NCBI GenBank assembly: GCA_017536765.1 | Contig: JAFXGV010000012.1 | Coordinates: 1 to 60,634 of the forward strand | Reading direction: 5' to 3' | DNA from: Bacteroidaceae bacterium | GTDB taxonomy: Bacteria > Bacteroidota > Bacteroidia > Bacteroidales > Bacteroidaceae | Length of the DNA: 60,634 nt | Part shown: piece after piece, positions 1 to 60,634 of the stretch | Numbering within the stretch: position 1 is the first letter of the stretch | How the letters are laid out: the number at the start of each line of letters is the position of its first letter | The notes under the pieces: generated by a model | What the model was told of the DNA's origin: nothing | The model's input: the letters and a program-made list of their open reading frames with translations, nothing else | Databases searched by the model: none | Translations under genes and position numbers: made by a program

Positions 1-542
1 CCGTTCAAAGCACCGAGTGCAGAACCGCGGATGATAGGAGTGTTGTCGCCGTCAAACTCATAGAATGAAAGAAGCTCACGCATCTCCATCTCAACGAGCT
101 CGAGCATCTCAGCGTCATCAACAACGTCGCACTTGTTCAAGAATACAACAAGGCGTGGAACGTTTACCTGACGTGCGAGAAGGATGTGCTCACGTGTCTG
201 AGGCATAGGACCGTCAGTAGCAGCACAAACGATGATAGCACCGTCCATCTGAGCAGCACCGGTAACCATGTTCTTAACGTAGTCGGCGTGACCCGGACAG
301 TCAACGTGTGCATAGTGGCGGTTCTCTGTCTGATACTCAACGTGTGCAGTATTGATAGTAATACCACGCTCTTTCTCCTCGGGAGCGTTATCGATCTGGT
401 CAAATGACTTCAACTCTGAAAGACCTCTCTTAGCCAATACAGTTGTGATGGCAGCGGTCAAAGTAGTCTTACCGTGGTCAACGTGACCAATTGTTCCAAT
501 ATTTACGTGTGGTTTGGAACGCTCAAATTTTTCTTTTGCCAT
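1..542 (-). CDS. tuf: Elongation factor Tu, N-terminal part (cut by window edge)
   Basis: GTPase that delivers aminoacyl-tRNA to the ribosomal A site. Only the first about 180 residues are present, because the gene runs off the left edge. The G1 P-loop GHVDHGKT, the switch region [12 protein letters not shown], the G3 motif DCPGHADY and G4 NKCD are all intact, so this is a functional EF-Tu G domain. The start is the ATG at 540-542, giving [14 protein letters not shown], the usual bacterial EF-Tu N-terminus. It lies about 90 bp downstream of tRNA-Thr(GGT) and is probably co-transcribed with the four upstream tRNAs from the promoter at 1134-1163. Confidence 0.98.
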
Positions 543-628
543 AGTTTTAAGCTTTAATATAACAATATATTTACCTAAGTTATCCAAAAAAAGTCCTGAG
601 TTATCAAGACAAAAAAGCTCTTCTCCAG

Positions 629-700
<72 letters not shown>

Positions 701-710
701 GTTGAAAAAG

Positions 711-783
711 AGCGGAAGACGGGGCTCAAACCCGCGACCCTCAGCTTGGAAGGCTAATGCTCTATCAACTGAGCTACTTCCGC
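711..783 (-). tRNA. tRNA-Gly (anticodon TCC)
   Basis: A 73-nt cloverleaf with acceptor arms GCGGAAG/CTTCCGC. The anticodon stem-loop TTAGC-CTTCCAA-GCTGA gives anticodon TCC. It lies 10 bp upstream of tRNA-Thr(GGT) in the same direction. Confidence 0.95.
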
Positions 784-877
784 AATACGTTTACATAAAG
801 AATTTGCAAACAAACGGAGACAGCTTTCTACACGATAACCGTCAAGGCTGGTTTGCATTCTCTTTTTCAACACATTG

Positions 878-960
878 TGGGCAAAGATGGATTCGAACCA
901 CCGAAGTCGAAAGACAGCAGATTTACAGTCTGCCCCATTTGGCCACTCTGGAATTTGCCC
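878..960 (-). tRNA. tRNA-Tyr (anticodon GTA)
   Basis: An 83-nt tRNA with acceptor arms GGGCAAA/TTTGCCC and anticodon loop CTGTAAA (GTA). The extended variable arm is typical of bacterial tRNA-Tyr (class II). Confidence 0.95.
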
Positions 961-1019
961 TTGCCACTATTTCAGAAAACGCATTTGCGACAGCTTTCAA
1001 CTAACGCGCTTTTTGTTTG

Positions 1020-1093
1020 AGCCTCTTGTCGGATTCGAACCAACGACCCCGAGATTACAAATCACGTGCTCTGGCCAACTGAGCTAAAGAGGC
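1020..1093 (-). tRNA. tRNA-Thr (anticodon TGT)
   Basis: A 74-nt cloverleaf with acceptor arms GCCTCTT/AAGAGGC and anticodon loop TTTGTAA, giving TGT. There is one T-T mismatch in the anticodon stem. It is the first gene of the tRNA-tuf transcription unit. The order Thr(TGT)-Tyr(GTA)-Gly(TCC)-Thr(GGT)-tuf is the same as thrU-tyrU-glyT-thrT-tufB of E. coli. Confidence 0.95.
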
Positions 1094-1133
1094 ATTGTAC
1101 ATTTGCTGCGCTGTTACCGTTGTAAAGCGAGTG

Positions 1134-1163
1134 CAAATGTACGAGTTTTTTTTTAATCACAAA
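1134..1163 (-). promoter_or_regulatory. Promoter of the tRNA-tuf operon
   Basis: Read on the minus strand, a -33 box TTTG (1160-1163) is followed after 18 bp by a -7 box TACATTTG (1134-1141). This fits the Bacteroidota primary sigma consensus TTTG-N19-TAnnTTTG. Initiation would be near 1127, about 35 nt before the first tRNA. Confidence 0.7.
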
Positions 1164-1188
1164 ACATTTTCCGTGTTTTTTTCGCGTT

Positions 1189-1482
1189 TTACTTCATTTT
1201 TTCGCGTTTTTTCTCGATTTGCCCCTTAAGAGCATCGATTGCAACGAGCAAAGCATCCTCAAAAGTGTCGGAAATTTTAGACGCAAACATCTCGCCCAAG
1301 CTCGAAGAAAGGCGCAACGCCACCTCCTTATTCATTGCAGTTTCAGGCTTAATCAACTTCATTGTCACCTCCAGCGATGTAGCCCCATCGCACAACTTCT
1401 CTATTTTGGCAACCTTTTTCTCAACATACTCCAACAACTGTGTTGATGCATCAAAATGAACTGATTGAATTCTTGTCTCCAT
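1189..1482 (-). CDS. hpf: Ribosome hibernation-promoting factor, short form
   Basis: A 97-residue HPF/RaiA-family protein that binds the 30S decoding region in stationary phase and inactivates ribosomes. The beta-alpha-beta-beta-beta-alpha fold of the family can be followed: N-terminal IQSVHFDAS strand, helix LLEYVEKKVAKIEKL, basic C-terminal helix ending KGQIEKKREKMK. Its length matches short HPF, and there is no C-terminal dimerisation domain as in long HPF. It starts 18 bp after the xerC stop and is the last gene of rpsU-xerC-hpf. No clear terminator is visible between it and the tRNA promoter. Confidence 0.93.
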   Translation of the reverse strand: METRIQSVHFDASTQLLEYVEKKVAKIEKLCDGATSLEVTMKLIKPETAMNKEVALRLSSSLGEMFASKISDTFEDALLVAIDALKGQIEKKREKMK

Positions 1483-1500
1483 AATAAATCCTCCTATTAT

Positions 1501-2391
1501 TTAGTTATTACCGGCTCTTGGATGAGCCTTATCATAAAAACGTTTAAGTTCCTCAAAGGTTAAATGCGTGTAAATCTCGGTGGTTGCTAACCTCTCGTGC
1601 CCCAGCAGTTCCTTCACCGCCATAAGCTCGGCATCGTTGTTGAGCATAGCCGTGGCAAAACTGTGGCGCAATGTATGGGGGCTCTTTTTCGCCACAGAGG
1701 TAACCGCCGACAATCTCTTGTTGACCACACGATACACCTGCTGCTGATTCACGCGCCCGCCTGCCGCCGTCACAAAGAGCGCCTGCTCTCCAGGAGCCGT
1801 CACTTTGGCCCGTTCGGCAAGATAATACTCAAGTTCACCGCGCAGCTCACCCGCAAACGGGATTATGCGTTCCTTGTTGCGCTTGCCAAGAACCCGCAAC
1901 TGCCCTTGCTGCAAATCCACGCTGCCCAAATCAAGGCCCACGAGTTCGGACAATCGCACTCCTGTTTCATAGAAGCACAATATCATCGCTCTGTCACGGC
2001 AAGCCAAAAAGCCCTCGCCAAAAGAAATTTTGTCTATCAGGCAATCCAGTTCCTCTTCCTTAACAAAGGCGGGCAGCGCCTTGCGACATTTAGGCCCCTT
2101 AATTGCTGTTGCCGGATTTGCGTCTGTAACGCTCTGCGCACGCATATAGGCATAAAAAGAGCGCAACGAGCTCAGTTTTCTGCAAACCGAACTTGCTGCG
2201 CAACCTTTATCCATAAGCGATGCCACCCAAGAACGTAGCAAATCGACATCGGCATCAGCCACAGAAAGCATCTCTTCAAAACCACGCAAATACTCTTCAA
2301 AAGCACGAAGGTCACCTGCATACGCCCTGAGCGTATGCAACGAGTAGTTTCTCTCGTTCTTCAGATGCTTTATAAAAGAGTCTATAAACAT
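1501..2391 (-). CDS. xerC: Tyrosine recombinase XerC/XerD type
   Basis: A 296-residue site-specific tyrosine recombinase that likely resolves chromosome dimers at dif. It has an N-terminal SAM-like DNA-binding domain (residues 1-90) and a C-terminal catalytic domain. All expected catalytic residues can be placed: Arg146 (TGVRLSEL), Lys170 (LGKRNKE), His239-x-x-Arg242 (HTLRH), His265 (LGHERL) and the nucleophile Tyr274 (TEIYTH). The length is normal for XerC/D and there is no prophage nearby, so it is the housekeeping enzyme. Which of XerC or XerD it is cannot be told from this window. A long hairpin (2391-2429) ends exactly at its start codon. Confidence 0.93.
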   Translation of the reverse strand: MFIDSFIKHLKNERNYSLHTLRAYAGDLRAFEEYLRGFEEMLSVADADVDLLRSWVASLMDKGCAASSVCRKLSSLRSFYAYMRAQSVTDANPATAIKGPKCRKALPAFVKEEELDCLIDKISFGEGFLACRDRAMILCFYETGVRLSELVGLDLGSVDLQQGQLRVLGKRNKERIIPFAGELRGELEYYLAERAKVTAPGEQALFVTAAGGRVNQQQVYRVVNKRLSAVTSVAKKSPHTLRHSFATAMLNNDAELMAVKELLGHERLATTEIYTHLTFEELKRFYDKAHPRAGNN

Positions 2392-2429
2392 ATTCGTTGC
2401 CGCAAGAGAAATTCTTACGGCAACGAATA
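2391..2429 (-). other. Long stem-loop abutting the xerC start codon
   Basis: Minus-strand RNA can form a 17-bp stem (arms 2391-2407 and 2413-2429) with a 5-nt loop. The single mismatch at DNA level becomes a G-U pair in RNA. The 3' arm ends at the first bases of the xerC ATG (2389-2391). There is no T-run after it, so it is not a classic terminator. It may be an mRNA processing site or a translational control element between rpsU and xerC. Confidence 0.65.
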
Positions 2430-2471
2430 TATATCAGAATAATCTAAAAAACAAGAAAAGGTGCAAGTTTT

Positions 2472-2663
2472 TTATTCCTCGCTATCGCGAAGTTTCTGAA
2501 CGTAGATAGCGTGCTCCATCTTCAATCTCTTGAGTACTGAAGGCTTGTCAAACTGCTGACGAGCGCGCAACTCTTTAACTACACCGGTTTTCTCGAATTT
2601 TCTTTTGAATTTTTTGAGAGCTTTCTCAATGTTTTCGCCCTCCTTAACAGGTACTACAATCAT
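2472..2663 (-). CDS. rpsU: 30S ribosomal protein S21
   Basis: A 63-residue S21 (bS21) of the small subunit platform. It shows the family pattern: MIVVPVKEGENIEKALKKF, then the basic stretch KRKFEKTGVVKELRARQQF and a long basic C-terminal helix. It is the first gene of the rpsU-xerC-hpf unit, with a strong promoter at 2716-2746. Confidence 0.97.
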   Translation of the reverse strand: MIVVPVKEGENIEKALKKFKRKFEKTGVVKELRARQQFDKPSVLKRLKMEHAIYVQKLRDSEE

Positions 2664-2715
2664 TTCCTATTTATATTTTTAGTTTATATTATTACCGATT
2701 GAACAAAATGTGGCG

Positions 2716-2746
2716 CAAAAGTAGGCACATTTTCTCAAATGGCAAA
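2716..2746 (-). promoter_or_regulatory. Promoter of rpsU-xerC-hpf
   Basis: Minus-strand TTTG (2743-2746), 19-bp spacer, then TACTTTTG (2716-2723). This is a full match to the Bacteroidota consensus. Initiation would be near 2709, giving a leader of about 45 nt. Confidence 0.75.
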
Positions 2747-2768
2747 ACTTTTAATCACTTTTTTGCTC

Positions 2769-2812
2769 AAAAATAAGGAGACAAGAGCTAAAAAGCCCTT
2801 GCCACCTTATTT
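2769..2812 (-). terminator. Terminator downstream of mdh
   Basis: A nested stem: outer arms of 8 bp (2771-2778 with 2805-2812) and inner arms of 7 bp with one G-U pair (2783-2789 with 2794-2800). On the minus strand it is followed by TTTTTGAGC. It sits just after the mdh stop. Confidence 0.7.
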
Positions 2813-2831
2813 ATATTATATAAACCATAAA

Positions 2832-3824
2832 TTAGAGGTTGGGGTTAAGAGTGCTCCACTCCTCTACTGCGGGAATAATGCCGAGAGCGATAATCTCGTC
2901 GCGCATCTTGCCCAAGTGCTCTACCGAAGACTGCAATGCCGCCATCTCCTCGGCTGTACCTGTGGGTGCAACATAGTGAACGCCATCGGCATCGATGGTT
3001 GTGGGCATAGCCATCATCACATTCTTGTAGCCAAGCTCTGCATTGTTCACATAGCAACCTGCGGGCAATGTGTAGGGTGCACCACCCATAGCAGCTTCAA
3101 TCATCTTGATAGCGCAATACGAGGGGCTCTGGAATGATGAACGGCCACGAAGCTTGATGATGTTTGAACCACCCTGAACGGTGTTGTGCTTAATCTCGGC
3201 CCAACGTTCCTCGCTCAAGCCCATCTCGGCCAAAGGTTTACCATCGATTTTCACCTGAGAAGCAAACACAGCCATCTGCTCGCCGTGGCCACCATAAGTG
3301 TTGGCACCTGTCACCTTATCCTGCTGAACGCCGAACTCCTTGGCAAGAGCCTGCTGCAAGCGGGTAGAATCAAGGGCAGCGAGTGAAGTCAACTGGTTGG
3401 GTTTCAAACCCGAGTGGATGAGCGCTGTGAGAGCGGTAACATCGGCAGGGTTGAAGATTACAACAACGTGCTTTACATCGGGGCAATACTTTTTGATAAA
3501 ATCGCCAAACTCAGCTGCAATCTGGCAGTTACCCTTCAACAAATCCTCACGTGTCATACCCTCTTTACGAGGAGCACCACCCGAAGATACAATATATTTA
3601 GCACCTGTGAAAGCCTCCTCGGGGTTTGTTGTCCAAGTGATATTGGCACCGGGGAAACCGCAATGAGCCATCTCGTCGGCAACGCCGTGCACGCCGGGCT
3701 CAAAGATATCATACAAACAGATGTTAGGAGTGAGGCCCAACATAAGAGCACACTGTACCATGTTAGAGCCAATCATACCGCCGGCACCGACGATTGTCAA
3801 TTTCTCATTAGTCAAATACTGCAT
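2832..3824 (-). CDS. mdh: Malate dehydrogenase (lactate/malate dehydrogenase family)
   Basis: A 330-residue NAD-dependent malate dehydrogenase interconverting malate and oxaloacetate in the reductive branch used for succinate/propionate fermentation. It has the dinucleotide-binding loop GAGGMIG near residues 13-19, the active-site loop with Arg86 and Arg92 (GGAPRKEGMTRED), substrate Arg155 (LDSTRLQ) and the catalytic His180 (TYGGHGEQ). The Arg at the specificity loop favours malate over lactate. It is monocistronic, with its own promoter and terminator. Confidence 0.93.
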   Translation of the reverse strand: MQYLTNEKLTIVGAGGMIGSNMVQCALMLGLTPNICLYDIFEPGVHGVADEMAHCGFPGANITWTTNPEEAFTGAKYIVSSGGAPRKEGMTREDLLKGNCQIAAEFGDFIKKYCPDVKHVVVIFNPADVTALTALIHSGLKPNQLTSLAALDSTRLQQALAKEFGVQQDKVTGANTYGGHGEQMAVFASQVKIDGKPLAEMGLSEERWAEIKHNTVQGGSNIIKLRGRSSFQSPSYCAIKMIEAAMGGAPYTLPAGCYVNNAELGYKNVMMAMPTTIDADGVHYVAPTGTAEEMAALQSSVEHLGKMRDEIIALGIIPAVEEWSTLNPNL

Positions 3825-3878
3825 AATTCTAAAATTTAATATTTATAATTCAATTCTTTTATTCACCATTGTCACAAT

Positions 3879-3888
3879 GCGAAGATAA
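3879..3888 (-). promoter_or_regulatory. Probable -7 element of mdh
   Basis: The minus strand reads TTATCTTCGC here, about 55 nt before the mdh start. The same ten bases recur upstream of the rhomboid pair and lptB, which supports a -7 box. No good TTTG box sits at the right distance. Confidence 0.45.
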
Positions 3889-3937
3889 CAAATTTCTCAA
3901 ATATCTACACCTAAATTCACTTTGTTTTACACAAAAA

Positions 3938-5161
3938 TCACAAACCAAGCAGTTTGAATATCTTGGCCGATGCTCCGGCATTCTGCGAAACATAGTTCCC
4001 GGCAGCCTCACCGGCCTTTTTTGCCGCCTCGGCATCGCTGTCTACGACCGTCATCTTCTGCTCGAAATCCTCGCGCGATGCAATCTCAATGCCACCGCCG
4101 CAGGCCTTCAACTGCTGCGCCTCCTGAAATTTCTTGTTATTCGGGCCAAAAAACACCGGTATGCCGTATACAGCAGCTTCAAGGATATTGTGTATTCCCA
4201 CACCAAAGCCACCGCCCACATAAGCCACGTCGCCATATCGGTATATAGACGAAAGCAGGCCGAAACAATCGATGATAAGACATCTTGCCGTGCGCACATC
4301 ATCCATAGAGGCCTGTGTATAGCGCACGCAATTGCCACGTATGTTCTCTTGAATGCTTTTTATTCGCTCTTCATTAACCTCGTGCGATGCAATTATCAGT
4401 TTCCAACCCGCATGATTGTTAAAATAGGGCGCGTAAACATCTTCATCGGGGCCCCAGGAGCTGCCGGCAATAAAGATTTTATTGCCACCCTCGGCAAAAG
4501 CCTCTACAAGAGGAAGCAAATGCGCCTGTTCCGAAATCTTGACAACGCGGTCGAAACGGGTATCACCCACCACCGACACATTCTTAATGCCTATTGCAGC
4601 AAGCAGTTCCTTGGATTTCTCATTCTGTACAAACAGATGAGTGAAGCAACCGAGAGCCCTGCGGTAGTATGCCCCCCACCAATGAAAGAAGGCTTGCTCT
4701 TCGCGAAAGATGGAAGAGACACTGTATGTAGGTATGGCGCGCTTTTTGAGGGCAAAAAGAAAATTGAGCCAAAACTCGTACTTTACAAAAAATACCATTT
4801 TAGGCTTTACCAAATTCAAGAAATGCTTGACATTGCAAGGAGTGTCGAAGGGCAGATAGCACACCACATCGGCCTGCTGATAATTACGTGCAGAACGATA
4901 GCCCGAGGGAGAGAAGAATGTGAGAACAACGCGATATTCAGGGTGTTCTGCACGAAATTTCTCAATCAAAGGACGTCCCTGCTCAAATTCCCCAAGCGAG
5001 GATGCGTGGAACCAAATATAATTGGTGCCATCCTTTATTTTATCCTTGAGAATTGCAAAAATCTCACGATGCCCCTCTAACAATTGTTTCGCTTTTCGAT
5101 GCCCGAAAAGCGCGGCAAGCCTCACCAAGGCTATATAAATGTATATTCCTATCGTGTACAT
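3938..5161 (-). CDS. waaA: 3-deoxy-D-manno-octulosonic acid (Kdo) transferase
   Basis: A 407-residue GT-B glycosyltransferase that adds Kdo from CMP-Kdo to the lipid A precursor at the inner membrane. The N-terminus (MYTIGIYIYIALVRLAALF) is a membrane anchor. The acceptor motif with the catalytic Glu appears in SSLGEFEQGRPLIE (about residues 53-66). The donor-side signature is GGGFGVGIHNILEAAVYGIPVFFGP in the C-terminal half. The length is typical of WaaA. It follows gltX by 14 bp and is probably translated from the same mRNA. Confidence 0.93.
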   Translation of the reverse strand: MYTIGIYIYIALVRLAALFGHRKAKQLLEGHREIFAILKDKIKDGTNYIWFHASSLGEFEQGRPLIEKFRAEHPEYRVVLTFFSPSGYRSARNYQQADVVCYLPFDTPCNVKHFLNLVKPKMVFFVKYEFWLNFLFALKKRAIPTYSVSSIFREEQAFFHWWGAYYRRALGCFTHLFVQNEKSKELLAAIGIKNVSVVGDTRFDRVVKISEQAHLLPLVEAFAEGGNKIFIAGSSWGPDEDVYAPYFNNHAGWKLIIASHEVNEERIKSIQENIRGNCVRYTQASMDDVRTARCLIIDCFGLLSSIYRYGDVAYVGGGFGVGIHNILEAAVYGIPVFFGPNNKKFQEAQQLKACGGGIEIASREDFEQKMTVVDSDAEAAKKAGEAAGNYVSQNAGASAKIFKLLGL

Positions 5162-5175
5162 AATCAGCAGTTTGT

Positions 5176-6693
5176 TTATCCCAAAACGGTTATTGCTCTA
5201 TTCAAACGCGCCAACGTCTCCTTCTTACCTATCAATCCCGAAATATCGAACATCTGCGGTCCTTTTCCCTCGCCCACGAGAGCCAGGCGGAATGCGTTCA
5301 TAATCTCACCCATACCATAGCCTTTTGCCTCTATCCATTCGTGGACAGCCTTGTCCTGATTCTCGATGGAGAAATCATCGAGCCCATCGAGCAGAGCGGC
5401 AAGTTCGGCCATTTTGGCGGCAGAATCATCTTTCCAACGTTTTTTCACCGTTTTTTCATCATATTCCACGGGAGCTATGAAATAGAAACTGCAAGCATCC
5501 CAAAGCTCGTGCACAAAGTTTACACGGCCCTTCATAAGGGAAACTATCCTTGTGAGCAGTTCCATATCGGGCTCCACACCGTGAGATTGCACCACCGGCA
5601 TAAAAATTTCTGCAATTTCGCGGTCATCCTTTTGCAGGATGTATTCGTGATTGAACCAAATCATCTTCTTGTAGTCGAAACGGGCACCGGCCTTGCTACA
5701 CTTGGCAAGGTCGAACTTCTCAATGAGCCGGTCCATCGACATCATTTCCACATCGTCACCCGGGTTCCATCCTAAAAGGGCAAGGAAATTTATAACTGCC
5801 TCGGGCAGATAATCGCTCTCACGGAAGCCCGATGACACCGCGCCGCTCTTGGGATCGTGCCACTCCAGAGGGAACACAGGGAAGCCTAAGCGGTCGCCGT
5901 CGCGCTTGCTGAGTTTGCCATTACCCTCGGGCTTGAGCAGCAGCGACAGGTGTGCGAACTGTGGCATTGTATCCTCCCAACCAAAGGCACGATAGAGCAG
6001 CACGTGAAGGGGAGCCGAAGGCAGCCACTCCTCGCCACGGATTACGTGCGAGATGTTCATCAAATGGTCGTCAACGATATTGGCAAGGTGATATGTAGGC
6101 AGTTCGTCGGCCGATTTGTAGAGCACCTTGTCGTCGAGGATGGATGAATCTATGGTAACCACGCCGCGTATAAGGTCGTTTACAACAACCTTTTCGCCAG
6201 GTTCCACTTTGAAACGCACCACATACTGCTTGCCGGCATCAATGAGCGCCTTAACCTCGTCGGCAGGCAGAGCAAGGGAGTTGCGCATAGAAAGACGTGT
6301 TGACGCATCGTACTGGAAGTTATCTATTTCGGCACGCTTTACTTCGAGTTCCTCGGGGGTGTCGAATGCGATGTACGCCTTTCCATTGTCGAGCAACACC
6401 TGAACATATTTCTTGTATATGTCGCGACGCTCCGACTGACGATAGGGGCCGCAGTCGCCGCCAAAGGTCACACCTTCGTCGAACTTTATCCCCAACCAAC
6501 GGAAAGACTCGAGAATATACTCCTCGGCACCGGGCACAAAGCGGTTTGAATCGGTATCTTCGATGCGGAAAATAAGTTCTCCGCCATTCTGTTTCGCAAA
6601 GAGATAATTATACAAGGCCGTTCTTACACCGCCGATATGCAAAGGACCTGTGGGACTGGGAGCAAAACGCACCCTCACTTTTCTTTCACTCAT
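5176..6693 (-). CDS. gltX: Glutamate-tRNA ligase
   Basis: A 505-residue class I aminoacyl-tRNA synthetase. The HIGH-type motif is HIGG at residues 19-22 in [11 protein letters not shown], and the KMSKS-type loop is KLSKR at residues 260-264. The [12 protein letters not shown] motif in the catalytic domain is typical of GluRS. It heads the gltX-waaA operon and is driven by a good promoter at 6791-6821. Confidence 0.97.
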
Positions 6694-6790
6694 ATTCTTT
6701 TATTTTTACAGCAACACCCTGCATATGTGGCATTTACACGAAACGCAATCCGCGAGATGCAAATACAGAGTACCGCAAATTATAACTCTA

Positions 6791-6821
6791 CAAAATTACT
6801 ACAAGTTGATTTCTTAACAAA
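6791..6821 (-). promoter_or_regulatory. Promoter of gltX-waaA
   Basis: Minus-strand TTTG (6818-6821), 19-bp spacer, TAATTTTG (6791-6798). Initiation near 6784 would leave a leader of about 90 nt before gltX. It is divergent from the pgpH promoter 60 bp away. Confidence 0.65.
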
Positions 6822-6880
6822 ATAAATCTATTTATTTTTCAAACATCGCAACACAAAGTAAATTAGAAGATGTGTAAACC

Positions 6881-6910
6881 TTTGATATTTGTTATTTTTT
6901 AGTACTTTTG
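6881..6910 (+). promoter_or_regulatory. Promoter of the pgpH-like gene
   Basis: TTTG (6881-6884), 18-bp spacer, TACTTTTG (6903-6910). This matches the Bacteroidota consensus in both boxes. Initiation near 6917 gives a leader of about 50 nt. Confidence 0.7.
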
Positions 6911-6968
6911 TAATAATTGGCCGTAATGGCACACAAAAGGATATATAACACATTAAACAACCTGCGGT

Positions 6969-9035
6969 ATGAAAGAGAGTTTGAAGAATATCTTCAAAAA
7001 GCGTATGAGAATATTGTTTCAGGCAGCGGTATCGTTGCTATGTATGGGGCTCATCATATATTTTATGCCCAGAAACAATGTATTCAATTACAATTACAGC
7101 GAGTCGGCGCCGTGGAATTACGGACAGATTATCGCACCGTTCGATTTCCCCATATATAAAAGCGAAGCGCAGCTTCAAAAGGAGAAAGACAGCATCGCTG
7201 CACACTTTGAACTCTATTTCGTCAAAGACTCTGCAATAGCCATTAAGCAGCTGCGCCAGCTGAAAAACCGTTTCTACAGCAATGCAAGCGAAGAGGTGCC
7301 GCGCGAAGCATATGTAAACTACTACAACACACTCATAGGGCTTTACAACCGCGGCATAATTTCGCAGAGCGACAAGGAGATTATGAACAGCAACAAGGCC
7401 AAAAAGGTGAACGTCATTAACGACCACCTTGCATCAGGCACGCCAAAAGAGGATTTTATAACAACCGACAAGGCCTATAGAACGCTTCTTGCAGCCGACA
7501 CAATACCGGCCGACCTTATTGCCGCATACAAGCTACACAATTTCATTGAGCCCAACATAAAGTACGACTCTGCAAGAAGCCACGCACTGTTGGAGGAGGA
7601 GCTCATATCACTCCCCATAAGCGAGGGTATTGTACAAAACGGACAGAAGATTGTGAGCCGTGGCGACATTGTGGATGCCAAGACCTACCAGATACTTAAA
7701 TCGTACCAATATGAGATTGATAAAAGACAGGACAACAACTACAAAACAACCACAATGCTCTTAGGGCAGATACTGTTTGTAATAATTTCCTTCTCGCTGT
7801 TGCTGTCATACATTTACATATACAACCCCGACATAAAAAGCAACAATAACAAGTTCCTGTTGGTGATACTTTCGGCAACGATATTCCCCATTATTACAGG
7901 AATAATGATGGAAGCCCGCTTTAGCAATGTATTTCTGCTACCATTTTCATTGGCACCAATGATGCTGTGCCTCTTCACCAACCCCAGGACAGCATTCATC
8001 ACGCACACCATCGACATATTGACGTGTTCGATAATGCTCAACTCGCCATACGAGTTCATACTGCTGCAAGTGCTTGCAGGGTATGCCGCAATATTGAGCC
8101 TCAAGGAGCTGTCGTCGCGTTCACAGATGTTCCGCACCGCGTTTGTTGTGCTCACCACATACTGCACCACATTCCTTGCCTATGAGCTCATAGTGGAGAA
8201 CGACATCACGAAGATGAACCTGATAATGTATATCTATTTTGTCATAAGTTCAGTGCTCATACTTTTTGCCTACCCGCTAATGTTCATCATAGAGAAGCTA
8301 TTGGGATTCGTCTCCAACATCACACTCATAGAGCTGTCAAACCTCAACAATCCCCTGCTGCAGAAACTTTCGCAAGAGGCACCGGGCACATTCCAGCACT
8401 CTATGCAGGTGGCCAATCTGGCGGCCGAGGCGGCACGCGCCATAGGAGCCAACAGTTTGGAGGTGCGCACCGGCGCGCTCTACCACGACATAGGCAAAAG
8501 TAACAACCCCATCTACTTTACCGAGAACCAGAGTGGAGGCAAGAGCCCTCACGACGAGCTTGAATATCAAGAGAGCGCACAGATAATAATAAGACACGTG
8601 ACGGAGGGTGCTTCGATAGCCGAGCGCCACCATCTGCCCAAGAAGATAAAAGAATTTATCGTCACGCATCACGGGCTCTCAAAAACAGGCTACTTCTACA
8701 TCAACTACAAGAATGAGCACCCCGACGAGAAGATTAACGAGGCGCTTTTCACCTACCCCGGGCCTAACCCAACTACACGAGAGCAAGGCATACTTATGCT
8801 TGCCGACTGCGTGGAGGCCGCATCGCACAGCATAAAGGAGTACACTGCAGCCAACATTGAAAAGAAGGTCGATGATGTAATAAACCCCAAGATAACCGGC
8901 GGCGAACTTGAGTTATGCCCTCTCACCTTCCAGGATATACACACAATAAAAGAGGTATTCAAAGAGCGTTTGAAGGCTATATACCACACACGCATAAGCT
9001 ACCCCGAAGAGAAAAAAGAGCAAAAGGCTCCTTAA
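6969..9035 (+). CDS. 7TM-HD family phosphohydrolase, PgpH-type c-di-AMP phosphodiesterase
   Basis: A 688-residue membrane protein. Order: one N-terminal membrane segment (about 15-33), an extracytoplasmic 7TMR-HDED domain (about 35-260), a cluster of about seven membrane helices (260-445) and a cytoplasmic HD domain (about 460-680). Metal ligands are visible at His477 (TFQHSMQ) and His506-Asp507 (YHDIGKSNNP), with later His residues in RHHLPK and THHGLS. Family members degrade cyclic di-AMP, so a role in osmotic and cell-wall homeostasis is inferred. It is followed 40 bp later by the DUF2851 gene. Confidence 0.92.
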   Translation: MKESLKNIFKKRMRILFQAAVSLLCMGLIIYFMPRNNVFNYNYSESAPWNYGQIIAPFDFPIYKSEAQLQKEKDSIAAHFELYFVKDSAIAIKQLRQLKNRFYSNASEEVPREAYVNYYNTLIGLYNRGIISQSDKEIMNSNKAKKVNVINDHLASGTPKEDFITTDKAYRTLLAADTIPADLIAAYKLHNFIEPNIKYDSARSHALLEEELISLPISEGIVQNGQKIVSRGDIVDAKTYQILKSYQYEIDKRQDNNYKTTTMLLGQILFVIISFSLLLSYIYIYNPDIKSNNNKFLLVILSATIFPIITGIMMEARFSNVFLLPFSLAPMMLCLFTNPRTAFITHTIDILTCSIMLNSPYEFILLQVLAGYAAILSLKELSSRSQMFRTAFVVLTTYCTTFLAYELIVENDITKMNLIMYIYFVISSVLILFAYPLMFIIEKLLGFVSNITLIELSNLNNPLLQKLSQEAPGTFQHSMQVANLAAEAARAIGANSLEVRTGALYHDIGKSNNPIYFTENQSGGKSPHDELEYQESAQIIIRHVTEGASIAERHHLPKKIKEFIVTHHGLSKTGYFYINYKNEHPDEKINEALFTYPGPNPTTREQGILMLADCVEAASHSIKEYTAANIEKKVDDVINPKITGGELELCPLTFQDIHTIKEVFKERLKAIYHTRISYPEEKKEQKAP

Positions 9036-9074
9036 ATATATACGCGCGCGTGCACGTGAACATAGAGAACAGCT

Positions 9075-9983
9075 ATGCAAAAGAACCACACAACCCCACC
9101 CTGCTGCAACATAACAGAATGCGGCGAGGCTTATCTGCGCAACAGCCTTTCGCAGTTGCTTGCCTTGCGCATCGAGGAAAAATGCGAACGCCTCACGATG
9201 CTATACGAGAAGAGCGGAAAAAGGTGGAACGAAGCCTTGTTCAGGCTGCTTGCCCGCAGTTTCGGATTCGGCATACAGAGCAATGTTTTCGAGGAGTGGG
9301 CCACACTGCTGAACATACAGGCGCTGGGCAAGCATAGCGACAACATTGAGCAGATAGAAGCAATATTTTTTGGTCAAGCCGGCCTGCTCTGCGAGGAGAG
9401 CATACCACAATACTACAGAAGCGAAGCCACGGCAAGCAATTACTACAACACGCTGCTACGCGAATACAGATTCCTGAAGAGCAAATTCTGCCTGCAGGAG
9501 ATGGAACGCGGCAAGTGGAGCGGAGGCGCGACGCCGCACATACGCATCGCACGCCTGGCAGCGTTGTGGCAGCGTGGCAGTGTGAACATAGACCGCATAG
9601 CCCGGTGCGACACCGTGACCGAGCTGCGCCGCCTCTTTCAGGTTCAGCCAAGCTACTATTGGCAACACCACACGCAGTTTGGCGGAACAACAACCGTGGG
9701 CACCGGAGATATAAAGAACCGCCAACTCGACGTACTTATAATAAACACCGTGGTTCCTATGCTATACTGCTATGGAAAGCACCGCCTCGATGTCAACCTA
9801 TGCAACAAGGCCGAGGAGTACCTACACGACATAAACAGTGAGGACAACGGCATAATACGCCGTTGGGCAGAGCAAGGGATATGTGCAAGCAATGCCGCAG
9901 AATCGCAGGCACTCATACAGCTGAACAATGCCTACTGCACAAAACAGCGATGCGGGGAGTGCCCTTTTGTAAACAAAGAGTGA
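9075..9983 (+). CDS. DUF2851 family protein, N-terminally shortened
   Basis: A 302-residue protein of unknown function. It matches the C-terminal two thirds of DUF2851 proteins: the stretch LLARSFGFGIQSNVFEEWA, the run HSDNIEQIEAIFFGQAGLL, and the C-terminal cysteine cluster YCTKQRCGECPF. From memory the family is normally about 420-430 residues and begins with a domain of roughly 120 residues that is absent here. No remnant of it is seen in any frame between the pgpH stop and this ATG. The cysteine cluster could bind metal (inference). It may be co-transcribed with pgpH and ends at a bidirectional terminator shared with secDF. Confidence 0.8.
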   Translation: MQKNHTTPPCCNITECGEAYLRNSLSQLLALRIEEKCERLTMLYEKSGKRWNEALFRLLARSFGFGIQSNVFEEWATLLNIQALGKHSDNIEQIEAIFFGQAGLLCEESIPQYYRSEATASNYYNTLLREYRFLKSKFCLQEMERGKWSGGATPHIRIARLAALWQRGSVNIDRIARCDTVTELRRLFQVQPSYYWQHHTQFGGTTTVGTGDIKNRQLDVLIINTVVPMLYCYGKHRLDVNLCNKAEEYLHDINSEDNGIIRRWAEQGICASNAAESQALIQLNNAYCTKQRCGECPFVNKE

Positions 9984-10002
9984 CAAACCGATATAGCTAA
10001 AT

Positions 10003-10041
10003 AAAAAAATCTCCATCAACAACTGCTGATGGAGATTTTTT
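10003..10041. terminator. Bidirectional terminator between DUF2851 gene and secDF
   Basis: Perfect 15-bp stem (10004-10018 with 10027-10041), loop of 8 nt, A-run on one side and T-run on the other. It serves the converging genes on both strands. Confidence 0.85.
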
Positions 10042-10062
10042 ATCGTATTATATATACCTCTC

Positions 10063-13029
10063 TTATTTCTTACCTTTAGAGATAATGCTGTAAGCAATAG
10101 GAGCAGCTATGAACAATGAAGAGAGTGTACCGAAGATAACACCAAGAATCATTGCAAATGAGAAGCTGCGAATGCTGTCGCCACCCAAGATGAAGATTGC
10201 GAGCAACACCACCAATGTACTGAACGATGTGTTGATAGTACGGGCAAGTGTTGTGTTCAAAGAGTCGTTGAACAATGTATATTTATCGCGTTTGGGATAG
10301 AGATAAGCAAACTCACGTACACGGTCGAAGATAACCACCTTATCGTTGATAGAGTAACCGATGGCGGTGAGGATGGCACCGATGAACACCTGGTCAACCT
10401 CCAACGACATAGGAATCCAGCCGTGGCACAACGAGTAGCAACCAATGATGAGGAACACGTCGCAAGCCAAAGCCACGATAGAACCCACACTGTATGCCAC
10501 ATTGCGGAAACGTACAAGGATGTAGAGGAAGATAGCCACAAGAGCCAATGCCACAGATACGATGGCACCATCCTTAATATCCTCGGCGATGCTGGGGCCC
10601 ACCTTCTGCGAGCTGATTATAGAACCACCTGCACGGTTGTCGTAATCAACAAATGTATCGAGTGTAAGATCCTTGCTGAGCAGGCCTTTCTCCATAAATG
10701 CATCATAGAGGAATTTCTCTATCTCGGCATCTACATTCTCCGAAGGATCGGTTATGCGATAGTTGGTTGTAATGCGGATTGTTCTGCCGTCGGTACCGAG
10801 TGCAATAGCCTGAACATTGTCCTCGGTAATCTTCTCGCGAAGAACCTCACGAACGGTTTCGGGCTCCACCTGCTGCTCAAACTGAACAACAAAGTTACGG
10901 CCACCGGTGAAATCGATGCTCTGGCTCAAGCCACGAACAGCAAACGATACCAAGATAGCAACAATAGCCACTGCAAGACCTATACCGTAGCTCTTAGACT
11001 TTTTAAGGAAGTCGAACTTTGTACCAACCATCATCTTCTTTGAGAAACCGGTAGTGAATGTGAGGCCAAGCCACTTGTCCTTGTTCATAAAGTGCTCGTA
11101 AACAACACGTGTGAGGAACACTGCAGTGAAGAATGAACAGAGCAGACCGATGATAAGGGTTGTTGCAAAACCACGGATGGGGCCTGTACCAAAGTAGAAC
11201 AGGATGACACCTGTAATGATTGATGTAAAGTTAGAGTCGAAGATTGCCGAGAAGGCGTTCTTGTAACCATCGGCAAGGGCTGCGCGGGTATTCTTGCCGG
11301 CGGCAAGTTCCTCTTTAGTGCGCTCGTAGATAAGCACGTTAGCATCCACAGCCATACCCAATGTGAGCACAATACCGGCAACACCCGACATTGTGAGGGC
11401 AGCCTGGAACGATGCAAGCACACCGAGTGTGAAGAAGAGGTTCATCAACAGAGCGGCATTGGCAACCATACCGGGGATAACACCATAGATAGCGCACATA
11501 TAAATCATAAGCAATATGAACGCCACGATGAACGACATCATACCCTGGTTGATAGACTCCTGACCGAGTGAAGGACCTACTATATCCTCTTGTACAATAC
11601 GCGCGGGCGCGGGCATTTTACCCGAACGGAGCACGTTGGCCAAGTCCTTTGTGGTTTCTATAGTGAAGTTACCTTTAATCTCGGAACGGCCACCTGTGAT
11701 TTCGTTGCTCACCATAGGTGCGCTGTAAACATAGCCGTCGAGTACAATGGCGATAGCCTTGTTGATATTGGCCTTTGTGAGCTGTGCCCAACGACGTGCG
11801 CCGTCGCTGTTCATTGCCATTGTCACACAGGGACGACCGTGCTGGTCGAATGTGTCGGCAGCATCCACCACAACGTCGCCCTCAATGGGGGCACGGCCGT
11901 TGCGCTGCACGCACTTGATGGCATAGAGCTCGTAGATTTGATTTGTTGTTTCGCGGTCGATAGCCTCAACACCCCAATAAAGACGAAGTTCACGGGGCAT
12001 AACGCTCTTGAACTCAGGAGTGGCAATGAGTGCGTTGATGGCTGCTGTGTCGTTGTAGTGAGCATAACCTATTACGCTACCAACAGCGTTGGCCTGCACG
12101 GGCTGCAAACGAGAGAGCAAGGGGTGCTGCTTCTTCAAAGCCTCAACATCCACATTCTCCTCTGCGGCATTCTCGCCTGTGATGGCAGCCTCAATATCGT
12201 CAACGGCAACATCCTCTTTAGAAGGTGCCTCGCCCTCTGTTGCAGCCTCCTCGGCAACGGGCTCGGCAGCCTGTGCTACGGCAGCAAGTTTGGCATCGGC
12301 AGTCATAAGAGCGGGAACAATCTCAGAAGCGTTGTATGTATCCCAGAACTCAAGGTTGGCCGAACCCTGCAACAATTTACGAACACGCTCGGGCTCCTTA
12401 ACACCGGGGAGCTCAATCATAATGCGGCCCATAGAGCCCTCGAGAGTCTGAATATTGGGCTGAACCACACCAAAACGGTCGATACGTGTACGCAATACGT
12501 TAAATGAGTTGTCGATGGCAGCCTGCACCTCGCTACGGAGAACAGCAACCACCTCGCTGTCGGTTGAGCGGGTGTTCACCTTGTCCTTCAACTGCTGGGT
12601 AGCAAAAATTGCGGCAAGGCTACCCTCAGGTGCCAGCTTCTTGTACTCATCTACAAACAGAGTGATGTAATCGCTCTGGCTTGTGATAGATGCCACGCGG
12701 GCAGCCTCAACAGCCTGATTGAAAGCAACATCGCTCTTGTGGTCTGCAAGCGCCTTGATGATATCGGGAACCGACACCTCCATAATAACGTACATACCAC
12801 CTTTAAGGTCCAAACCAAGACCAATCTCCATTTCGCGGCTCTGCTTGAGGGTGTAAACACCAAGCCAAACCTTCTCGTTCTGCATTGAATCGAGATAGTG
12901 CTGCTCACCTTTGGGATCGTTCGCAGCCTGGTCCATATGATAACCGGTTACAAACGAGAATGAAAGGTAGAACAAACATACCAATGTCAGCAGTACCGCA
13001 AAAACTTTTACAAATCCTTTGTTCTGCAT
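10063..13029 (-). CDS. secDF: Fused protein translocase subunit SecDF
   Basis: A 988-residue fusion of SecD and SecF, the proton-driven accessory that pulls proteins through SecYEG. The SecD part has an N-terminal membrane segment, a large periplasmic region (about 30-540) with the P1 motifs GLDLKGGMYV, and the SecD membrane core (VDANVLIYERTKEE). The SecF half follows with FTGGRNFVVQFE and the core ending YSINDKVVIFDRVREF. An acidic Ala/Glu-rich insert around residues 245-295 interrupts the SecD periplasmic domain. Such fused SecDF is usual in Bacteroidota. The start follows a TATATTTG -7 box by about 50 nt. Confidence 0.95.
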   Translation of the reverse strand: MQNKGFVKVFAVLLTLVCLFYLSFSFVTGYHMDQAANDPKGEQHYLDSMQNEKVWLGVYTLKQSREMEIGLGLDLKGGMYVIMEVSVPDIIKALADHKSDVAFNQAVEAARVASITSQSDYITLFVDEYKKLAPEGSLAAIFATQQLKDKVNTRSTDSEVVAVLRSEVQAAIDNSFNVLRTRIDRFGVVQPNIQTLEGSMGRIMIELPGVKEPERVRKLLQGSANLEFWDTYNASEIVPALMTADAKLAAVAQAAEPVAEEAATEGEAPSKEDVAVDDIEAAITGENAAEENVDVEALKKQHPLLSRLQPVQANAVGSVIGYAHYNDTAAINALIATPEFKSVMPRELRLYWGVEAIDRETTNQIYELYAIKCVQRNGRAPIEGDVVVDAADTFDQHGRPCVTMAMNSDGARRWAQLTKANINKAIAIVLDGYVYSAPMVSNEITGGRSEIKGNFTIETTKDLANVLRSGKMPAPARIVQEDIVGPSLGQESINQGMMSFIVAFILLMIYMCAIYGVIPGMVANAALLMNLFFTLGVLASFQAALTMSGVAGIVLTLGMAVDANVLIYERTKEELAAGKNTRAALADGYKNAFSAIFDSNFTSIITGVILFYFGTGPIRGFATTLIIGLLCSFFTAVFLTRVVYEHFMNKDKWLGLTFTTGFSKKMMVGTKFDFLKKSKSYGIGLAVAIVAILVSFAVRGLSQSIDFTGGRNFVVQFEQQVEPETVREVLREKITEDNVQAIALGTDGRTIRITTNYRITDPSENVDAEIEKFLYDAFMEKGLLSKDLTLDTFVDYDNRAGGSIISSQKVGPSIAEDIKDGAIVSVALALVAIFLYILVRFRNVAYSVGSIVALACDVFLIIGCYSLCHGWIPMSLEVDQVFIGAILTAIGYSINDKVVIFDRVREFAYLYPKRDKYTLFNDSLNTTLARTINTSFSTLVVLLAIFILGGDSIRSFSFAMILGVIFGTLSSLFIAAPIAYSIISKGKK

Positions 13030-13079
13030 TTTGATTAATTTTTATTTATGATTTATTTGTCCGTTTTATTAAATGCGCG

Positions 13080-13087
13080 CAAATATA
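13080..13087 (-). promoter_or_regulatory. Probable -7 element of secDF
   Basis: The minus strand reads TATATTTG, a perfect TAnnTTTG, about 50 nt before the secDF ATG. No clear TTTG -33 box was found. Confidence 0.5.
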
Positions 13088-13154
13088 GCGTTTTTTTCTT
13101 AATTATTTATATAATTAGCAGAAATTCTTTATTACAAACAATCTAAAACTCAAA

Positions 13155-13190
13155 AACAATAGCGCCACGCGCTGTAGAGCACGGGCGCTT
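13155..13190 (-). terminator. Terminator after the rhomboid pair
   Basis: Minus-strand hairpin formed by 13161-13189 with arms AGCGCC/GGCGCT and an inner GTGC/GCGC pairing, followed by ATTGTTTTTG. It lies 25 bp after the stop of the second rhomboid gene. Confidence 0.65.
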
Positions 13191-13213
13191 TGTATATTTC
13201 AGGATAACGAGAT

Positions 13214-14113
13214 TCACTTTTGCGAAGCCTCGAACAGGCGTTTCTTCTCCTCTTCGGTGAGCGACGAATAGCCGCCCGCCTTTACCTTCTCCAGGATTTT
13301 ATCTATTTCGGCCTCGTTTTCCTTCTTGCGGGCATTATACTCGTAATCGGTCGCGCGGCCGCCCTTTTGATATGTAAATTTAGCCTTGCCGGCCGAGGGG
13401 CGGCGCTTGAAAAGGGTTGCGAAGTAGTCTATCACATTGTTTATGAGCGAAGTGACATCCTTGCCTTTGCCAAGCATAAAAGCAAACAGCCAACCGGCAA
13501 AAGCACCGCCAAGATGGGCAAAATTACCACCGGCATTTTCCGATGCCAAGAGCAGCAGCGACACAACAACCGTTATCACAGCTATGGTAACAAGCCTCAT
13601 AGAGCCAAGCAGCACCACATTTACCACATAATTGGGACTGCGCACAGCCGATGCCACAACAACCGCAAGCACCGATGCCGATGCGCCTATGAGATAGGCG
13701 CTATCCACCACACCGTCGAAATGAGGGAATATATTATAGGCTGCCATAAAGAAGATGCCGCCCATTATACCGCCGAAAAGATATACCCCCACAAAATGGC
13801 GCACCGAAAAGAACGAGAGGAATATGCGCCCAAAGCCGTAGAGCGCAAGCATATTCCATAAAATGTGCATAATTCTTTCGTGCAGGAACATATACGAAAG
13901 CAGTGTCCACGGCTGGCATATGAACCGCTCGAAAGAGGCCGGCAACTCAAACCAATGCATAAAGGCCTCCACCTTGTAGCCAACCTCGAAAAGTGTGGCA
14001 AAAACCCCGATGAAAGCGACAATTATGTACACCGCAACATTTATGTAAATGAAGCGACCAACAACATTTTCGTTGCAAAATTTCCGGTATATATTCTTAA
14101 ACATAGGGCCCAC
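13214..14113 (-). CDS. Rhomboid family intramembrane serine protease with C-terminal extension
   Basis: A 299-residue polytopic membrane protein. The rhomboid core has the catalytic Ser145 in GASASV and the catalytic His200 in NFAHLGG, plus the MHILWNM helix-2 motif. The serine motif is GxSA instead of the usual GxSG. After the core, residues 225-299 form a charged cytoplasmic tail (ENEAEIDKILEKVKAGG, LTEEEKKRLFEAS), probably a small helical domain seen in Bacteroidota rhomboids. The ATG overlaps the upstream rhomboid gene by 17 bp, so translation is probably coupled. Substrates are unknown. Confidence 0.9.
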   Translation of the reverse strand: MGPMFKNIYRKFCNENVVGRFIYINVAVYIIVAFIGVFATLFEVGYKVEAFMHWFELPASFERFICQPWTLLSYMFLHERIMHILWNMLALYGFGRIFLSFFSVRHFVGVYLFGGIMGGIFFMAAYNIFPHFDGVVDSAYLIGASASVLAVVVASAVRSPNYVVNVVLLGSMRLVTIAVITVVVSLLLLASENAGGNFAHLGGAFAGWLFAFMLGKGKDVTSLINNVIDYFATLFKRRPSAGKAKFTYQKGGRATDYEYNARKKENEAEIDKILEKVKAGGYSSLTEEEKKRLFEASQK

Positions 14114-14780
14114 TTATTTTACCATTTTTACGCCAATAGATTATGAGCAGAAAACCAAAGAGCATACCGCCCAAATGGGCAAAATGTGCCACATTGTCGC
14201 CTGCATTGTTGCTCACACCAAGCAACAGTTCCAAAATGCAGAATATCATTACAAAATATTTCGCTTTTATGGGAAATGGGAATGGAATCACAAACATACG
14301 CTCGTTGGGGAACATCATTGCAAATGCCAACAGAATGCCATACACGGCACCAGATGCACCCACGGTGTTCCACATATTCAGATACTGCGACATAGGAACA
14401 AGCGCATCGGTGGCAAAACGCACATATTCATAGGGCGAGAGATAGACCGCATAGTAGCCATACTGCACCAGCTCCTGAATGACGGCAGCGCCTATACCTG
14501 TCACAAGATAGTATATGAGAAAACGCTTGGGGCCCCATACACGCTCCAGCAAGCCGCCAAACATATAAAGGGCAAACATATTGAAAAACAGATGGGTGAA
14601 ACCACCGTGCATAAACATATATGTAACAAGCTGATATGGATGAAAATCACCTGCCAGAAAGAGGTGCAACCCCAAATAATCGTTGAGGTCGATGCCATAC
14701 TTTTCGGCCGCGAGAAGCGCGAGAAACATCAGCACGTTAATCGCTATAAGATTCTTTGTTACTACCGGTAATTGATTCAT
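14097..14780 (-). CDS. Rhomboid family intramembrane serine protease
   Basis: A 227-residue, six-helix rhomboid. Oxyanion residue Asn67 lies in THLFFNMFAL, nucleophile Ser143 in GASGAVYG and the catalytic His202 in VAHFAHLGG. The length is that of a minimal rhomboid without extra domains. It is the first of two overlapping rhomboid genes; a -7 element at 14804-14813 lies just upstream. It may cleave membrane proteins in quality control (inference). Confidence 0.93.
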   Translation of the reverse strand: MNQLPVVTKNLIAINVLMFLALLAAEKYGIDLNDYLGLHLFLAGDFHPYQLVTYMFMHGGFTHLFFNMFALYMFGGLLERVWGPKRFLIYYLVTGIGAAVIQELVQYGYYAVYLSPYEYVRFATDALVPMSQYLNMWNTVGASGAVYGILLAFAMMFPNERMFVIPFPFPIKAKYFVMIFCILELLLGVSNNAGDNVAHFAHLGGMLFGFLLIIYWRKNGKISGPYV

Positions 14781-14803
14781 TTTTTACTTTTTTGAAAAAC
14801 AGC

Positions 14804-14813
14804 GCGAAGATAA
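14804..14813 (-). promoter_or_regulatory. Probable -7 element of the rhomboid pair
   Basis: The minus strand reads TTATCTTCGC, identical to the elements upstream of mdh and lptB, 23 nt before the start codon of the first rhomboid gene. Confidence 0.5.
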
Positions 14814-14986
14814 TACAAACTACCGACAGAAACAAATGAGAAAAAAGGCGCGCAGCCGCCTGAATGACGATAAAGACACATAGTGCCTCGTTTTTTTACT
14901 TTATTTAACCGTTATTTACTCTATGCAATGATAAAAATACACGCGTGCACGCATTTTGCGCAAGCGCGGGGAGCGAAAATCGCATA

Positions 14987-15003
14987 TATTTTTGTATCTT
15001 CGC
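14987..15003 (+). promoter_or_regulatory. Probable -7 element(s) of argS
   Basis: The 291-bp gap between the divergent rhomboid and argS genes holds little else. Two overlapping candidates occur: TATTTTTG (14987-14994) and TATCTTCGC (14995-15003). The second matches the recurring local -7 sequence. The leader would be about 65 nt. Confidence 0.45.
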
Positions 15004-15071
15004 GCAGAATTTACAATCACCCCCTCGCACTGCAGGGGATTTATCCAAAAACAGAACCAAAACATTAGACA

Positions 15072-16862
15072 ATGAATATCGAAACCATTTTGAACGAGAG
15101 TGTCATTGCAGCCATTAAGGAGCTGTATGGCCAGGAGATTGCTGCCGAGAAGGTGCAGTTGCAAAAAACCCGCAAGGAGTTTGAGGGAGATTTCACACTT
15201 GTGGTGTTCCCCTTCTTGCAGATGTCGAAAAAACGCCCCGAAGAGACCGCGCAGGAGATTGGCGAGAAGATAGCAGCCACACAGCCCCTGGTAGCCGGCT
15301 TCAACGTGATAAAGGGCTTTTTGAACCTGAGCATAGCACCCTCGTACTGGATTGAACTACTGCAGACAATAGACAACACCCCGGAATGGGGCACAACAAA
15401 GACCGACGAAAAGTCGCCGCTCGTGATGGTTGAGTACTCATCGCCCAACACCAACAAGCCGCTCCACCTGGGGCACATACGCAACAACCTGCTCGGTTAC
15501 GCCCTCTCCAATATCATTGCCGCAAACGGCAACAAGGTGGTAAAGACCAACATTGTAAACGACCGAGGCATACACATATGCAAATCGATGCTCGCTTGGC
15601 AAAAGTGGGGCAACGGCGAAACACCCGCAAGCAGCGGCAAGAAGGGCGACCACCTCATTGGCGACTACTATGTGGCATTCGACAAACACTACAAGGCCGA
15701 ATTGCAGGAGCTTATGGAGAAAGGAATGAGCAAGGAGGAGGCCGAGGCAGCATCGCCCCTGATGATCGAAGCACGTGAGATGCTCGTGAAATGGGAGGCC
15801 GGCGACAGCGAGGTGCGCAACCTGTGGAGCACAATGAACGGTTGGGTATATGAGGGATTCGACGAAACATACAAACGCTTAGGCGTGGATTTCGACAAGA
15901 TATACTACGAGTCGGACACATACCTCGAAGGCAAGGAGACCGTGCTCGGAGGCCTGGAGAAGGGAATCTTCTACCGCCGCGATGACAATTCCGTGTGGGC
16001 CGACCTTACAGCCGACGGGCTCGACGAGAAACTGCTGCTGCGCAGCGACGGCACATCGGTATATATGACACAGGACATAGGTACCGCCCAATTGCGTTTC
16101 CGCGACTACCCCATCGACAAAATGGTATATGTTGTGGGTAACGAACAGAACTACCATTTCCAGGTACTCTCGCTGCTGCTCGACAAATTAGGATTTGCGT
16201 GGGGCAAGGGCCTTGTACACTTCTCTTATGGTATGGTGGAGCTCCCCGAGGGCAAGATGAAGAGCCGCGAGGGCACCGTGGTGGATGCCGATGACCTTAT
16301 GGACGAGATGATAAAGACCGCACGCGAAACATCGGAGGTGCTTGGCGGCAAGCTCAGCGGGCTCACCGAGGAGGAGGCTGCCGAGATTTACCGCATAATA
16401 GGCTTGGGCGCACTCAAATACTTTATGCTCAAGGTTGATGCACGCAAGAATATGCTTTTCAACCCCAAAGAATCTATTGATTTCAACGGCAACACAGGCC
16501 CGTTCATCCAATACACATATGCCCGCACACGCTCCATTGAGCGCAAGGCTGCCGAGGCCGGTGCAGAGTGCGGAACAGCCACACCCGCAAGCATCAGCGA
16601 GAAGGAGAGCGCCATCATACGCCTGCTCAACGACTTCCCCGCTGTGGTGCGCCAGGCAGGAACAGACTACTCGCCGTCGGGCATAGCTAACTATGCATAT
16701 GACCTTGCAAAGGAGTACAACCAATTCTACCACGACTACAGCATTCTGCGCGAAGAAGATGCCGCCACAAAAGCCTTCCGCATACTGCTTACACGCAACG
16801 TGGGCAAGGTTATCAAAACAGCTATGAACCTGTTGGGTATTGAGGTGCCCGAAAGAATGTAA
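15072..16862 (+). CDS. argS: Arginine-tRNA ligase
   Basis: A 596-residue class I synthetase. An N-terminal Arg-tRNA additional domain (about 1-110) is followed by the catalytic domain with HIGH-type HLGH at residues 132-135. The KMSKS-type loop is KMKSREG near residue 395, and the C-terminal anticodon-binding (DALR) domain ends at KVIKTAMNLLGIEVPERM. The stop TAA overlaps the ATG of the RNase H gene by one base (TAATG), a sign of coupled translation. Confidence 0.97.
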   Translation: MNIETILNESVIAAIKELYGQEIAAEKVQLQKTRKEFEGDFTLVVFPFLQMSKKRPEETAQEIGEKIAATQPLVAGFNVIKGFLNLSIAPSYWIELLQTIDNTPEWGTTKTDEKSPLVMVEYSSPNTNKPLHLGHIRNNLLGYALSNIIAANGNKVVKTNIVNDRGIHICKSMLAWQKWGNGETPASSGKKGDHLIGDYYVAFDKHYKAELQELMEKGMSKEEAEAASPLMIEAREMLVKWEAGDSEVRNLWSTMNGWVYEGFDETYKRLGVDFDKIYYESDTYLEGKETVLGGLEKGIFYRRDDNSVWADLTADGLDEKLLLRSDGTSVYMTQDIGTAQLRFRDYPIDKMVYVVGNEQNYHFQVLSLLLDKLGFAWGKGLVHFSYGMVELPEGKMKSREGTVVDADDLMDEMIKTARETSEVLGGKLSGLTEEEAAEIYRIIGLGALKYFMLKVDARKNMLFNPKESIDFNGNTGPFIQYTYARTRSIERKAAEAGAECGTATPASISEKESAIIRLLNDFPAVVRQAGTDYSPSGIANYAYDLAKEYNQFYHDYSILREEDAATKAFRILLTRNVGKVIKTAMNLLGIEVPERM

Positions 16863-17482
16863 TGGCAAAGAAACGGTACTATGTGGTGTGGAACGGACTC
16901 AACCCGGGAATCTATGGTTCCTGGGAAGAGTGCCAGGCACAGATAAAGGGGGTGAAGCAGGCGCTTTACAAGTCGTTTGCCACACTGCCCGAGGCCGAAC
17001 GCGCCTATAGCTCGCAGCCACTGTTGTACATAGGGGCAAACGCACCAAAAAGTACCGATAAAAAGGAGATTCCTGCAAATATACACCGCGATGCACTTGC
17101 CGTGGATGCAGCCTGCAGCGGCAACCCCGGGCAGATGGAGTATCGCGGAGTGTATCTTGCAACGCAACAGGTGGTGTTCCACTTTGGACCGGTATATGGC
17201 ACCAACAACATAGGCGAGTTCCTTGCCATAGTGCACGCACTTGCCCTGCTCAAGCAAAAAGGGAGCGATATGCCCATATACAGCGACAGCCGCAATGCCA
17301 TTCTATGGGTGAAGCAACGCCGTTGCAAAACCAAACTGCCACGAACACCCGAAACCGAGGAGTTGTTTACATTTATCGAGAGGGCCGAAAAATGGTTGCA
17401 GAGCAACAGCTACCGGAACCCCATAATAAAATGGGAGACAAGCGAATGGGGTGAAATTCCCGCCGATTTCGGTCGAAAATAG
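16862..17482 (+). CDS. rnhA: Ribonuclease HI with N-terminal viroplasmin-type RNA-binding domain
   Basis: A 206-residue protein. Residues 1-50 form the Caulimovirus/viroplasmin hybrid-binding domain (YYVVWNGLNPGIYGSWEECQ, then KSF). The RNase HI domain follows with the four acidic catalytic residues in place: Asp82 (AVDAACSGN), Glu119 (NNIGEF), Asp142 (YSDSRNA) and Asp202 (ADFGRK). It cleaves RNA in RNA-DNA hybrids. It is translationally coupled to argS. Confidence 0.93.
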   Translation: MAKKRYYVVWNGLNPGIYGSWEECQAQIKGVKQALYKSFATLPEAERAYSSQPLLYIGANAPKSTDKKEIPANIHRDALAVDAACSGNPGQMEYRGVYLATQQVVFHFGPVYGTNNIGEFLAIVHALALLKQKGSDMPIYSDSRNAILWVKQRRCKTKLPRTPETEELFTFIERAEKWLQSNSYRNPIIKWETSEWGEIPADFGRK

Positions 17483-17519
17483 GAGTGACGTTTTTAACAA
17501 ATATCATAACAAGGAGATT

Positions 17520-18296
17520 ATGGCTACAATCATCTACCCCTCGCCAATATTCGGCCCCGTGCACAGCCGTCGTTTAGGAATATCATTGGGAATAAACCTG
17601 TTGCCCGACGATGGCAAGGTATGTACCTTCGACTGCCTCTATTGCGAGTGCGGCCTCAATGCCACACGTCGCAGCCGCAAGCCACTGCCCACACGCGAGG
17701 AGGTGGCAGGCGCGCTCGAAAACAAATTGAGCGAAATGCAGGCCGAGGGAGTGAGGCCCGACGTGCTCACCTTTGCCGGCAACGGAGAACCCACCATTCA
17801 CCCGCAATTCCCCGAAATAATTGCCGACACCATAGCCCTGCGCAACAGATTCTGCCCCAACGCCAAGGTGAGCGTGCTCACAAATGCCACACTTATCACA
17901 CGCGACAAGGTATTCAATGCCCTAAAACTTGTAGATAACAACATAGTGAAGCTCGACACCGTAAACACGGAATATATCCAAAACATCGACCGCCCCACAG
18001 GCAGCTACGACCTCGCGACCATCATCGAGAGAATGAAGGCGTTTAACGGACAAGCCGTTATACAAACTATGTTTATGAAGGGCGTTGCCAATGGCATAGA
18101 TGTGAACAACACGGGTGATGAATATGTGTTGCCCTGGATTGCCGCCGTCAAGGAGATAGCACCGCGCGAGGTAATGATATATACCATAGACCGCGAAACG
18201 CCCACAGAGGGGCTCGAAAAGGCCTCCCACGAGGAGCTCGACCGCATTGTGGAGCTGCTGAAGAGGGAGGGAATCAAAGCAAGCGCATCGTACTAA
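17520..18296 (+). CDS. Radical SAM protein (COG0731-like Fe-S oxidoreductase)
   Basis: A 258-residue radical SAM protein. The [4Fe-4S] motif is Cys35-x3-Cys39-x2-Cys42 in CTFDCLYC, and the SAM-binding glycine region is FAGNGEPTIHP. The start at 17520 is chosen because AAGGAG lies just upstream (17511-17516) and the product begins MATIIYPSPIFGPVHSRRLG, typical of the family; a longer start at 17451 would overlap rnhA by 32 bp. The substrate is unknown. Archaeal relatives include the wybutosine enzyme TYW1, but that is too distant to assign function. Confidence 0.88.
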   Translation: MATIIYPSPIFGPVHSRRLGISLGINLLPDDGKVCTFDCLYCECGLNATRRSRKPLPTREEVAGALENKLSEMQAEGVRPDVLTFAGNGEPTIHPQFPEIIADTIALRNRFCPNAKVSVLTNATLITRDKVFNALKLVDNNIVKLDTVNTEYIQNIDRPTGSYDLATIIERMKAFNGQAVIQTMFMKGVANGIDVNNTGDEYVLPWIAAVKEIAPREVMIYTIDRETPTEGLEKASHEELDRIVELLKREGIKASASY

Positions 18297-18312
18297 AAGA
18301 AAGCAAGCCTTC

Positions 18313-18777
18313 TTAATCGAGGGCTTGCATTACACTTGTATATGATATTGTGATAAAGCTATAACGAACGAGCTTGCCCACCGCCATAACAATGGCAACC
18401 TTCCACCACGTCACACGCATAATTCCCAAGAGCACAAGCAACGTCTCGCCCAATACCGGCACAAAGGAGATGAGCGCCGCCCAATAGCCATATTTCTGTA
18501 TTATCTTATCGGCACGCTGCATACGGCGCGGCGTGAGTTTGAACATCTTCACCACCCTCTCCTTGTTGGCAAGCATACCTAAAAAAAAACAGGTGACACC
18601 GCCAAGGGTATTGCCTAACGTGGCCACAAGGGTGAGCGCCACGGCATTAAGCCCAAGGCTAAGGAAAAGCACAAGCAACACCTCGCTGGTAATAGGTACA
18701 ATGGAGCCCGACAAAAAAGCCAATATTCCCATACCCCAGTATCCATACTCCGAAAAGAAATTTATTATATATTCCAT
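18313..18777 (-). CDS. VTT/DedA-like membrane protein (YqaA family)
   Basis: A 154-residue membrane protein with the VTT-domain pattern: LSGSIVPITSEVLLVLFL re-entrant segment, GNTLGGVTCFFLG, and the second half with FVPVLGETLLVLLGIMR. Such proteins are linked to membrane homeostasis and lipid scrambling; the exact role is unknown. Start at 18777 (MEYIINFF) is preferred; 18804 would lengthen the overlap with the upstream gene. It overlaps that gene by 13 bp and ends the rlmL-like-purD operon. Confidence 0.8.
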   Translation of the reverse strand: MEYIINFFSEYGYWGMGILAFLSGSIVPITSEVLLVLFLSLGLNAVALTLVATLGNTLGGVTCFFLGMLANKERVVKMFKLTPRRMQRADKIIQKYGYWAALISFVPVLGETLLVLLGIMRVTWWKVAIVMAVGKLVRYSFITISYTSVMQALD

Positions 18778-19739
18778 ATGCAAAGGGCAGCTATCACAAG
18801 CCACAATATATTAAGAACAATAAAATAGATATTCGATAAACGGGTTACCTTCATCGAAAGCACGTAAGCTACCAATACCGCATCCAAAGGCAAGCGCCAA
18901 GCAAGCAGCAATGCATAATCCTGTGGAACGACGAAAGGCATAAACAGCAAGAAAGCGTTCAGCACAAACAGGAACAACAGGCGACGGCGCAACAACGGTT
19001 TTGCAGGTAATGACGACACAAAGAAGGTGGATACCGCAACAACCAACGTAAGCAGTTCAATAGCCAACGTACCCCATTCCTGCAGAGAGAAAGATATTGC
19101 AGCAGGGGTTGATATGTTGAGCACTCCCAGTTTCAGCGGTATCATAAGAGCATCGAGCGACGGGAACACGAACAGTGCACCAAACAGCAACCAATAAGGT
19201 GTTGCCACGCCCAGCAAGGCGGCAAACAAATTTTTTACACTAAATATGTTACCTATCCAAAGATAGGCCAAAAAGAGAGGCAGCAGATAGGCAAATTGCA
19301 GTAAAAACAGCGATGAAAAGGACAAAATTGCAAATGCCCCATAGACCGACTGTTCCTGGCCCTCACTCATACTGCAAGATAGCAGTTGCGCCACTGCGAT
19401 AAGGAAGAAGAGGAGTGCCGCAGCTATGACAAAGTCGGGGTGCAGGAGCATCTGCACCGACACAAGCCACAGGAATATATGAAGCAAAAAAGGCACCCTG
19501 CGCTCGAATATATAAATGTGGCCAAGCAAGAATGCCGCGCACACGTATGAGAGCAACGACATCGAGCGGGAAACGGCATCGCCGATGAAATCGAGCCCAA
19601 GCGAGGCCAATATGGTGCTGCCGTTACCCAATGACAACAGATAGCCTGCCACCCACAGGACCAACGAAGCAAAAAGCATTGCTGCCGCAGGGTACCCTGC
19701 GGCAACAAAACGTCCTTGTAACGTATTATTATAAGTCAA
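18765..19739 (-). CDS. Multi-pass membrane protein of unknown function (DUF6427-like)
   Basis: A 324-residue, very hydrophobic protein with about ten predicted membrane helices and no enzymatic motif. The overall look ([25 protein letters not shown]-type helices, C-terminal [12 protein letters not shown]) recalls a Bacteroidota inner-membrane family; I cannot name it with certainty. It overlaps purD by 11 bp and the VTT-protein gene by 13 bp, so the three are likely co-translated. Confidence 0.7.
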
Positions 19740-20997
19740 AACCTATATCTCTTCTGAAATATTTTTTCTCAAATTCTATTGCATTGGCGGCACGGAAAGA
19801 TTTCTCCAAGGCTTCGGCACGGTTGGCACCATATGAGCAGGCTGCAATTACGCGACCACCGGCTGTAACCACCTTGCCATCCTTGACTGTGGTTCCCGCG
19901 TGGAACAGAATGCTATCCTGAACCTTTTCAAAACCGGTCATTTCGAAACCCTTGTCATATGCCTCGGGGTAACCGCCCGACACAAGCATCACGCAAACGG
20001 CTGTTCTCTCGTCGAACTCCACGGCAGCACCGGCCAATGTACCGGCGGCAACCTTCTCAAAGAGCTCTACGATATCGGTCTTCAAACGCAGCATCACCGA
20101 CTCGGTTTCGGGGTCGCCCATACGCACGTTGTACTCTATTACCATAGGCTCGCCATCTACGTTAATGAGGCCGAAGAATATGAATCCTTTGTAAAGAAGG
20201 CCGTCGGAAACCAAACCATCCACCGTGGGGCGTATAATTCTATCTTCAACCTTTTTCATCCAATCGGCAGTGGCAAAGGGAACGGGCGAGATTGAGCCCA
20301 TACCACCGGTATTGAGGCCTGTGTTGCCCTCGCCTATGCGCTTATAGTCCTTGGCCTCGGGCAGAATTACATAATCCTTGCCGTCGGTGAGCACAAACAC
20401 TGAGCACTCTATGCCATCGAGGAACTCCTCAATGACCACGGTGGCCGATGAGGAACCGAACATACCATCGAACATCTCGTCGAGGCTCTTTTTGGCCTCT
20501 TCGAGCGATGAGAGGATGAGCACACCTTTACCTGCACACAAGCCATCGGCTTTTAGCACATAGGGAGCCTTCAACCCCTCGAGAAAGCTGTATGCCTCCG
20601 CTTTTTCTGCTGCTGTGAATGCGCGATATGCAGCTGTGGGGATTCCGTGGCGCTGCATAAAATCCTTGGCAAAGGATTTGCTGCCCTCGAGCTCGGCAGC
20701 CGCACGGGTGGGGCCTATAACCGCTACGTGCTGCAACCTTTCGTCGCCTGCAAAATAATCATACACACCCTTTACTAAGGGATCTTCGGGGCCCACTACC
20801 ACCATATCCACCTTGTTCTCCAGGACAAATGTGGCAATGGCATCGAAATCGCATACCTTTATACTAACGTTTTCGCCCACCTGCGATGTTCCTGCATTAC
20901 CGGGAGCAATAAACAGTTTTTCGAGTTTGGGACTTTGCGATATTTTCCAAGCGAGCGCGTGTTCGCGGCCACCGCTACCTAACAGCAATATTCTCAT
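19729..20997 (-). CDS. purD: Phosphoribosylamine-glycine ligase
   Basis: A 422-residue ATP-grasp enzyme of purine synthesis (5-phosphoribosylamine + glycine + ATP to GAR). The N-terminal domain starts [19 protein letters not shown]. The ATP-grasp core includes [32 protein letters not shown] and the metal-binding [11 protein letters not shown]. It follows the methyltransferase gene by 20 bp. Confidence 0.96.
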
Positions 20998-21017
20998 ATG
21001 ATATTCTTTGAAAGTTA

Positions 21018-22535
21018 TTATTTATTGTTTTCGGGATCTCTGCGGCGTGGTGCAGCACCACGATTGCCCCTGCCTGCTCCACGGGGAGCACCACCTTTGC
21101 GCACTGCATAACCGCCACGTGCCGGGGCCGCACCGCGATATTCGCGTTTCTTTTCGCGAGGAGCGCCATCGGCGGTTTCGCCACTTTGTTTTTTTCTTAT
21201 CTTTTGGGCTGTACGGGTGTTGAAATAGGACTCCAACTCCCTGCGACGACGTTTTGATTCATCGCTCTCGAGCGAGGCAAAATCGTCGGCCGTGCGCTGT
21301 GAACGCGAGGGGCGCAACTCGCCATCGAGCCCCGTGAGGCGCGACTTGCGCTTGAGCGGGGCAAAATCCTTTTTAAGACTTTTGCCCTCTTCGCGGAATC
21401 CTTTGAACTTGCCCTGGAAGAGCTCGAATTTGCGGAACTCGCAATCGAGGTCGCCGTTATAGAGGGGGATGCGTGCCGATGCCTTAAGACCAATCTTGTC
21501 GAAACAGTCGTAACTGCTGCTTATAACCCAAGCCTCGTTACCCTGGAAGGCGTGTTTAAGACGTGAGCCCAAGTTCTCATATATCTGCAACAGTTTGTCG
21601 GAAACAAGGCGCTCGCCATAAGGGGGGTTAACCACCATTATGGCACGTTTTTCGGGCTGCACAAAATCCTTTATATCGCGGCACTCAACCTCAATGATAT
21701 CGCCCATCATAGCCGATTTAATGTTCTTGCGGGCACAAGCCACCATACGGCCATCAACGTCATAGCCATATATCTTGTGGTTGAACTCACGCTCCTTGGA
21801 ATCGTCCTCGTAGATTGAGCGGAAGAGGTCGCTATCGAAATCTTTCCATTTTTCAAAAGCATAGCCCTGACGATACACACCCGGAGCTATGTTGCGGGCA
21901 ATGAGGGCAGCCTCAATGGGCAATGTGCCCGAGCCGCACATAGGATCGATGAAATCGCACTCGCCATCCCAGCCTGTGAGCATTATGAGGCCCGCGGCAA
22001 GCACCTCGTTGATAGGTGCTGCACCGGTCTCCACGCGGTACCCACGGCGATGAAGGCTCTCACCAGAACTGTCAAAGGCGAGCGTGCAATCCTCCTGTGC
22101 TATATGTATGTGGAAAATGAGGTCGGGGTTATTGAGGCGCACCGAGGGACGGCGGCCGGTCTTTTCATTGAAATAGTCGGCAATAGCATCCTTCACACGG
22201 TATGCCACGAATTTCGAATGACGGAACACATCGCTATATACCACCGAATCGACCGAAAAAGTAGAGTTTGCATCAAGATATTTTTCCCATTCAATGCTTT
22301 TGATAACATTATAAACCTGATCGGCATCGGATGCTTTGAAATGGAGTATCGGTTTAAGGATACGAACAGCCGTTCTCAAATGGAAATTGGCCTTATACAT
22401 AAGCGCCTTGTCACCTGTGAACGACACCATACGTCGGCCTATCTGCACATTATTGGCACCAAGTGCCACCAACTCCTTCGCCAAAACCTCTTCCAGTCCT
22501 TGGAAGGTTTTTGCAATCAATTCAAATTCCTCCAT
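21018..22535 (-). CDS. THUMP-domain rRNA methyltransferase (RlmL-like) with RG-rich C-terminal tail
   Basis: A 505-residue class I SAM-dependent RNA methyltransferase. It starts [21 protein letters not shown]; an upstream in-frame ATG at 22670 would sit inside the repeat array and is rejected. A THUMP domain (about 45-160) is followed by the methyltransferase core with [19 protein letters not shown] (SAM site) and NPPYGERL (catalytic motif IV). It corresponds to the RlmL half of E. coli RlmKL, so methylation of 23S rRNA guanine is likely (inference). The last about 120 residues are basic and disordered, ending in RGG/RGA-type repeats ([23 protein letters not shown]). Confidence 0.9.
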
Positions 22536-22645
22536 AATATTCAAATGAAAAACAGGAAATGCTCCTAAATCAACAAAAAAGTAAAAGCTAAGCACCGTAG
22601 CCGGCAGGCAAGAAGGCACTCCTCCTTGCAACAGCTTTGCTTTTG

Positions 22646-22653
22646 CAAATTTA
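22646..22653 (-). promoter_or_regulatory. Probable -7 element of the rlmL-like-purD operon
   Basis: The minus strand reads TAAATTTG, a perfect TAnnTTTG. It lies 8 bp beyond the edge of the 82-bp repeat array, so any upstream promoter element falls inside the first repeat. The leader would be about 105 nt. Confidence 0.55.
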
Positions 22654-22660
22654 CGGCAAA

Positions 22661-23079
22661 AATTCCACAAACGAGCAAGATATATAAAGTTTACTTTGAT
22701 ATTTTGCAGCGAGTGCAGTCAATTTTCGCGCACAAGCGCAAAAATTCCACAAACGAGCAAGATATATAAAGTTTACTTTGATATTTTACAGCGAGTGCAG
22801 TTAATTTTCGCGCACAAGCGCAAAAATTCCACAAACGAGCAAGATATACAAAGTTTACTTTGATATTTTACAGCGAGTGCAGTTAATTTTCGCGCACAAG
22901 CGCAAAAATTCCACAAACGAGCAAGATATACAAAGTTTACTTTGATATTTTACAGCGAGTGCAGTCAATTTTCGCGCACAAGCGCAAAAATTCCACAAAC
23001 GAGCAAGATATATAAAGTTTACTTTGATATTTTACAGCGAGTGCAGTCTTTTTCGCGTGAAACGCAAAAATTCCACAAA
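22661..23079. repeat. Tandem array of 82-bp repeats (5 copies plus 11 bp)
   Basis: Units begin at 22661, 22743, 22825, 22907 and 22989 (the last is 80 bp and diverges at its end), and a partial copy starts at 23069. Copies differ at only a few positions (tatata/tataca, cagtc/cagtt, ttttg/tttta). Each junction carries an inverted repeat, for example arms 22721-22731 and 22736-22746 around ACAA. On the minus strand the stem is 11 bp with one G-U pair and loop UUGU; on the plus strand that pair is a C-A mismatch. The array fills the gap between two divergent promoters. No coding frame is conserved across copies. Confidence 0.95.
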
Positions 23080-23106
23080 GAGAACAACACGAAACAGGCG
23101 GACAGG

Positions 23107-23138
23107 CTTGATTTTTGCGGTGAAAAGAGCTATTTTTG
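23107..23138 (+). promoter_or_regulatory. Promoter of the lytic transglycosylase gene
   Basis: CTTG (23107-23110), 20-bp spacer, TATTTTTG (23131-23138). Initiation near 23145 gives a leader of about 42 nt. Confidence 0.6.
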
Positions 23139-23186
23139 CAATATAATTACAGAAAACATTTATTACACAACAAGCGAATAACGCAG

Positions 23187-24164
23187 ATGAGATTCTACAA
23201 TAAAAATTTAACAATATGCGCGCTGACGATTGCCGCAACAGCAACTATAGCGGCAATACTTGGCAACAGCACAGCAGACAAGTTCAATGTGCCATACTCA
23301 CAAATACCCTATTGCGCAGTATCGCCCATACCACCCGCAAAAATCACATTTGCAGGCGAGGAGATAGCACTCACACAACAAGACCGCCGCGAGAGGATGG
23401 ACCGCGAAATACTCGCATTCACATATTCGCACATAAACACCCTGCTGCAAATAAAACGTGCCAACCGCCTGTTCCCCGTGGTGGAACCGCTATTAAAAGA
23501 GTGCGGTGTGCCCGACGATTTCAAGTATCTTATGATTATCGAAAGCAACGGAGATATATTTGCACGCTCAACGGTAGGCGCGGCAGGCCTGTGGCAATTT
23601 ATGGACAAGACAGCCCGACAGTATGGCCTGGAGGTGAATAACAGCATAGACGAAAGATACCACATAGAGAAGGCTACCCGTGCCGCCTGTGCCTATCTGA
23701 AGGAGTCGTACGAAGTGTACGGCGACTGGCTCACCGTGGCCGCCAGCTACAATGCGGGGCGTAACAGCATAAGCAAGCGCATAGATAAACAAAAGGAGGA
23801 GAAGGCCATAAACCTACAATTAGTGCCCGAAACGTCGCGTTACCTCTTCCGTCTGCTTGCCGCAAAGGAGATTTTCAGCGATCCGGTGAAATATGGTTTC
23901 ATAATACAACACCGCGACCTGTACCCACCCCTGCCCATAGCAGAAACCATAACCGCAAGCAAGGCGGTTATCAACTGGCCATCGATAGCCAAAAGGCACG
24001 GGCTCACATTCCTGCAACTGCGCGAGGCAAACCCCTGGATAAGGGAGGCCGAGCTGAACAACAAAAGCGGCAAACGATATGCGGTGCTGATACCCGACTC
24101 GGCACGCCTTCACTACAACCCACAGGATACAAGAGCCCACAACAGCAAATGGGTAATCAAATAA
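23187..24164 (+). CDS. Lytic murein transglycosylase (SLT domain, MltD-like)
   Basis: A 325-residue secreted or membrane-anchored muramidase-like enzyme that cleaves peptidoglycan to 1,6-anhydro-muropeptides. Residues 9-25 form a signal/anchor segment. The SLT domain (about 95-220) has the catalytic Glu119 in MIIESNGD, then GAAGLWQFM and AASYNAG. The C-terminal part (VINWPSIAKRHGLTFLQLRE) resembles a LysM-like fold. The start MRFYNKNLT at 23187 is chosen because it precedes the signal segment directly; 23136 overlaps the promoter. Confidence 0.9.
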   Translation: MRFYNKNLTICALTIAATATIAAILGNSTADKFNVPYSQIPYCAVSPIPPAKITFAGEEIALTQQDRRERMDREILAFTYSHINTLLQIKRANRLFPVVEPLLKECGVPDDFKYLMIIESNGDIFARSTVGAAGLWQFMDKTARQYGLEVNNSIDERYHIEKATRAACAYLKESYEVYGDWLTVAASYNAGRNSISKRIDKQKEEKAINLQLVPETSRYLFRLLAAKEIFSDPVKYGFIIQHRDLYPPLPIAETITASKAVINWPSIAKRHGLTFLQLREANPWIREAELNNKSGKRYAVLIPDSARLHYNPQDTRAHNSKWVIK

Positions 24165-24199
24165 CAAAACGGCTTGCGATTGCAAGCCGTTTTGTTATT
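24163..24199. terminator. Bidirectional terminator between transglycosylase and manC
   Basis: Perfect 15-bp stem (24163-24177 with 24182-24196) with GATT loop, an A-rich 5' arm and a T-rich 3' arm. It partly overlaps the transglycosylase stop codon and serves both converging genes. Confidence 0.88.
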
Positions 24200-24209
24200 T
24201 TCATTATTT

Positions 24210-25295
24210 CTATAAGTACTCTTCGCCAAGTTTCATACGCACATCGTTGAGGAATTTGCGTATATTATGCTCGCTACCCTTGCGGCACACCATAAGCACA
24301 TTGCCGTTATCCACCACCAACAGGTCGTCGACATCCTGCAAAACCACAAGTTTCCCCGCCGGAACGGATACTATGTTGTTGCTGCTACCATACTTGAGGC
24401 AACGCGAGCGCATTATCACATTATCCTCGTTGTCCTTGGGCAACGTTCCGTAAAGAGTATCCCAGGTACCGATATCGGCCCAACCGAACTCACCTACAAG
24501 TAAACAGACGTTCTCGGCACGCTCCATCACGCTCATATCCATAGAGGCGTTGGGGAAGGAGGTATATATCTCGTAGCCACGCTTGCGGCGCTCTGCACGC
24601 ACCGGTATCTCGCGGAACACCTTCTCGAGCTCGCCCATCATATCGGGGAGGAAGGTGGTCATCGTGTCTATGAGGGTGTTCACGTTCCACATATATATAC
24701 CCGAGTTCCAAAAGAACTCGCCGCTCTCCATAAAGATACGAGCAAATTCAAGCTCGGGCTTTTCGGTGAAGGTGCGCACGTTGTAAAGAGCAGCTTCGCC
24801 ATCAACAAGCGTATCGGCCTGTATGTAGCCGTAGCGGGTTTCGGGGCAGGTGGGTTTAATGCCCACCACAACAAGTTTGTTGTTGCCCGACACAAAATCG
24901 AGCCCCTTGCCTATTGTTTCCACAAACAACTCCTCGTTGAGCACCAGCTGGTCGGCCTGCGCAACCACAATGTTCGCATTGGGATTGAGCTGGCGTATGT
25001 GGCAAGCCACATAGGCTATGCTGGGCGCGGTACCGCGAAAGGCGGGTTCGTGCAGCACCTGGTCGTCGGGCAGCTCGGGCAGTTGCTCGCGCACAAGGTC
25101 GGTGTAATCGACGTGGGTGGATACTATTATGTTCTCCTTGGGAACAACGCGACTGTACCTGTCGAAGGTTTGCTGCAACAAAGTGCGGCCACAGCCCAAC
25201 AGGTCGTGAAACTGTTTTGGTTTGTCCCTGCGGCTCAGTGGCCATAGGCGCGAGCCTATGCCTCCGGCCATTATCACACAATATCGGTTGTTCAT
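24210..25295 (-). CDS. manC: Mannose-1-phosphate guanylyltransferase
   Basis: A 361-residue nucleotidyltransferase making GDP-mannose from mannose-1-phosphate and GTP, a precursor for GDP-fucose, capsule and O-glycans. The signature GGIGSRLWPLSR with PKQF occurs at residues 11-30, and FVEKP-type FTEKPELE and NSGIYMW mark the sugar-binding part. There is no C-terminal isomerase domain, so it is the monofunctional form. It starts 10 bp after asnS and is the last gene of purB-rluB-asnS-manC. Confidence 0.93.
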   Translation of the reverse strand: MNNRYCVIMAGGIGSRLWPLSRRDKPKQFHDLLGCGRTLLQQTFDRYSRVVPKENIIVSTHVDYTDLVREQLPELPDDQVLHEPAFRGTAPSIAYVACHIRQLNPNANIVVAQADQLVLNEELFVETIGKGLDFVSGNNKLVVVGIKPTCPETRYGYIQADTLVDGEAALYNVRTFTEKPELEFARIFMESGEFFWNSGIYMWNVNTLIDTMTTFLPDMMGELEKVFREIPVRAERRKRGYEIYTSFPNASMDMSVMERAENVCLLVGEFGWADIGTWDTLYGTLPKDNEDNVIMRSRCLKYGSSNNIVSVPAGKLVVLQDVDDLLVVDNGNVLMVCRKGSEHNIRKFLNDVRMKLGEEYL

Positions 25296-25305
25296 AGAGT
25301 ATGTT

Positions 25306-26709
25306 TTAGAATTCTGCGTTGTTGGGTGTACGGGGGAAAGGTATCACATCGCGTATATTGGCCATACCTGTCACAAAGAGCAACAGACGCTCGAAACCAA
25401 GGCCGAAGCCCGAGTGGGGACAAGAGCCATAGCGACGCGTGTCGAGGTACCACCACATATCCTTCATAGGAATGTTCATCTCCTCAATGCGTTTGAGTAG
25501 TTTGTCATAATCGGCCTCACGTTCGGAACCACCGATGATTTCACCAATTTTGGGGAAGAGCACATCCATTGCACGCACGGTTTTGCCATCCTCGTTCTGC
25601 TTCATATAGAAGGCCTTTATATCCTTGGGATAGTCGGTGAGGATAACAGGGCGCTTAAAGTGTGTCTCAACCAAATAGCGCTCGTGCTCCGATGCCAAAT
25701 CCACGCCCCAATATACGGGGAACTCAAACTTGTGACCACCGGCAACAGCCTCTTCGAGGATTTTTATACCATCGGTGTAGCTGAGACGCACAAACTCGGT
25801 GTTTACGATTGAACGCAGGCGCTCAATGAGTTCCTTGTCAATCATATTGTTGAGGAATGTGATATCGTCCATACAGTTGTCGAGAGCCCACTGCACGCAG
25901 TATTTTATGAACTCCTCGGCAAGTTCCATATTGTCGTATATGTCATTGAAGGCAACCTCGGGCTCAATCATCCAGAACTCGGCCAAGTGACGGGGAGTAT
26001 TTGAATTCTCGGCGCGGAATGTGGGGCCGAATGTATATATGGCACCAAGCGCTGTAGCTGCGAGCTCACCCTCGAGCTGGCCCGACACGGTGAGGCTGGC
26101 CTGCTTGCCGAAGAAATCGTTGTCGTATATGATGCTGCCGTTCTCGTCCTTCTTAAGGTCGTACAGGTTCATTGTGGTAACCTGGAACATCTGGCCTGCA
26201 CCCTCGCAATCCGAAGCTGTGATGAGTGGAGTGTGGAAATAGTAGAAGCCCTTGTCGTGGAAGAACTTATGGATGGCATAGGCCATATTGTGGCGTATGC
26301 GAAACACGGCACCAAAGGTGTTGGTACGGGGGCGCAAGTGTGCCACGGTGCGCATATACTCCATTGTCTGGCCCTTCTTCTGCAAGGGATATGTGCTGTC
26401 GCAAGCACCTAAAAGTTCAATTTCTGTAGCCTGGATTTCCACAGCCTGGCCACCGCCGATAGACTCTACCAATGTACCGTTTACACTGAGACAGGCACCT
26501 GTTGTGAACTGCTTTACAAGTTCCTCGTCAAACTTCTCGACATCAATGACAACCTGCACATTCTTGATTGTCGAACCATCGTTCAACGCCACGAATGCCA
26601 CCTGTTTGCTACTGCGGCGGGTGCGCACCCAGCCTTTTACATTTACGGTTGTACCATACTCCTTGCTTGCAAGCAAGTCCGATATTTTTGTTCGTTTTAT
26701 TGTTTCCAT
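25306..26709 (-). CDS. asnS: Asparagine-tRNA ligase
   Basis: A 467-residue class II synthetase. The N-terminal OB-fold anticodon-binding domain ([19 protein letters not shown]) covers residues 10-110. Motif 2 is [21 protein letters not shown] and motif 3 is [15 protein letters not shown]. The AsnRS-type FRAENSNT motif separates it from AspRS. The start at 26709 (METIKRTK) gives the family length; six further upstream residues are possible. Confidence 0.96.
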
Positions 26710-26733
26710 TAGGTTATGTTTGTGCAAAAAATA

Positions 26734-27897
26734 TTATTCGTAAGCACCCATACGCAGCATATTCACCTCCTTGTCGGTGAGGTAGCGCCAATCGCCGCGT
26801 TTAAGGTTTTTCTTGGTGAGACCGGCAAAGAGCACGCGGTCGAGCTTCTGCACCTTGTAACCAAGATGCTCGAGCATACGGCGCACGATACGGTTCTTGC
26901 CCGAGTGTATCTCTATGCCTATTTGCGAACGGTCGGCCTCGTTCACATAGGTAACCTCGTCGGCATATACATTGCCATCCTCAAGCTCTATTCCGTTTAC
27001 CAGCAAGTCCATATCACTCATTGCAACATTCTTGTCACAGGTAACGTGATATATCTTTTTCTTCATAAACTTGGGATGGGTGAGTTTCGATGCAAGGTCG
27101 CCATCGTTGGTGAGCAACAGCACACCTGTGGTGTTGCGGTCGAGGCGGCCCACAGGGTATATTCTCTCCTTGCCTATGCCACGCAGGCAGTCGAGCACGG
27201 TTTTGCGCTCCTGGGGATCGTCAACTGTGGTAACGCAATCTTTGGGCTTGTTGAGCAATACATATACCTTGCGCTCCGGGTTGATGCGCTCGCCATTGAA
27301 ACGTACGTCATCGGCGGGGACAACCTTTGTACCAAGCTCTGTCACCACGGTGCCGTTAACGGTTACAAGACCGGCCTCGATGTAGTTGTCGGCCTCACGG
27401 CGCGAACATATGCCTGCATTGGCAAGAAATTTGTTCAGGCGTACGGGAGCATCGGGGTCTATCATAGCCTCCTTGTAGGCAATACGTTTCTTTGCGCTAT
27501 ACTTGGCATTGGGATCGTATGCAGTGCGATTACCGCGCTTGCCATAAGTGCCGCGCTGCTCGCCGTTGTACGAACTGCGATAGCCTGCACCACCTTGCTG
27601 CGAGGGATAACGGCTGCTGCGGCCTTCGGCACCGAAACGGGCACGTGCGGGCCTGTCGCCCTCGAAGCGGTTGCCATCGAAATCGCGGCCGGCTCTGTTG
27701 TATGACTTGTAGCGACCGAAATCGCCACCCTGCTCATTGTCACGACGCTCATTGCGCGCAAACTGCGGGCGATTCTCGGAGCGGTTGTAACGCGAACGGT
27801 TCAGTCTGTTATCACTACCAAAATTGGGGTTGAACGATGCGCGTTCTCTTTTTCCTCCTCGGTTATTGTCCGAGCGTCTCTCTTTGTAATTGTCCAT
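26734..27897 (-). CDS. Pseudouridine synthase RluB/RsuA family with RG-rich N-terminal extension
   Basis: A 387-residue protein. Residues 1-about 140 are low-complexity and rich in Arg, Asn, Gly and Ser (NRGGKRERAS, NRSRYNRSEN, RDNEQGGDFGRY), most likely disordered and RNA-binding. An S4 domain follows (VRLNKFLANAGICSRREAD), then the catalytic domain with the active Asp in GRLDRNTTGVLLLTNDGDL. It likely makes pseudouridine in 23S rRNA. Spacing is 42 bp to purB and 24 bp to asnS. Confidence 0.92.
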   Translation of the reverse strand: MDNYKERRSDNNRGGKRERASFNPNFGSDNRLNRSRYNRSENRPQFARNERRDNEQGGDFGRYKSYNRAGRDFDGNRFEGDRPARARFGAEGRSSRYPSQQGGAGYRSSYNGEQRGTYGKRGNRTAYDPNAKYSAKKRIAYKEAMIDPDAPVRLNKFLANAGICSRREADNYIEAGLVTVNGTVVTELGTKVVPADDVRFNGERINPERKVYVLLNKPKDCVTTVDDPQERKTVLDCLRGIGKERIYPVGRLDRNTTGVLLLTNDGDLASKLTHPKFMKKKIYHVTCDKNVAMSDMDLLVNGIELEDGNVYADEVTYVNEADRSQIGIEIHSGKNRIVRRMLEHLGYKVQKLDRVLFAGLTKKNLKRGDWRYLTDKEVNMLRMGAYE

Positions 27898-27939
27898 CTA
27901 TTATTTAATTTTTACGAACCTCACGGTCCAATTCATTCA

Positions 27940-29286
27940 TTATCGGCCTGTATATGTGTGGGGAGTAATGCTGCGCAGCTCCTCCTTCACACGTTCATCG
28001 ACATTGAGGCTGTCGATAAACTGTAACAGGGTGTTCTGGTTTATCCCCTCGTTGGTACGTGTGAGAGCCTTCAACGCCTCATAGGGATTGGGATAGGCCT
28101 CGCGGCGCAGGATAGTTTGAATACCCTCGGCACAAACGCTCCAGCAGTTGTCCAGCTCGTTATATATTGCACCTTCGTTGAGCAGCAATTTACGCAAGCC
28201 CACGAGCGAGCTCTTAATGGCAATCATCATATGGCCCATAGGAACACCTACGTTACGGAGAACGGTGGAGTCGGTAAGGTCGCGCTGCAAGCGCGAAATG
28301 GGCAGCTTCATAGACAGGTGGTCGAGGATTGCATTTGCTATACCTAAGTTACCCTCGCTGTTCTCAAAGTCGATGGGATTCACCTTGTGGGGCATTGCAC
28401 TTGAGCCCACCTCGCCGGCCTTTATCTTCTGCTTGAAGAACTCCATTGAGATATATTGCCAGAAGTCCTTGTCCATATCCATTATGATGATGTTTATGCG
28501 GCGCATAGCATCGAACAAAGCTGCCAAGTTATCGTAATTGGAAATCTGCGTGGTGTATTGCTCGCGCTGCAAGCCTAAGTTTTCTGCCACAAACTTGTTG
28601 GCAAACGCCACCCAATCAACAGAGGGATATGCCACGCTGTGAGCATTGAAATTACCGGTGGCACCACCGAATTTAGCCGAAATTGCGCAACGCTTGAGCT
28701 CGGCAAGCTGTGTCTCCAAGCGATAAACAAACACCATTACCTCCTTGCCCAGACGGGTGGGAGATGCAGGCTGGCCGTGGGTGCGTGCGAGCATAGGTAT
28801 ATCTTTCCACGCCTGTGCATACTCTTTGAGTTGTGCTATGAGCTCCTCTATTGCCGGGTAATATACCTGTACCAAAGCATCCTTTATGGAGCAGGGTATG
28901 GAGGTATTGTTTATATCCTGCGATGTGAGGCCGAAATGCACAAACTCCTTATATGCATCGAGCCCTCCGATTGCATCGAATTTCTCCTTTATAAAATACT
29001 CTACCGCCTTTACATCGTGGTTGGTGACCTTCTCTATCTCCTTAATGCGGCTTGCATCGGTTGCTGTAAAAGAGGAATATATTTCGCGCAAGCGAGGGAA
29101 AAGAGCCTTATCCACACCGGCAAGTTGCGGTATGGGTAATTCGCACAAAGCAATATAGTACTCTATCTCCACAAATACGCGATATTTCATCAACGCATAC
29201 TCTGAAAAATACTCGGCCAAAGCCTCGGTTTTCCCCCTATAACGACCATCGATGGGAGAAACGGCGGTCAAAATATTCAATTCCAT
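27940..29286 (-). CDS. purB: Adenylosuccinate lyase
   Basis: A 448-residue member of the fumarase/aspartase superfamily that acts twice in purine synthesis (SAICAR and adenylosuccinate cleavage). The flexible signature loop is GSSAMPHKVNPIDFEN, and the region HFGLTSQDINNTS and the ARTHGQPASPTRLG segment hold the catalytic His and substrate contacts. It is the first gene of the purB-rluB-asnS-manC operon. Confidence 0.97.
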   Translation of the reverse strand: MELNILTAVSPIDGRYRGKTEALAEYFSEYALMKYRVFVEIEYYIALCELPIPQLAGVDKALFPRLREIYSSFTATDASRIKEIEKVTNHDVKAVEYFIKEKFDAIGGLDAYKEFVHFGLTSQDINNTSIPCSIKDALVQVYYPAIEELIAQLKEYAQAWKDIPMLARTHGQPASPTRLGKEVMVFVYRLETQLAELKRCAISAKFGGATGNFNAHSVAYPSVDWVAFANKFVAENLGLQREQYTTQISNYDNLAALFDAMRRINIIIMDMDKDFWQYISMEFFKQKIKAGEVGSSAMPHKVNPIDFENSEGNLGIANAILDHLSMKLPISRLQRDLTDSTVLRNVGVPMGHMMIAIKSSLVGLRKLLLNEGAIYNELDNCWSVCAEGIQTILRREAYPNPYEALKALTRTNEGINQNTLLQFIDSLNVDERVKEELRSITPHTYTGR

Positions 29287-29401
29287 TTTATCTGTTTCGT
29301 TTTGTTAATCTATGCTACCGATTGTTTTATAAGAGCTACTCCAAAGGCACCATTACCTGCAGGCACACGGCAATAGCTATGGCAATAAAATAATGCATTT
29401 G

Positions 29402-29409
29402 CAAAAATA
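29402..29409 (-). promoter_or_regulatory. Probable -7 element of the purB operon
   Basis: The minus strand reads TATTTTTG, about 116 nt before the purB start. The rest of the 257-bp gap between purB and the tRNA-Val genes is AT-rich with no gene visible. No purine riboswitch core could be recognised. Confidence 0.45.
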
Positions 29410-29543
29410 GCACTTTTTAAGCATAAACACTCACGGATACGGTAAAGTTTATTAAAATTATTGCTAAAAAGAGAAAGATTATGTAAAAAAGGAATATTTA
29501 TATAAAAAAATAAACCCGGGCAATAATGCACAGGTTTCCTGGG

Positions 29544-29618
29544 TGGACGTTGACGGATTCGAACCGCCGACCCTCTGCTTGTAAGGCAGATGCTCTAAAC
29601 CAGCTGAGCTAAACGTCC
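29544..29618 (-). tRNA. tRNA-Val (anticodon TAC), copy 2
   Basis: A 75-nt cloverleaf with acceptor arms GGACGTT/AACGTCC and anticodon loop CTTACAA, giving TAC. Its sequence is identical to the next copy, which is 17 bp upstream in the same direction. Confidence 0.96.
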
Positions 29619-29635
29619 GAGAGTATTTTGTTTTG

Positions 29636-29710
29636 TGGACGTTGACGGATTCGAACCGCCGACCCTCTGCTTGTAAGGCAGATGCTCTAAACCAGCTGAG
29701 CTAAACGTCC
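29636..29710 (-). tRNA. tRNA-Val (anticodon TAC), copy 1
   Basis: Same 75-nt gene as copy 2, and first in the transcript from the promoter at 29739-29770. The exact duplication points to a recent or homogenised tandem duplication. Confidence 0.96.
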
Positions 29711-29738
29711 AATAAGTGCGCAATCCTTAATTGCGATG

Positions 29739-29770
29739 CAAAAGTAGCGCTTTTTTTTATACCCACCAAA
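29739..29770 (-). promoter_or_regulatory. Promoter of the tRNA-Val pair
   Basis: Minus-strand TTTG (29767-29770), 20-bp spacer with an A-run, TACTTTTG (29739-29746). Initiation near 29732 is 22 nt before the first tRNA. Confidence 0.75.
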
Positions 29771-29819
29771 CTTTTCATCGTTTATTTTTATAAAAAGTTT
29801 GAAGGAAGAGCGGAGAACA

Positions 29820-29856
29820 ACAAAATAATGCAGGCCAAATCGGTTTGGCCTGCATT
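29820..29856 (-). terminator. Terminator of the first OmpA-family gene
   Basis: Perfect 13-bp stem (29827-29839 with 29844-29856), TCGG loop on the plus strand, followed on the minus strand by TTATTTTG. It is 20 bp after the stop codon. Confidence 0.75.
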
Positions 29857-29876
29857 AAATATCAATTAAGGTTCAA

Positions 29877-31022
29877 TTATTCAACAATAGAAATTATAAC
29901 GCGACGGTTCAAACGAGCAAGTTTTTCAGTATCCACACCTCCCTTGCTCTCTGCCATAATATTTGCTCTGGGAACACCAAGCTCCACTAACTTCTCCACC
30001 ACAGCATCTGTGCGTTTCTCAGAGAGCTTTTGATTATAAACAGCCGAACCTGTTGCACTATCGGCATAACCCACAACAGCGATTTTTGCATCAACCTCTT
30101 TCACAGCATCGGCCAAAGCCTGCAAATTGATAATCTCTTTTTTGGAGTTTATCTTTGACGAATTAAACGCAAAGAACACCGACTGAGAAACAGGGAATAT
30201 CTTGCCACGCTCCACCTCCAAGGCTTCCTGAGCCTTAACCATGGAAGTCTTGGCAGCAGTCAACTGATTCTTCAAACCGGCATTCTCGGTCTCTCGAGCC
30301 AGCAGCTGAGTATTAAGTTCGGCAAGAGCAGCAGTATTCATCGCCGTCATTGCCACAATGTCGGCAGCCTGATCCCAACCCACTCTGTTAAACTTATATG
30401 TTATACCGGCAAGAGCGGTGTACATCATATCGCAACCACCGTTCTCGCTTGGAGCACCACCAAAGCCATTACGCAAGAATGCTGCAGCGAACTCCAAATT
30501 TATTGCCCAGTGTTTAGCTACACGGAATGTGTTCATCACACCCAAATTTGCGCTCAAAGAACCGGTAAAGCCACTACCCTGGTGACATTTTCTGGCGGCC
30601 GAGCCGATACCGGCATAAGGCACAAAGTTCCATACGCGATACTCATCATAGCCCAAAAGAAGGTTTGTGAGATTAAACATCGCATCAAAGTGAACATTGT
30701 TAAATAATTTATTATCGGCATCCTCGTAAGGCTTCACAAATAAGCCATTATACGCCACTCTCCAACCAAAGCCCGGGGTGTGCCATTTACCCACATACAC
30801 CTGAACAGCAGGCGAAACGTGATCAAACACACTTTCACCATTTGTATAAACACCATCAAAAAGGTTCACACCGCCGTTCACACCCATAAACCAATTGCTA
30901 CCAAATGAATTCGTAACATATTGATGCTTTTTAGTAGGAACTACGACCTCGCTAACCACCTCTTGTGCAAAAGAAACCATTGCAATACTAGCAATAGCCA
31001 GTGAAATCATAAACTTTTTCAT
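29877..31022 (-). CDS. OmpA family outer-membrane protein, paralogue A
   Basis: A 381-residue protein. A signal peptide (MKKFMISLAIASIAMVSFA) is cleaved before QE. Residues 25-220 form an outer-membrane barrel-like domain with aromatic strands. Residues about 225-275 form a short coiled coil (LAELNTQLLARETENAGLKNQL). The C-terminal OmpA domain (about 280-381) has the peptidoglycan-binding GYADSATG and NRRVIISIV motifs. It anchors the outer membrane to the cell wall. It is a paralogue of the gene at 31366-32502, with the same signal peptide, and has its own promoter and terminator. Confidence 0.93.
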   Translation of the reverse strand: MKKFMISLAIASIAMVSFAQEVVSEVVVPTKKHQYVTNSFGSNWFMGVNGGVNLFDGVYTNGESVFDHVSPAVQVYVGKWHTPGFGWRVAYNGLFVKPYEDADNKLFNNVHFDAMFNLTNLLLGYDEYRVWNFVPYAGIGSAARKCHQGSGFTGSLSANLGVMNTFRVAKHWAINLEFAAAFLRNGFGGAPSENGGCDMMYTALAGITYKFNRVGWDQAADIVAMTAMNTAALAELNTQLLARETENAGLKNQLTAAKTSMVKAQEALEVERGKIFPVSQSVFFAFNSSKINSKKEIINLQALADAVKEVDAKIAVVGYADSATGSAVYNQKLSEKRTDAVVEKLVELGVPRANIMAESKGGVDTEKLARLNRRVIISIVE

Positions 31023-31164
31023 TCTTGTACTAATTAAATCCTATAATTAATAATATTCTTTATTTCCCCTTATACATACAAATATGCATATATCTAAATG
31101 TAAAAGCATCCGACGAGCCAAGGAGGGCATCCTATACAGCACGCGCAATTTGCATTACTCTTTG

Positions 31165-31172
31165 CAAATTTA
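31165..31172 (-). promoter_or_regulatory. Probable -7 element of OmpA paralogue A
   Basis: The minus strand reads TAAATTTG followed by CAAAGAGTAA, nearly the same as the element at 32657-32664. It implies a leader of about 136 nt. The 343-bp gap 31023-31365 holds this leader, the promoter and the terminator of paralogue B, and no gene. Confidence 0.55.
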
Positions 31173-31311
31173 CACAATTTTGACATTCTTTCTTTATAAG
31201 TAGCAATTATTTTACTATTTATTTATAAAAAAGTTTAATAAAGGGGCAAAAACCACACAAGAGCAAGGCAAATAGAGCGATAAAGATTGCGAAGCAAAGC
31301 AAACAAAGGGG

Positions 31312-31344
31312 CAAAAAAAGCGAGCAGGCTGTGGCCTACTCGCT
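31312..31344 (-). terminator. Terminator of OmpA paralogue B
   Basis: Minus-strand hairpin 31319-31344 (AGCGAG-AGGC arm pairing with GCCT-CTCGCT, one mismatch) followed by seven T. It is 22 bp after the stop codon. Confidence 0.85.
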
Positions 31345-31365
31345 AATATATCAATTATTGCTTAA

Positions 31366-32502
31366 TTATTCAACAACTGAAATGATAACGCGACGGTTCA
31401 AACGAGCGGGTTTCTCTGTATCAACACCACCCTTGCCCTCAGCAACAATCTTAGCCTTGGGAACACCCATCTCTACGAGTTTCTCGATAACTGCGTTTGC
31501 ACGAGCCTCAGAGAGCTTCTGGTTGTAAGCAGCAGAACCTGTTGCACTGTCAGCATAACCTACAACAGAAAGTTTTGCGTTAGAATTCTTAACTGCATCG
31601 GCCAAAGCCTGCAAGTTGATAATCTCCTTCTTGCTGTCGATCTTTGAAGAGTTGAACGCAAAGAATACAGACTGAGAAACAGACATCAATTTACCCTGCT
31701 CAGCCTTCAAAGCGTTCTGAGCCTGAACCAAGTTGTTCTTGGCAGCAGCCAACTGGTTTCTCAAACCGGCATTCTCTGTCTCCTTAGCCTGCAACTGAGT
31801 GTTGAGTTCGGCAAGAGCTGCTGTGTTCATAGCCATAATGGCATCCAAATCGGGGGCATTCTCCCAAGTGCTGTTCTTAAACTTGTAAGTAACACCTACT
31901 GTCAAAGCATAAGTCACGTCAACACCTGTATCGCCTGCGCGACCGTTGAAACCATTGCGGAACATAGAGTAAGCAAGCTCGGCATTCAAAGCCCATCTCT
32001 CATTCAAGTTCCAGCTGTTGATGACACCAAAGTTGCCCGAAACGGCACCGTGCCACTCATCCGCAACGTCCTGGCCTGCAAAACCAACACCGGCATAAGG
32101 AATAAAACTCCAAACACGGTCGGCCTTGTAACCACCAATGAGGTTGTTAAGGTTGAACATTGCATCGAAATGGAAGTTCATAAAACCATTTTTATCAGCA
32201 TCGGCCCAGGGTTTAACCTGCCAGCCATTGTAAGCTACTCTCCAACCGAAACCGGGAGTGTGCCATTTACCTGCGTAAACAGAGATTGCGGGGGCAATAC
32301 GGTCGAAAATATTATCGCCTGTAGCACACACGCCATCATACAAACTTACGCCACCGTTCGCACTAACAAACCAGTTATCCCACCAACCATTGGTAACAAC
32401 ACTGTTTTTCTTAGTAGGAACTACGACCTCGCTAACAGTCTCCTGCGCAAAAGAGACCATTGCAATACTGGCAATTGCCAGTGAAATCATAAACTTCTTC
32501 AT
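31366..32502 (-). CDS. OmpA family outer-membrane protein, paralogue B
   Basis: A 378-residue protein with the same architecture as paralogue A: identical 19-residue signal peptide, barrel-like N-terminal domain, coiled coil (LAELNTQLQAKETENAGLRNQLAAAKNNL) and C-terminal OmpA domain with GYADSATG and NRRVIISVV. The C-terminal halves are much more alike than the barrel halves, which suggests tandem duplication followed by divergence of the surface part. Its 5' leader is about 148 nt. Confidence 0.94.
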   Translation of the reverse strand: MKKFMISLAIASIAMVSFAQETVSEVVVPTKKNSVVTNGWWDNWFVSANGGVSLYDGVCATGDNIFDRIAPAISVYAGKWHTPGFGWRVAYNGWQVKPWADADKNGFMNFHFDAMFNLNNLIGGYKADRVWSFIPYAGVGFAGQDVADEWHGAVSGNFGVINSWNLNERWALNAELAYSMFRNGFNGRAGDTGVDVTYALTVGVTYKFKNSTWENAPDLDAIMAMNTAALAELNTQLQAKETENAGLRNQLAAAKNNLVQAQNALKAEQGKLMSVSQSVFFAFNSSKIDSKKEIINLQALADAVKNSNAKLSVVGYADSATGSAAYNQKLSEARANAVIEKLVEMGVPKAKIVAEGKGGVDTEKPARLNRRVIISVVE

Positions 32503-32656
32503 ACTTAAACTAATTAAATTCTATAGTTAATAATTCACTTTATTCTCTCCTAATAACCTACTTGTAAAAACAGCCGCACGAGCTAATTGTTTACAAAAGA
32601 GGTATACGTAAAAAGCCAGTTAGCACAAATGCACATACTGACAGTATTTTACTTTG

Positions 32657-32664
32657 CAAATTTA
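32657..32664 (-). promoter_or_regulatory. Probable -7 element of OmpA paralogue B
   Basis: The minus strand reads TAAATTTG then CAAAGTAAAA, a paralogous copy of the element before paralogue A. A -33 TTTG at consensus spacing is not obvious. Confidence 0.55.
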
Positions 32665-32770
32665 CATAAAATTCACAAAGTGATATTAAACGTTTACACA
32701 AAAGAGCTTTGTATTAACTTTATTTAACATTTACACATCATCACAGATAAAAAAAACAAAAATTTAGTTA

Positions 32771-34621
32771 TCATTTCGCAAAAAAGCGGTTTATTTCACT
32801 ATCCTGCAATGTGTATATGATTATTCCACCATCGGGTGCATATTGAGGTGTTTCAGTTGCGAACAACTCGGCAACAAGAACCTCCATCTCATCGCGTTGC
32901 AACACCTGCCCCGTTATCACCGCCATTTGCTTTGCCATTGAGAGGGCCATTTTCTCAAACAATGTATCCTTGGGGGCTGTTGTTTGTTCTATAACAGAGT
33001 GAATTATCTCGGTGAGCAGCGTTGCGGGATTAAGCCCGTCGAGCCCCGATGGAACGCCCTGTATGGCATAGCTGCCGTGCCCAAGTGACGAAATATCGAA
33101 GCCCAAATATGACAGTTCTTCAATTATGGCATCGAGCGCCACGCTTTCGGCCACCGACAATTCTACCCTTTCGGGAAAGAGCAAGCCCTGAATTGTTCCG
33201 CGCTTGTCGTACAACTGTTTGCGAAATCTCTCAAACAACACTCTTATATGCGCCCTGCGCTGATGAACAAGCAACAGACCGTTTTCAGACGAGAGCAGTA
33301 TGTATTGCCCTTTATATTGCGCAAGCAACTCGGGTATGGGCAATTCATCCTTTTGCTGCGGCAATTCGGCAAGCGATGCAAGGAATTCATCGCAAGAACT
33401 TGAACCGAGAGACTCCTCCACTTCAGACGTTTTCTCCACACCCCGGTAGAGTTTTTCCCAATAGGAATTATCGGTTTTCCTGTAGTCGGGAGCATTTTTC
33501 TTGAAAGGGTTGTATGATGGATCGTATGACACCTTGGGAGCAGAGACCGGGAGCCTGTCACCGGCTGCCACGACATCCATTACCGGAATTTCGGGCATAT
33601 CATCGAGTGAGAAATCGAGACCGGGAGCCACATTAAACCTACCGAGCGACTCACGTACCGCCGCCAGAATTATTTTCCACAAGCTGGGTTCGTCCTCGAA
33701 TTTTATTTCCGTTTTCGTGGGATGGATATTCACGTCTATGTGCGAAGGCTCCACATTGAAACAGAGGAAAAACGGCACCTGCTCACCTGCCGGCACGATA
33801 TTTGCAAACGCCTCCTGAACAGCCTTTGCAAAATATGCGTGGCGCATATAACGGCCATTCACAAAGAAATATTGCAATGCACCTTTCTTGCGGGCACTTT
33901 CCGGGGCACCTACAAAACCCTTTATCTTGATGAGTGTACTATCGACCGACACCTCCACAAGATGCGCATTTATCTTCTTGCCAAATATATTCACAATCCT
34001 TTGACGAAACGACGAAACAGGCAGTTGCGACAATTCGATGCCATTGTGAATGAGCGAGAATTCCACATCGCAGTTTATAAGTGCCACACGCTCATATTCC
34101 GACACAATATTATTGAGTTCAGTCTGCGTGGATTTGAGAAACTTTCGGCGGGCGGGAATATTGAAAAAAAGGTTTTTTACCTTGAAATTACTACCTACAG
34201 GAGCTGCCACAGCCTCTTGCGACTGCAACTCGGAGCCCGAAAACACTATCTGTGTTCCCAACTCATCATCGGCTCGGCGAGTGGTGAGTTCCACCTGCGA
34301 CACGGCTACAATGGAGGCAAGCGCCTCACCACGAAAACCCATTGTGTTGAGCGCAAAAAGATCTTCGGCCTTTTTTATTTTCGACGTTGCGTGGCGTTCA
34401 AAAGCCAGACGTGCATCGGTTTCGGACATACCCAGGCCATTATCAATAACCTGCACAAGTGTGCGCCCACCATCGCTCACAAGCACCTGCACCTTGGTGG
34501 CACCTGCATCAATGGCATTTTCCATCAACTCCTTCACCACAGAAGAGGGGCGTTGAACCACCTCTCCCGCAGCTATCTGATTGGCAACGGAATCGGGTAA
34601 TAGATGTATGATATCTTGCAT
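32771..34621 (-). CDS. mutL: DNA mismatch repair protein MutL, endonuclease motifs degenerate
   Basis: A 616-residue GHKL ATPase that couples MutS to downstream repair. The N-terminal ATPase motifs are intact: ENAIDAGAT (about 31-39), DNGLGM and GFRGEAL. The C-terminal dimerisation domain (about 425-616) is present, but the metal-dependent endonuclease motif DQHAxxExxxxE reads HQRRAHIRVLFERF and the CPHGRP-type zinc motif reads APDGGI. So the protein is probably not a nicking MutL. It is the last gene of the recQ-to-mutL operon and starts 10 bp after a small membrane protein gene. Confidence 0.95.
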   Translation of the reverse strand: MQDIIHLLPDSVANQIAAGEVVQRPSSVVKELMENAIDAGATKVQVLVSDGGRTLVQVIDNGLGMSETDARLAFERHATSKIKKAEDLFALNTMGFRGEALASIVAVSQVELTTRRADDELGTQIVFSGSELQSQEAVAAPVGSNFKVKNLFFNIPARRKFLKSTQTELNNIVSEYERVALINCDVEFSLIHNGIELSQLPVSSFRQRIVNIFGKKINAHLVEVSVDSTLIKIKGFVGAPESARKKGALQYFFVNGRYMRHAYFAKAVQEAFANIVPAGEQVPFFLCFNVEPSHIDVNIHPTKTEIKFEDEPSLWKIILAAVRESLGRFNVAPGLDFSLDDMPEIPVMDVVAAGDRLPVSAPKVSYDPSYNPFKKNAPDYRKTDNSYWEKLYRGVEKTSEVEESLGSSSCDEFLASLAELPQQKDELPIPELLAQYKGQYILLSSENGLLLVHQRRAHIRVLFERFRKQLYDKRGTIQGLLFPERVELSVAESVALDAIIEELSYLGFDISSLGHGSYAIQGVPSGLDGLNPATLLTEIIHSVIEQTTAPKDTLFEKMALSMAKQMAVITGQVLQRDEMEVLVAELFATETPQYAPDGGIIIYTLQDSEINRFFAK

Positions 34622-34631
34622 TGTTGTTTTC

Positions 34632-34928
34632 TTAGAAGCTCCAAGAGCCGGTCAGTAGATAATGTAGTACAAAGATAGCTACCAGAAGCAACACTATGAG
34701 CGTTTGGGTTTTCATATACCCGCTGTTCTGTTTGCGACGTTTCAGGTGCGTTGTGGAATTGGTAAACGCACCCTGAATGCGCTCTCTGTACGAGAGCTCC
34801 TCGGGCGGCAGCAACCCCAAATCGCGCTTAGCCTTGTTTTCAATCTTATCGAGCTTTTCGCGACGTTCATCCACATATATATATTTGTGCTCGAATTTAC
34901 GTGGAGCACCCATCTTGAAGAATCCCAT
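34632..34928 (-). CDS. Small single-pass membrane protein, unknown function
   Basis: A 98-residue protein. Residues 1-70 are charged and soluble (FEHKYIYVDERREKLDKIENKAKRDLG, then KRRKQNSG), and residues about 75-93 form one membrane helix (LIVLLLVAIFVLHYLL). The C-terminus SWSF lies outside. It lies tightly between the OstA-like gene (2 bp) and mutL (10 bp), so it is certainly expressed as part of the operon. No family is recognised. The envelope context suggests a link to outer-membrane assembly (inference). Confidence 0.75.
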   Translation of the reverse strand: MGFFKMGAPRKFEHKYIYVDERREKLDKIENKAKRDLGLLPPEELSYRERIQGAFTNSTTHLKRRKQNSGYMKTQTLIVLLLVAIFVLHYLLTGSWSF

Positions 34929-34930
34929 CG

Positions 34931-36598
34931 CTATTTCTCTTTTTTATCTTTGTTAAACCTGTCGAGCGTGGGCAATGGTATGCGGTCGTGACGTATGATT
35001 TTAAGCATCATATCCTTCTCCTTGCCTCTGCTATTGAAAATATCCTCTTTACTGAGCGGGCGCACATAATCGAACCATGCAAAATTTTCGAGATACTTGG
35101 CTGTTGCCGGCGCTTTGCTCAACGGATAGAACACACCGCTTGAACGGTTGGGCACCACAATGCGGTCCATCTGCCCGTTTTTCATATATGCCGATATCTT
35201 ACCCGCAACGGTGGTGTTCATTCCCACTATAACGCTATCCTCGTCCATTGGGAAATAGACCACATTGGCACCGCCTATGACGTGCATTTCACTCAAGCGG
35301 CCATCGGCAAAATAGAATTTCATCTCCTTGCCGTTTATCTGGTTGTAGTTCACGGAATCCATAGCCTCGGCATATAGTGTTTGGTTTATCACGTGCACCC
35401 AATCTATGGAGGCTGTGTCCATATACATTTTTATCTGCTCGCCAAGCAGCTGAATGCCCTCGTTCCACAAAATAGGGTCCTTGTACATAGTCATACAGGA
35501 GTCGCGCGAGTCGAACACAAGCGAGTCGCACGATGCCTGCATACTCTTGCTATAGGCACGCACACCGTGGTAGGCCTTTATTTGGCGATAGAGGGAATCA
35601 GTGTCGACATTATGTGATACTGCCCAAATGGTATCGGCGTGCAGGAATAGCGAATCCTGTTTTTGAGAGAAATCCACCACCACAGCCCTGTCGGTCACAT
35701 AGGCCGAATCGGCTATTTCGTTCATATAGCCATAATTACCCGTGAGCATATTGCGATTTTCGGGATCGATGTAACGTATGTCGCCGAATATTTTGCTGAT
35801 GCCCGCTGCTATGTCATAAAAAATAGAGTCGGCTGTAACGCTCTTGGCGCCATTATTCAAAACCGAACGCTTGAGCAGGGTTGCCTGGCGGCTCGCGGTA
35901 TTGTAGCGCCCAAGTTCCGAATATATATGATTTTCGGCACCATTGTATATATCGGTGGGGCCCACAATGGTTGCCACCTTGCTTGCAGTGTTATAGACAA
36001 GGGTATCGGAATGCATATTGAACTGAGGATTCGAGAGGATTACACGGTCATTGAAAACAGCCTCTTTGGTGCCCACACGATACTCACCCCACATTGACTC
36101 CAACGTACTCTCGCCGTCATAGAGCGAGCCTCCGTCAAAATAGTATCCTAAATTCATATTGCGGTCGAAATCGAGGCTGTCAGTTTCGAGCTCCGTGGCC
36201 TTGTCTATAAGGCGTACGTTATTACGCACGCGGGCGAGGTTGGTATTTCCGTCATACTCTAAATAATCGCCATAGAGAAAGAGCGTGTCACCCTGCTCCA
36301 TTTTCACATTGCCAAATGCACGCACCGAGTTCTGCTTGGTATAGAAATAGGCGCTGTCGCAAAACATATACATACTATCGCGACGAAAGGAGACGTCGCC
36401 CACAAGGATGAATGCATCGGGCACACGGGCTTTGTCGAACTTTGTAGAGTCGGCGTGCAGCATATATACATAGGTAGGGTTCTTCCTCTCGGTGCTGTCG
36501 GGCACTGCTGAGGGAATTACCTCCTGTGCCTGCAACGCGGGCACACACAGCAAGAACAATATGAGCAGTTTTATTTTAGTCATTGCCCGGGCCATCAT
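34931..36598 (-). CDS. OstA/LptA-like periplasmic protein
   Basis: A 555-residue secreted protein with a signal peptide (IKLLILFLLCVPALQAQE). It has repeated beta-jellyroll strands of the OstA type, each with a D-x-L/D-S-L pattern (GDTLFLYGDYLEYDG, ATELETDSLDFDR, MHSDTLVYNT, HADTIWA, CDSLVFDSRD). Relatives bridge LPS transport between inner and outer membranes, and this long form is a usual Bacteroidota version. The start codon overlaps the upstream surA-like stop by 4 bp (ATGA), which means tight coupling. Confidence 0.88.
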   Translation of the reverse strand: MMARAMTKIKLLILFLLCVPALQAQEVIPSAVPDSTERKNPTYVYMLHADSTKFDKARVPDAFILVGDVSFRRDSMYMFCDSAYFYTKQNSVRAFGNVKMEQGDTLFLYGDYLEYDGNTNLARVRNNVRLIDKATELETDSLDFDRNMNLGYYFDGGSLYDGESTLESMWGEYRVGTKEAVFNDRVILSNPQFNMHSDTLVYNTASKVATIVGPTDIYNGAENHIYSELGRYNTASRQATLLKRSVLNNGAKSVTADSIFYDIAAGISKIFGDIRYIDPENRNMLTGNYGYMNEIADSAYVTDRAVVVDFSQKQDSLFLHADTIWAVSHNVDTDSLYRQIKAYHGVRAYSKSMQASCDSLVFDSRDSCMTMYKDPILWNEGIQLLGEQIKMYMDTASIDWVHVINQTLYAEAMDSVNYNQINGKEMKFYFADGRLSEMHVIGGANVVYFPMDEDSVIVGMNTTVAGKISAYMKNGQMDRIVVPNRSSGVFYPLSKAPATAKYLENFAWFDYVRPLSKEDIFNSRGKEKDMMLKIIRHDRIPLPTLDRFNKDKKEK

Positions 36599-37965
36599 TT
36601 ATTATCGTCATAGAATACCCAACCCTTGAATTTGAAATCCTCGGTTTTTGCATCGCCATTAAGGCGCACATATGTGGTTCGCTGCTTTTCGCGTATCCAC
36701 TCGGCGGTACGCTCCTCGCTCAGCTTGTTTTTATATAGCTCTTGTAGAATCTCATAATCCTCTTTGGGGCTTGCCTTGTGAGCATCTATCTTTGTTTTAA
36801 GTTTCACTATGGCACAAATGGTCTTGCCATTATCGAGCATCATAGTAAAGGGTGAAGATATCTCGCCCACAGCCATATTTTCGACAACACGCGCCACATC
36901 TACCGGCAACTCGTGCAATTGGAAACGCGACGAGCCCGTCTCCTTGTTGTACATTATACCATAGTTGTTATGTGTGTCCTTGTCAAAAGAGCAAGCAAGC
37001 ACTGCCTGTTCAAAGGTAACGGAATCGTTCTTTATATCGGTGGCAATGGAATCGAGCGATGCCAGCATTGTTTTTATATTGGTCGACGAAACGCGCGGTT
37101 TGCGCAGAATGTGACGCACCTTTACGCGGTCGCCTCTCTTGTCTATGAGCTGTATAATGTGAAAGCCATACTCGGTTTCCACAATTTTTGACACCTTGTT
37201 GGGATCGGTGAGGTTGAATGCCACCGTTGCAAACTCGGGCACGAACTGGCCACGGCCTCTGTAATCGAGCTCGCCACCCATACGCGCAGAGCCGGGGTCC
37301 TCGGAGTATAGCAATGCCATTGTTGAGAAGCTGGTTTCGCCACTCATAATGCGATCGGAATAGCCACGCAGTTCGTTTTTCACGCGGTCTATCTCCTCCA
37401 TATCCACCGGAGGCTCCATTGTGATAATCTGCACCTCCACCTGCTGCTGCACAAAGGGAATGCTGTCTTCGGGGAGCTCCTCGTAGAAACGACGAACCAA
37501 TGCGGGGGACACCTTGATGTCGCCCACAATCTTTTTCCTCATTTCGAGCATTGTGAAGTGGTTGTTAAGGTTCTCGTAGAGCATTTCACGAATTTTACTG
37601 ATAGGCATCTTCTGATACTCCTCGAGTTTCTCCTTTGAACCGGCACGCTGGATATAAGCATCTATTTGCGCATCTACCTGACGCAAAAGCCTCGATTCGG
37701 GTATTTCAACGCTATCGATGGCTGCTTGATGAAGGAACAATCGCTGTACAGCCAAGTCCTCACCTACCACACTGTAGGGATCACCATCGAACTTGCGACC
37801 TTCGAGTGTCCAATACTTTATAGCTTCCTCTATGTCGGAACGAAGTATGGATTTATCGCCCACTACCCACTCTACACGATCGATAACATTGTCCTGCGCC
37901 ACCACGTTGCTCTTCACAAACAACAAAGCAAAAGCACATAACGCACCTATTATATATTTGTTCAT
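36595..37965 (-). CDS. surA: SurA-like periplasmic chaperone/peptidylprolyl isomerase
   Basis: A 456-residue periplasmic protein starting MNKYIIGALCAFALLF with signal cleavage near NVVAQDN. The SurA N-terminal chaperone domain covers about 25-170. A first parvulin domain (about 180-275) shows the typical YSEDPGSARMGGELDYRGRGQFVPEF stretch; a second, more degenerate one follows (about 280-390). It folds outer-membrane proteins. The ATG at 37965 is preferred over 38013 because the signal sequence begins there. Confidence 0.9.
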   Translation of the reverse strand: MNKYIIGALCAFALLFVKSNVVAQDNVIDRVEWVVGDKSILRSDIEEAIKYWTLEGRKFDGDPYSVVGEDLAVQRLFLHQAAIDSVEIPESRLLRQVDAQIDAYIQRAGSKEKLEEYQKMPISKIREMLYENLNNHFTMLEMRKKIVGDIKVSPALVRRFYEELPEDSIPFVQQQVEVQIITMEPPVDMEEIDRVKNELRGYSDRIMSGETSFSTMALLYSEDPGSARMGGELDYRGRGQFVPEFATVAFNLTDPNKVSKIVETEYGFHIIQLIDKRGDRVKVRHILRKPRVSSTNIKTMLASLDSIATDIKNDSVTFEQAVLACSFDKDTHNNYGIMYNKETGSSRFQLHELPVDVARVVENMAVGEISSPFTMMLDNGKTICAIVKLKTKIDAHKASPKEDYEILQELYKNKLSEERTAEWIREKQRTTYVRLNGDAKTEDFKFKGWVFYDDNK

Positions 37966-38017
37966 AATTTTTATTGTACTGTGCAATAACGGCGATAAAC
38001 TCGCAGCCACCACTCTA

Positions 38018-38884
38018 CTATTTACTATAATATTTTATGGCACCCTTTTCCATAGCCTCATCAAAAAGGGCACGTTTCTTTTCCTTGATAAAGTTCACCT
38101 TCTTTGTATTGGCAAGCAGGTTGCGGATATCTCCCTCGACAAGTTCCACCGGTTTCAAACCACCCTTGCTTATCAAAGAATCGACAGAGATAAAATAGAT
38201 ATACTCCTTGTCGTTGAGTTCAACAGCTGCGCTGCGCGAGAGACGTTGCAGCAAATCGGCTTCGGAAATGGGGGTTTTTGCAGCAATATCCGACACTCGT
38301 TGCCAGGTTTCGGCAAAATATTCATATTGCGCGCCATCGGCAAGGCTGTATTTATCGAGTTTCTCCAAGTCCTCTATTGCACGGCTTTTGTACCATTTAC
38401 GCAGCGAGGACAACTTGGGAGCATTCTTTCTCACTCGCAGAAAAAGGCCCATCATTATAGGCTCCTCAACCTCGAACATCGAACTGTTTGCCTTATAAAA
38501 AGCCTGCACTTCTTCATCTATAATATCATTGTGCAGATGCTGTTCCACCAAGCCATCCTGATAGATATTGAGCACAAGGCTGCGCCTGTAACCCTCGACC
38601 AATTTATCTATCTTATTCGACGATGGCACATTGCGCAAAGCCACATTATAGAAAAGAGCCTCTTCTATCCAACGGTTGATGAATTCATCTACATATTTGG
38701 CGCTATCTACCGCAGGGGGATTGGCCGAACAGAAACGTTCCACATCCTCTACATAAAGAAACTCCTTACCCACGCTCACAAGCGGTGTCCTTCCACGATG
38801 CTTAATCTCCTCTTCGCACGACACTATAACCGCCGCGCTCATAACCACAAGCATTGTTTTGAGAAAAAGAGCAACCTGTTTCAT
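38018..38884 (-). CDS. SurA-N-like chaperone lipoprotein without visible parvulin domain
   Basis: A 288-residue lipoprotein: signal peptide MKQVALFLKTMLVVMSAAVIVSCEEE with lipobox VSC, so it should be lipid-anchored. The middle is helical and SurA/PpiC N-terminal-like (VEDVERFCSANPP, NRWIEEALFYNVALRN, LVLNIYQDGLVEQHL, IIDEEVQAFYKAN). No parvulin motif (GGxL...F) is seen. It lies between two PPIase genes in the operon, with gaps of 49 and 52 bp. A chaperone-only role is inferred. Confidence 0.8.
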   Translation of the reverse strand: MKQVALFLKTMLVVMSAAVIVSCEEEIKHRGRTPLVSVGKEFLYVEDVERFCSANPPAVDSAKYVDEFINRWIEEALFYNVALRNVPSSNKIDKLVEGYRRSLVLNIYQDGLVEQHLHNDIIDEEVQAFYKANSSMFEVEEPIMMGLFLRVRKNAPKLSSLRKWYKSRAIEDLEKLDKYSLADGAQYEYFAETWQRVSDIAAKTPISEADLLQRLSRSAAVELNDKEYIYFISVDSLISKGGLKPVELVEGDIRNLLANTKKVNFIKEKKRALFDEAMEKGAIKYYSK

Positions 38885-38933
38885 TTATATCTTGGTAAAT
38901 AACATTTGGTACAAAGATATCAAATATCTTTTG

Positions 38934-40349
38934 TCAATCGTGATTATTAACGGTTTTTAGCACCTCTTTATTTACTGTAACTTTATACTTTTTACGGAGC
39001 GCTTTAACCCATTTCTGCTCCTTGTATTTGTTATAATCGTCGGCCACGGCAGCCTTCACGTCGGTATAAGCCTCGGGAGCAGATATCTCCTTGCCCACGA
39101 CACCCACAAAGGGAAGACTCTTCATAATGCGGCCACCCTCGCCCTGCCCAAAGGCGAGTTTGTCAACCCATTTGTTGTCGCCTATGGCATATACGCCAAC
39201 CTCGAGACGCATTATGCGCACCGAATCGTTGACAAAATATTTCTCAACCACAGCGCGATATTCATCGATGTTCTTGCCATCAAGATGTCTCTTTGCACTG
39301 TCGAGCACCTCCTGGGTGGCTGCGTTTATAACGGCGCCTTTGAAACGGGGCGAATCGAACTTATACTTCTTCCTGTTCTTCTTGAAGAACTTTGCGTGAG
39401 CCTTGTCGAGGTCCTCCTCCTTGTTCCACACCTCGCGGGTAGATACCTCGAAGAAAAGCAAGCCCTCGTAGTACTCCTTCATAAGACGGCCGAATTCGGG
39501 ATATTTCGCTTCGAGTAAACTATCCTCGCGCGCCAGCGCCTGCTCGGCAGTGAGATTGCCACCCATCTGTTGTGCAAGGGCAAGCCCTTTCTTTATCTGC
39601 GCAGCCTTGCGTATGTTCTGCTGCTCGAGCATCTTCATAATGCCCGCCTTGTACTGCTCGAAAGTGCCGAAGGGGCGTACTGCCAAACGTTTCACAATGT
39701 GATAGGCTGCGGGAGAACGGAAGGGGGCTGAATATTCGCCATCGGCAAGGGCAAATGCAGCATTCTCAAACTCCTCGTATGCCTGGCCACGGACAATCTC
39801 CACGGGGCGCAAGTTGCTTGCCGTGATACCTATTGAAGCGGCCGCCTCCTCGAATGTGGCACCACCCTGCAACAGGGCATATACCGAATCCATACGGGCT
39901 TTGGCAGCCGCAACGGTTTCGGCGGATGCAGTCTGCGGCACTCTTATCGCTATTTGCGACACGCTGAGAATGCCGCTTGAGCCTATGACGGCAGAGTCCT
40001 TTGCATATATCCTGTGAGCCTCTTCCTCGATAAACTCTTTGTCTATCAAGTAATCCTCGGCAAGGGCTGCACGGTCTTTCTTATACTCGTTTCTGAAAGA
40101 GGAGAGCGTGTCGAGCCTCTGCGCAATGGCCTCGGCCACCTTCAACTTGAAGTTGACAAACATAGGGAGATACTCCTCGGCGGTCTGCCCATCGCTCACA
40201 TTGTTTTTATTGAATGCATACTCAAACTCGGAGCGGGTGATATCCTTGCCCGCCACGGTCATAAGTACAGGATCACTCTCCTGTGCCATAAGAGCAACAG
40301 AAGAGAGACCTATAGCAAAAAGTGTCGAAAAGATTCTGCTTAATTTCAT
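38934..40349 (-). CDS. Periplasmic peptidylprolyl isomerase, PpiC/SurA type
   Basis: A 471-residue exported protein with a signal peptide ending ALMAQE. The N-terminal SurA-type region (about 25-120) reads LMTVAGKDITRSEFEYAFNKNN. A parvulin domain at about 120-225 includes SVSQIAIRVP, FEEAAASIG and YEEFENAAFALADGEYSAPFRS, with the usual GxYS-type ending. The C-terminal half (about 330-471) is a second, poorly conserved PPIase-like region. It starts 12 bp after guaB. Confidence 0.87.
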   Translation of the reverse strand: MKLSRIFSTLFAIGLSSVALMAQESDPVLMTVAGKDITRSEFEYAFNKNNVSDGQTAEEYLPMFVNFKLKVAEAIAQRLDTLSSFRNEYKKDRAALAEDYLIDKEFIEEEAHRIYAKDSAVIGSSGILSVSQIAIRVPQTASAETVAAAKARMDSVYALLQGGATFEEAAASIGITASNLRPVEIVRGQAYEEFENAAFALADGEYSAPFRSPAAYHIVKRLAVRPFGTFEQYKAGIMKMLEQQNIRKAAQIKKGLALAQQMGGNLTAEQALAREDSLLEAKYPEFGRLMKEYYEGLLFFEVSTREVWNKEEDLDKAHAKFFKKNRKKYKFDSPRFKGAVINAATQEVLDSAKRHLDGKNIDEYRAVVEKYFVNDSVRIMRLEVGVYAIGDNKWVDKLAFGQGEGGRIMKSLPFVGVVGKEISAPEAYTDVKAAVADDYNKYKEQKWVKALRKKYKVTVNKEVLKTVNNHD

Positions 40350-40361
40350 ATAAATCCTTTA

Positions 40362-41840
<1,479 letters not shown>

Positions 41841-41869
41841 TTATCTATATTGTTTTTTTATTTACCAAA

Positions 41870-44044
41870 TCAGTTACCCATCTCGGATATGAATTTCACG
41901 CGTACAAGACGTATCTCCTCCTCGCTGTAATCGGCACCTAACTCGTCAAGTGCGGCATCGATGTTATCGGTATCGGAGTTCTTGAAGTAGTCATATATCT
42001 CCTGAATGTTCTCCTCGTCCATTATCTCCTCGAGGAAATAGTCTATATTCAGTTTCGTGCCCGAATATACAATCTTTTCCACATCCTCGAGCAAATCCTC
42101 AAACTCCACGCCAAGGCTTATTGCAAGGTCGTCGAGTGCCACCTTGCGGTCTATGGCGCTTATGACACCAACTTTGAGTTTGGATTTGTTGGCAACCGTG
42201 CGCACGCGGAAATCCTCGGGACGGTCTATCTCGTTCTCCTCACAATGGCGTTTGATGAGAGCGCAGAACTCCTCGCCATAGCGTTTTGCTTTACCTTCAC
42301 CCACACCGGGAATATTCTTGAGTTCGTCGAATGTTATGGGATATGTAGTGGCCATAGCCTCGAGCGATGGATCCTGGAATATCACATAGGGCGGCAGTTC
42401 GAGTTGCTTTGATAGTTTCTTGCGCAGATTCTTGAGCATCGCATACAGTTCGGGGTCCACTGCAAATGTGCTGCCGCTCTGCACAACAGCCTCTTCCTCG
42501 GTAAAATCCCTATCCTCCACAATCTTGAACGATTTGGGGTGGTCCAGGAATTTACGGCCCTCTTTCGTCACCTTCAAAAGACCATAGTTTTCCACATCCT
42601 TGTCAAGGTAGCCGGCTATTAGCGCCTGGCGTATAACGGCGTTCCAGCGCTTGGGCTCGTCATCTACACCGCAACCAAAGCACTCCAACTCGTCGTGCAT
42701 ATGGGACTGTATGTCGGCAGTCTCCTTGCCCATAAGCACATCTATAACATATTCTGCCTTAAAGTTCTCTTTCAATGCAAGAACAGCCTCTATTACGGTT
42801 TCAAGCATCTCCTGTGCCTCTATCTGCTTTTTGGGAGAGAGGCAGTTATCACAATTACCACAATTTTCCACTTCGTAATTTTCACCAAAATAATGTAACA
42901 ACAATTTTCTGCGGCAAACCGACGACTCGGCATAGGCTGTTGTCTCGTGCAACAACTGGCGGCCTATATACTGCTCGGCAAGCGGCTTGCCCTCCAGGAA
43001 TTTTTCCAATTTCTGCAAATCTTTGCTATTGTAATAGGCAATACAATTACCCTCGCCACCATCGCGGCCCGCACGGCCTGTCTCCTGGTAGTAACCTTCG
43101 AGGCTCTTGGGGATGTCGTAGTGTATTACATAGCGCACATCGGGCTTGTCTATGCCCATACCGAAAGCAATAGTTGCAACAATCACATCTATTCTTTCCA
43201 TTATGAAGTCGTCTTGCGTTTGCGACCTCACATCCGAGTCCATACCTGCGTGGTATGCCTTTGCCGAAATCTCATTGGCCTGCAGCACCTCGGCAAGTTC
43301 CTCAACCTTCTTGCGGCTGAGGCAGTATATGATGCCCGATTTTCCAGGATTCGATTTTATATATTTTATGATATCCTTATCGACATCCTTTGTCTTTGAA
43401 CGTACCTCGTAGTAGAGGTTCGGGCGGTTGAACGACGATTTGAAATCGGGTGCGTTCTGTATTCCAAGGTTCTTCTTTATATCGTCGCGCACCTTGTTTG
43501 TGGCGGTAGCCGTGAGGGCTATCACAGGCGCCTTGCCTATTTCGTTTATAATGGGGCGTATGCGACGATACTCGGGACGGAAATCGTGCCCCCATTCCGA
43601 AATACAATGAGCCTCATCTATTGCATAGAAAGATATTTTAATGCTTTTAAGGAACTCCACGTTATCCTCTTTCGTGAGCGACTCGGGGGCCACATAAAGC
43701 AACTTGGTCTTGCCGGCAACGACATCGGCCTTCACCTCCTCAATGGCCTGCTTGGTGAGGGAGGAGTTCAAGAAATGTGCGACACCATCCTCCTCGTTAA
43801 GGTTTCTGATGGCATCGACCTGGTTTTTCATAAGGGCTATGAGAGGCGAAATAACAATGGCCGTGCCCTCCATTATGAGCGAAGGCAATTGGTAGCACAG
43901 AGATTTTCCACCGCCCGTAGGCATCAGCACAAAGGCATCATTTCCTGCAAGGAGATTTTTGATGACAGCCTCCTGATCCCCCTTAAATGTGTCAAAGCCG
44001 AAATTCTCTTTGAGAATCTCCGTCAATTTGTACTTCTTCGTCAT
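41870..44044 (-). CDS. recQ: ATP-dependent DNA helicase RecQ with C-terminal extension
   Basis: A 724-residue 3'-5' helicase. Walker A is PTGGGKSLCYQLP (about 41-53) and the Walker B/DEAH motif is AIDEAHCISEWGHDFRPEY. The motif VI region is QETGRAGRDG. Zinc-binding cysteines follow (CRRKLL, NCGNCDNC), then the RQC winged helix and an HRDC domain (IFQDPSLEAMATTYPITFDEL). A further acidic region of about 100 residues follows the HRDC domain (IYDYFKNSDTDNIDAALDELGADYSEE). It is the likely first gene of the operon to mutL, with promoter 44068-44100. Confidence 0.96.
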   Translation of the reverse strand: MTKKYKLTEILKENFGFDTFKGDQEAVIKNLLAGNDAFVLMPTGGGKSLCYQLPSLIMEGTAIVISPLIALMKNQVDAIRNLNEEDGVAHFLNSSLTKQAIEEVKADVVAGKTKLLYVAPESLTKEDNVEFLKSIKISFYAIDEAHCISEWGHDFRPEYRRIRPIINEIGKAPVIALTATATNKVRDDIKKNLGIQNAPDFKSSFNRPNLYYEVRSKTKDVDKDIIKYIKSNPGKSGIIYCLSRKKVEELAEVLQANEISAKAYHAGMDSDVRSQTQDDFIMERIDVIVATIAFGMGIDKPDVRYVIHYDIPKSLEGYYQETGRAGRDGGEGNCIAYYNSKDLQKLEKFLEGKPLAEQYIGRQLLHETTAYAESSVCRRKLLLHYFGENYEVENCGNCDNCLSPKKQIEAQEMLETVIEAVLALKENFKAEYVIDVLMGKETADIQSHMHDELECFGCGVDDEPKRWNAVIRQALIAGYLDKDVENYGLLKVTKEGRKFLDHPKSFKIVEDRDFTEEEAVVQSGSTFAVDPELYAMLKNLRKKLSKQLELPPYVIFQDPSLEAMATTYPITFDELKNIPGVGEGKAKRYGEEFCALIKRHCEENEIDRPEDFRVRTVANKSKLKVGVISAIDRKVALDDLAISLGVEFEDLLEDVEKIVYSGTKLNIDYFLEEIMDEENIQEIYDYFKNSDTDNIDAALDELGADYSEEEIRLVRVKFISEMGN

Positions 44045-44067
44045 TTTACAATATGCCTATTTGCTAA

Positions 44068-44100
44068 CAAAGTTATAAATATCTCTACTAAACCGCCAAA
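44068..44100 (-). promoter_or_regulatory. Promoter of the recQ-guaB-...-mutL operon
   Basis: Minus-strand TTTG (44097-44100), 21-bp spacer, TAACTTTG (44068-44075). Initiation near 44061 leaves a leader of about 17 nt. Confidence 0.65.
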
Positions 44101-44225
44101 TTTTTCCAATATATTTTTCAACATATTTCTCTTTGAGGAATAATTATTTTAGCAACGGCAGGCAAAACACGCTCATATGCAGTTGTGCAAGCATATTTAC
44201 CGCACACAAGCTCCACGTATTCTTA

Positions 44226-44260
44226 CTTAAAAATACCCTCTCGATGCATCGAGAGGGTAT
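44226..44260 (-). terminator. Terminator after clpX
   Basis: Perfect 28-base palindrome at 44233-44260 (arms ATACCCTCTCGATG/CATCGAGAGGGTAT), with TTTTTAAG following on the minus strand. It is 8 bp after the clpX stop. Confidence 0.85.
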
Positions 44261-44267
44261 CAGTTGT

Positions 44268-45491
44268 TTATGCCATTGCGCCTAAAGCGCCGTTCTTTGC
44301 CATCTGTTCCTGGGCATACGCTTTTGTGATAACACAGGTTTTTTCGCCGCTCGACGGAATCTCGAACATCTTATCCTGCATAATGGCCTCTACAATGGAG
44401 CGCAACCCGCGGGCTCCCAGCTTATATTCCACAGCCATATCCACTATGTAATCGAGGGTATCGCTGTCGAACGACAGCTCCACGCCATCCATCTCCATAA
44501 GCCTTATGTATTGCTTTATTATGGAGTTCTTGGGCTCAGTAAGGATGTTGCGCAACGCACCGCGGTCGAGTGGCCGCAACGATGTGAGAATGGGCAAACG
44601 GCCCACAATCTCGGGTATGAGCCCGAAGGAGCGCAAATCCTGCGGAGTGACATACTGCATCATATCGCCCTTGTCAATCTTGAAGCTGTTCTGCACCGAG
44701 TTGTAACCTACGATGTGGGTGTTGAGCCTCTGTGCAATTTTCTTCTCGATGCCGTCGAATGCTCCGCCGCATATGAACAGAATATGCTTTGTGTTCACGG
44801 GAATCATCTTTTGGTCGGGGTGCTTGCGGCCGCCCTGTGGGGGCACGTTCACCACCGAACCCTCGAGCAGTTTCAAAAGGCCCTGCTGCACACCCTCGCC
44901 ACTCACGTCGCGGGTAATAGAGGGATTGTCGCTCTTGCGGGCAATTTTGTCTATCTCGTCTATAAATACAATACCGCGCTCGGCAGCCTCCACATTATAG
45001 TCGGCAACCTGCAACAGACGTGTGAGAATGCTCTCGATATCCTCGCCCACATAGCCCGCCTCGGTGAGTACCGTGGCATCCACTATGGTAAAGGGCACCT
45101 TGAGCAAACGAGCAATGGTGCGGGCAAGGAGAGTCTTACCGGTTCCCGTGCTGCCCACCATCACTATGTTACTCTTTTCTATCTCTACATCATCGCCGCT
45201 GTCGCGCTGCAACAGACGCTTGTAGTGGTTATAGACCGACACTGCCAACGCACATTTCGCCGCATCCTGCCCTATCACATATTCATCGAGGAACGCCTTT
45301 ATCTCCTTGGGCTTGGGCAGTTCCTTCATTTCGAAATCATTCTTGGGCAAGAGGGCCTCCTCGCGCAATATATTATGCGCCTGCTCCACGCAGTCGTTGC
45401 ATATGTAACCGGTCATTCCGGTCATAAGCAACGCCACCTGGTCCTCTGTTCTGCCGCAAAAACTACAACGTTTCTTGTTTTTTTCGGCCAT
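44268..45491 (-). CDS. clpX: ATP-dependent Clp protease ATP-binding subunit ClpX
   Basis: A 407-residue AAA+ unfoldase. The N-terminal C4 zinc finger has [10 protein letters not shown] and CNDC (residues 9-35). Walker A is GSTGTGKT, the pore loop is AGYVGED, Walker B is [10 protein letters not shown] and sensor 2 lies in the GARGLRSI region. It works with ClpP, whose gene ends 2 bp upstream. The IGF-type loop that docks to ClpP is not obvious to me. Order tig-clpP-clpX as in many bacteria. Confidence 0.97.
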
Positions 45492-45493
45492 AA

Positions 45494-46162
45494 TTATTTT
45501 TTACGCGAAAGCACATTGTCTATCATACCATACTCCTTGGCCTCGGCAGCAGTCATCCAGTAGTCGCGGTCACTGTCGGCCCACACCTTGTCAAAGGGCT
45601 GGTGGCTGTGGTCGGCTATGATTGTGTACAGCTCGTTCTTCAGTTTCTGAATTTCGCGGGCTGTAATTTCAATGTCGCTGGCCTGGCCCTGCACACCGCC
45701 AAGGGGCTGATGAATCATCACACGGCTGTGTGTGAGCGCCGAGCGCTTGCCTTCGGCACCCGACACCAACAGCACGGCAGCCATACTTGCGGCCATACCT
45801 GTACAGATGGTGGCCACATCGCTGCCAATAAACTGCATTGTGTCGTAAATGCCCAAGCCTGCATACACAGAGCCACCGGGCGAGTTTATGTATATGGAGA
45901 TATCTTTGCTGTTATCTACCGAATCGAGGTAGAGCAGCTGTGCCTGCAATGTGTTTGCAGTGTAGTCGTCAATCTGTGTTCCAAGAAAGATGATTCTATC
46001 CATCATCAAACGAGAGAACACATCCATCTGAGTCACGTTCAACTGACGCTCCTCCAAAATGTAGGGGTTAAGATACTGCGACTGCACTTTGAGCACGTCG
46101 TCGAGCACCATACTGCTCATTCCCAAATGCTTGGTGGCATATTTTCTAAAATCATCTTTCAT
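45494..46162 (-). CDS. clpP: ATP-dependent Clp protease proteolytic subunit
   Basis: A 222-residue serine protease subunit. The catalytic triad is Ser126 ([10 protein letters not shown]), His151 (VMIHQPLGG) and Asp200 (DSDRDYWM). The start at 46162 ([15 protein letters not shown]) matches the usual N-terminus of Bacteroidota ClpP; 46171 is possible. The N-terminus, [14 protein letters not shown] before the conserved core, is longer than in E. coli ClpP. Spacing: 29 bp after tig, 2 bp before clpX. Confidence 0.96.
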
Positions 46163-46191
46163 AATCAACACAGTTTTATATTTTTACTTTA

Positions 46192-47541
46192 TTATTTATC
46201 GTTCTCGGCGAGCTTTTTGTTGAAATCCTCAACAGAAATCTGCTCCTCGTTCAATGTAACGGTGTTCTTCACCGCCTCGATGAGTTTGATATCGACAGCG
46301 CGGTTGATAAGAGCCTCGCGTGTCTTCTCCTGCTTGAGCATACCTGTTGCATAGTTCTCCAAGAGATCCTCGGGAACATTGCCCATACCATACTGCATAA
46401 ACTGATCGCGTGTGGCAGCCTTTGCTACAGCAAGAACGTCGTTGTCGTCTATCTTAACCTCGAATTTCTTGGCAAGCTGCTCTTTGATAAGGTGCCAAGA
46501 GAGCTCTGTGATGCTCCTCCGGAAATCCTCCTCGCTGATGCTCTCGGCACCCTCGGCCTTGTTCATCTCCATAATGCGGCGCAAGAGAGCCTCGGGGAAC
46601 TCCATCTTGCCAATGCGCTCCATAAGGTAGCTGCGTGTATCGAGCAAGAGTTTGTAGTCGCTGTCAACGGCGAAACGCTCTGAAATCTGCTCACCTATTT
46701 TAGCGCGGAACTCCTCCTCGCTCTTAACAGCATCCTTGCCAAATGCAGCATCGAACACGTTCTGGTTCAACTCGCTGGCAACGAAGCGTGTGATTTCGGA
46801 AATAGTGAAGGTGAACTCGCCTGCGTGGGCGGCAACCTCGCTCTTTTCAATCTTCAACAGAGAAGCAAGCTCGGCCTCGCTGCCATCGAATGCTGTTGTG
46901 GGGTTGAATGTGATGACATCGCCCACCTTGGCACCTGCAAAGAGAGCCTTCTGCTCGTCGTTCTTCATATATGTAGGCATCATAACAGCATCCTTAACGC
47001 TAATACCCTCCTCGGCAGCCTCAACCAAAGAACCCTTGAGCATATCCTTATCCTCGTAGCTCTCAACCTGCTTGTACTCGCCGCAACGCTGTGCATAGGC
47101 CTGTACCTGAGAGTCAATCATCTCGTCGGTGGGCTGTATCTTGTAGTATGCGAGCTTGTCGTCTGCGGTGAGAGTGGCATCGAACTTGGGAGCAAGAGCT
47201 ATCTCGAACTCAAATGTAAACTCTGTGTCGTTTACCATATCGATAGCGGCCTGCTGCTCCTCGATGGGGAGAGGCTCGCCAAGCATATCAACCTTGTTCT
47301 CCTTGATATACTCAAAGATTTTTGTCTGCAGCAGTTTGTTAATCTCCTCGGCTTTAACGGCTGTGCCATACTGCTTTTTCACCAAGCCCATTGGAACCAT
47401 ACCGGGACGGAAACCGGGAATATTGGCCTTCTGGCGGATTGTCTTTAGCTGTTTCTCAACCAAAGAGGCATAGTCGGCCTCCTGAATTTTCACTGTCAGA
47501 ATTGCGCTTGTAGCGTCTGAATTTTTAAATGTAAATTCCAT
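46192..47541 (-). CDS. tig: Trigger factor
   Basis: A 449-residue ribosome-bound chaperone with a PPIase-type fold. The ribosome-docking signature is GFRPGMVPMGLVKKQYG in the N-terminal domain (about residues 40-60). The central FKBP-like part is degenerate, as in other Bacteroidota, and the C-terminal helical arms are rich in Glu/Lys. The start at 47541 (MEFTFKNSDATS) is preferred. It heads tig-clpP-clpX with a good promoter. Confidence 0.93.
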   Translation of the reverse strand: MEFTFKNSDATSAILTVKIQEADYASLVEKQLKTIRQKANIPGFRPGMVPMGLVKKQYGTAVKAEEINKLLQTKIFEYIKENKVDMLGEPLPIEEQQAAIDMVNDTEFTFEFEIALAPKFDATLTADDKLAYYKIQPTDEMIDSQVQAYAQRCGEYKQVESYEDKDMLKGSLVEAAEEGISVKDAVMMPTYMKNDEQKALFAGAKVGDVITFNPTTAFDGSEAELASLLKIEKSEVAAHAGEFTFTISEITRFVASELNQNVFDAAFGKDAVKSEEEFRAKIGEQISERFAVDSDYKLLLDTRSYLMERIGKMEFPEALLRRIMEMNKAEGAESISEEDFRRSITELSWHLIKEQLAKKFEVKIDDNDVLAVAKAATRDQFMQYGMGNVPEDLLENYATGMLKQEKTREALINRAVDIKLIEAVKNTVTLNEEQISVEDFNKKLAENDK

Positions 47542-47584
47542 ATATTTAATTTTATAATAATATACTAAACCCAAATTAGGCCTG

Positions 47585-47616
47585 CAAAATTACAATTTAT
47601 TGGGGAGATAATCAAA
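47585..47616 (-). promoter_or_regulatory. Promoter of tig-clpP-clpX
   Basis: Minus-strand TTTG (47613-47616), 20-bp spacer, TAATTTTG (47585-47592). Initiation near 47578 gives a leader of about 37 nt. It matches the consensus well. Confidence 0.7.
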
Positions 47617-47689
47617 AAAAATCCCCTTTTTGCTCGTTTTTAGTCGAAAAAAAGGAGCGCAAAAGAGAAATGGCGGGCTAAATTAAGAG

Positions 47690-47735
47690 AAAAATATAGC
47701 AGCAAGGTTGCTGTTTTGACAATTTGCAACCTTGC
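47690..47735 (-). terminator. Terminator after lptB
   Basis: Minus-strand 10-bp stem GCAAGGTTGC/GCAACCTTGC (47726-47735 with 47702-47711), a 14-nt loop, then a TATATTTTTC tail. It lies 30 bp after the lptB stop. Confidence 0.6.
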
Positions 47736-47766
47736 CGCCCATTACATTATTTAGAACCGTTCTATG

Positions 47767-48558
47767 CTAATCTATCTGAAATTCGCGCTTGCGCAGTACA
47801 AAGTCGCGGCCAAGATATTTTTCGCGCACCACAGGATTTTCGGCAAGCACCTCGGGGGTACCCTCGAAGAGTATTCTTCCCTCGAACAACAGATAGGCGC
47901 GGTCGGTAATGCTCAGCGTCTCCTGCACGTTGTGGTCGGTAATGAGAATACCGATGTTCTTATCTTTCAATTTCCACACGATATACTGGATATCCTCTAC
48001 CGCAATGGGATCGACACCGGCAAAGGGCTCGTCGAGCATAATGAATTTGGGATCTATGGCCAGACAGCGGGCAATCTCGGTGCGGCGGCGTTCACCACCC
48101 GAAAGGCGGTCGCCAAGGTTCTTGCGCACCTTTTGCAGGCGGAACTCCTCTATGAGGCTTTCGAGTTTCTCCTTCTGGTACTCCTTGGGCTTGTTGGTGA
48201 GTTCCAGCACCGATGCAATGTTGTCCTCCACCGTCATTTTGCGGAACACGCTTGCCTCCTGCGCCAAATAACCCACACCTATGCGGGCACGCTTATATAC
48301 AGGGAAATTGGTTATTTCGGTATCGTTGAGAAATATTTTACCATCGTTGGGCACCACAAGCCCCGTTGTCATATAGAACGAGGTTGTTTTGCCGGCACCA
48401 TTCGGCCCCAGGAGGCCCACAATCTCACCCTGCTTCACATCGAAGGATACGTTATTCACCACGGTACGTTTGCCGTAGCGTTTCACAAGGTTCTCGGTGC
48501 GCAACACCATACGTTCGGGAGTTGCGGATATATTCTCATTTTCAGCAAATGCAACCAT
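47767..48558 (-). CDS. lptB: LPS export ABC transporter ATPase LptB
   Basis: A 263-residue ABC ATPase that powers LPS extraction from the inner membrane. It has Walker [11 protein letters not shown], the signature LSGGERRR, Walker [14 protein letters not shown] and the switch His in LITDHNVQE. The family-specific [14 protein letters not shown] stretch identifies LptB. The start at 48558 ([11 protein letters not shown]) is preferred because it is about 13 nt downstream of the predicted initiation point; 48510 (MVLRTENL) is an alternative. It is divergent from mlaE. Confidence 0.95.
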
Positions 48559-48577
48559 TTTCTTACATATTTTGTGG

Positions 48578-48587
48578 CGAAGATAAT
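48578..48587 (-). promoter_or_regulatory. Probable -7 element of lptB
   Basis: The minus strand reads TTATCTTCGC, the recurring -7 sequence, 19 nt upstream of the lptB ATG at 48558. The distance argues for the shorter start. Confidence 0.5.
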
Positions 48588-48754
48588 GCATTTTTGGTTT
48601 ATGCCCAACATTTGCCGCAAGTTTTGGAAGCGCAGCCTCGTTTTGGAGCATCGTTGTAATTGTTTTTGCGCTCGTCAGTTGCCAATTATGTCTTTTTCAA
48701 AGCCAAAAAAACATAAAACAGCGGGCGGCGGGTGCTATTGACAGATAAAAATAG

Positions 48755-48762
48755 TATCTTCG
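48755..48762 (+). promoter_or_regulatory. Probable -7 element of mlaE
   Basis: Plus-strand TATCTTCG 20 nt before the mlaE ATG. It is the same -7 variant as upstream of lptB, on the opposite strand. A TTG lies only 14 bp upstream, so the -33 assignment is weak. Confidence 0.45.
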
Positions 48763-48782
48763 CACACGAAAACAGGATATAA

Positions 48783-49532
48783 ATGTTTATAGCAAAATCC
48801 ATAAAGACATTCGGCAGCTATCTGCTGCTTATGCGCCGCGTATTTGCCCGCCCCGAAAGCGGCAGAATATTTATGCGCCAGACAATGCGTGAGATATTCC
48901 AGTTGGGAATAGACTCCATACCCATTGTGCTGCTCATTTCATTCTTCATAGGAGCGGTTATATGCATTCAGATGAAACTAAACATAGAAAACGCCTGGAT
49001 GCCCAAATTCGTGGTGGGATATGCCACCCGCGAGATTATGCTGCTCGAGTTTTCATCCTCCATTATGTGCCTTATACTTGCCGGCAAGGTGGGTTCGAAC
49101 ATAACATCGGAGATAGGCACAATGCGCGTGACACAGCAGATAGATGCATTGGAGATAATGGGAGTGAACTCGGCCAATTTCCTCATAATGCCCAAGGTGG
49201 CCGCCCTCATAGCAATGATACCCATATTGGTTATATTCAGCATTGTGGCGGGAATTGTGGGAGCATATGCAATAGGCTTTTTCACCGGCATAATGACACC
49301 CGACGACCTCACCTGCGGCCTGCAATACGAATTTCAGCAGTGGTACATATGGTGCAGCATAATAAAAGCGATATTTTTTGCCTACATCATAACCTCGGTG
49401 GCATCGTTCTACGGCTACACCGTGGAGGGCGGCTCCATTGAGGTGGGCAAGGCAAGCACCGATTCGGTGGTGAGCTGCAGCGCGCTCATCCTGTTTGCCG
49501 ACATTGTATTAACCCAGCTACTTATGCAATGA
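48783..49532 (+). CDS. mlaE: MlaE-family ABC transporter permease
   Basis: A 249-residue inner-membrane permease of the MlaE/YrbE family moving phospholipid between the membranes. It has about five or six membrane helices and the family motifs EIGTMRVTQQIDALEIMGVN and the C-terminal GYTVEGGSIEVGKASTDSVV. The stop overlaps the ATG of mlaF by 4 bp. No MCE-domain (MlaD) gene follows here; in this phylum it is often elsewhere (recollection). Confidence 0.92.
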   Translation: MFIAKSIKTFGSYLLLMRRVFARPESGRIFMRQTMREIFQLGIDSIPIVLLISFFIGAVICIQMKLNIENAWMPKFVVGYATREIMLLEFSSSIMCLILAGKVGSNITSEIGTMRVTQQIDALEIMGVNSANFLIMPKVAALIAMIPILVIFSIVAGIVGAYAIGFFTGIMTPDDLTCGLQYEFQQWYIWCSIIKAIFFAYIITSVASFYGYTVEGGSIEVGKASTDSVVSCSALILFADIVLTQLLMQ

Positions 49533-50281
49533 TAGAGATACAGAACATACACAAGCAGTTTGGCACACAAACCGTGCTCAACAACATAAGCGCCACCTTT
49601 GAAGAGGGGCAGACAAGCCTCATCATTGGCCAGAGCGGTGCCGGAAAGACCGTTCTCCTCAAATGCATTGTGGGTTTGCTGGACCCCGAGAAAGGCAAAG
49701 TGCTATACGACGGGCGCAACGCGCTCACGTTCAACAAGAAGGAGCGTCACTTGCTGCGTCGCGAAATGGGTATGCTTTTTCAGAGCGCGGCCCTTTTCGA
49801 TTCTATGAGTGTATTAGAGAATGTGATGTTCCCCCTGGATATGTTCTCCACAAAAACATACAACGAGCGACTTAAACGCGCCCGCTTTTGCCTTGAACGT
49901 GTGAACCTGCTCGATGCACAGGACAAAAGCCCCGAGGAGCTGTCGGGCGGAATGCAAAAGCGCGCAGCCATTGCCCGCGCCATAGCCCTTGAACCGCGCT
50001 ACCTCTTTTGCGACGAGCCTAATTCGGGCCTCGACCCCAAGACCTCACTCATTATTGACGAGCTGATACACGGCATCACCAAGGAGTATAACATAACCAC
50101 CATTGTGAACACGCACGATATGAACTCGGTTATGAACATCGGTGACCACATACTGTTCCTTGCCGGTGGCGAGATATCGTGGGAGGGTAACAAGGATGGC
50201 ATACTACACACCGAAAACAAGCAGCTTAACGATTTCCTTTTCTCGAGCGAAATTCTGCGCAGGGTAGCAAGTGAGAAATAA
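49529..50281 (+). CDS. mlaF: MlaF-family ABC transporter ATP-binding protein
   Basis: A 250-residue ABC ATPase partnering MlaE. It has Walker A GQSGAGKTVLLKC, the Q-loop in GMLFQSAAL, signature LSGGMQKRAAIARA and Walker B YLFCDEPNSGLDP. Order and overlap with mlaE make a two-gene operon ending at a strong bidirectional terminator. Confidence 0.93.
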   Translation: MIEIQNIHKQFGTQTVLNNISATFEEGQTSLIIGQSGAGKTVLLKCIVGLLDPEKGKVLYDGRNALTFNKKERHLLRREMGMLFQSAALFDSMSVLENVMFPLDMFSTKTYNERLKRARFCLERVNLLDAQDKSPEELSGGMQKRAAIARAIALEPRYLFCDEPNSGLDPKTSLIIDELIHGITKEYNITTIVNTHDMNSVMNIGDHILFLAGGEISWEGNKDGILHTENKQLNDFLFSSEILRRVASEK

Positions 50282-50317
50282 AAAAGGTTGCTGAAAATTT
50301 TCAGCAACCTTTTTTAT
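50280..50317. terminator. Bidirectional terminator between mlaF and paaK
   Basis: A fully self-complementary palindrome at 50281-50315 with A-run and T-run on either side (core GGTTGCTGAAAA/TTTTCAGCAACC). It serves both converging operons. Confidence 0.9.
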
Positions 50318-51636
50318 TATTTTCCTTTTTCCCAATCCGAAAAATCACGCTTGTCGAGCACGTGTTTTGCCTTGCCCATAGAACGAGCGATGGTTCCGGG
50401 GGGCTGGATGTGGATGTTGGGCTTGATACCGGTGACAGACACCAAGCGGTCGTACAGATACTTGATGAAAGGCATCTGTCGTGCGGGGTTGGGTGAGAAG
50501 AGGTCGGGGCGCAACTCCACATCAAGGTCAAATGTATCCTCGTTGTGCTTTCTATCCACGGTAATGAAATACTGGGGAGTGAAGGCGGGGAACTCGGTGA
50601 GGATGGCCTCTATCTGGCTGGGGAATACATTCACGCCACGAATAATGAGCATATCGTCGCTGCGACCGAGAATCTTGCCAATGCGCACGCTGGTGCGGCC
50701 GCAACGGCACTTTTCGTAGATGAGGTTGGTGAGGTCGCGTGTGCGGTAACGCAAAATGGGCATAGCCTCCTTGCACAGCGATGTAAACACAAGCTCGCCC
50801 TTTTCACCGGGTGCCACGGGCTCCAGGGTGTCGGGGTTTATAATCTCGGGGTAGAACATATCCTCCCACACGTGTGTACCATCCTGATACTGGCACTCGC
50901 CGCCCACACCGGGGCCCGACATCTCGGTAAGGCCGTAGATATCGATTGCCTTTATGCCGAATTTGCTCTCCAGTTCGCGACGTATGCCCCAGGTCCAGGG
51001 CTCGGCGCCGAAGAAGCCCACACGCAGTTTGAGGTCCTCCTTCTTGATACCGCATTTTTCCATAACCTCGGCCAAGTGAAGAGCATATGAAGGTGTGCAG
51101 CAGAGCGCTGTGGTACCGAAATCCTGCATAAGCATCACCTGCTTCTCGGAATTACCCGATGAGGTGGGCAACTGCACTGCACCAAGCTTGGCTGCACCGT
51201 CGTGTGCGCCCAAGCCACCGGTAAAGAGGCCGTACCCGTATGACACCTGCACCACATCGCCAGGGCCCACATCGCCCACGGCAAGCACGCGAGCCACACA
51301 CTCGGCCCAATTGTCGAGGTCGTTCTGTGTATATGTACCCACCACGGGCTTTCCTGTTGTTCCCGACGAGGCGTGAATACGCTTTATCTCGCTCATAGGT
51401 ACAGCATTCAGGCCAAAGGGATACTCGTCGCGCAAATCGTGCTTGGTGGTAAACGGCAACTTGGTGATGTCGTCGATTGATTTTATATCCTCGGGACGAA
51501 CACCCTTCTGGTCCATCTTTTTCTTGTAAAAAGGCACATTCTCATAGCAGCGTTTAACGGTGGCTATAAGACGTTCTGTCTGCAATGCCCGCATATTCTC
51601 GCGGGACATACATTCCATTTCGGGATTGAATATCAT
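50317..51636 (-). CDS. paaK: Phenylacetate-CoA ligase-type enzyme, copy 1
   Basis: A 439-residue adenylate-forming CoA ligase activating an aryl acid such as phenylacetate. The AMP-binding P-loop is HASSGTTGKPVVGTY (about 89-103) and the GLTEMSGPGV motif follows. The C-terminal lysine is in the RSMGKAKHVLDKRDF region. It lies last in the iorA-iorB-paaK2-ACT-paaK1 operon, 5 bp after the ACT gene. Copies 1 and 2 are similar but not identical, and substrate differences cannot be read from the sequence. Confidence 0.9.
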   Translation of the reverse strand: MIFNPEMECMSRENMRALQTERLIATVKRCYENVPFYKKKMDQKGVRPEDIKSIDDITKLPFTTKHDLRDEYPFGLNAVPMSEIKRIHASSGTTGKPVVGTYTQNDLDNWAECVARVLAVGDVGPGDVVQVSYGYGLFTGGLGAHDGAAKLGAVQLPTSSGNSEKQVMLMQDFGTTALCCTPSYALHLAEVMEKCGIKKEDLKLRVGFFGAEPWTWGIRRELESKFGIKAIDIYGLTEMSGPGVGGECQYQDGTHVWEDMFYPEIINPDTLEPVAPGEKGELVFTSLCKEAMPILRYRTRDLTNLIYEKCRCGRTSVRIGKILGRSDDMLIIRGVNVFPSQIEAILTEFPAFTPQYFITVDRKHNEDTFDLDVELRPDLFSPNPARQMPFIKYLYDRLVSVTGIKPNIHIQPPGTIARSMGKAKHVLDKRDFSDWEKGK

Positions 51637-51641
51637 AACGT

Positions 51642-52067
51642 TTAATTTTTGAAGTTATCTTCATCTAATAGAATAATGCTCTTGCGGGCTATAACCTGCA
51701 TAGCCTCGTCGCTCTTGTCGGTGCGCATAACCAGTACACCTCTGCCTTGCCACAGGAACGAGTACATATAAAGAATATTCACACCTGCATCGGAGAGTGC
51801 ATTTATAGCTGTGGCCGCCTTGCCGGGCTCGTCCTCTATAGCTATGGCAAGCACATCGGTCAACTGCACGTTTATGCCATTCTCCTTGAGTATGGTGAAA
51901 GCCTCACGGGGCGCCGAGCAGAGCACTCGGTATATACCATAGTCTTGCGTATCGGCTATAGTGGATGCTATTATCTGTATTTTAGCCTCGCTCAGAAGGT
52001 TGAGTACCTTTATGAGGGTTCCGCTCTTGTTCTCGATAAATATCGATAGCTGTTTTATTGTTGTCAT
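51642..52067 (-). CDS. Protein with two tandem ACT domains
   Basis: A 141-residue small regulatory protein made of two ACT repeats: residues 1-70 (TIKQLSIFIENKSGTLIKVL) and 71-141 (DVLAIAIEDEPGKAATAINAL). ACT domains bind amino acids and similar ligands. The position between two CoA ligase genes and downstream of iorAB suggests sensing of an aromatic amino acid or keto acid (inference). Confidence 0.88.
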   Translation of the reverse strand: MTTIKQLSIFIENKSGTLIKVLNLLSEAKIQIIASTIADTQDYGIYRVLCSAPREAFTILKENGINVQLTDVLAIAIEDEPGKAATAINALSDAGVNILYMYSFLWQGRGVLVMRTDKSDEAMQVIARKSIILLDEDNFKN

Positions 52068-52093
52068 TGTTTATTCTCTGTTTTTATACGGGG

Positions 52094-53425
52094 TTATTGA
52101 TACACGGTACGTTTATCCACCACACGCACAGCCTTGCCGTCGGAAACCGGCAGTGTACCTTTAGGCAGGAGCTTTACAACCGGTGTGAGCAGAATTTCGT
52201 CTTTCAGCGCACGCTGTATGCGCTTGGTGAGATCCTGCAAGCGGTGGAAATCATCGGTAAAGAGTTCCTCCAACTCCACCTCCACAAGCATATTGTCGTT
52301 TTCCTTGTCGGTGGTGAGGGTTATGAGGTAATTGCTTGCCAATTCGCTGAAGTTCATCAATATCTTTTCTATCTGTATGGGGAAGATATTTACACCGCGC
52401 AACACCATCATATCGTCGCTGCGGCCGCGCATACGGTCGATGCGCACGTGGTTACGCCCGCAGGGGCAGCTGCGGCCAAGCACGCGGGTGAGGTCGCGGG
52501 TGCGGTAACGCAACAACGGCATAGCCTCGCGGCAGAGGGTTGTGAGCACCAACTCGCCTATCTCGCCGTCGGGCACAGGCTCCAATGTTTCGGGGTTCAC
52601 AATCTCCACAATGTAATAGTCTTCCCAAAAGTGCAGGCCGTTCTGCTCCTGGCACTCAAAGCCTACACCCGGGCCGCACATTTCACTCATACCAAAGGAG
52701 TTGTAGGCTTTCACACCCATCATCTCCTCTATGCGGCGACGCTGCTCCTCGGAATGGGGCTCTGCACCTATGGCAAGCACCTTCAATTTTGTATCGCGGC
52801 GCGGATCTACGTCCATACTGCGCATAACCTCGTAAAGACGGGTGACATACGAGGGAACGGCGTGCAGGGCTGTGGTACCAAAGTCGGTAATGAACTTTAT
52901 CTGGCGAAGCGAGTTACCCGCAGCAGCAGGCACGGTGAGCATACCCAGGCGCTCGGCACCATACTGGAAACCAAGACCGCCGGTGAACATACCATATCCG
53001 CTGGAGTTCTGGAACACATCGTCGGGACGCAGGCCCACCATCCACAGGTTGCGAGCAACCTGTGCAGCCCACTCCTCAAGGTCCTTGCGGGTGTGAAGGA
53101 TTACGGTGGGGGTACCTGTGGTACCGCTCGATGAGTGCAGGCGGGTGCACTCCCTCAAAGGCACGCTGGCCATACCAAAGGGATATGTATCGCGCAAGTC
53201 CTGCTTGGTGGTAAACGGGATGCGCCTTATATCATCGAGGCTTTTTATATCCTCGGGTGTTATGCCGGCCTCTTGGAAACGTTTTTTATAGAAGGGTGAG
53301 TTCATACAATGGCGCACCGTGGCCTGCAGGCGTTCGAGCTGCAATGCCTCAATCTCGGCTCGCGTCATAGTCTCCATCTTCTCATTGAAGAAGGGGCAGT
53401 TATCGTTTGGAATCATATTGTTCAT
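52094..53425 (-). CDS. paaK: Phenylacetate-CoA ligase-type enzyme, copy 2
   Basis: A 443-residue aryl-CoA ligase. P-loop HSSSGTTGTPTVILH (about 99-113) and GMSEMCGPGVGFECQ are visible, with the C-terminal lysine region SDGKAVRVVDKRTVYQ. The start at 53425 (MNNMIPNDN) is chosen because it falls 20 bp after the iorB stop; a longer frame from 53455 would run into iorB. Confidence 0.9.
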   Translation of the reverse strand: MNNMIPNDNCPFFNEKMETMTRAEIEALQLERLQATVRHCMNSPFYKKRFQEAGITPEDIKSLDDIRRIPFTTKQDLRDTYPFGMASVPLRECTRLHSSSGTTGTPTVILHTRKDLEEWAAQVARNLWMVGLRPDDVFQNSSGYGMFTGGLGFQYGAERLGMLTVPAAAGNSLRQIKFITDFGTTALHAVPSYVTRLYEVMRSMDVDPRRDTKLKVLAIGAEPHSEEQRRRIEEMMGVKAYNSFGMSEMCGPGVGFECQEQNGLHFWEDYYIVEIVNPETLEPVPDGEIGELVLTTLCREAMPLLRYRTRDLTRVLGRSCPCGRNHVRIDRMRGRSDDMMVLRGVNIFPIQIEKILMNFSELASNYLITLTTDKENDNMLVEVELEELFTDDFHRLQDLTKRIQRALKDEILLTPVVKLLPKGTLPVSDGKAVRVVDKRTVYQ

Positions 53426-53444
53426 AATTGTTTCGCATTTAGAA

Positions 53445-54014
53445 TTACCCCTCAAAACCTGCTTGGAAAGCCTTTAGATTGGCCTCTACCACGGCATCTC
53501 CCTTGCGGGCAAAAATAGTGCGTATGGCATCTTGCAGTTCCCCGGCCGACAATATTTGGATGTGGCGCGCTGCCATACCAAGCAGCACCATATTTGCGCC
53601 ACGGGGGTTGCCCACACTCTTGGCAACGGCATCTATATCCATCATATCCACTGCAGGCAGGGCTGCCAGTTCGCTCTGCACCGAAGCCATTTCGGGGTAG
53701 TTTGGTATGTTCACAAAAGGTTCGCTGCCTGTAACAACTTTTCCATCGGCTGCCAGGTATTGCAGATAACGAAGGCTCTCCATAGGCTCCATACTTATAA
53801 TCATATCTGCAGCACCCTGTGCTATCAAATCGCTGTATATGGCCTCATCGGAGAGACGAAGATGGCTCTGCACGTCACCGCCGCGCTGGCTCATACCGTG
53901 CACCTCGGCCTGTTTGAGGTTAAGACCTGCCTTTGTGGCGGCCTCGCCTATAATGGTGGCGATGGAGAGGATACCTTGCCCTCCCACACCGCATAATATA
54001 ATATCTATTTTCAT
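53445..54014 (-). CDS. iorB: Indolepyruvate oxidoreductase subunit beta
   Basis: A 189-residue gamma-type domain of 2-oxoacid:ferredoxin oxidoreductase. It starts MKIDIILCGVGGQGILSIA, the GVGGQG motif of the family, and has the AEVHGMSQRGGDVQSHLR stretch that contacts CoA/substrate. With IorA it converts aryl pyruvates (from Phe, Tyr, Trp) to aryl-acetyl-CoA plus CO2. It starts 30 bp after iorA. Confidence 0.94.
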   Translation of the reverse strand: MKIDIILCGVGGQGILSIATIIGEAATKAGLNLKQAEVHGMSQRGGDVQSHLRLSDEAIYSDLIAQGAADMIISMEPMESLRYLQYLAADGKVVTGSEPFVNIPNYPEMASVQSELAALPAVDMMDIDAVAKSVGNPRGANMVLLGMAARHIQILSAGELQDAIRTIFARKGDAVVEANLKAFQAGFEG

Positions 54015-54044
54015 AATTCGGTATTGCTTTTACTATACGGGAAA

Positions 54045-55637
54045 TCAGGCATTCTCCTTGGCCTTCCGTGCCTCACGCGCTTTGCGTGCGGCAGTCTGAA
54101 TACACTCACGACGGGGGATTACAACCGACACTCCGGGGTAATCAATTTCCTCCTTGAGGATGCGTTTAATCTCATCCATATTCTTGGGCAGGGGAACAAC
54201 CACGCGCACGTGCTCGGGCTCCACGCCGAGGGCCACACAGATGGCCTCGAATTTGCTGGTTCCGGCCGAGTCCTGGCCACCTGTCATACCGGTGGTGAGG
54301 TTGTCCGATATCACCACAGTGATATTGCTCTTGTCGTTCACGGCATCGAGCAGGCCTGTCATACCGCTATGTGTGAAGGTGGAGTCGCCAATGATGGCTA
54401 CCGAGGGGAAGAAGCCTGCATCGGCTGCACCCTTGGCCATAGTGATGGAGGCACCCATATCGACACAGCTTGCCAAAGCCTTGAAGGGAGGCAATGCGCC
54501 CAGGGTGTAGCAACCAATGTCGCCGAATATTCTATAATCGGGGTATGTAGCCAGCACCTGGTTAAGCGCCGTATATACATCCCTGTGGCCGCATCCCTGG
54601 CACAGCTGGGGCGGGCGTGGCGCAACAACAGCCGAGGGGGCGTGCATTGGTTTCTGCTCCACACCAAGAGCCACCGCCACATTGTCGGGGGTGAGCTCGC
54701 CTGTGCGCGGCAGGTCGCCTGTGAGGCGGCCCTTCAAAGGATATTCGGCACCAAGCAGAGCTTTCACCTGCTGCTCCACCACGGGCTGGCCATCTTCAAC
54801 CACTATAACGGCATCATTCTCACCCGCCAAGCGACGTATAGCCCCCTGGGGCAATGGGTACTGGCTCACTTTCAGTATGTTGGCACTGTTACCGACAGCC
54901 TCTTTCACATAATTGTAACCTATGCCGCAGGCTATGATACCAAGTGAACCGCCGCCACACTCCTGCCTGTTGTAAACGGAAGCCTCGGAGGCGGCAAGCA
55001 TATCGGCCTGCTTGTCGATTAAGGTGGCGTAACGCGCACGTGCTATACCGGGCAACAACACCCAGCGCTCCTGGCATATTCCAAGATTCTGCACCTCGGC
55101 AGCATTGCGCACCTCAACTGCCGCACGGCTGTGTGCCAAGCGGGTGACCACGCGCACAATAACGGGCTCGCGCAGTTTCTCCGACAGTTCAAAGGCGCTC
55201 TGCATCATATCGTAGGCCTCTTGCTGGTTCGATGGCTCCATTATGGGCACCATTGCAAAAGCTCCATAGAAACGGCTGTCCTGCTCGTTCTGGCTGGAGT
55301 GCATTGAGGGATCGTCGGCTGCAACCACCACCAAACCACCGTGCACGCCGGTGATGGCGGAATTCACAAAAGCATCGGCAGCCACATTCATACCTACGTG
55401 TTTCATACACACCAATGCACGGCGGCCGGCATAGGACATACCCAAGGCGGCCTCCATTGCGGTTTTCTCATTGGTACACCAGCGGCTGTGCACCTTACGC
55501 TCACGGGCCAGCGAATCGGCCTGTATAAATTCTGTTATTTCAGTAGATGGAGTTCCGGGATAGGCATACACACCGCCCAAACCGGCGTGTATGGCTCCAA
55601 GCGCTATGGCTTCGTCTCCAAGTAGTAGTTTTTTCAT
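54045..55637 (-). CDS. iorA: Indolepyruvate oxidoreductase subunit alpha, no C-terminal ferredoxin domain
   Basis: A 530-residue thiamine-diphosphate enzyme. The N-terminal pyrimidine-binding domain starts MKKLLLGDEAIALGAIHAGL and has AYPGTPSTEI. The C-terminal TPP domain has LCQGCGHRDVYTAL and the Mg/TPP motif GDIGCYTLG...GDSTFTHSG. Archaeal IorA proteins end with two [4Fe-4S] clusters in a ferredoxin domain. Here the protein stops after the TPP domain (VVIPRRECIQTAARKAREARKAKENA has no CxxCxxC). Electrons would need another carrier or subunit. Confidence 0.93.
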   Translation of the reverse strand: MKKLLLGDEAIALGAIHAGLGGVYAYPGTPSTEITEFIQADSLARERKVHSRWCTNEKTAMEAALGMSYAGRRALVCMKHVGMNVAADAFVNSAITGVHGGLVVVAADDPSMHSSQNEQDSRFYGAFAMVPIMEPSNQQEAYDMMQSAFELSEKLREPVIVRVVTRLAHSRAAVEVRNAAEVQNLGICQERWVLLPGIARARYATLIDKQADMLAASEASVYNRQECGGGSLGIIACGIGYNYVKEAVGNSANILKVSQYPLPQGAIRRLAGENDAVIVVEDGQPVVEQQVKALLGAEYPLKGRLTGDLPRTGELTPDNVAVALGVEQKPMHAPSAVVAPRPPQLCQGCGHRDVYTALNQVLATYPDYRIFGDIGCYTLGALPPFKALASCVDMGASITMAKGAADAGFFPSVAIIGDSTFTHSGMTGLLDAVNDKSNITVVISDNLTTGMTGGQDSAGTSKFEAICVALGVEPEHVRVVVPLPKNMDEIKRILKEEIDYPGVSVVIPRRECIQTAARKAREARKAKENA

Positions 55638-55738
55638 ATTTTTATCTTTATACTTTTATTTTGCAACGAAATGTGGTAAAGTTATATAAAATTCTTTGTT
55701 TAATAACTTATATGTTGAAAAAATCACAGAATTAACAC

Positions 55739-55776
55739 AAAAACCCTCAAAGTTTGTCAAAACTTTGAGGGTTTTT
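55739..55776 (-). terminator. Terminator after der
   Basis: Perfect 16-bp stem (55740-55755 with 55760-55775), 4-nt loop, T-rich tail on either strand. It lies 20 bp after the der stop, and the iorA promoter region is on the other side. Confidence 0.85.
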
Positions 55777-55795
55777 GTGTATCGCAAGCAATTTA

Positions 55796-57109
55796 TCACT
55801 TCTGTCTTATGAATATATTTATAGGAACACCTGTGAATTTCCAATTATCGCGAATCTTGTTCTCCAAGAAACGCTTGTAGGGCTCGCGCACATACTGCGG
55901 CAGGTTGGCAAAAAAGAGGAACGACGGAACGCGTGTCTCGTGCAACTGCATACAGTATTTTATCTTTATATACTTGCCCTTTATCGAAGGTGGCGGAAAG
56001 GCCTCTATTATGGGCAACATTGTTTCGTTGAACTTGGCTGTGGAGATTTTTGTCTTTGAATTGAGATATACCTCCTTGGCTGTTTCCAACACCTTGAACA
56101 CACGCTGCTTGGTTACTGCCGATGTGAATATTATGGGGAAATCCACAAAGGGCGCCACACGCTGACGTATTGCATTCTCGAAGAACTTCTGCACCTTTTC
56201 GCTCTTGTCCTCCACAAGGTCCCACTTGTTCACCACCACAACAAGGCTCTTTTGATTGCGCTGTATAATAGAGAAGATGTTGAGGTCCTGCGATTCTATG
56301 CCGCGGGTGGCATCTATCATAAGAATGCACACATCGCTGTTCTCTATGGCACGGATAGAACGCAGCACCGAGTAGTACTCTATATCCTCGTTCACCTTGC
56401 CTTTTTTGCGGATACCCGCGGTATCTACCAGATAGAAATCGAAACCAAACTTGGTATAACGGGTGAGGATGGAGTCGCGTGTGGTACCTGCAATGTTGGT
56501 TACTATATTGCGCTCCTCGCCCAGGAATACATTTATTATGGAGCTTTTACCTGCATTGGGGCGGCCCACCACAGCAAAGCGGGGGATATTCTCCTCGGGT
56601 GCCTCCTCGGCCTCCTTGGTGAATTTCGAAACAATGAGGTCGAGCAGGTCGCCTGTGCCGCTGCCATTGGCCGCCGATATGCAGTGCATATCGCCCAAGC
56701 CCATACTGTAGAACTCGGCCGCAGCATATTGCATTTCGTATGTATCTACTTTATTGGCTACCACAAGCACAGGCTTTTTTGTGCGGCGCAGCATTGATGC
56801 AAGCTCGCTGTCGAGGTCGGTGAGGCCGTTCATCGCATCCACCACAAAGAGGATGACATCGGCCTCTTCCATTGCAAGTGTCACCTGTTCGCATATTGCC
56901 TCCTCGAACACATCGTCGGAGTTTCTCACCCAACCACCTGTGTCCACAAGCGAGAACTCCTTGCCACACCACAGACAACGGCCATACTGGCGGTCGCGGG
57001 TAGTGCCGGCCTCGTCCGATATTATCGCCTGCTTTGTTTCGGTGAGGCGGTTGAAGAGGGTTGATTTACCCACATTAGGGCGGCCAACTATTGCTACTAA
57101 ATTTCCCAT
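55796..57109 (-). CDS. der: Ribosome-biogenesis GTPase Der (EngA)
   Basis: A 437-residue protein with two tandem G domains, GRPNVGKST (about 8-16) and GRPNAGKSS (about 180-188), each followed by DTGG/DTAGI and NKVD/NKWD motifs. A C-terminal KH-like domain ends at PINIFIRQK. It acts in 50S subunit assembly. It follows era by 6 bp. Confidence 0.97.
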
Positions 57110-57115
57110 AGTCTA

Positions 57116-58000
57116 TCAATCTTTCTGGTCGTAACCGAACCTGCGCAGCTGCTTGTTGCTGTTACGCCAATCCTTATCTACTTTAACATATATCTCCAGG
57201 AAGATTTTCTTCCCAAAGAATTTTTCAAGCTCGCGACGGGCATCTATGGCTACACGCTTGAGGGCGGCACCCTCGTGACCTATTATGATACCCTTTTGTG
57301 AATCGCGCTCAACATATATTATTGATTTCATATATATGCTGCCCTCTTTCTCCTTGAAATACTCGCACTCCACCTCGCACACATAGGGAATCTCCTTGTC
57401 ATAGTGCAAGAGAATCTTCTCGCGTATAATTTCATTCACGAAGAAACGGGCAGGCTTGTCGGTGAGCTGGTCCTTGTCAAAATAGGGAGGCGAGGGAGGC
57501 AGAAGCTCCATAATGCGCTTCATCACCACATCGACACCGAATTTCGCTTTGGCCGAAATGGGCAAGATCTCGGCCTCGGGCATCAGTTCGTGCCACTGCT
57601 CCACCTTTTTCACAAGCTCCTGCTGGTTGGCTGTGTCTATCTTGTTTATGAGCACAATGATGGGCACGTCAATCTTGCGCACCTCGTCAATGAAGTCGCT
57701 GTTCTTGTCGGGCGTCTCCACCATATCGGTCACATAGAGCAACACGTCGGCATCGCGCAGGGCCGAACGAGAAAAGCGCAACATAGCCTCCTGCAATTTA
57801 TAATTGGGTTTCAGCACGCCGGGAGTGTCGGAAAAGACAATCTGCGCATCATCGGTATTCAATATACCCATAATGCGGTGGCGTGTAGTCTGCGCCTTGA
57901 AGGTGGCAATGGATATGCGCTCACCCACAAGGAGATTCATAAGGGTTGACTTTCCCACATTGGGGTTGCCCACAATATTTACAAAACCTGCTTTATGCAT
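57116..58000 (-). CDS. era: GTPase Era
   Basis: A 294-residue GTPase for 30S maturation. G1 is GNPNVGKST, G3 is DTPG, G4 is NKID, and the C-terminal KH domain holds the GxxG loop GHEGAALKRV. An 'era-der' pair is normal. The usual fabH between rpmF and era is absent; the intervening 160 bp hold only hairpins. Confidence 0.97.
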   Translation of the reverse strand: MHKAGFVNIVGNPNVGKSTLMNLLVGERISIATFKAQTTRHRIMGILNTDDAQIVFSDTPGVLKPNYKLQEAMLRFSRSALRDADVLLYVTDMVETPDKNSDFIDEVRKIDVPIIVLINKIDTANQQELVKKVEQWHELMPEAEILPISAKAKFGVDVVMKRIMELLPPSPPYFDKDQLTDKPARFFVNEIIREKILLHYDKEIPYVCEVECEYFKEKEGSIYMKSIIYVERDSQKGIIIGHEGAALKRVAIDARRELEKFFGKKIFLEIYVKVDKDWRNSNKQLRRFGYDQKD

Positions 58001-58016
58001 ATAAAAAATCGTTTAC

Positions 58017-58050
58017 CCACGGGCCTCCGTGGAGCCTGCCACCCGCAGGC
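58017..58050. repeat. Two adjacent GC-rich hairpins at the empty fabH position
   Basis: Stem CCACGG/CCGTGG (58017-58022 with 58027-58032) and stem GCCTGC/GCAGGC (58034-58039 with 58045-58050) lie back to back, much richer in GC than the surrounding AT-rich spacer. This looks like a small palindromic repeat element, REP-like, but copies elsewhere cannot be checked here. Confidence 0.5.
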
Positions 58051-58072
58051 GGCGGCTGTTGCATAACATATG

Positions 58073-58105
58073 AAAAACGCACCATTGCCCTGCAAGGTGC
58101 GTTTT
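58073..58105 (-). terminator. Terminator after rpmF
   Basis: Stem AAAACGCACC/GGTGCGTTTT (58074-58083 with 58096-58105), 12-nt loop, followed by T-rich sequence on the minus strand. It separates DUF177-rpmF from era-der. Confidence 0.75.
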
Positions 58106-58162
58106 ACTTACTTTCAAAAACTGCCCGCACCGGCTTTACCGTGGTGCGGTTAAGCGGTCGTT

Positions 58163-58348
58163 TTAGATAGCAGCCTCTTTCTCGATAGCCAACTTACCTC
58201 TGTAATAACCACACGCACCACATACGGTGTGATAAACGTGCCACTCACCACAGTTGGGGCAAATAGCCAATGTAGGAGCTACTGCCTTGTCGTGAGTTCT
58301 TCTCTTGGCAGTTCTTGTCTTAGATTGTCTTCTTTTAGGATGTGCCAT
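58163..58348 (-). CDS. rpmF: 50S ribosomal protein L32
   Basis: A 61-residue bL32. Starts MAHPKRRQSKTRTAKRRTHD, the highly conserved N-terminus, with zinc-binding Cys30-x2-Cys33 and Cys43-x2-Cys46 (CPNC, CGAC). It starts 12 bp after the DUF177 gene. Confidence 0.97.
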   Translation of the reverse strand: MAHPKRRQSKTRTAKRRTHDKAVAPTLAICPNCGEWHVYHTVCGACGYYRGKLAIEKEAAI

Positions 58349-58360
58349 TTTTCTAACGTT

Positions 58361-58891
58361 TTAATTATCTTCTTCAATTTGTATATTCTTCAAAACCTCC
58401 CAGCGTGGGTCCATCTCGGGTTGTTCGTCATCGTACTCGCCAAGGAGGTGCTTTCTTAACTTGCCGGTTACCGCCTTGTTGCATTTGCCGGGGGCGTGTA
58501 CCCTCCTCATAGGCATCGCAAGGGCGATAAACTCATAGAGATACCACGCAATGTTAATGTCGCCATCCCGCTCGGGAACCACTACGATGTCGCCGTCATC
58601 GGCAAAATCGTCGCCAAACTTCACACGCAGGGAGTTGGTGGTCTCTATTTCAAGTTCAAGGTCGTCGAGGCAACGGTTGCAGGGAACTATCACAATACCC
58701 GACAGCGAAAATGCTATCTCAAAGACATCGCGGTTCTTTTTTGCTGTAACAACAGCCTTTACCGTTCCTCTCTGGAACTCTTCCCCTTCGATTGCGCCAA
58801 AAAACTCATCGTCAAGGAGAAGCTCCATATTCAGTGGCTCGGCTTTCAGACCTTTGAGGTCAATATTGTATTTATCAAATCTTCCCATCAC
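58361..58891 (-). CDS. DUF177 family protein (YceD-like)
   Basis: A 176-residue protein. It shows the YceD/DUF177 pattern: central CNRCLDDLELEIETTNSLRVKFG with a CxxC (VPCNRC), and a conserved acidic C-terminus (EMDPRWEVLKNI). The family is linked to 23S rRNA processing and is almost always next to rpmF, as here. Confidence 0.88.
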   Translation of the reverse strand: MMGRFDKYNIDLKGLKAEPLNMELLLDDEFFGAIEGEEFQRGTVKAVVTAKKNRDVFEIAFSLSGIVIVPCNRCLDDLELEIETTNSLRVKFGDDFADDGDIVVVPERDGDINIAWYLYEFIALAMPMRRVHAPGKCNKAVTGKLRKHLLGEYDDEQPEMDPRWEVLKNIQIEEDN

Positions 58892-58968
58892 AACCTATTT
58901 ATCATCAGTTCAACAACTTAACCGACTAAAAGCAGTGCCTTTTATCCGTATTATCCGAATTTAGGTCA

Positions 58969-58976
58969 CAAAGATA
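58969..58976 (-). promoter_or_regulatory. Probable -7 element of DUF177-rpmF
   Basis: The minus strand reads TATCTTTG, 77 nt before the DUF177 start. A -33 TTTG at normal spacing is not visible. Confidence 0.45.
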
Positions 58977-59053
58977 CAAATAAAATTCTTTATAGACACC
59001 CAAATTATGAGAAAAATATTGTTTTAACCTATTTTTTATTGGGTTAATTGGGT

Positions 59054-59093
59054 TAAATAAAATCTTGGCGGGGTAGTACCCCGCCAAGATTTT
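59054..59093 (-). terminator. Terminator after the histidine kinase gene
   Basis: Perfect 15-bp stem (59059-59073 with 59079-59093) rich in GC; the 3' arm on the plus strand reaches into the stop codon. Both strands give T-rich tails. Confidence 0.8.
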
Positions 59094-60249
59094 ATTTTTT
59101 CAGTTCCATTCGGAAAGTAGTCCCCTTCCCCGGCGCCGACTGCTTAACAAAAATGCGCCCCTTGTGGTACTGCTCCATAATGCGCTTGGCAAGCGAGAGA
59201 CCAAGCCCCCAACCGCGTTTCTTTGTTGTGTAGCCCGGCTCGAACACGCGTTTATGCTTCGATTTTGGGATGCCCTTGCCGGTGTCGGCAATCTCCACAA
59301 ATGCCTTGCTGTCGTTTTGCGACACGGTAACCGTGATGGCACCCGCGCCATTCATGGCATCTATGGCATTCTTGCACAGGTTTTCAACCACCCACTCTAT
59401 GAGGGGAGCATTCATACGCACCAGGAGAGGGCGTTTGGGATAGTTCACGGTGTATGTAACCTGTGCCGGGCTGCGGCGCTTCACATACTCCACAGCGCGG
59501 TCTATAACCTCGACAATATCTTCCGATGTGGGCTCGGGCAGAGAACCTATCTTTGAGAAACGCTCGGCCACACGCTGCAGGCGCGCCACGTCGCGCTCCA
59601 TTTCGGGCAAAAGCTCGTCGGTGGGGTATTTCTCTTTGAGCACCGTGGTCCACGCCATAAGCGAAGAAATGGGAGTGCCCAACTGGTGCGCTGTCTCCTT
59701 GGAGAGGCCCACCCACACGCGGTTCTGCTCGGCACGCTTGCTGCTGAGAATAGCCACAAAGCAGATTGCGAAGAAGAGCAACACCACAGCCAGCTGCACA
59801 TAGGGGTAATAGGCAAGCTGCTTGAGGATGAGCGAATCGGAGTAGCACACCTCGAGATAGTCGCTCCCCTCCTCGGTACCCAAATCAACACGAATCTTTT
59901 GGTCACGCAGGCGCATATCGGCCACCATTTGCATAAGCACGGCAAGAGAATCGGCACCCGCGCTGAATTCAATGTTCCTGTGCAGCGATATCGCCCCATT
60001 GCTGTCGGTGACAACCACGGGAATTGTGGTGTTGCCGTTGAGCACGGTGAGCACCAGCGCAAGGTCGGTGTTGGCATCGGCACGGTTCAGGGAGTTCATA
60101 GCCTCGGCCCATATCTCCATTTTCTTCTCCTCTTCGGCCTTCAGATCCTTTACCAAGGAGTTGGATACCAAGAGCGAAGCGGCAGCTATCACAGCTGCTA
60201 TTGCTATGAGTATGTATTTTACGTTTCTAAAATTGGCAAACCATTTCAT
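59092..60249 (-). CDS. Sensor histidine kinase, orphan
   Basis: A 385-residue membrane histidine kinase. TM1 (about 11-30) and TM2 (about 149-168) flank a periplasmic sensor region of about 115 residues. The H-box KETAHQLGTPISS places the phosphorylated His at residue 188, the N-box is ENLCKNAIDAM, and the ATP-binding G boxes are DTGKGIP and GWGLGLSL. No HAMP domain is evident between TM2 and the H-box. There is no response-regulator gene next to it, so its partner is elsewhere. The signal is unknown. Confidence 0.92.
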   Translation of the reverse strand: MKWFANFRNVKYILIAIAAVIAAASLLVSNSLVKDLKAEEEKKMEIWAEAMNSLNRADANTDLALVLTVLNGNTTIPVVVTDSNGAISLHRNIEFSAGADSLAVLMQMVADMRLRDQKIRVDLGTEEGSDYLEVCYSDSLILKQLAYYPYVQLAVVLLFFAICFVAILSSKRAEQNRVWVGLSKETAHQLGTPISSLMAWTTVLKEKYPTDELLPEMERDVARLQRVAERFSKIGSLPEPTSEDIVEVIDRAVEYVKRRSPAQVTYTVNYPKRPLLVRMNAPLIEWVVENLCKNAIDAMNGAGAITVTVSQNDSKAFVEIADTGKGIPKSKHKRVFEPGYTTKKRGWGLGLSLAKRIMEQYHKGRIFVKQSAPGKGTTFRMELKK

Positions 60250-60328
60250 AAAGAATATATTTTCTGCTTTGTTTATAACGTAAAAAGAGGGGAAATATTA
60301 TATAGGTACTCAAAATCATTGCCGGTGC

Positions 60329-60440
60329 TCACAGGGCGCACACACGGGTGCGCCCCTACCATAAATAATGTTTTCACACACTCCCCTCCGTCTTCAAAAA
60401 ACAAGTTTTTGAATCCACCTCCCCTCTGCAAGCAGAGTGG
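60329..60440. repeat. Composite palindromic intergenic element (REP-like)
   Basis: Three hairpins in about 110 bp: GGGCGCAC/GTGCGCCC (60334-60341 with 60348-60355), TTCAAAAA/TTTTTGAA (60393-60400 with 60406-60413) and CTCTGC/GCAGAG (60424-60429 with 60432-60437). The GC-rich first hairpin and its spacer recall a family of palindromes scattered in Bacteroidales genomes (from memory). It sits between the kinase gene and the rRNA terminator. No conserved gene is visible in 60250-60463. Confidence 0.55.
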
Positions 60441-60463
60441 CGGAGTTTGTGGTACATAAAAGA

Positions 60464-60493
60464 AAAAAGACACTCCATCGAGTGTCTTTTTAT
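60464..60493 (-). terminator. Terminator of the rRNA operon
   Basis: Minus-strand hairpin with arms AAAAGACACTC/GAGTGTCTTTT and a 4-nt loop, followed by a T-run. It lies just downstream of the 5S 3' end. Confidence 0.85.
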
Positions 60494-60498
60494 AAAAA

Positions 60499-60608
<110 letters not shown>

Positions 60609-60634
60609 AATATCGGTGTTCGTCTTTGAACAAG

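Follow-up and report, generated by a model that had tools for sequence, protein, structure and literature searches.

How did a tandem array of nearly identical 82-bp units come to lie between the promoters of an rlmL-like gene and a transglycosylase gene in a Bacteroidaceae bacterium, and what kind of element is it? Here, the window denotes the whole stretch of DNA that was analysed (60,634 nucleotides). We favour, at a probability of roughly 0.6, the reading that a dispersed hairpin repeat, non-autonomous and probably mobile, lodges at -7 boxes and has expanded locally to give the array. In support of this reading, the repeat family is dispersed and structured, has a mostly fixed orientation relative to -7 boxes, is present or absent at the same promoter in relatives and has expanded in place in the window.

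Layout of the array and plan of the unit

The preliminary description of this DNA had reported five near-identical 82-bp units, the last of 80 bp, together with a remnant; TRF on the whole window (period 82, 5.2 copies, 96% matches, 0% indels, score 771) and direct reading agree with it (Table 1). Across the family (222 distinct unit contexts), the unit follows the plan R - CGAG - hairpin H1 - CGAG - r' - R on the plus strand. R is of the GCAAA-nn-TA type and is followed by a linker, CGAG, a stem, AAGTTTACTT, a stem, CGAG and usually TGCAG; then come r', of the TAnnTTCG type, a short inverted repeat and R again. H1 is the stem around AAGTTTACTT, and the second hairpin, H2, consists of r' and the next R. 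Moreover, r' is able to pair with the preceding R as well, enclosing H1. The unit is mostly 66-86 bp long in the family and 82 bp in the window.

Table 1. Coordinates of the array and flanking features in the window.
Feature	Position	Strand	Basis
Whole tandem array, 82-bp unit x 5.2 (plus orientation = R-H1-r'-R)	22656..23079	+	TRF and direct reading
Unit 1 (82 bp)	22656..22737	+	Direct reading and TRF
Unit 2 (82 bp)	22738..22819	+	Direct reading and TRF
Unit 3 (82 bp)	22820..22901	+	Direct reading and TRF
Unit 4 (82 bp)	22902..22983	+	Direct reading and TRF
Unit 5 (80 bp, altered H2)	22984..23063	+	Direct reading
Terminal R remnant, GCAAAAATTCCACAAA	23064..23079	+	Direct reading
H1 core of unit 1, CGAGC-stem-AAGTTTACTT-stem-GCGAGTG	22672..22715	+	Exact pattern match; paired changes in the family
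H2 of unit 1, r' AATTTTCG ... R CAAAAATT (junction hairpin, C-A / T-G pair)	22721..22746	+	
Leftmost R (GCAAAAATTCC), without the TA of TAnnTTTG	22656..22666	-	
Likely -7 box of rlmL, TAAATTTG (plus strand: CAAATTTA)	22646..22653	-	Sequence and motif of PMC7366714 (excerpt)
Likely -7 box of transglycosylase gene, TATTTTTG	23131..23138	+	Sequence
rlmL-like 23S rRNA methyltransferase gene, downstream of the array	21018..22535	-	NCBIfam PRK11783, E 1.6e-106, under the curated cut-off
Murein transglycosylase D-like gene	23187..24164	+	NCBIfam PRK10783, E 4e-21, under the cut-off

Both promoter boxes that had been named are present in the sequence, and the array lies between them as claimed; that it fills the space was slightly too strong a wording, because 51 bp separate its end from the right box. 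On the left, the consensus -7 box sits 11 bp nearer the gene than the leftmost R of the array. The described junction inverted repeat with one non-standard pair (C-A on the plus strand, T-G on the minus strand) was also found, in unit 1 as AATTTTCGCGC-ACAA-GCGCAAAAATT. A second imperfect palindrome, around AAGTTTACTT, had not been described and is the core common to the dispersed family; this H1 core recurs in the array as an exact pattern at 22754, 22836, 22918 and 23000. Elsewhere in the window, at 29542-29710, a 92-bp tandem duplication with 100% matches holds a pair of tRNA-Val (tac) genes, both on the minus strand.

A repeat family dispersed through the genus

The search for further copies that the preliminary description had suggested was productive. 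Used as DNA queries against the own genome (2.36 Mb, 84 contigs, 91% complete), three units gave 21 matches, three of them the array itself, and the strict core pattern CGAGC N4-14 AAGTTTRCTT N9-20 CGAGTG detected 23 exact cores, of which five belong to the array; the reversed pattern, used as a control, detected none. By DNA similarity, matches were found in all 19 genus genomes and in none of 12 genomes from 12 other families. The strict pattern matched 40 of 44 genus genomes (control 0), the repeat-richest of which, G047, holds 42 cores. Among 251 genomes of the family, 27 matched, in four of the 30 sampled genera: all 16 sampled members of the own genus, eight of 15 from a second genus and three scattered ones. 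The named matches listed, at least 80, came mostly from Bacteroidaceae/Bacteroidales MAGs from guts of ruminants and other herbivores, with a few from Prevotella. Plasmid and phage collections gave no match by blastn, and four stretches in viral contigs fit the strict pattern. In open-licence literature searches of limited listing depth, no description of the repeat was found.

Single units prevail in named contigs, where one unit was counted in 95 arrays, two in 26, three in eight and four in one, and the five units of the window are at the high end of array sizes. Only two of 82 arrays in named contigs lie inside an ORF of more than 500 nt. At four loci (L190, L197, L204 and L207), a sister form of the unit carries the apex AAGCTTGCTT instead of AAGTTTACTT.

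Dispersal is partly passive, since some copies ride inside larger MITE-like elements. One of these, in the own genome (L015-L020, mostly at contig ends), is a few hundred bp long, has ends GGAGATGANTAAAAAG and contains one or two H1 units; it often abuts a GAGGCTGACTAAAAAGT palindrome and seems to break the assembly. In another genome, an H1 unit is found inside a different MITE-like element, the ends of which are AGAAGCTGTTTAAATT-like (L063, L104, L141, L158, L179 and L180).

Conservation of the folded structure

The constancy of the CGAG feet and of the apex holds by construction, because both are part of the search pattern; the H1 stems, unlike these, lay outside it. Of the 222 contexts, 194 have A-T and 13 have G-C as the pair outside the CGAG feet, and the feet themselves may stack as tandem G-A pairs. 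H2 was scorable in 199 of 220 units, and its loop is often TTTA (64 of 164 distinct H2 sequences). H1 is surrounded by an 8-bp inverted repeat, made up of R and r', with one conserved mismatch.

Covariation was assessed in an alignment of 49 units of one length class, with H1 and R:r' as the structure and 500 shuffles as the reference. Paired cells made up 92.6% (86.8% in shuffles), 72 cells were changed on both sides (21.6 in shuffles) and the covariation score was 0.212 (0.104 in shuffles), each value being reached in none of the 500 shuffles; slid structures paired in 30-52% of cells. Two measures that are less inflated by relatedness stayed within the range of the shuffles, namely the number of pairs altered on both sides (8 versus 6.7; reached in 95 of 500 shuffles) and that of further pair types (19 versus 21.6; reached in 497 of 500). 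From the same alignment, RNAalifold recovered the same three helices in a shorter form. When H1 arms were swapped among 155 distinct units, Watson-Crick pairing fell from 11.97 pairs to 9.82, and the best of 20 swaps reached 9.97. The outer stem R:r' scored 7.17 versus 5.94 in 85 isolated units and 5.94 versus 4.82 in the 13 isolated units that have no standard box on either side, with 0 of 1000 permutations as high in either set. H1 and the outer stem R:r' are kept by paired changes, in line with the constraint on structure proposed earlier, although the two stricter covariation measures do not exceed the shuffles.

DNA or RNA as the level of selection

The preliminary description took the C-A pair at the junction as a sign that the structure is selected in a minus-strand transcript. 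This interpretation is not supported, as the mismatch is one conserved position and the other wobbles lean to the plus strand. The combination TTCG/CAAA occurs in 102 of 164 distinct H2 sequences, and A-C in 45 of the 49 alignment rows. At the two variable positions of the first R against r' in 76 units, we counted 57 Watson-Crick pairs, 14 plus-type wobbles, no minus-type wobble and five mismatches. H1 has 80 G-T/T-G against 11 A-C/C-A pairs, although 57 of 70 G-T pairs come from one conserved position, and H2 has 76 G-T/T-G against 20 A-C and 140 C-A, the C-A being mostly the conserved position. With the conserved C-A and the conserved G-T (30 cells) positions removed, the 49 rows retain 26 plus-type and 13 minus-type wobbles. 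Furthermore, the innermost pair of H1 covaries across a two-base loop: among 156 cores it is T-A in 128, C-G in 25, T-G in three and C-A in none, counts in which the pattern used to fetch the loci favoured T-A and T-G over C-A. Two-base loops suit DNA better than RNA. Altogether, we conclude with moderate confidence that the structure acts at the level of DNA, leaning to the plus strand, with the strand not settled.

A structured RNA read from the minus strand, as first suggested, or from the plus strand is accordingly a very unlikely explanation in our estimate. It would profit from the paired changes in H1 and R:r', from the conserved minus-strand T-G at one H2 position and from the folding of one window unit as DNA, in which the minus strand (z -2.17) does better than the plus strand (z -0.59). 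However, the remaining wobbles lean to the plus strand, which is antisense to the downstream gene, the innermost H1 pair varies over a loop of only two bases, and transcription of the gene probably starts downstream of the units. In addition, no Rfam family reached threshold in positions 21000-25000 of the window; the three matches were all far under gathering, the best being a snoRNA model with 32.8 bits against 136. Folded as DNA, one unit of G013 gave z-scores of 0.32 and 0.07 for the two strands, and such single-strand folding is weak, with unremarkable predicted energies for the plus strand.

Gain, loss and expansion at the rlmL promoter

Among the rlmL promoters that were read, the best 30 of 44 matches, seven contain cores by pattern, four (G009, G040, G006 and G048) contain variant or degraded copies recognised by eye, and 19 are empty. 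When the 11 filled ones were marked on a tree of the 5' part of rlmL, six changes of presence resulted, five of which are forced by well-supported branches; the presence of the repeat at this promoter has thus changed at least five times among 30 genomes, and even the sister genomes G013 and G015 differ. Copy number differs between relatives too, a comparison that had been proposed as a check, with five units in the window genome, one in G010 and two in G014; G008 has three and the empty promoters have none.

All five units of the window carry CTTTGATAT, and the copies of G010 and G014 carry CTTTAATAT; the array therefore grew or was homogenised after the split, which bears out the earlier view that it is young or kept uniform. 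Units 3 and 4 have a C in the other arm; if the arms pair in one of the two ways available to them, this fits T-A, T-G, C-G. The rlmL arrays of G010 and G014 (L182, a reversed minus-strand locus, and L183) are followed by different extra sequences of about 100-200 bp that are absent in the window.

Position relative to -7 boxes and downstream genes

TAnnTTTG is given as the -7 consensus of the primary sigma factor of Bacteroidetes in the excerpted text of PMC7366714. The first R reads TAnnTTTG on the minus strand in 86 of 117 leftmost units, compared with 2, 3, 2 and 6 of 117 at four shifted positions, and an ORF start on the minus strand lies within 300 nt in 99 of the 117 (median distance 49 nt). 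Among 73 arrays for which a simple ORF caller returned both neighbours, the left neighbour is on the minus strand in 62, so that the array is mostly upstream of the left gene and in one orientation; the right neighbour is on the plus strand in 32 and on the minus strand in 41. Filled and empty loci were compared in ten cases and in G013/G015 at rlmL. A -7-like box is kept at the spot in the empty relative in L126/L158, L068/L098 and L043, L146/L174 and G013/G015, and at an rlmL promoter (L077/L193) the empty relative keeps GCAAAGG; no clearly kept box was seen in the other pairs, among them L171/L084, L077/L205 and L078/L149.

Such positions are what a cis-regulatory promoter module would predict, that is, a unit selected as a -33/upstream element or operator whose copy number tunes expression. 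Both the orientation and the location directly upstream of -7 boxes speak for it, as does TTG on the minus strand at 19-23 nt from the box, with 29 occurrences summed over 66 promoter-type first units. We nevertheless regard it as rather unlikely. Taken singly, the spacing at which TTG occurs most often is 33 nt (18 of the 66), so there is no common -33 position and a -33 role is not general. Moreover, the 19 empty rlmL promoters among 30 relatives do without the repeat, and stems that change on both sides are unexpected of a sequence-specific operator. The genes downstream are also unrelated. A Pfam scan of 50 of the 87 left-gene proteins, picked by hand from the first 75, found 101 families, none in more than two members, and in the own genome the downstream genes encode rlmL-like, nagA, PLD-domain, PRK/uridine kinase-family, acyltransferase and DivIC proteins. 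This lack of a common function argues against a regulon.

Correspondence between r' and the local box

The complementarity of r' to the first R in 134 leftmost units was 7.06 versus 5.75 expected from permutation (highest of 300 permutations, 6.00). Within genomes, the match between r' and the box in 37 arrays from 12 genomes was 7.11 versus 6.51 and was reached in 1 of 5000 permutations, with no excess, or the reverse, in four of the 12. Two explanations of this correspondence are conceivable: the stem is maintained by selection, or the arrival of a unit involves pairing with the box.

In the latter case, r' might serve as a guide by which a single-stranded DNA element base-pairs with the -7 box at its next site of insertion; units would thereby be directed to promoters in a single orientation, with the box left intact. 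We put this forward tentatively and hold it to be improbable; it is suggested by the fit of r' to the adjacent box, which is also seen when arrays within a genome are compared, and by the match of r' to the local flank in the 13 isolated copies without a standard box. A CAAAnnTA-type R was found 20-60 nt beyond 37 of 88 clean last units, the right ends being ragged, and no clean target-site duplication was seen. In G013/G015, R flanks the filled unit on both sides, compared with a single R in the empty relative. Should the correspondence of r' with the box indeed reflect guided insertion, the family would represent mobile DNA that targets promoters by base pairing.

A plain neutral minisatellite had also been considered; its palindromes would be polished by template switching during replication. 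Near-identical tandem units and species-specific copy number are expected of it, and template switching could still polish the stems; genus-wide dispersal nevertheless excludes it as a full account, and the promoter position, the orientation and the way in which r' follows the local box speak against it as well. For a unit that is dispersed at promoters throughout a genus this frame is too small, and we rate it as a distinctly improbable explanation.

We return to the mobile hairpin repeat with its local expansion. The unit is a DNA palindrome, H1, with CGAG at both feet, enclosed by an outer stem of R and r'. Typically, R is the minus-strand -7 box of the gene downstream, and r' repeats this box nearly exactly in inverted form. 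Units may arrive by a mechanism that acts on folded DNA and settle at a -7 box; the insertion would be tolerated because the box is left usable. Tandem copies could then arise by slippage or unequal recombination between the R repeats. Several findings weigh against this reading: the own genome and 39 of 44 genus genomes, the own one included, have no PF01797 match, two covariation measures stay at the level of shuffles, some filled/empty pairs show no kept box, no clean target-site duplication was seen, single-strand folding is weak, and part of the dispersal is passive. At rlmL, the sequence that precedes the -7 box, -33 included, now probably consists of repeat DNA, and a copy-number-dependent effect on rlmL is possible. 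This genus-wide family of structured repeats rewrites what lies upstream of housekeeping promoters in uncultured bacteria of the gut, and its copy number changes between close species. Even if insertion is not guided, the promoters with 0, 1, 2, 3 and 5 copies provide a natural series at one locus for the study of expression effects.

Relationship to known repeats and to Y1 transposases

The family resembles REP/REPIN-RAYT systems in its short intergenic hairpins, its many copies per genome and the tetranucleotide at the hairpin foot. In contrast to REP elements, which in the excerpted texts of PMC3733652 and PMC6006769 have a GTAG-type foot at one side, the window repeat has CGAG at both; it also forms direct tandem arrays, is tied to -7 boxes and showed no linked Y1 gene at 38 loci. 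The CGAG on both feet is also seen in copies found by DNA similarity instead of the pattern, for example L009-L014, and among such copies a GTAG/GGAG-type tetranucleotide at one foot was not found. As far as tested, membership in the REP/RAYT group fails on two defining features; dispersal and form resemble such elements.

A special case of the mobile-repeat explanation would be a REP element mobilised by a Y1 (RAYT/IS200-type) transposase that is present or was lost. The foot tetranucleotide, the intergenic location and the many copies are compatible with it, and Bacteroidetes Y1 genes of subclass 2.6 are reported in PMC6006769 to be flanked by atypical structures that are copied elsewhere. 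PF01797 (Y1 transposase) matched in five of 44 genus genomes and in 84 of 251 family genomes, and G004 and G018 have weakly matching Y1 genes, that of G004 with a YIHNNP motif. Against it, the own genome (91% complete) and the repeat-richest genome, G047, gave no PF01797 match, and none of 38 Y1 loci carries a core-like repeat within up to about 2 kb on either side. These 38 comprise four loci from the genus, 29 from the family search and five with Y1-like proteins of about 350 aa; the G018 locus and most family matches were left out. We consider mobilisation by such a transposase improbable.

Among other elements, the BrickBuilt MITE of Porphyromonas gingivalis is likewise intergenic, with 19 sites in one genome, variable-number tandem repeats and reported promoter elements, but as described in the excerpted text of PMC4596501 it has a 23-bp unit, a leader and a tail ending in IS5-type inverted repeats. 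No IS5-type ends were seen in the window family, the units of which are much longer. The BOX elements of streptococci are modular intergenic stem-loops with a repeated middle module, from another phylum and of another sequence than the window repeat, and we know of no relation between them and -7 boxes. Finally, IS200/IS605 elements have folded DNA ends and a short guide that pairs with the target flank, as r' can with R; according to the excerpts of PMC6006769 and PMC5934647, the guide there is a tetranucleotide.

The Y1-like proteins of about 350 aa come from the second repeat-bearing genus (L248-L252), match PF01797 weakly and have no repeat nearby. Three of these five loci (L248-L250) share a neighbour of 382 aa, and the gene for the Y1-like protein looks like a fixed, possibly domesticated one.
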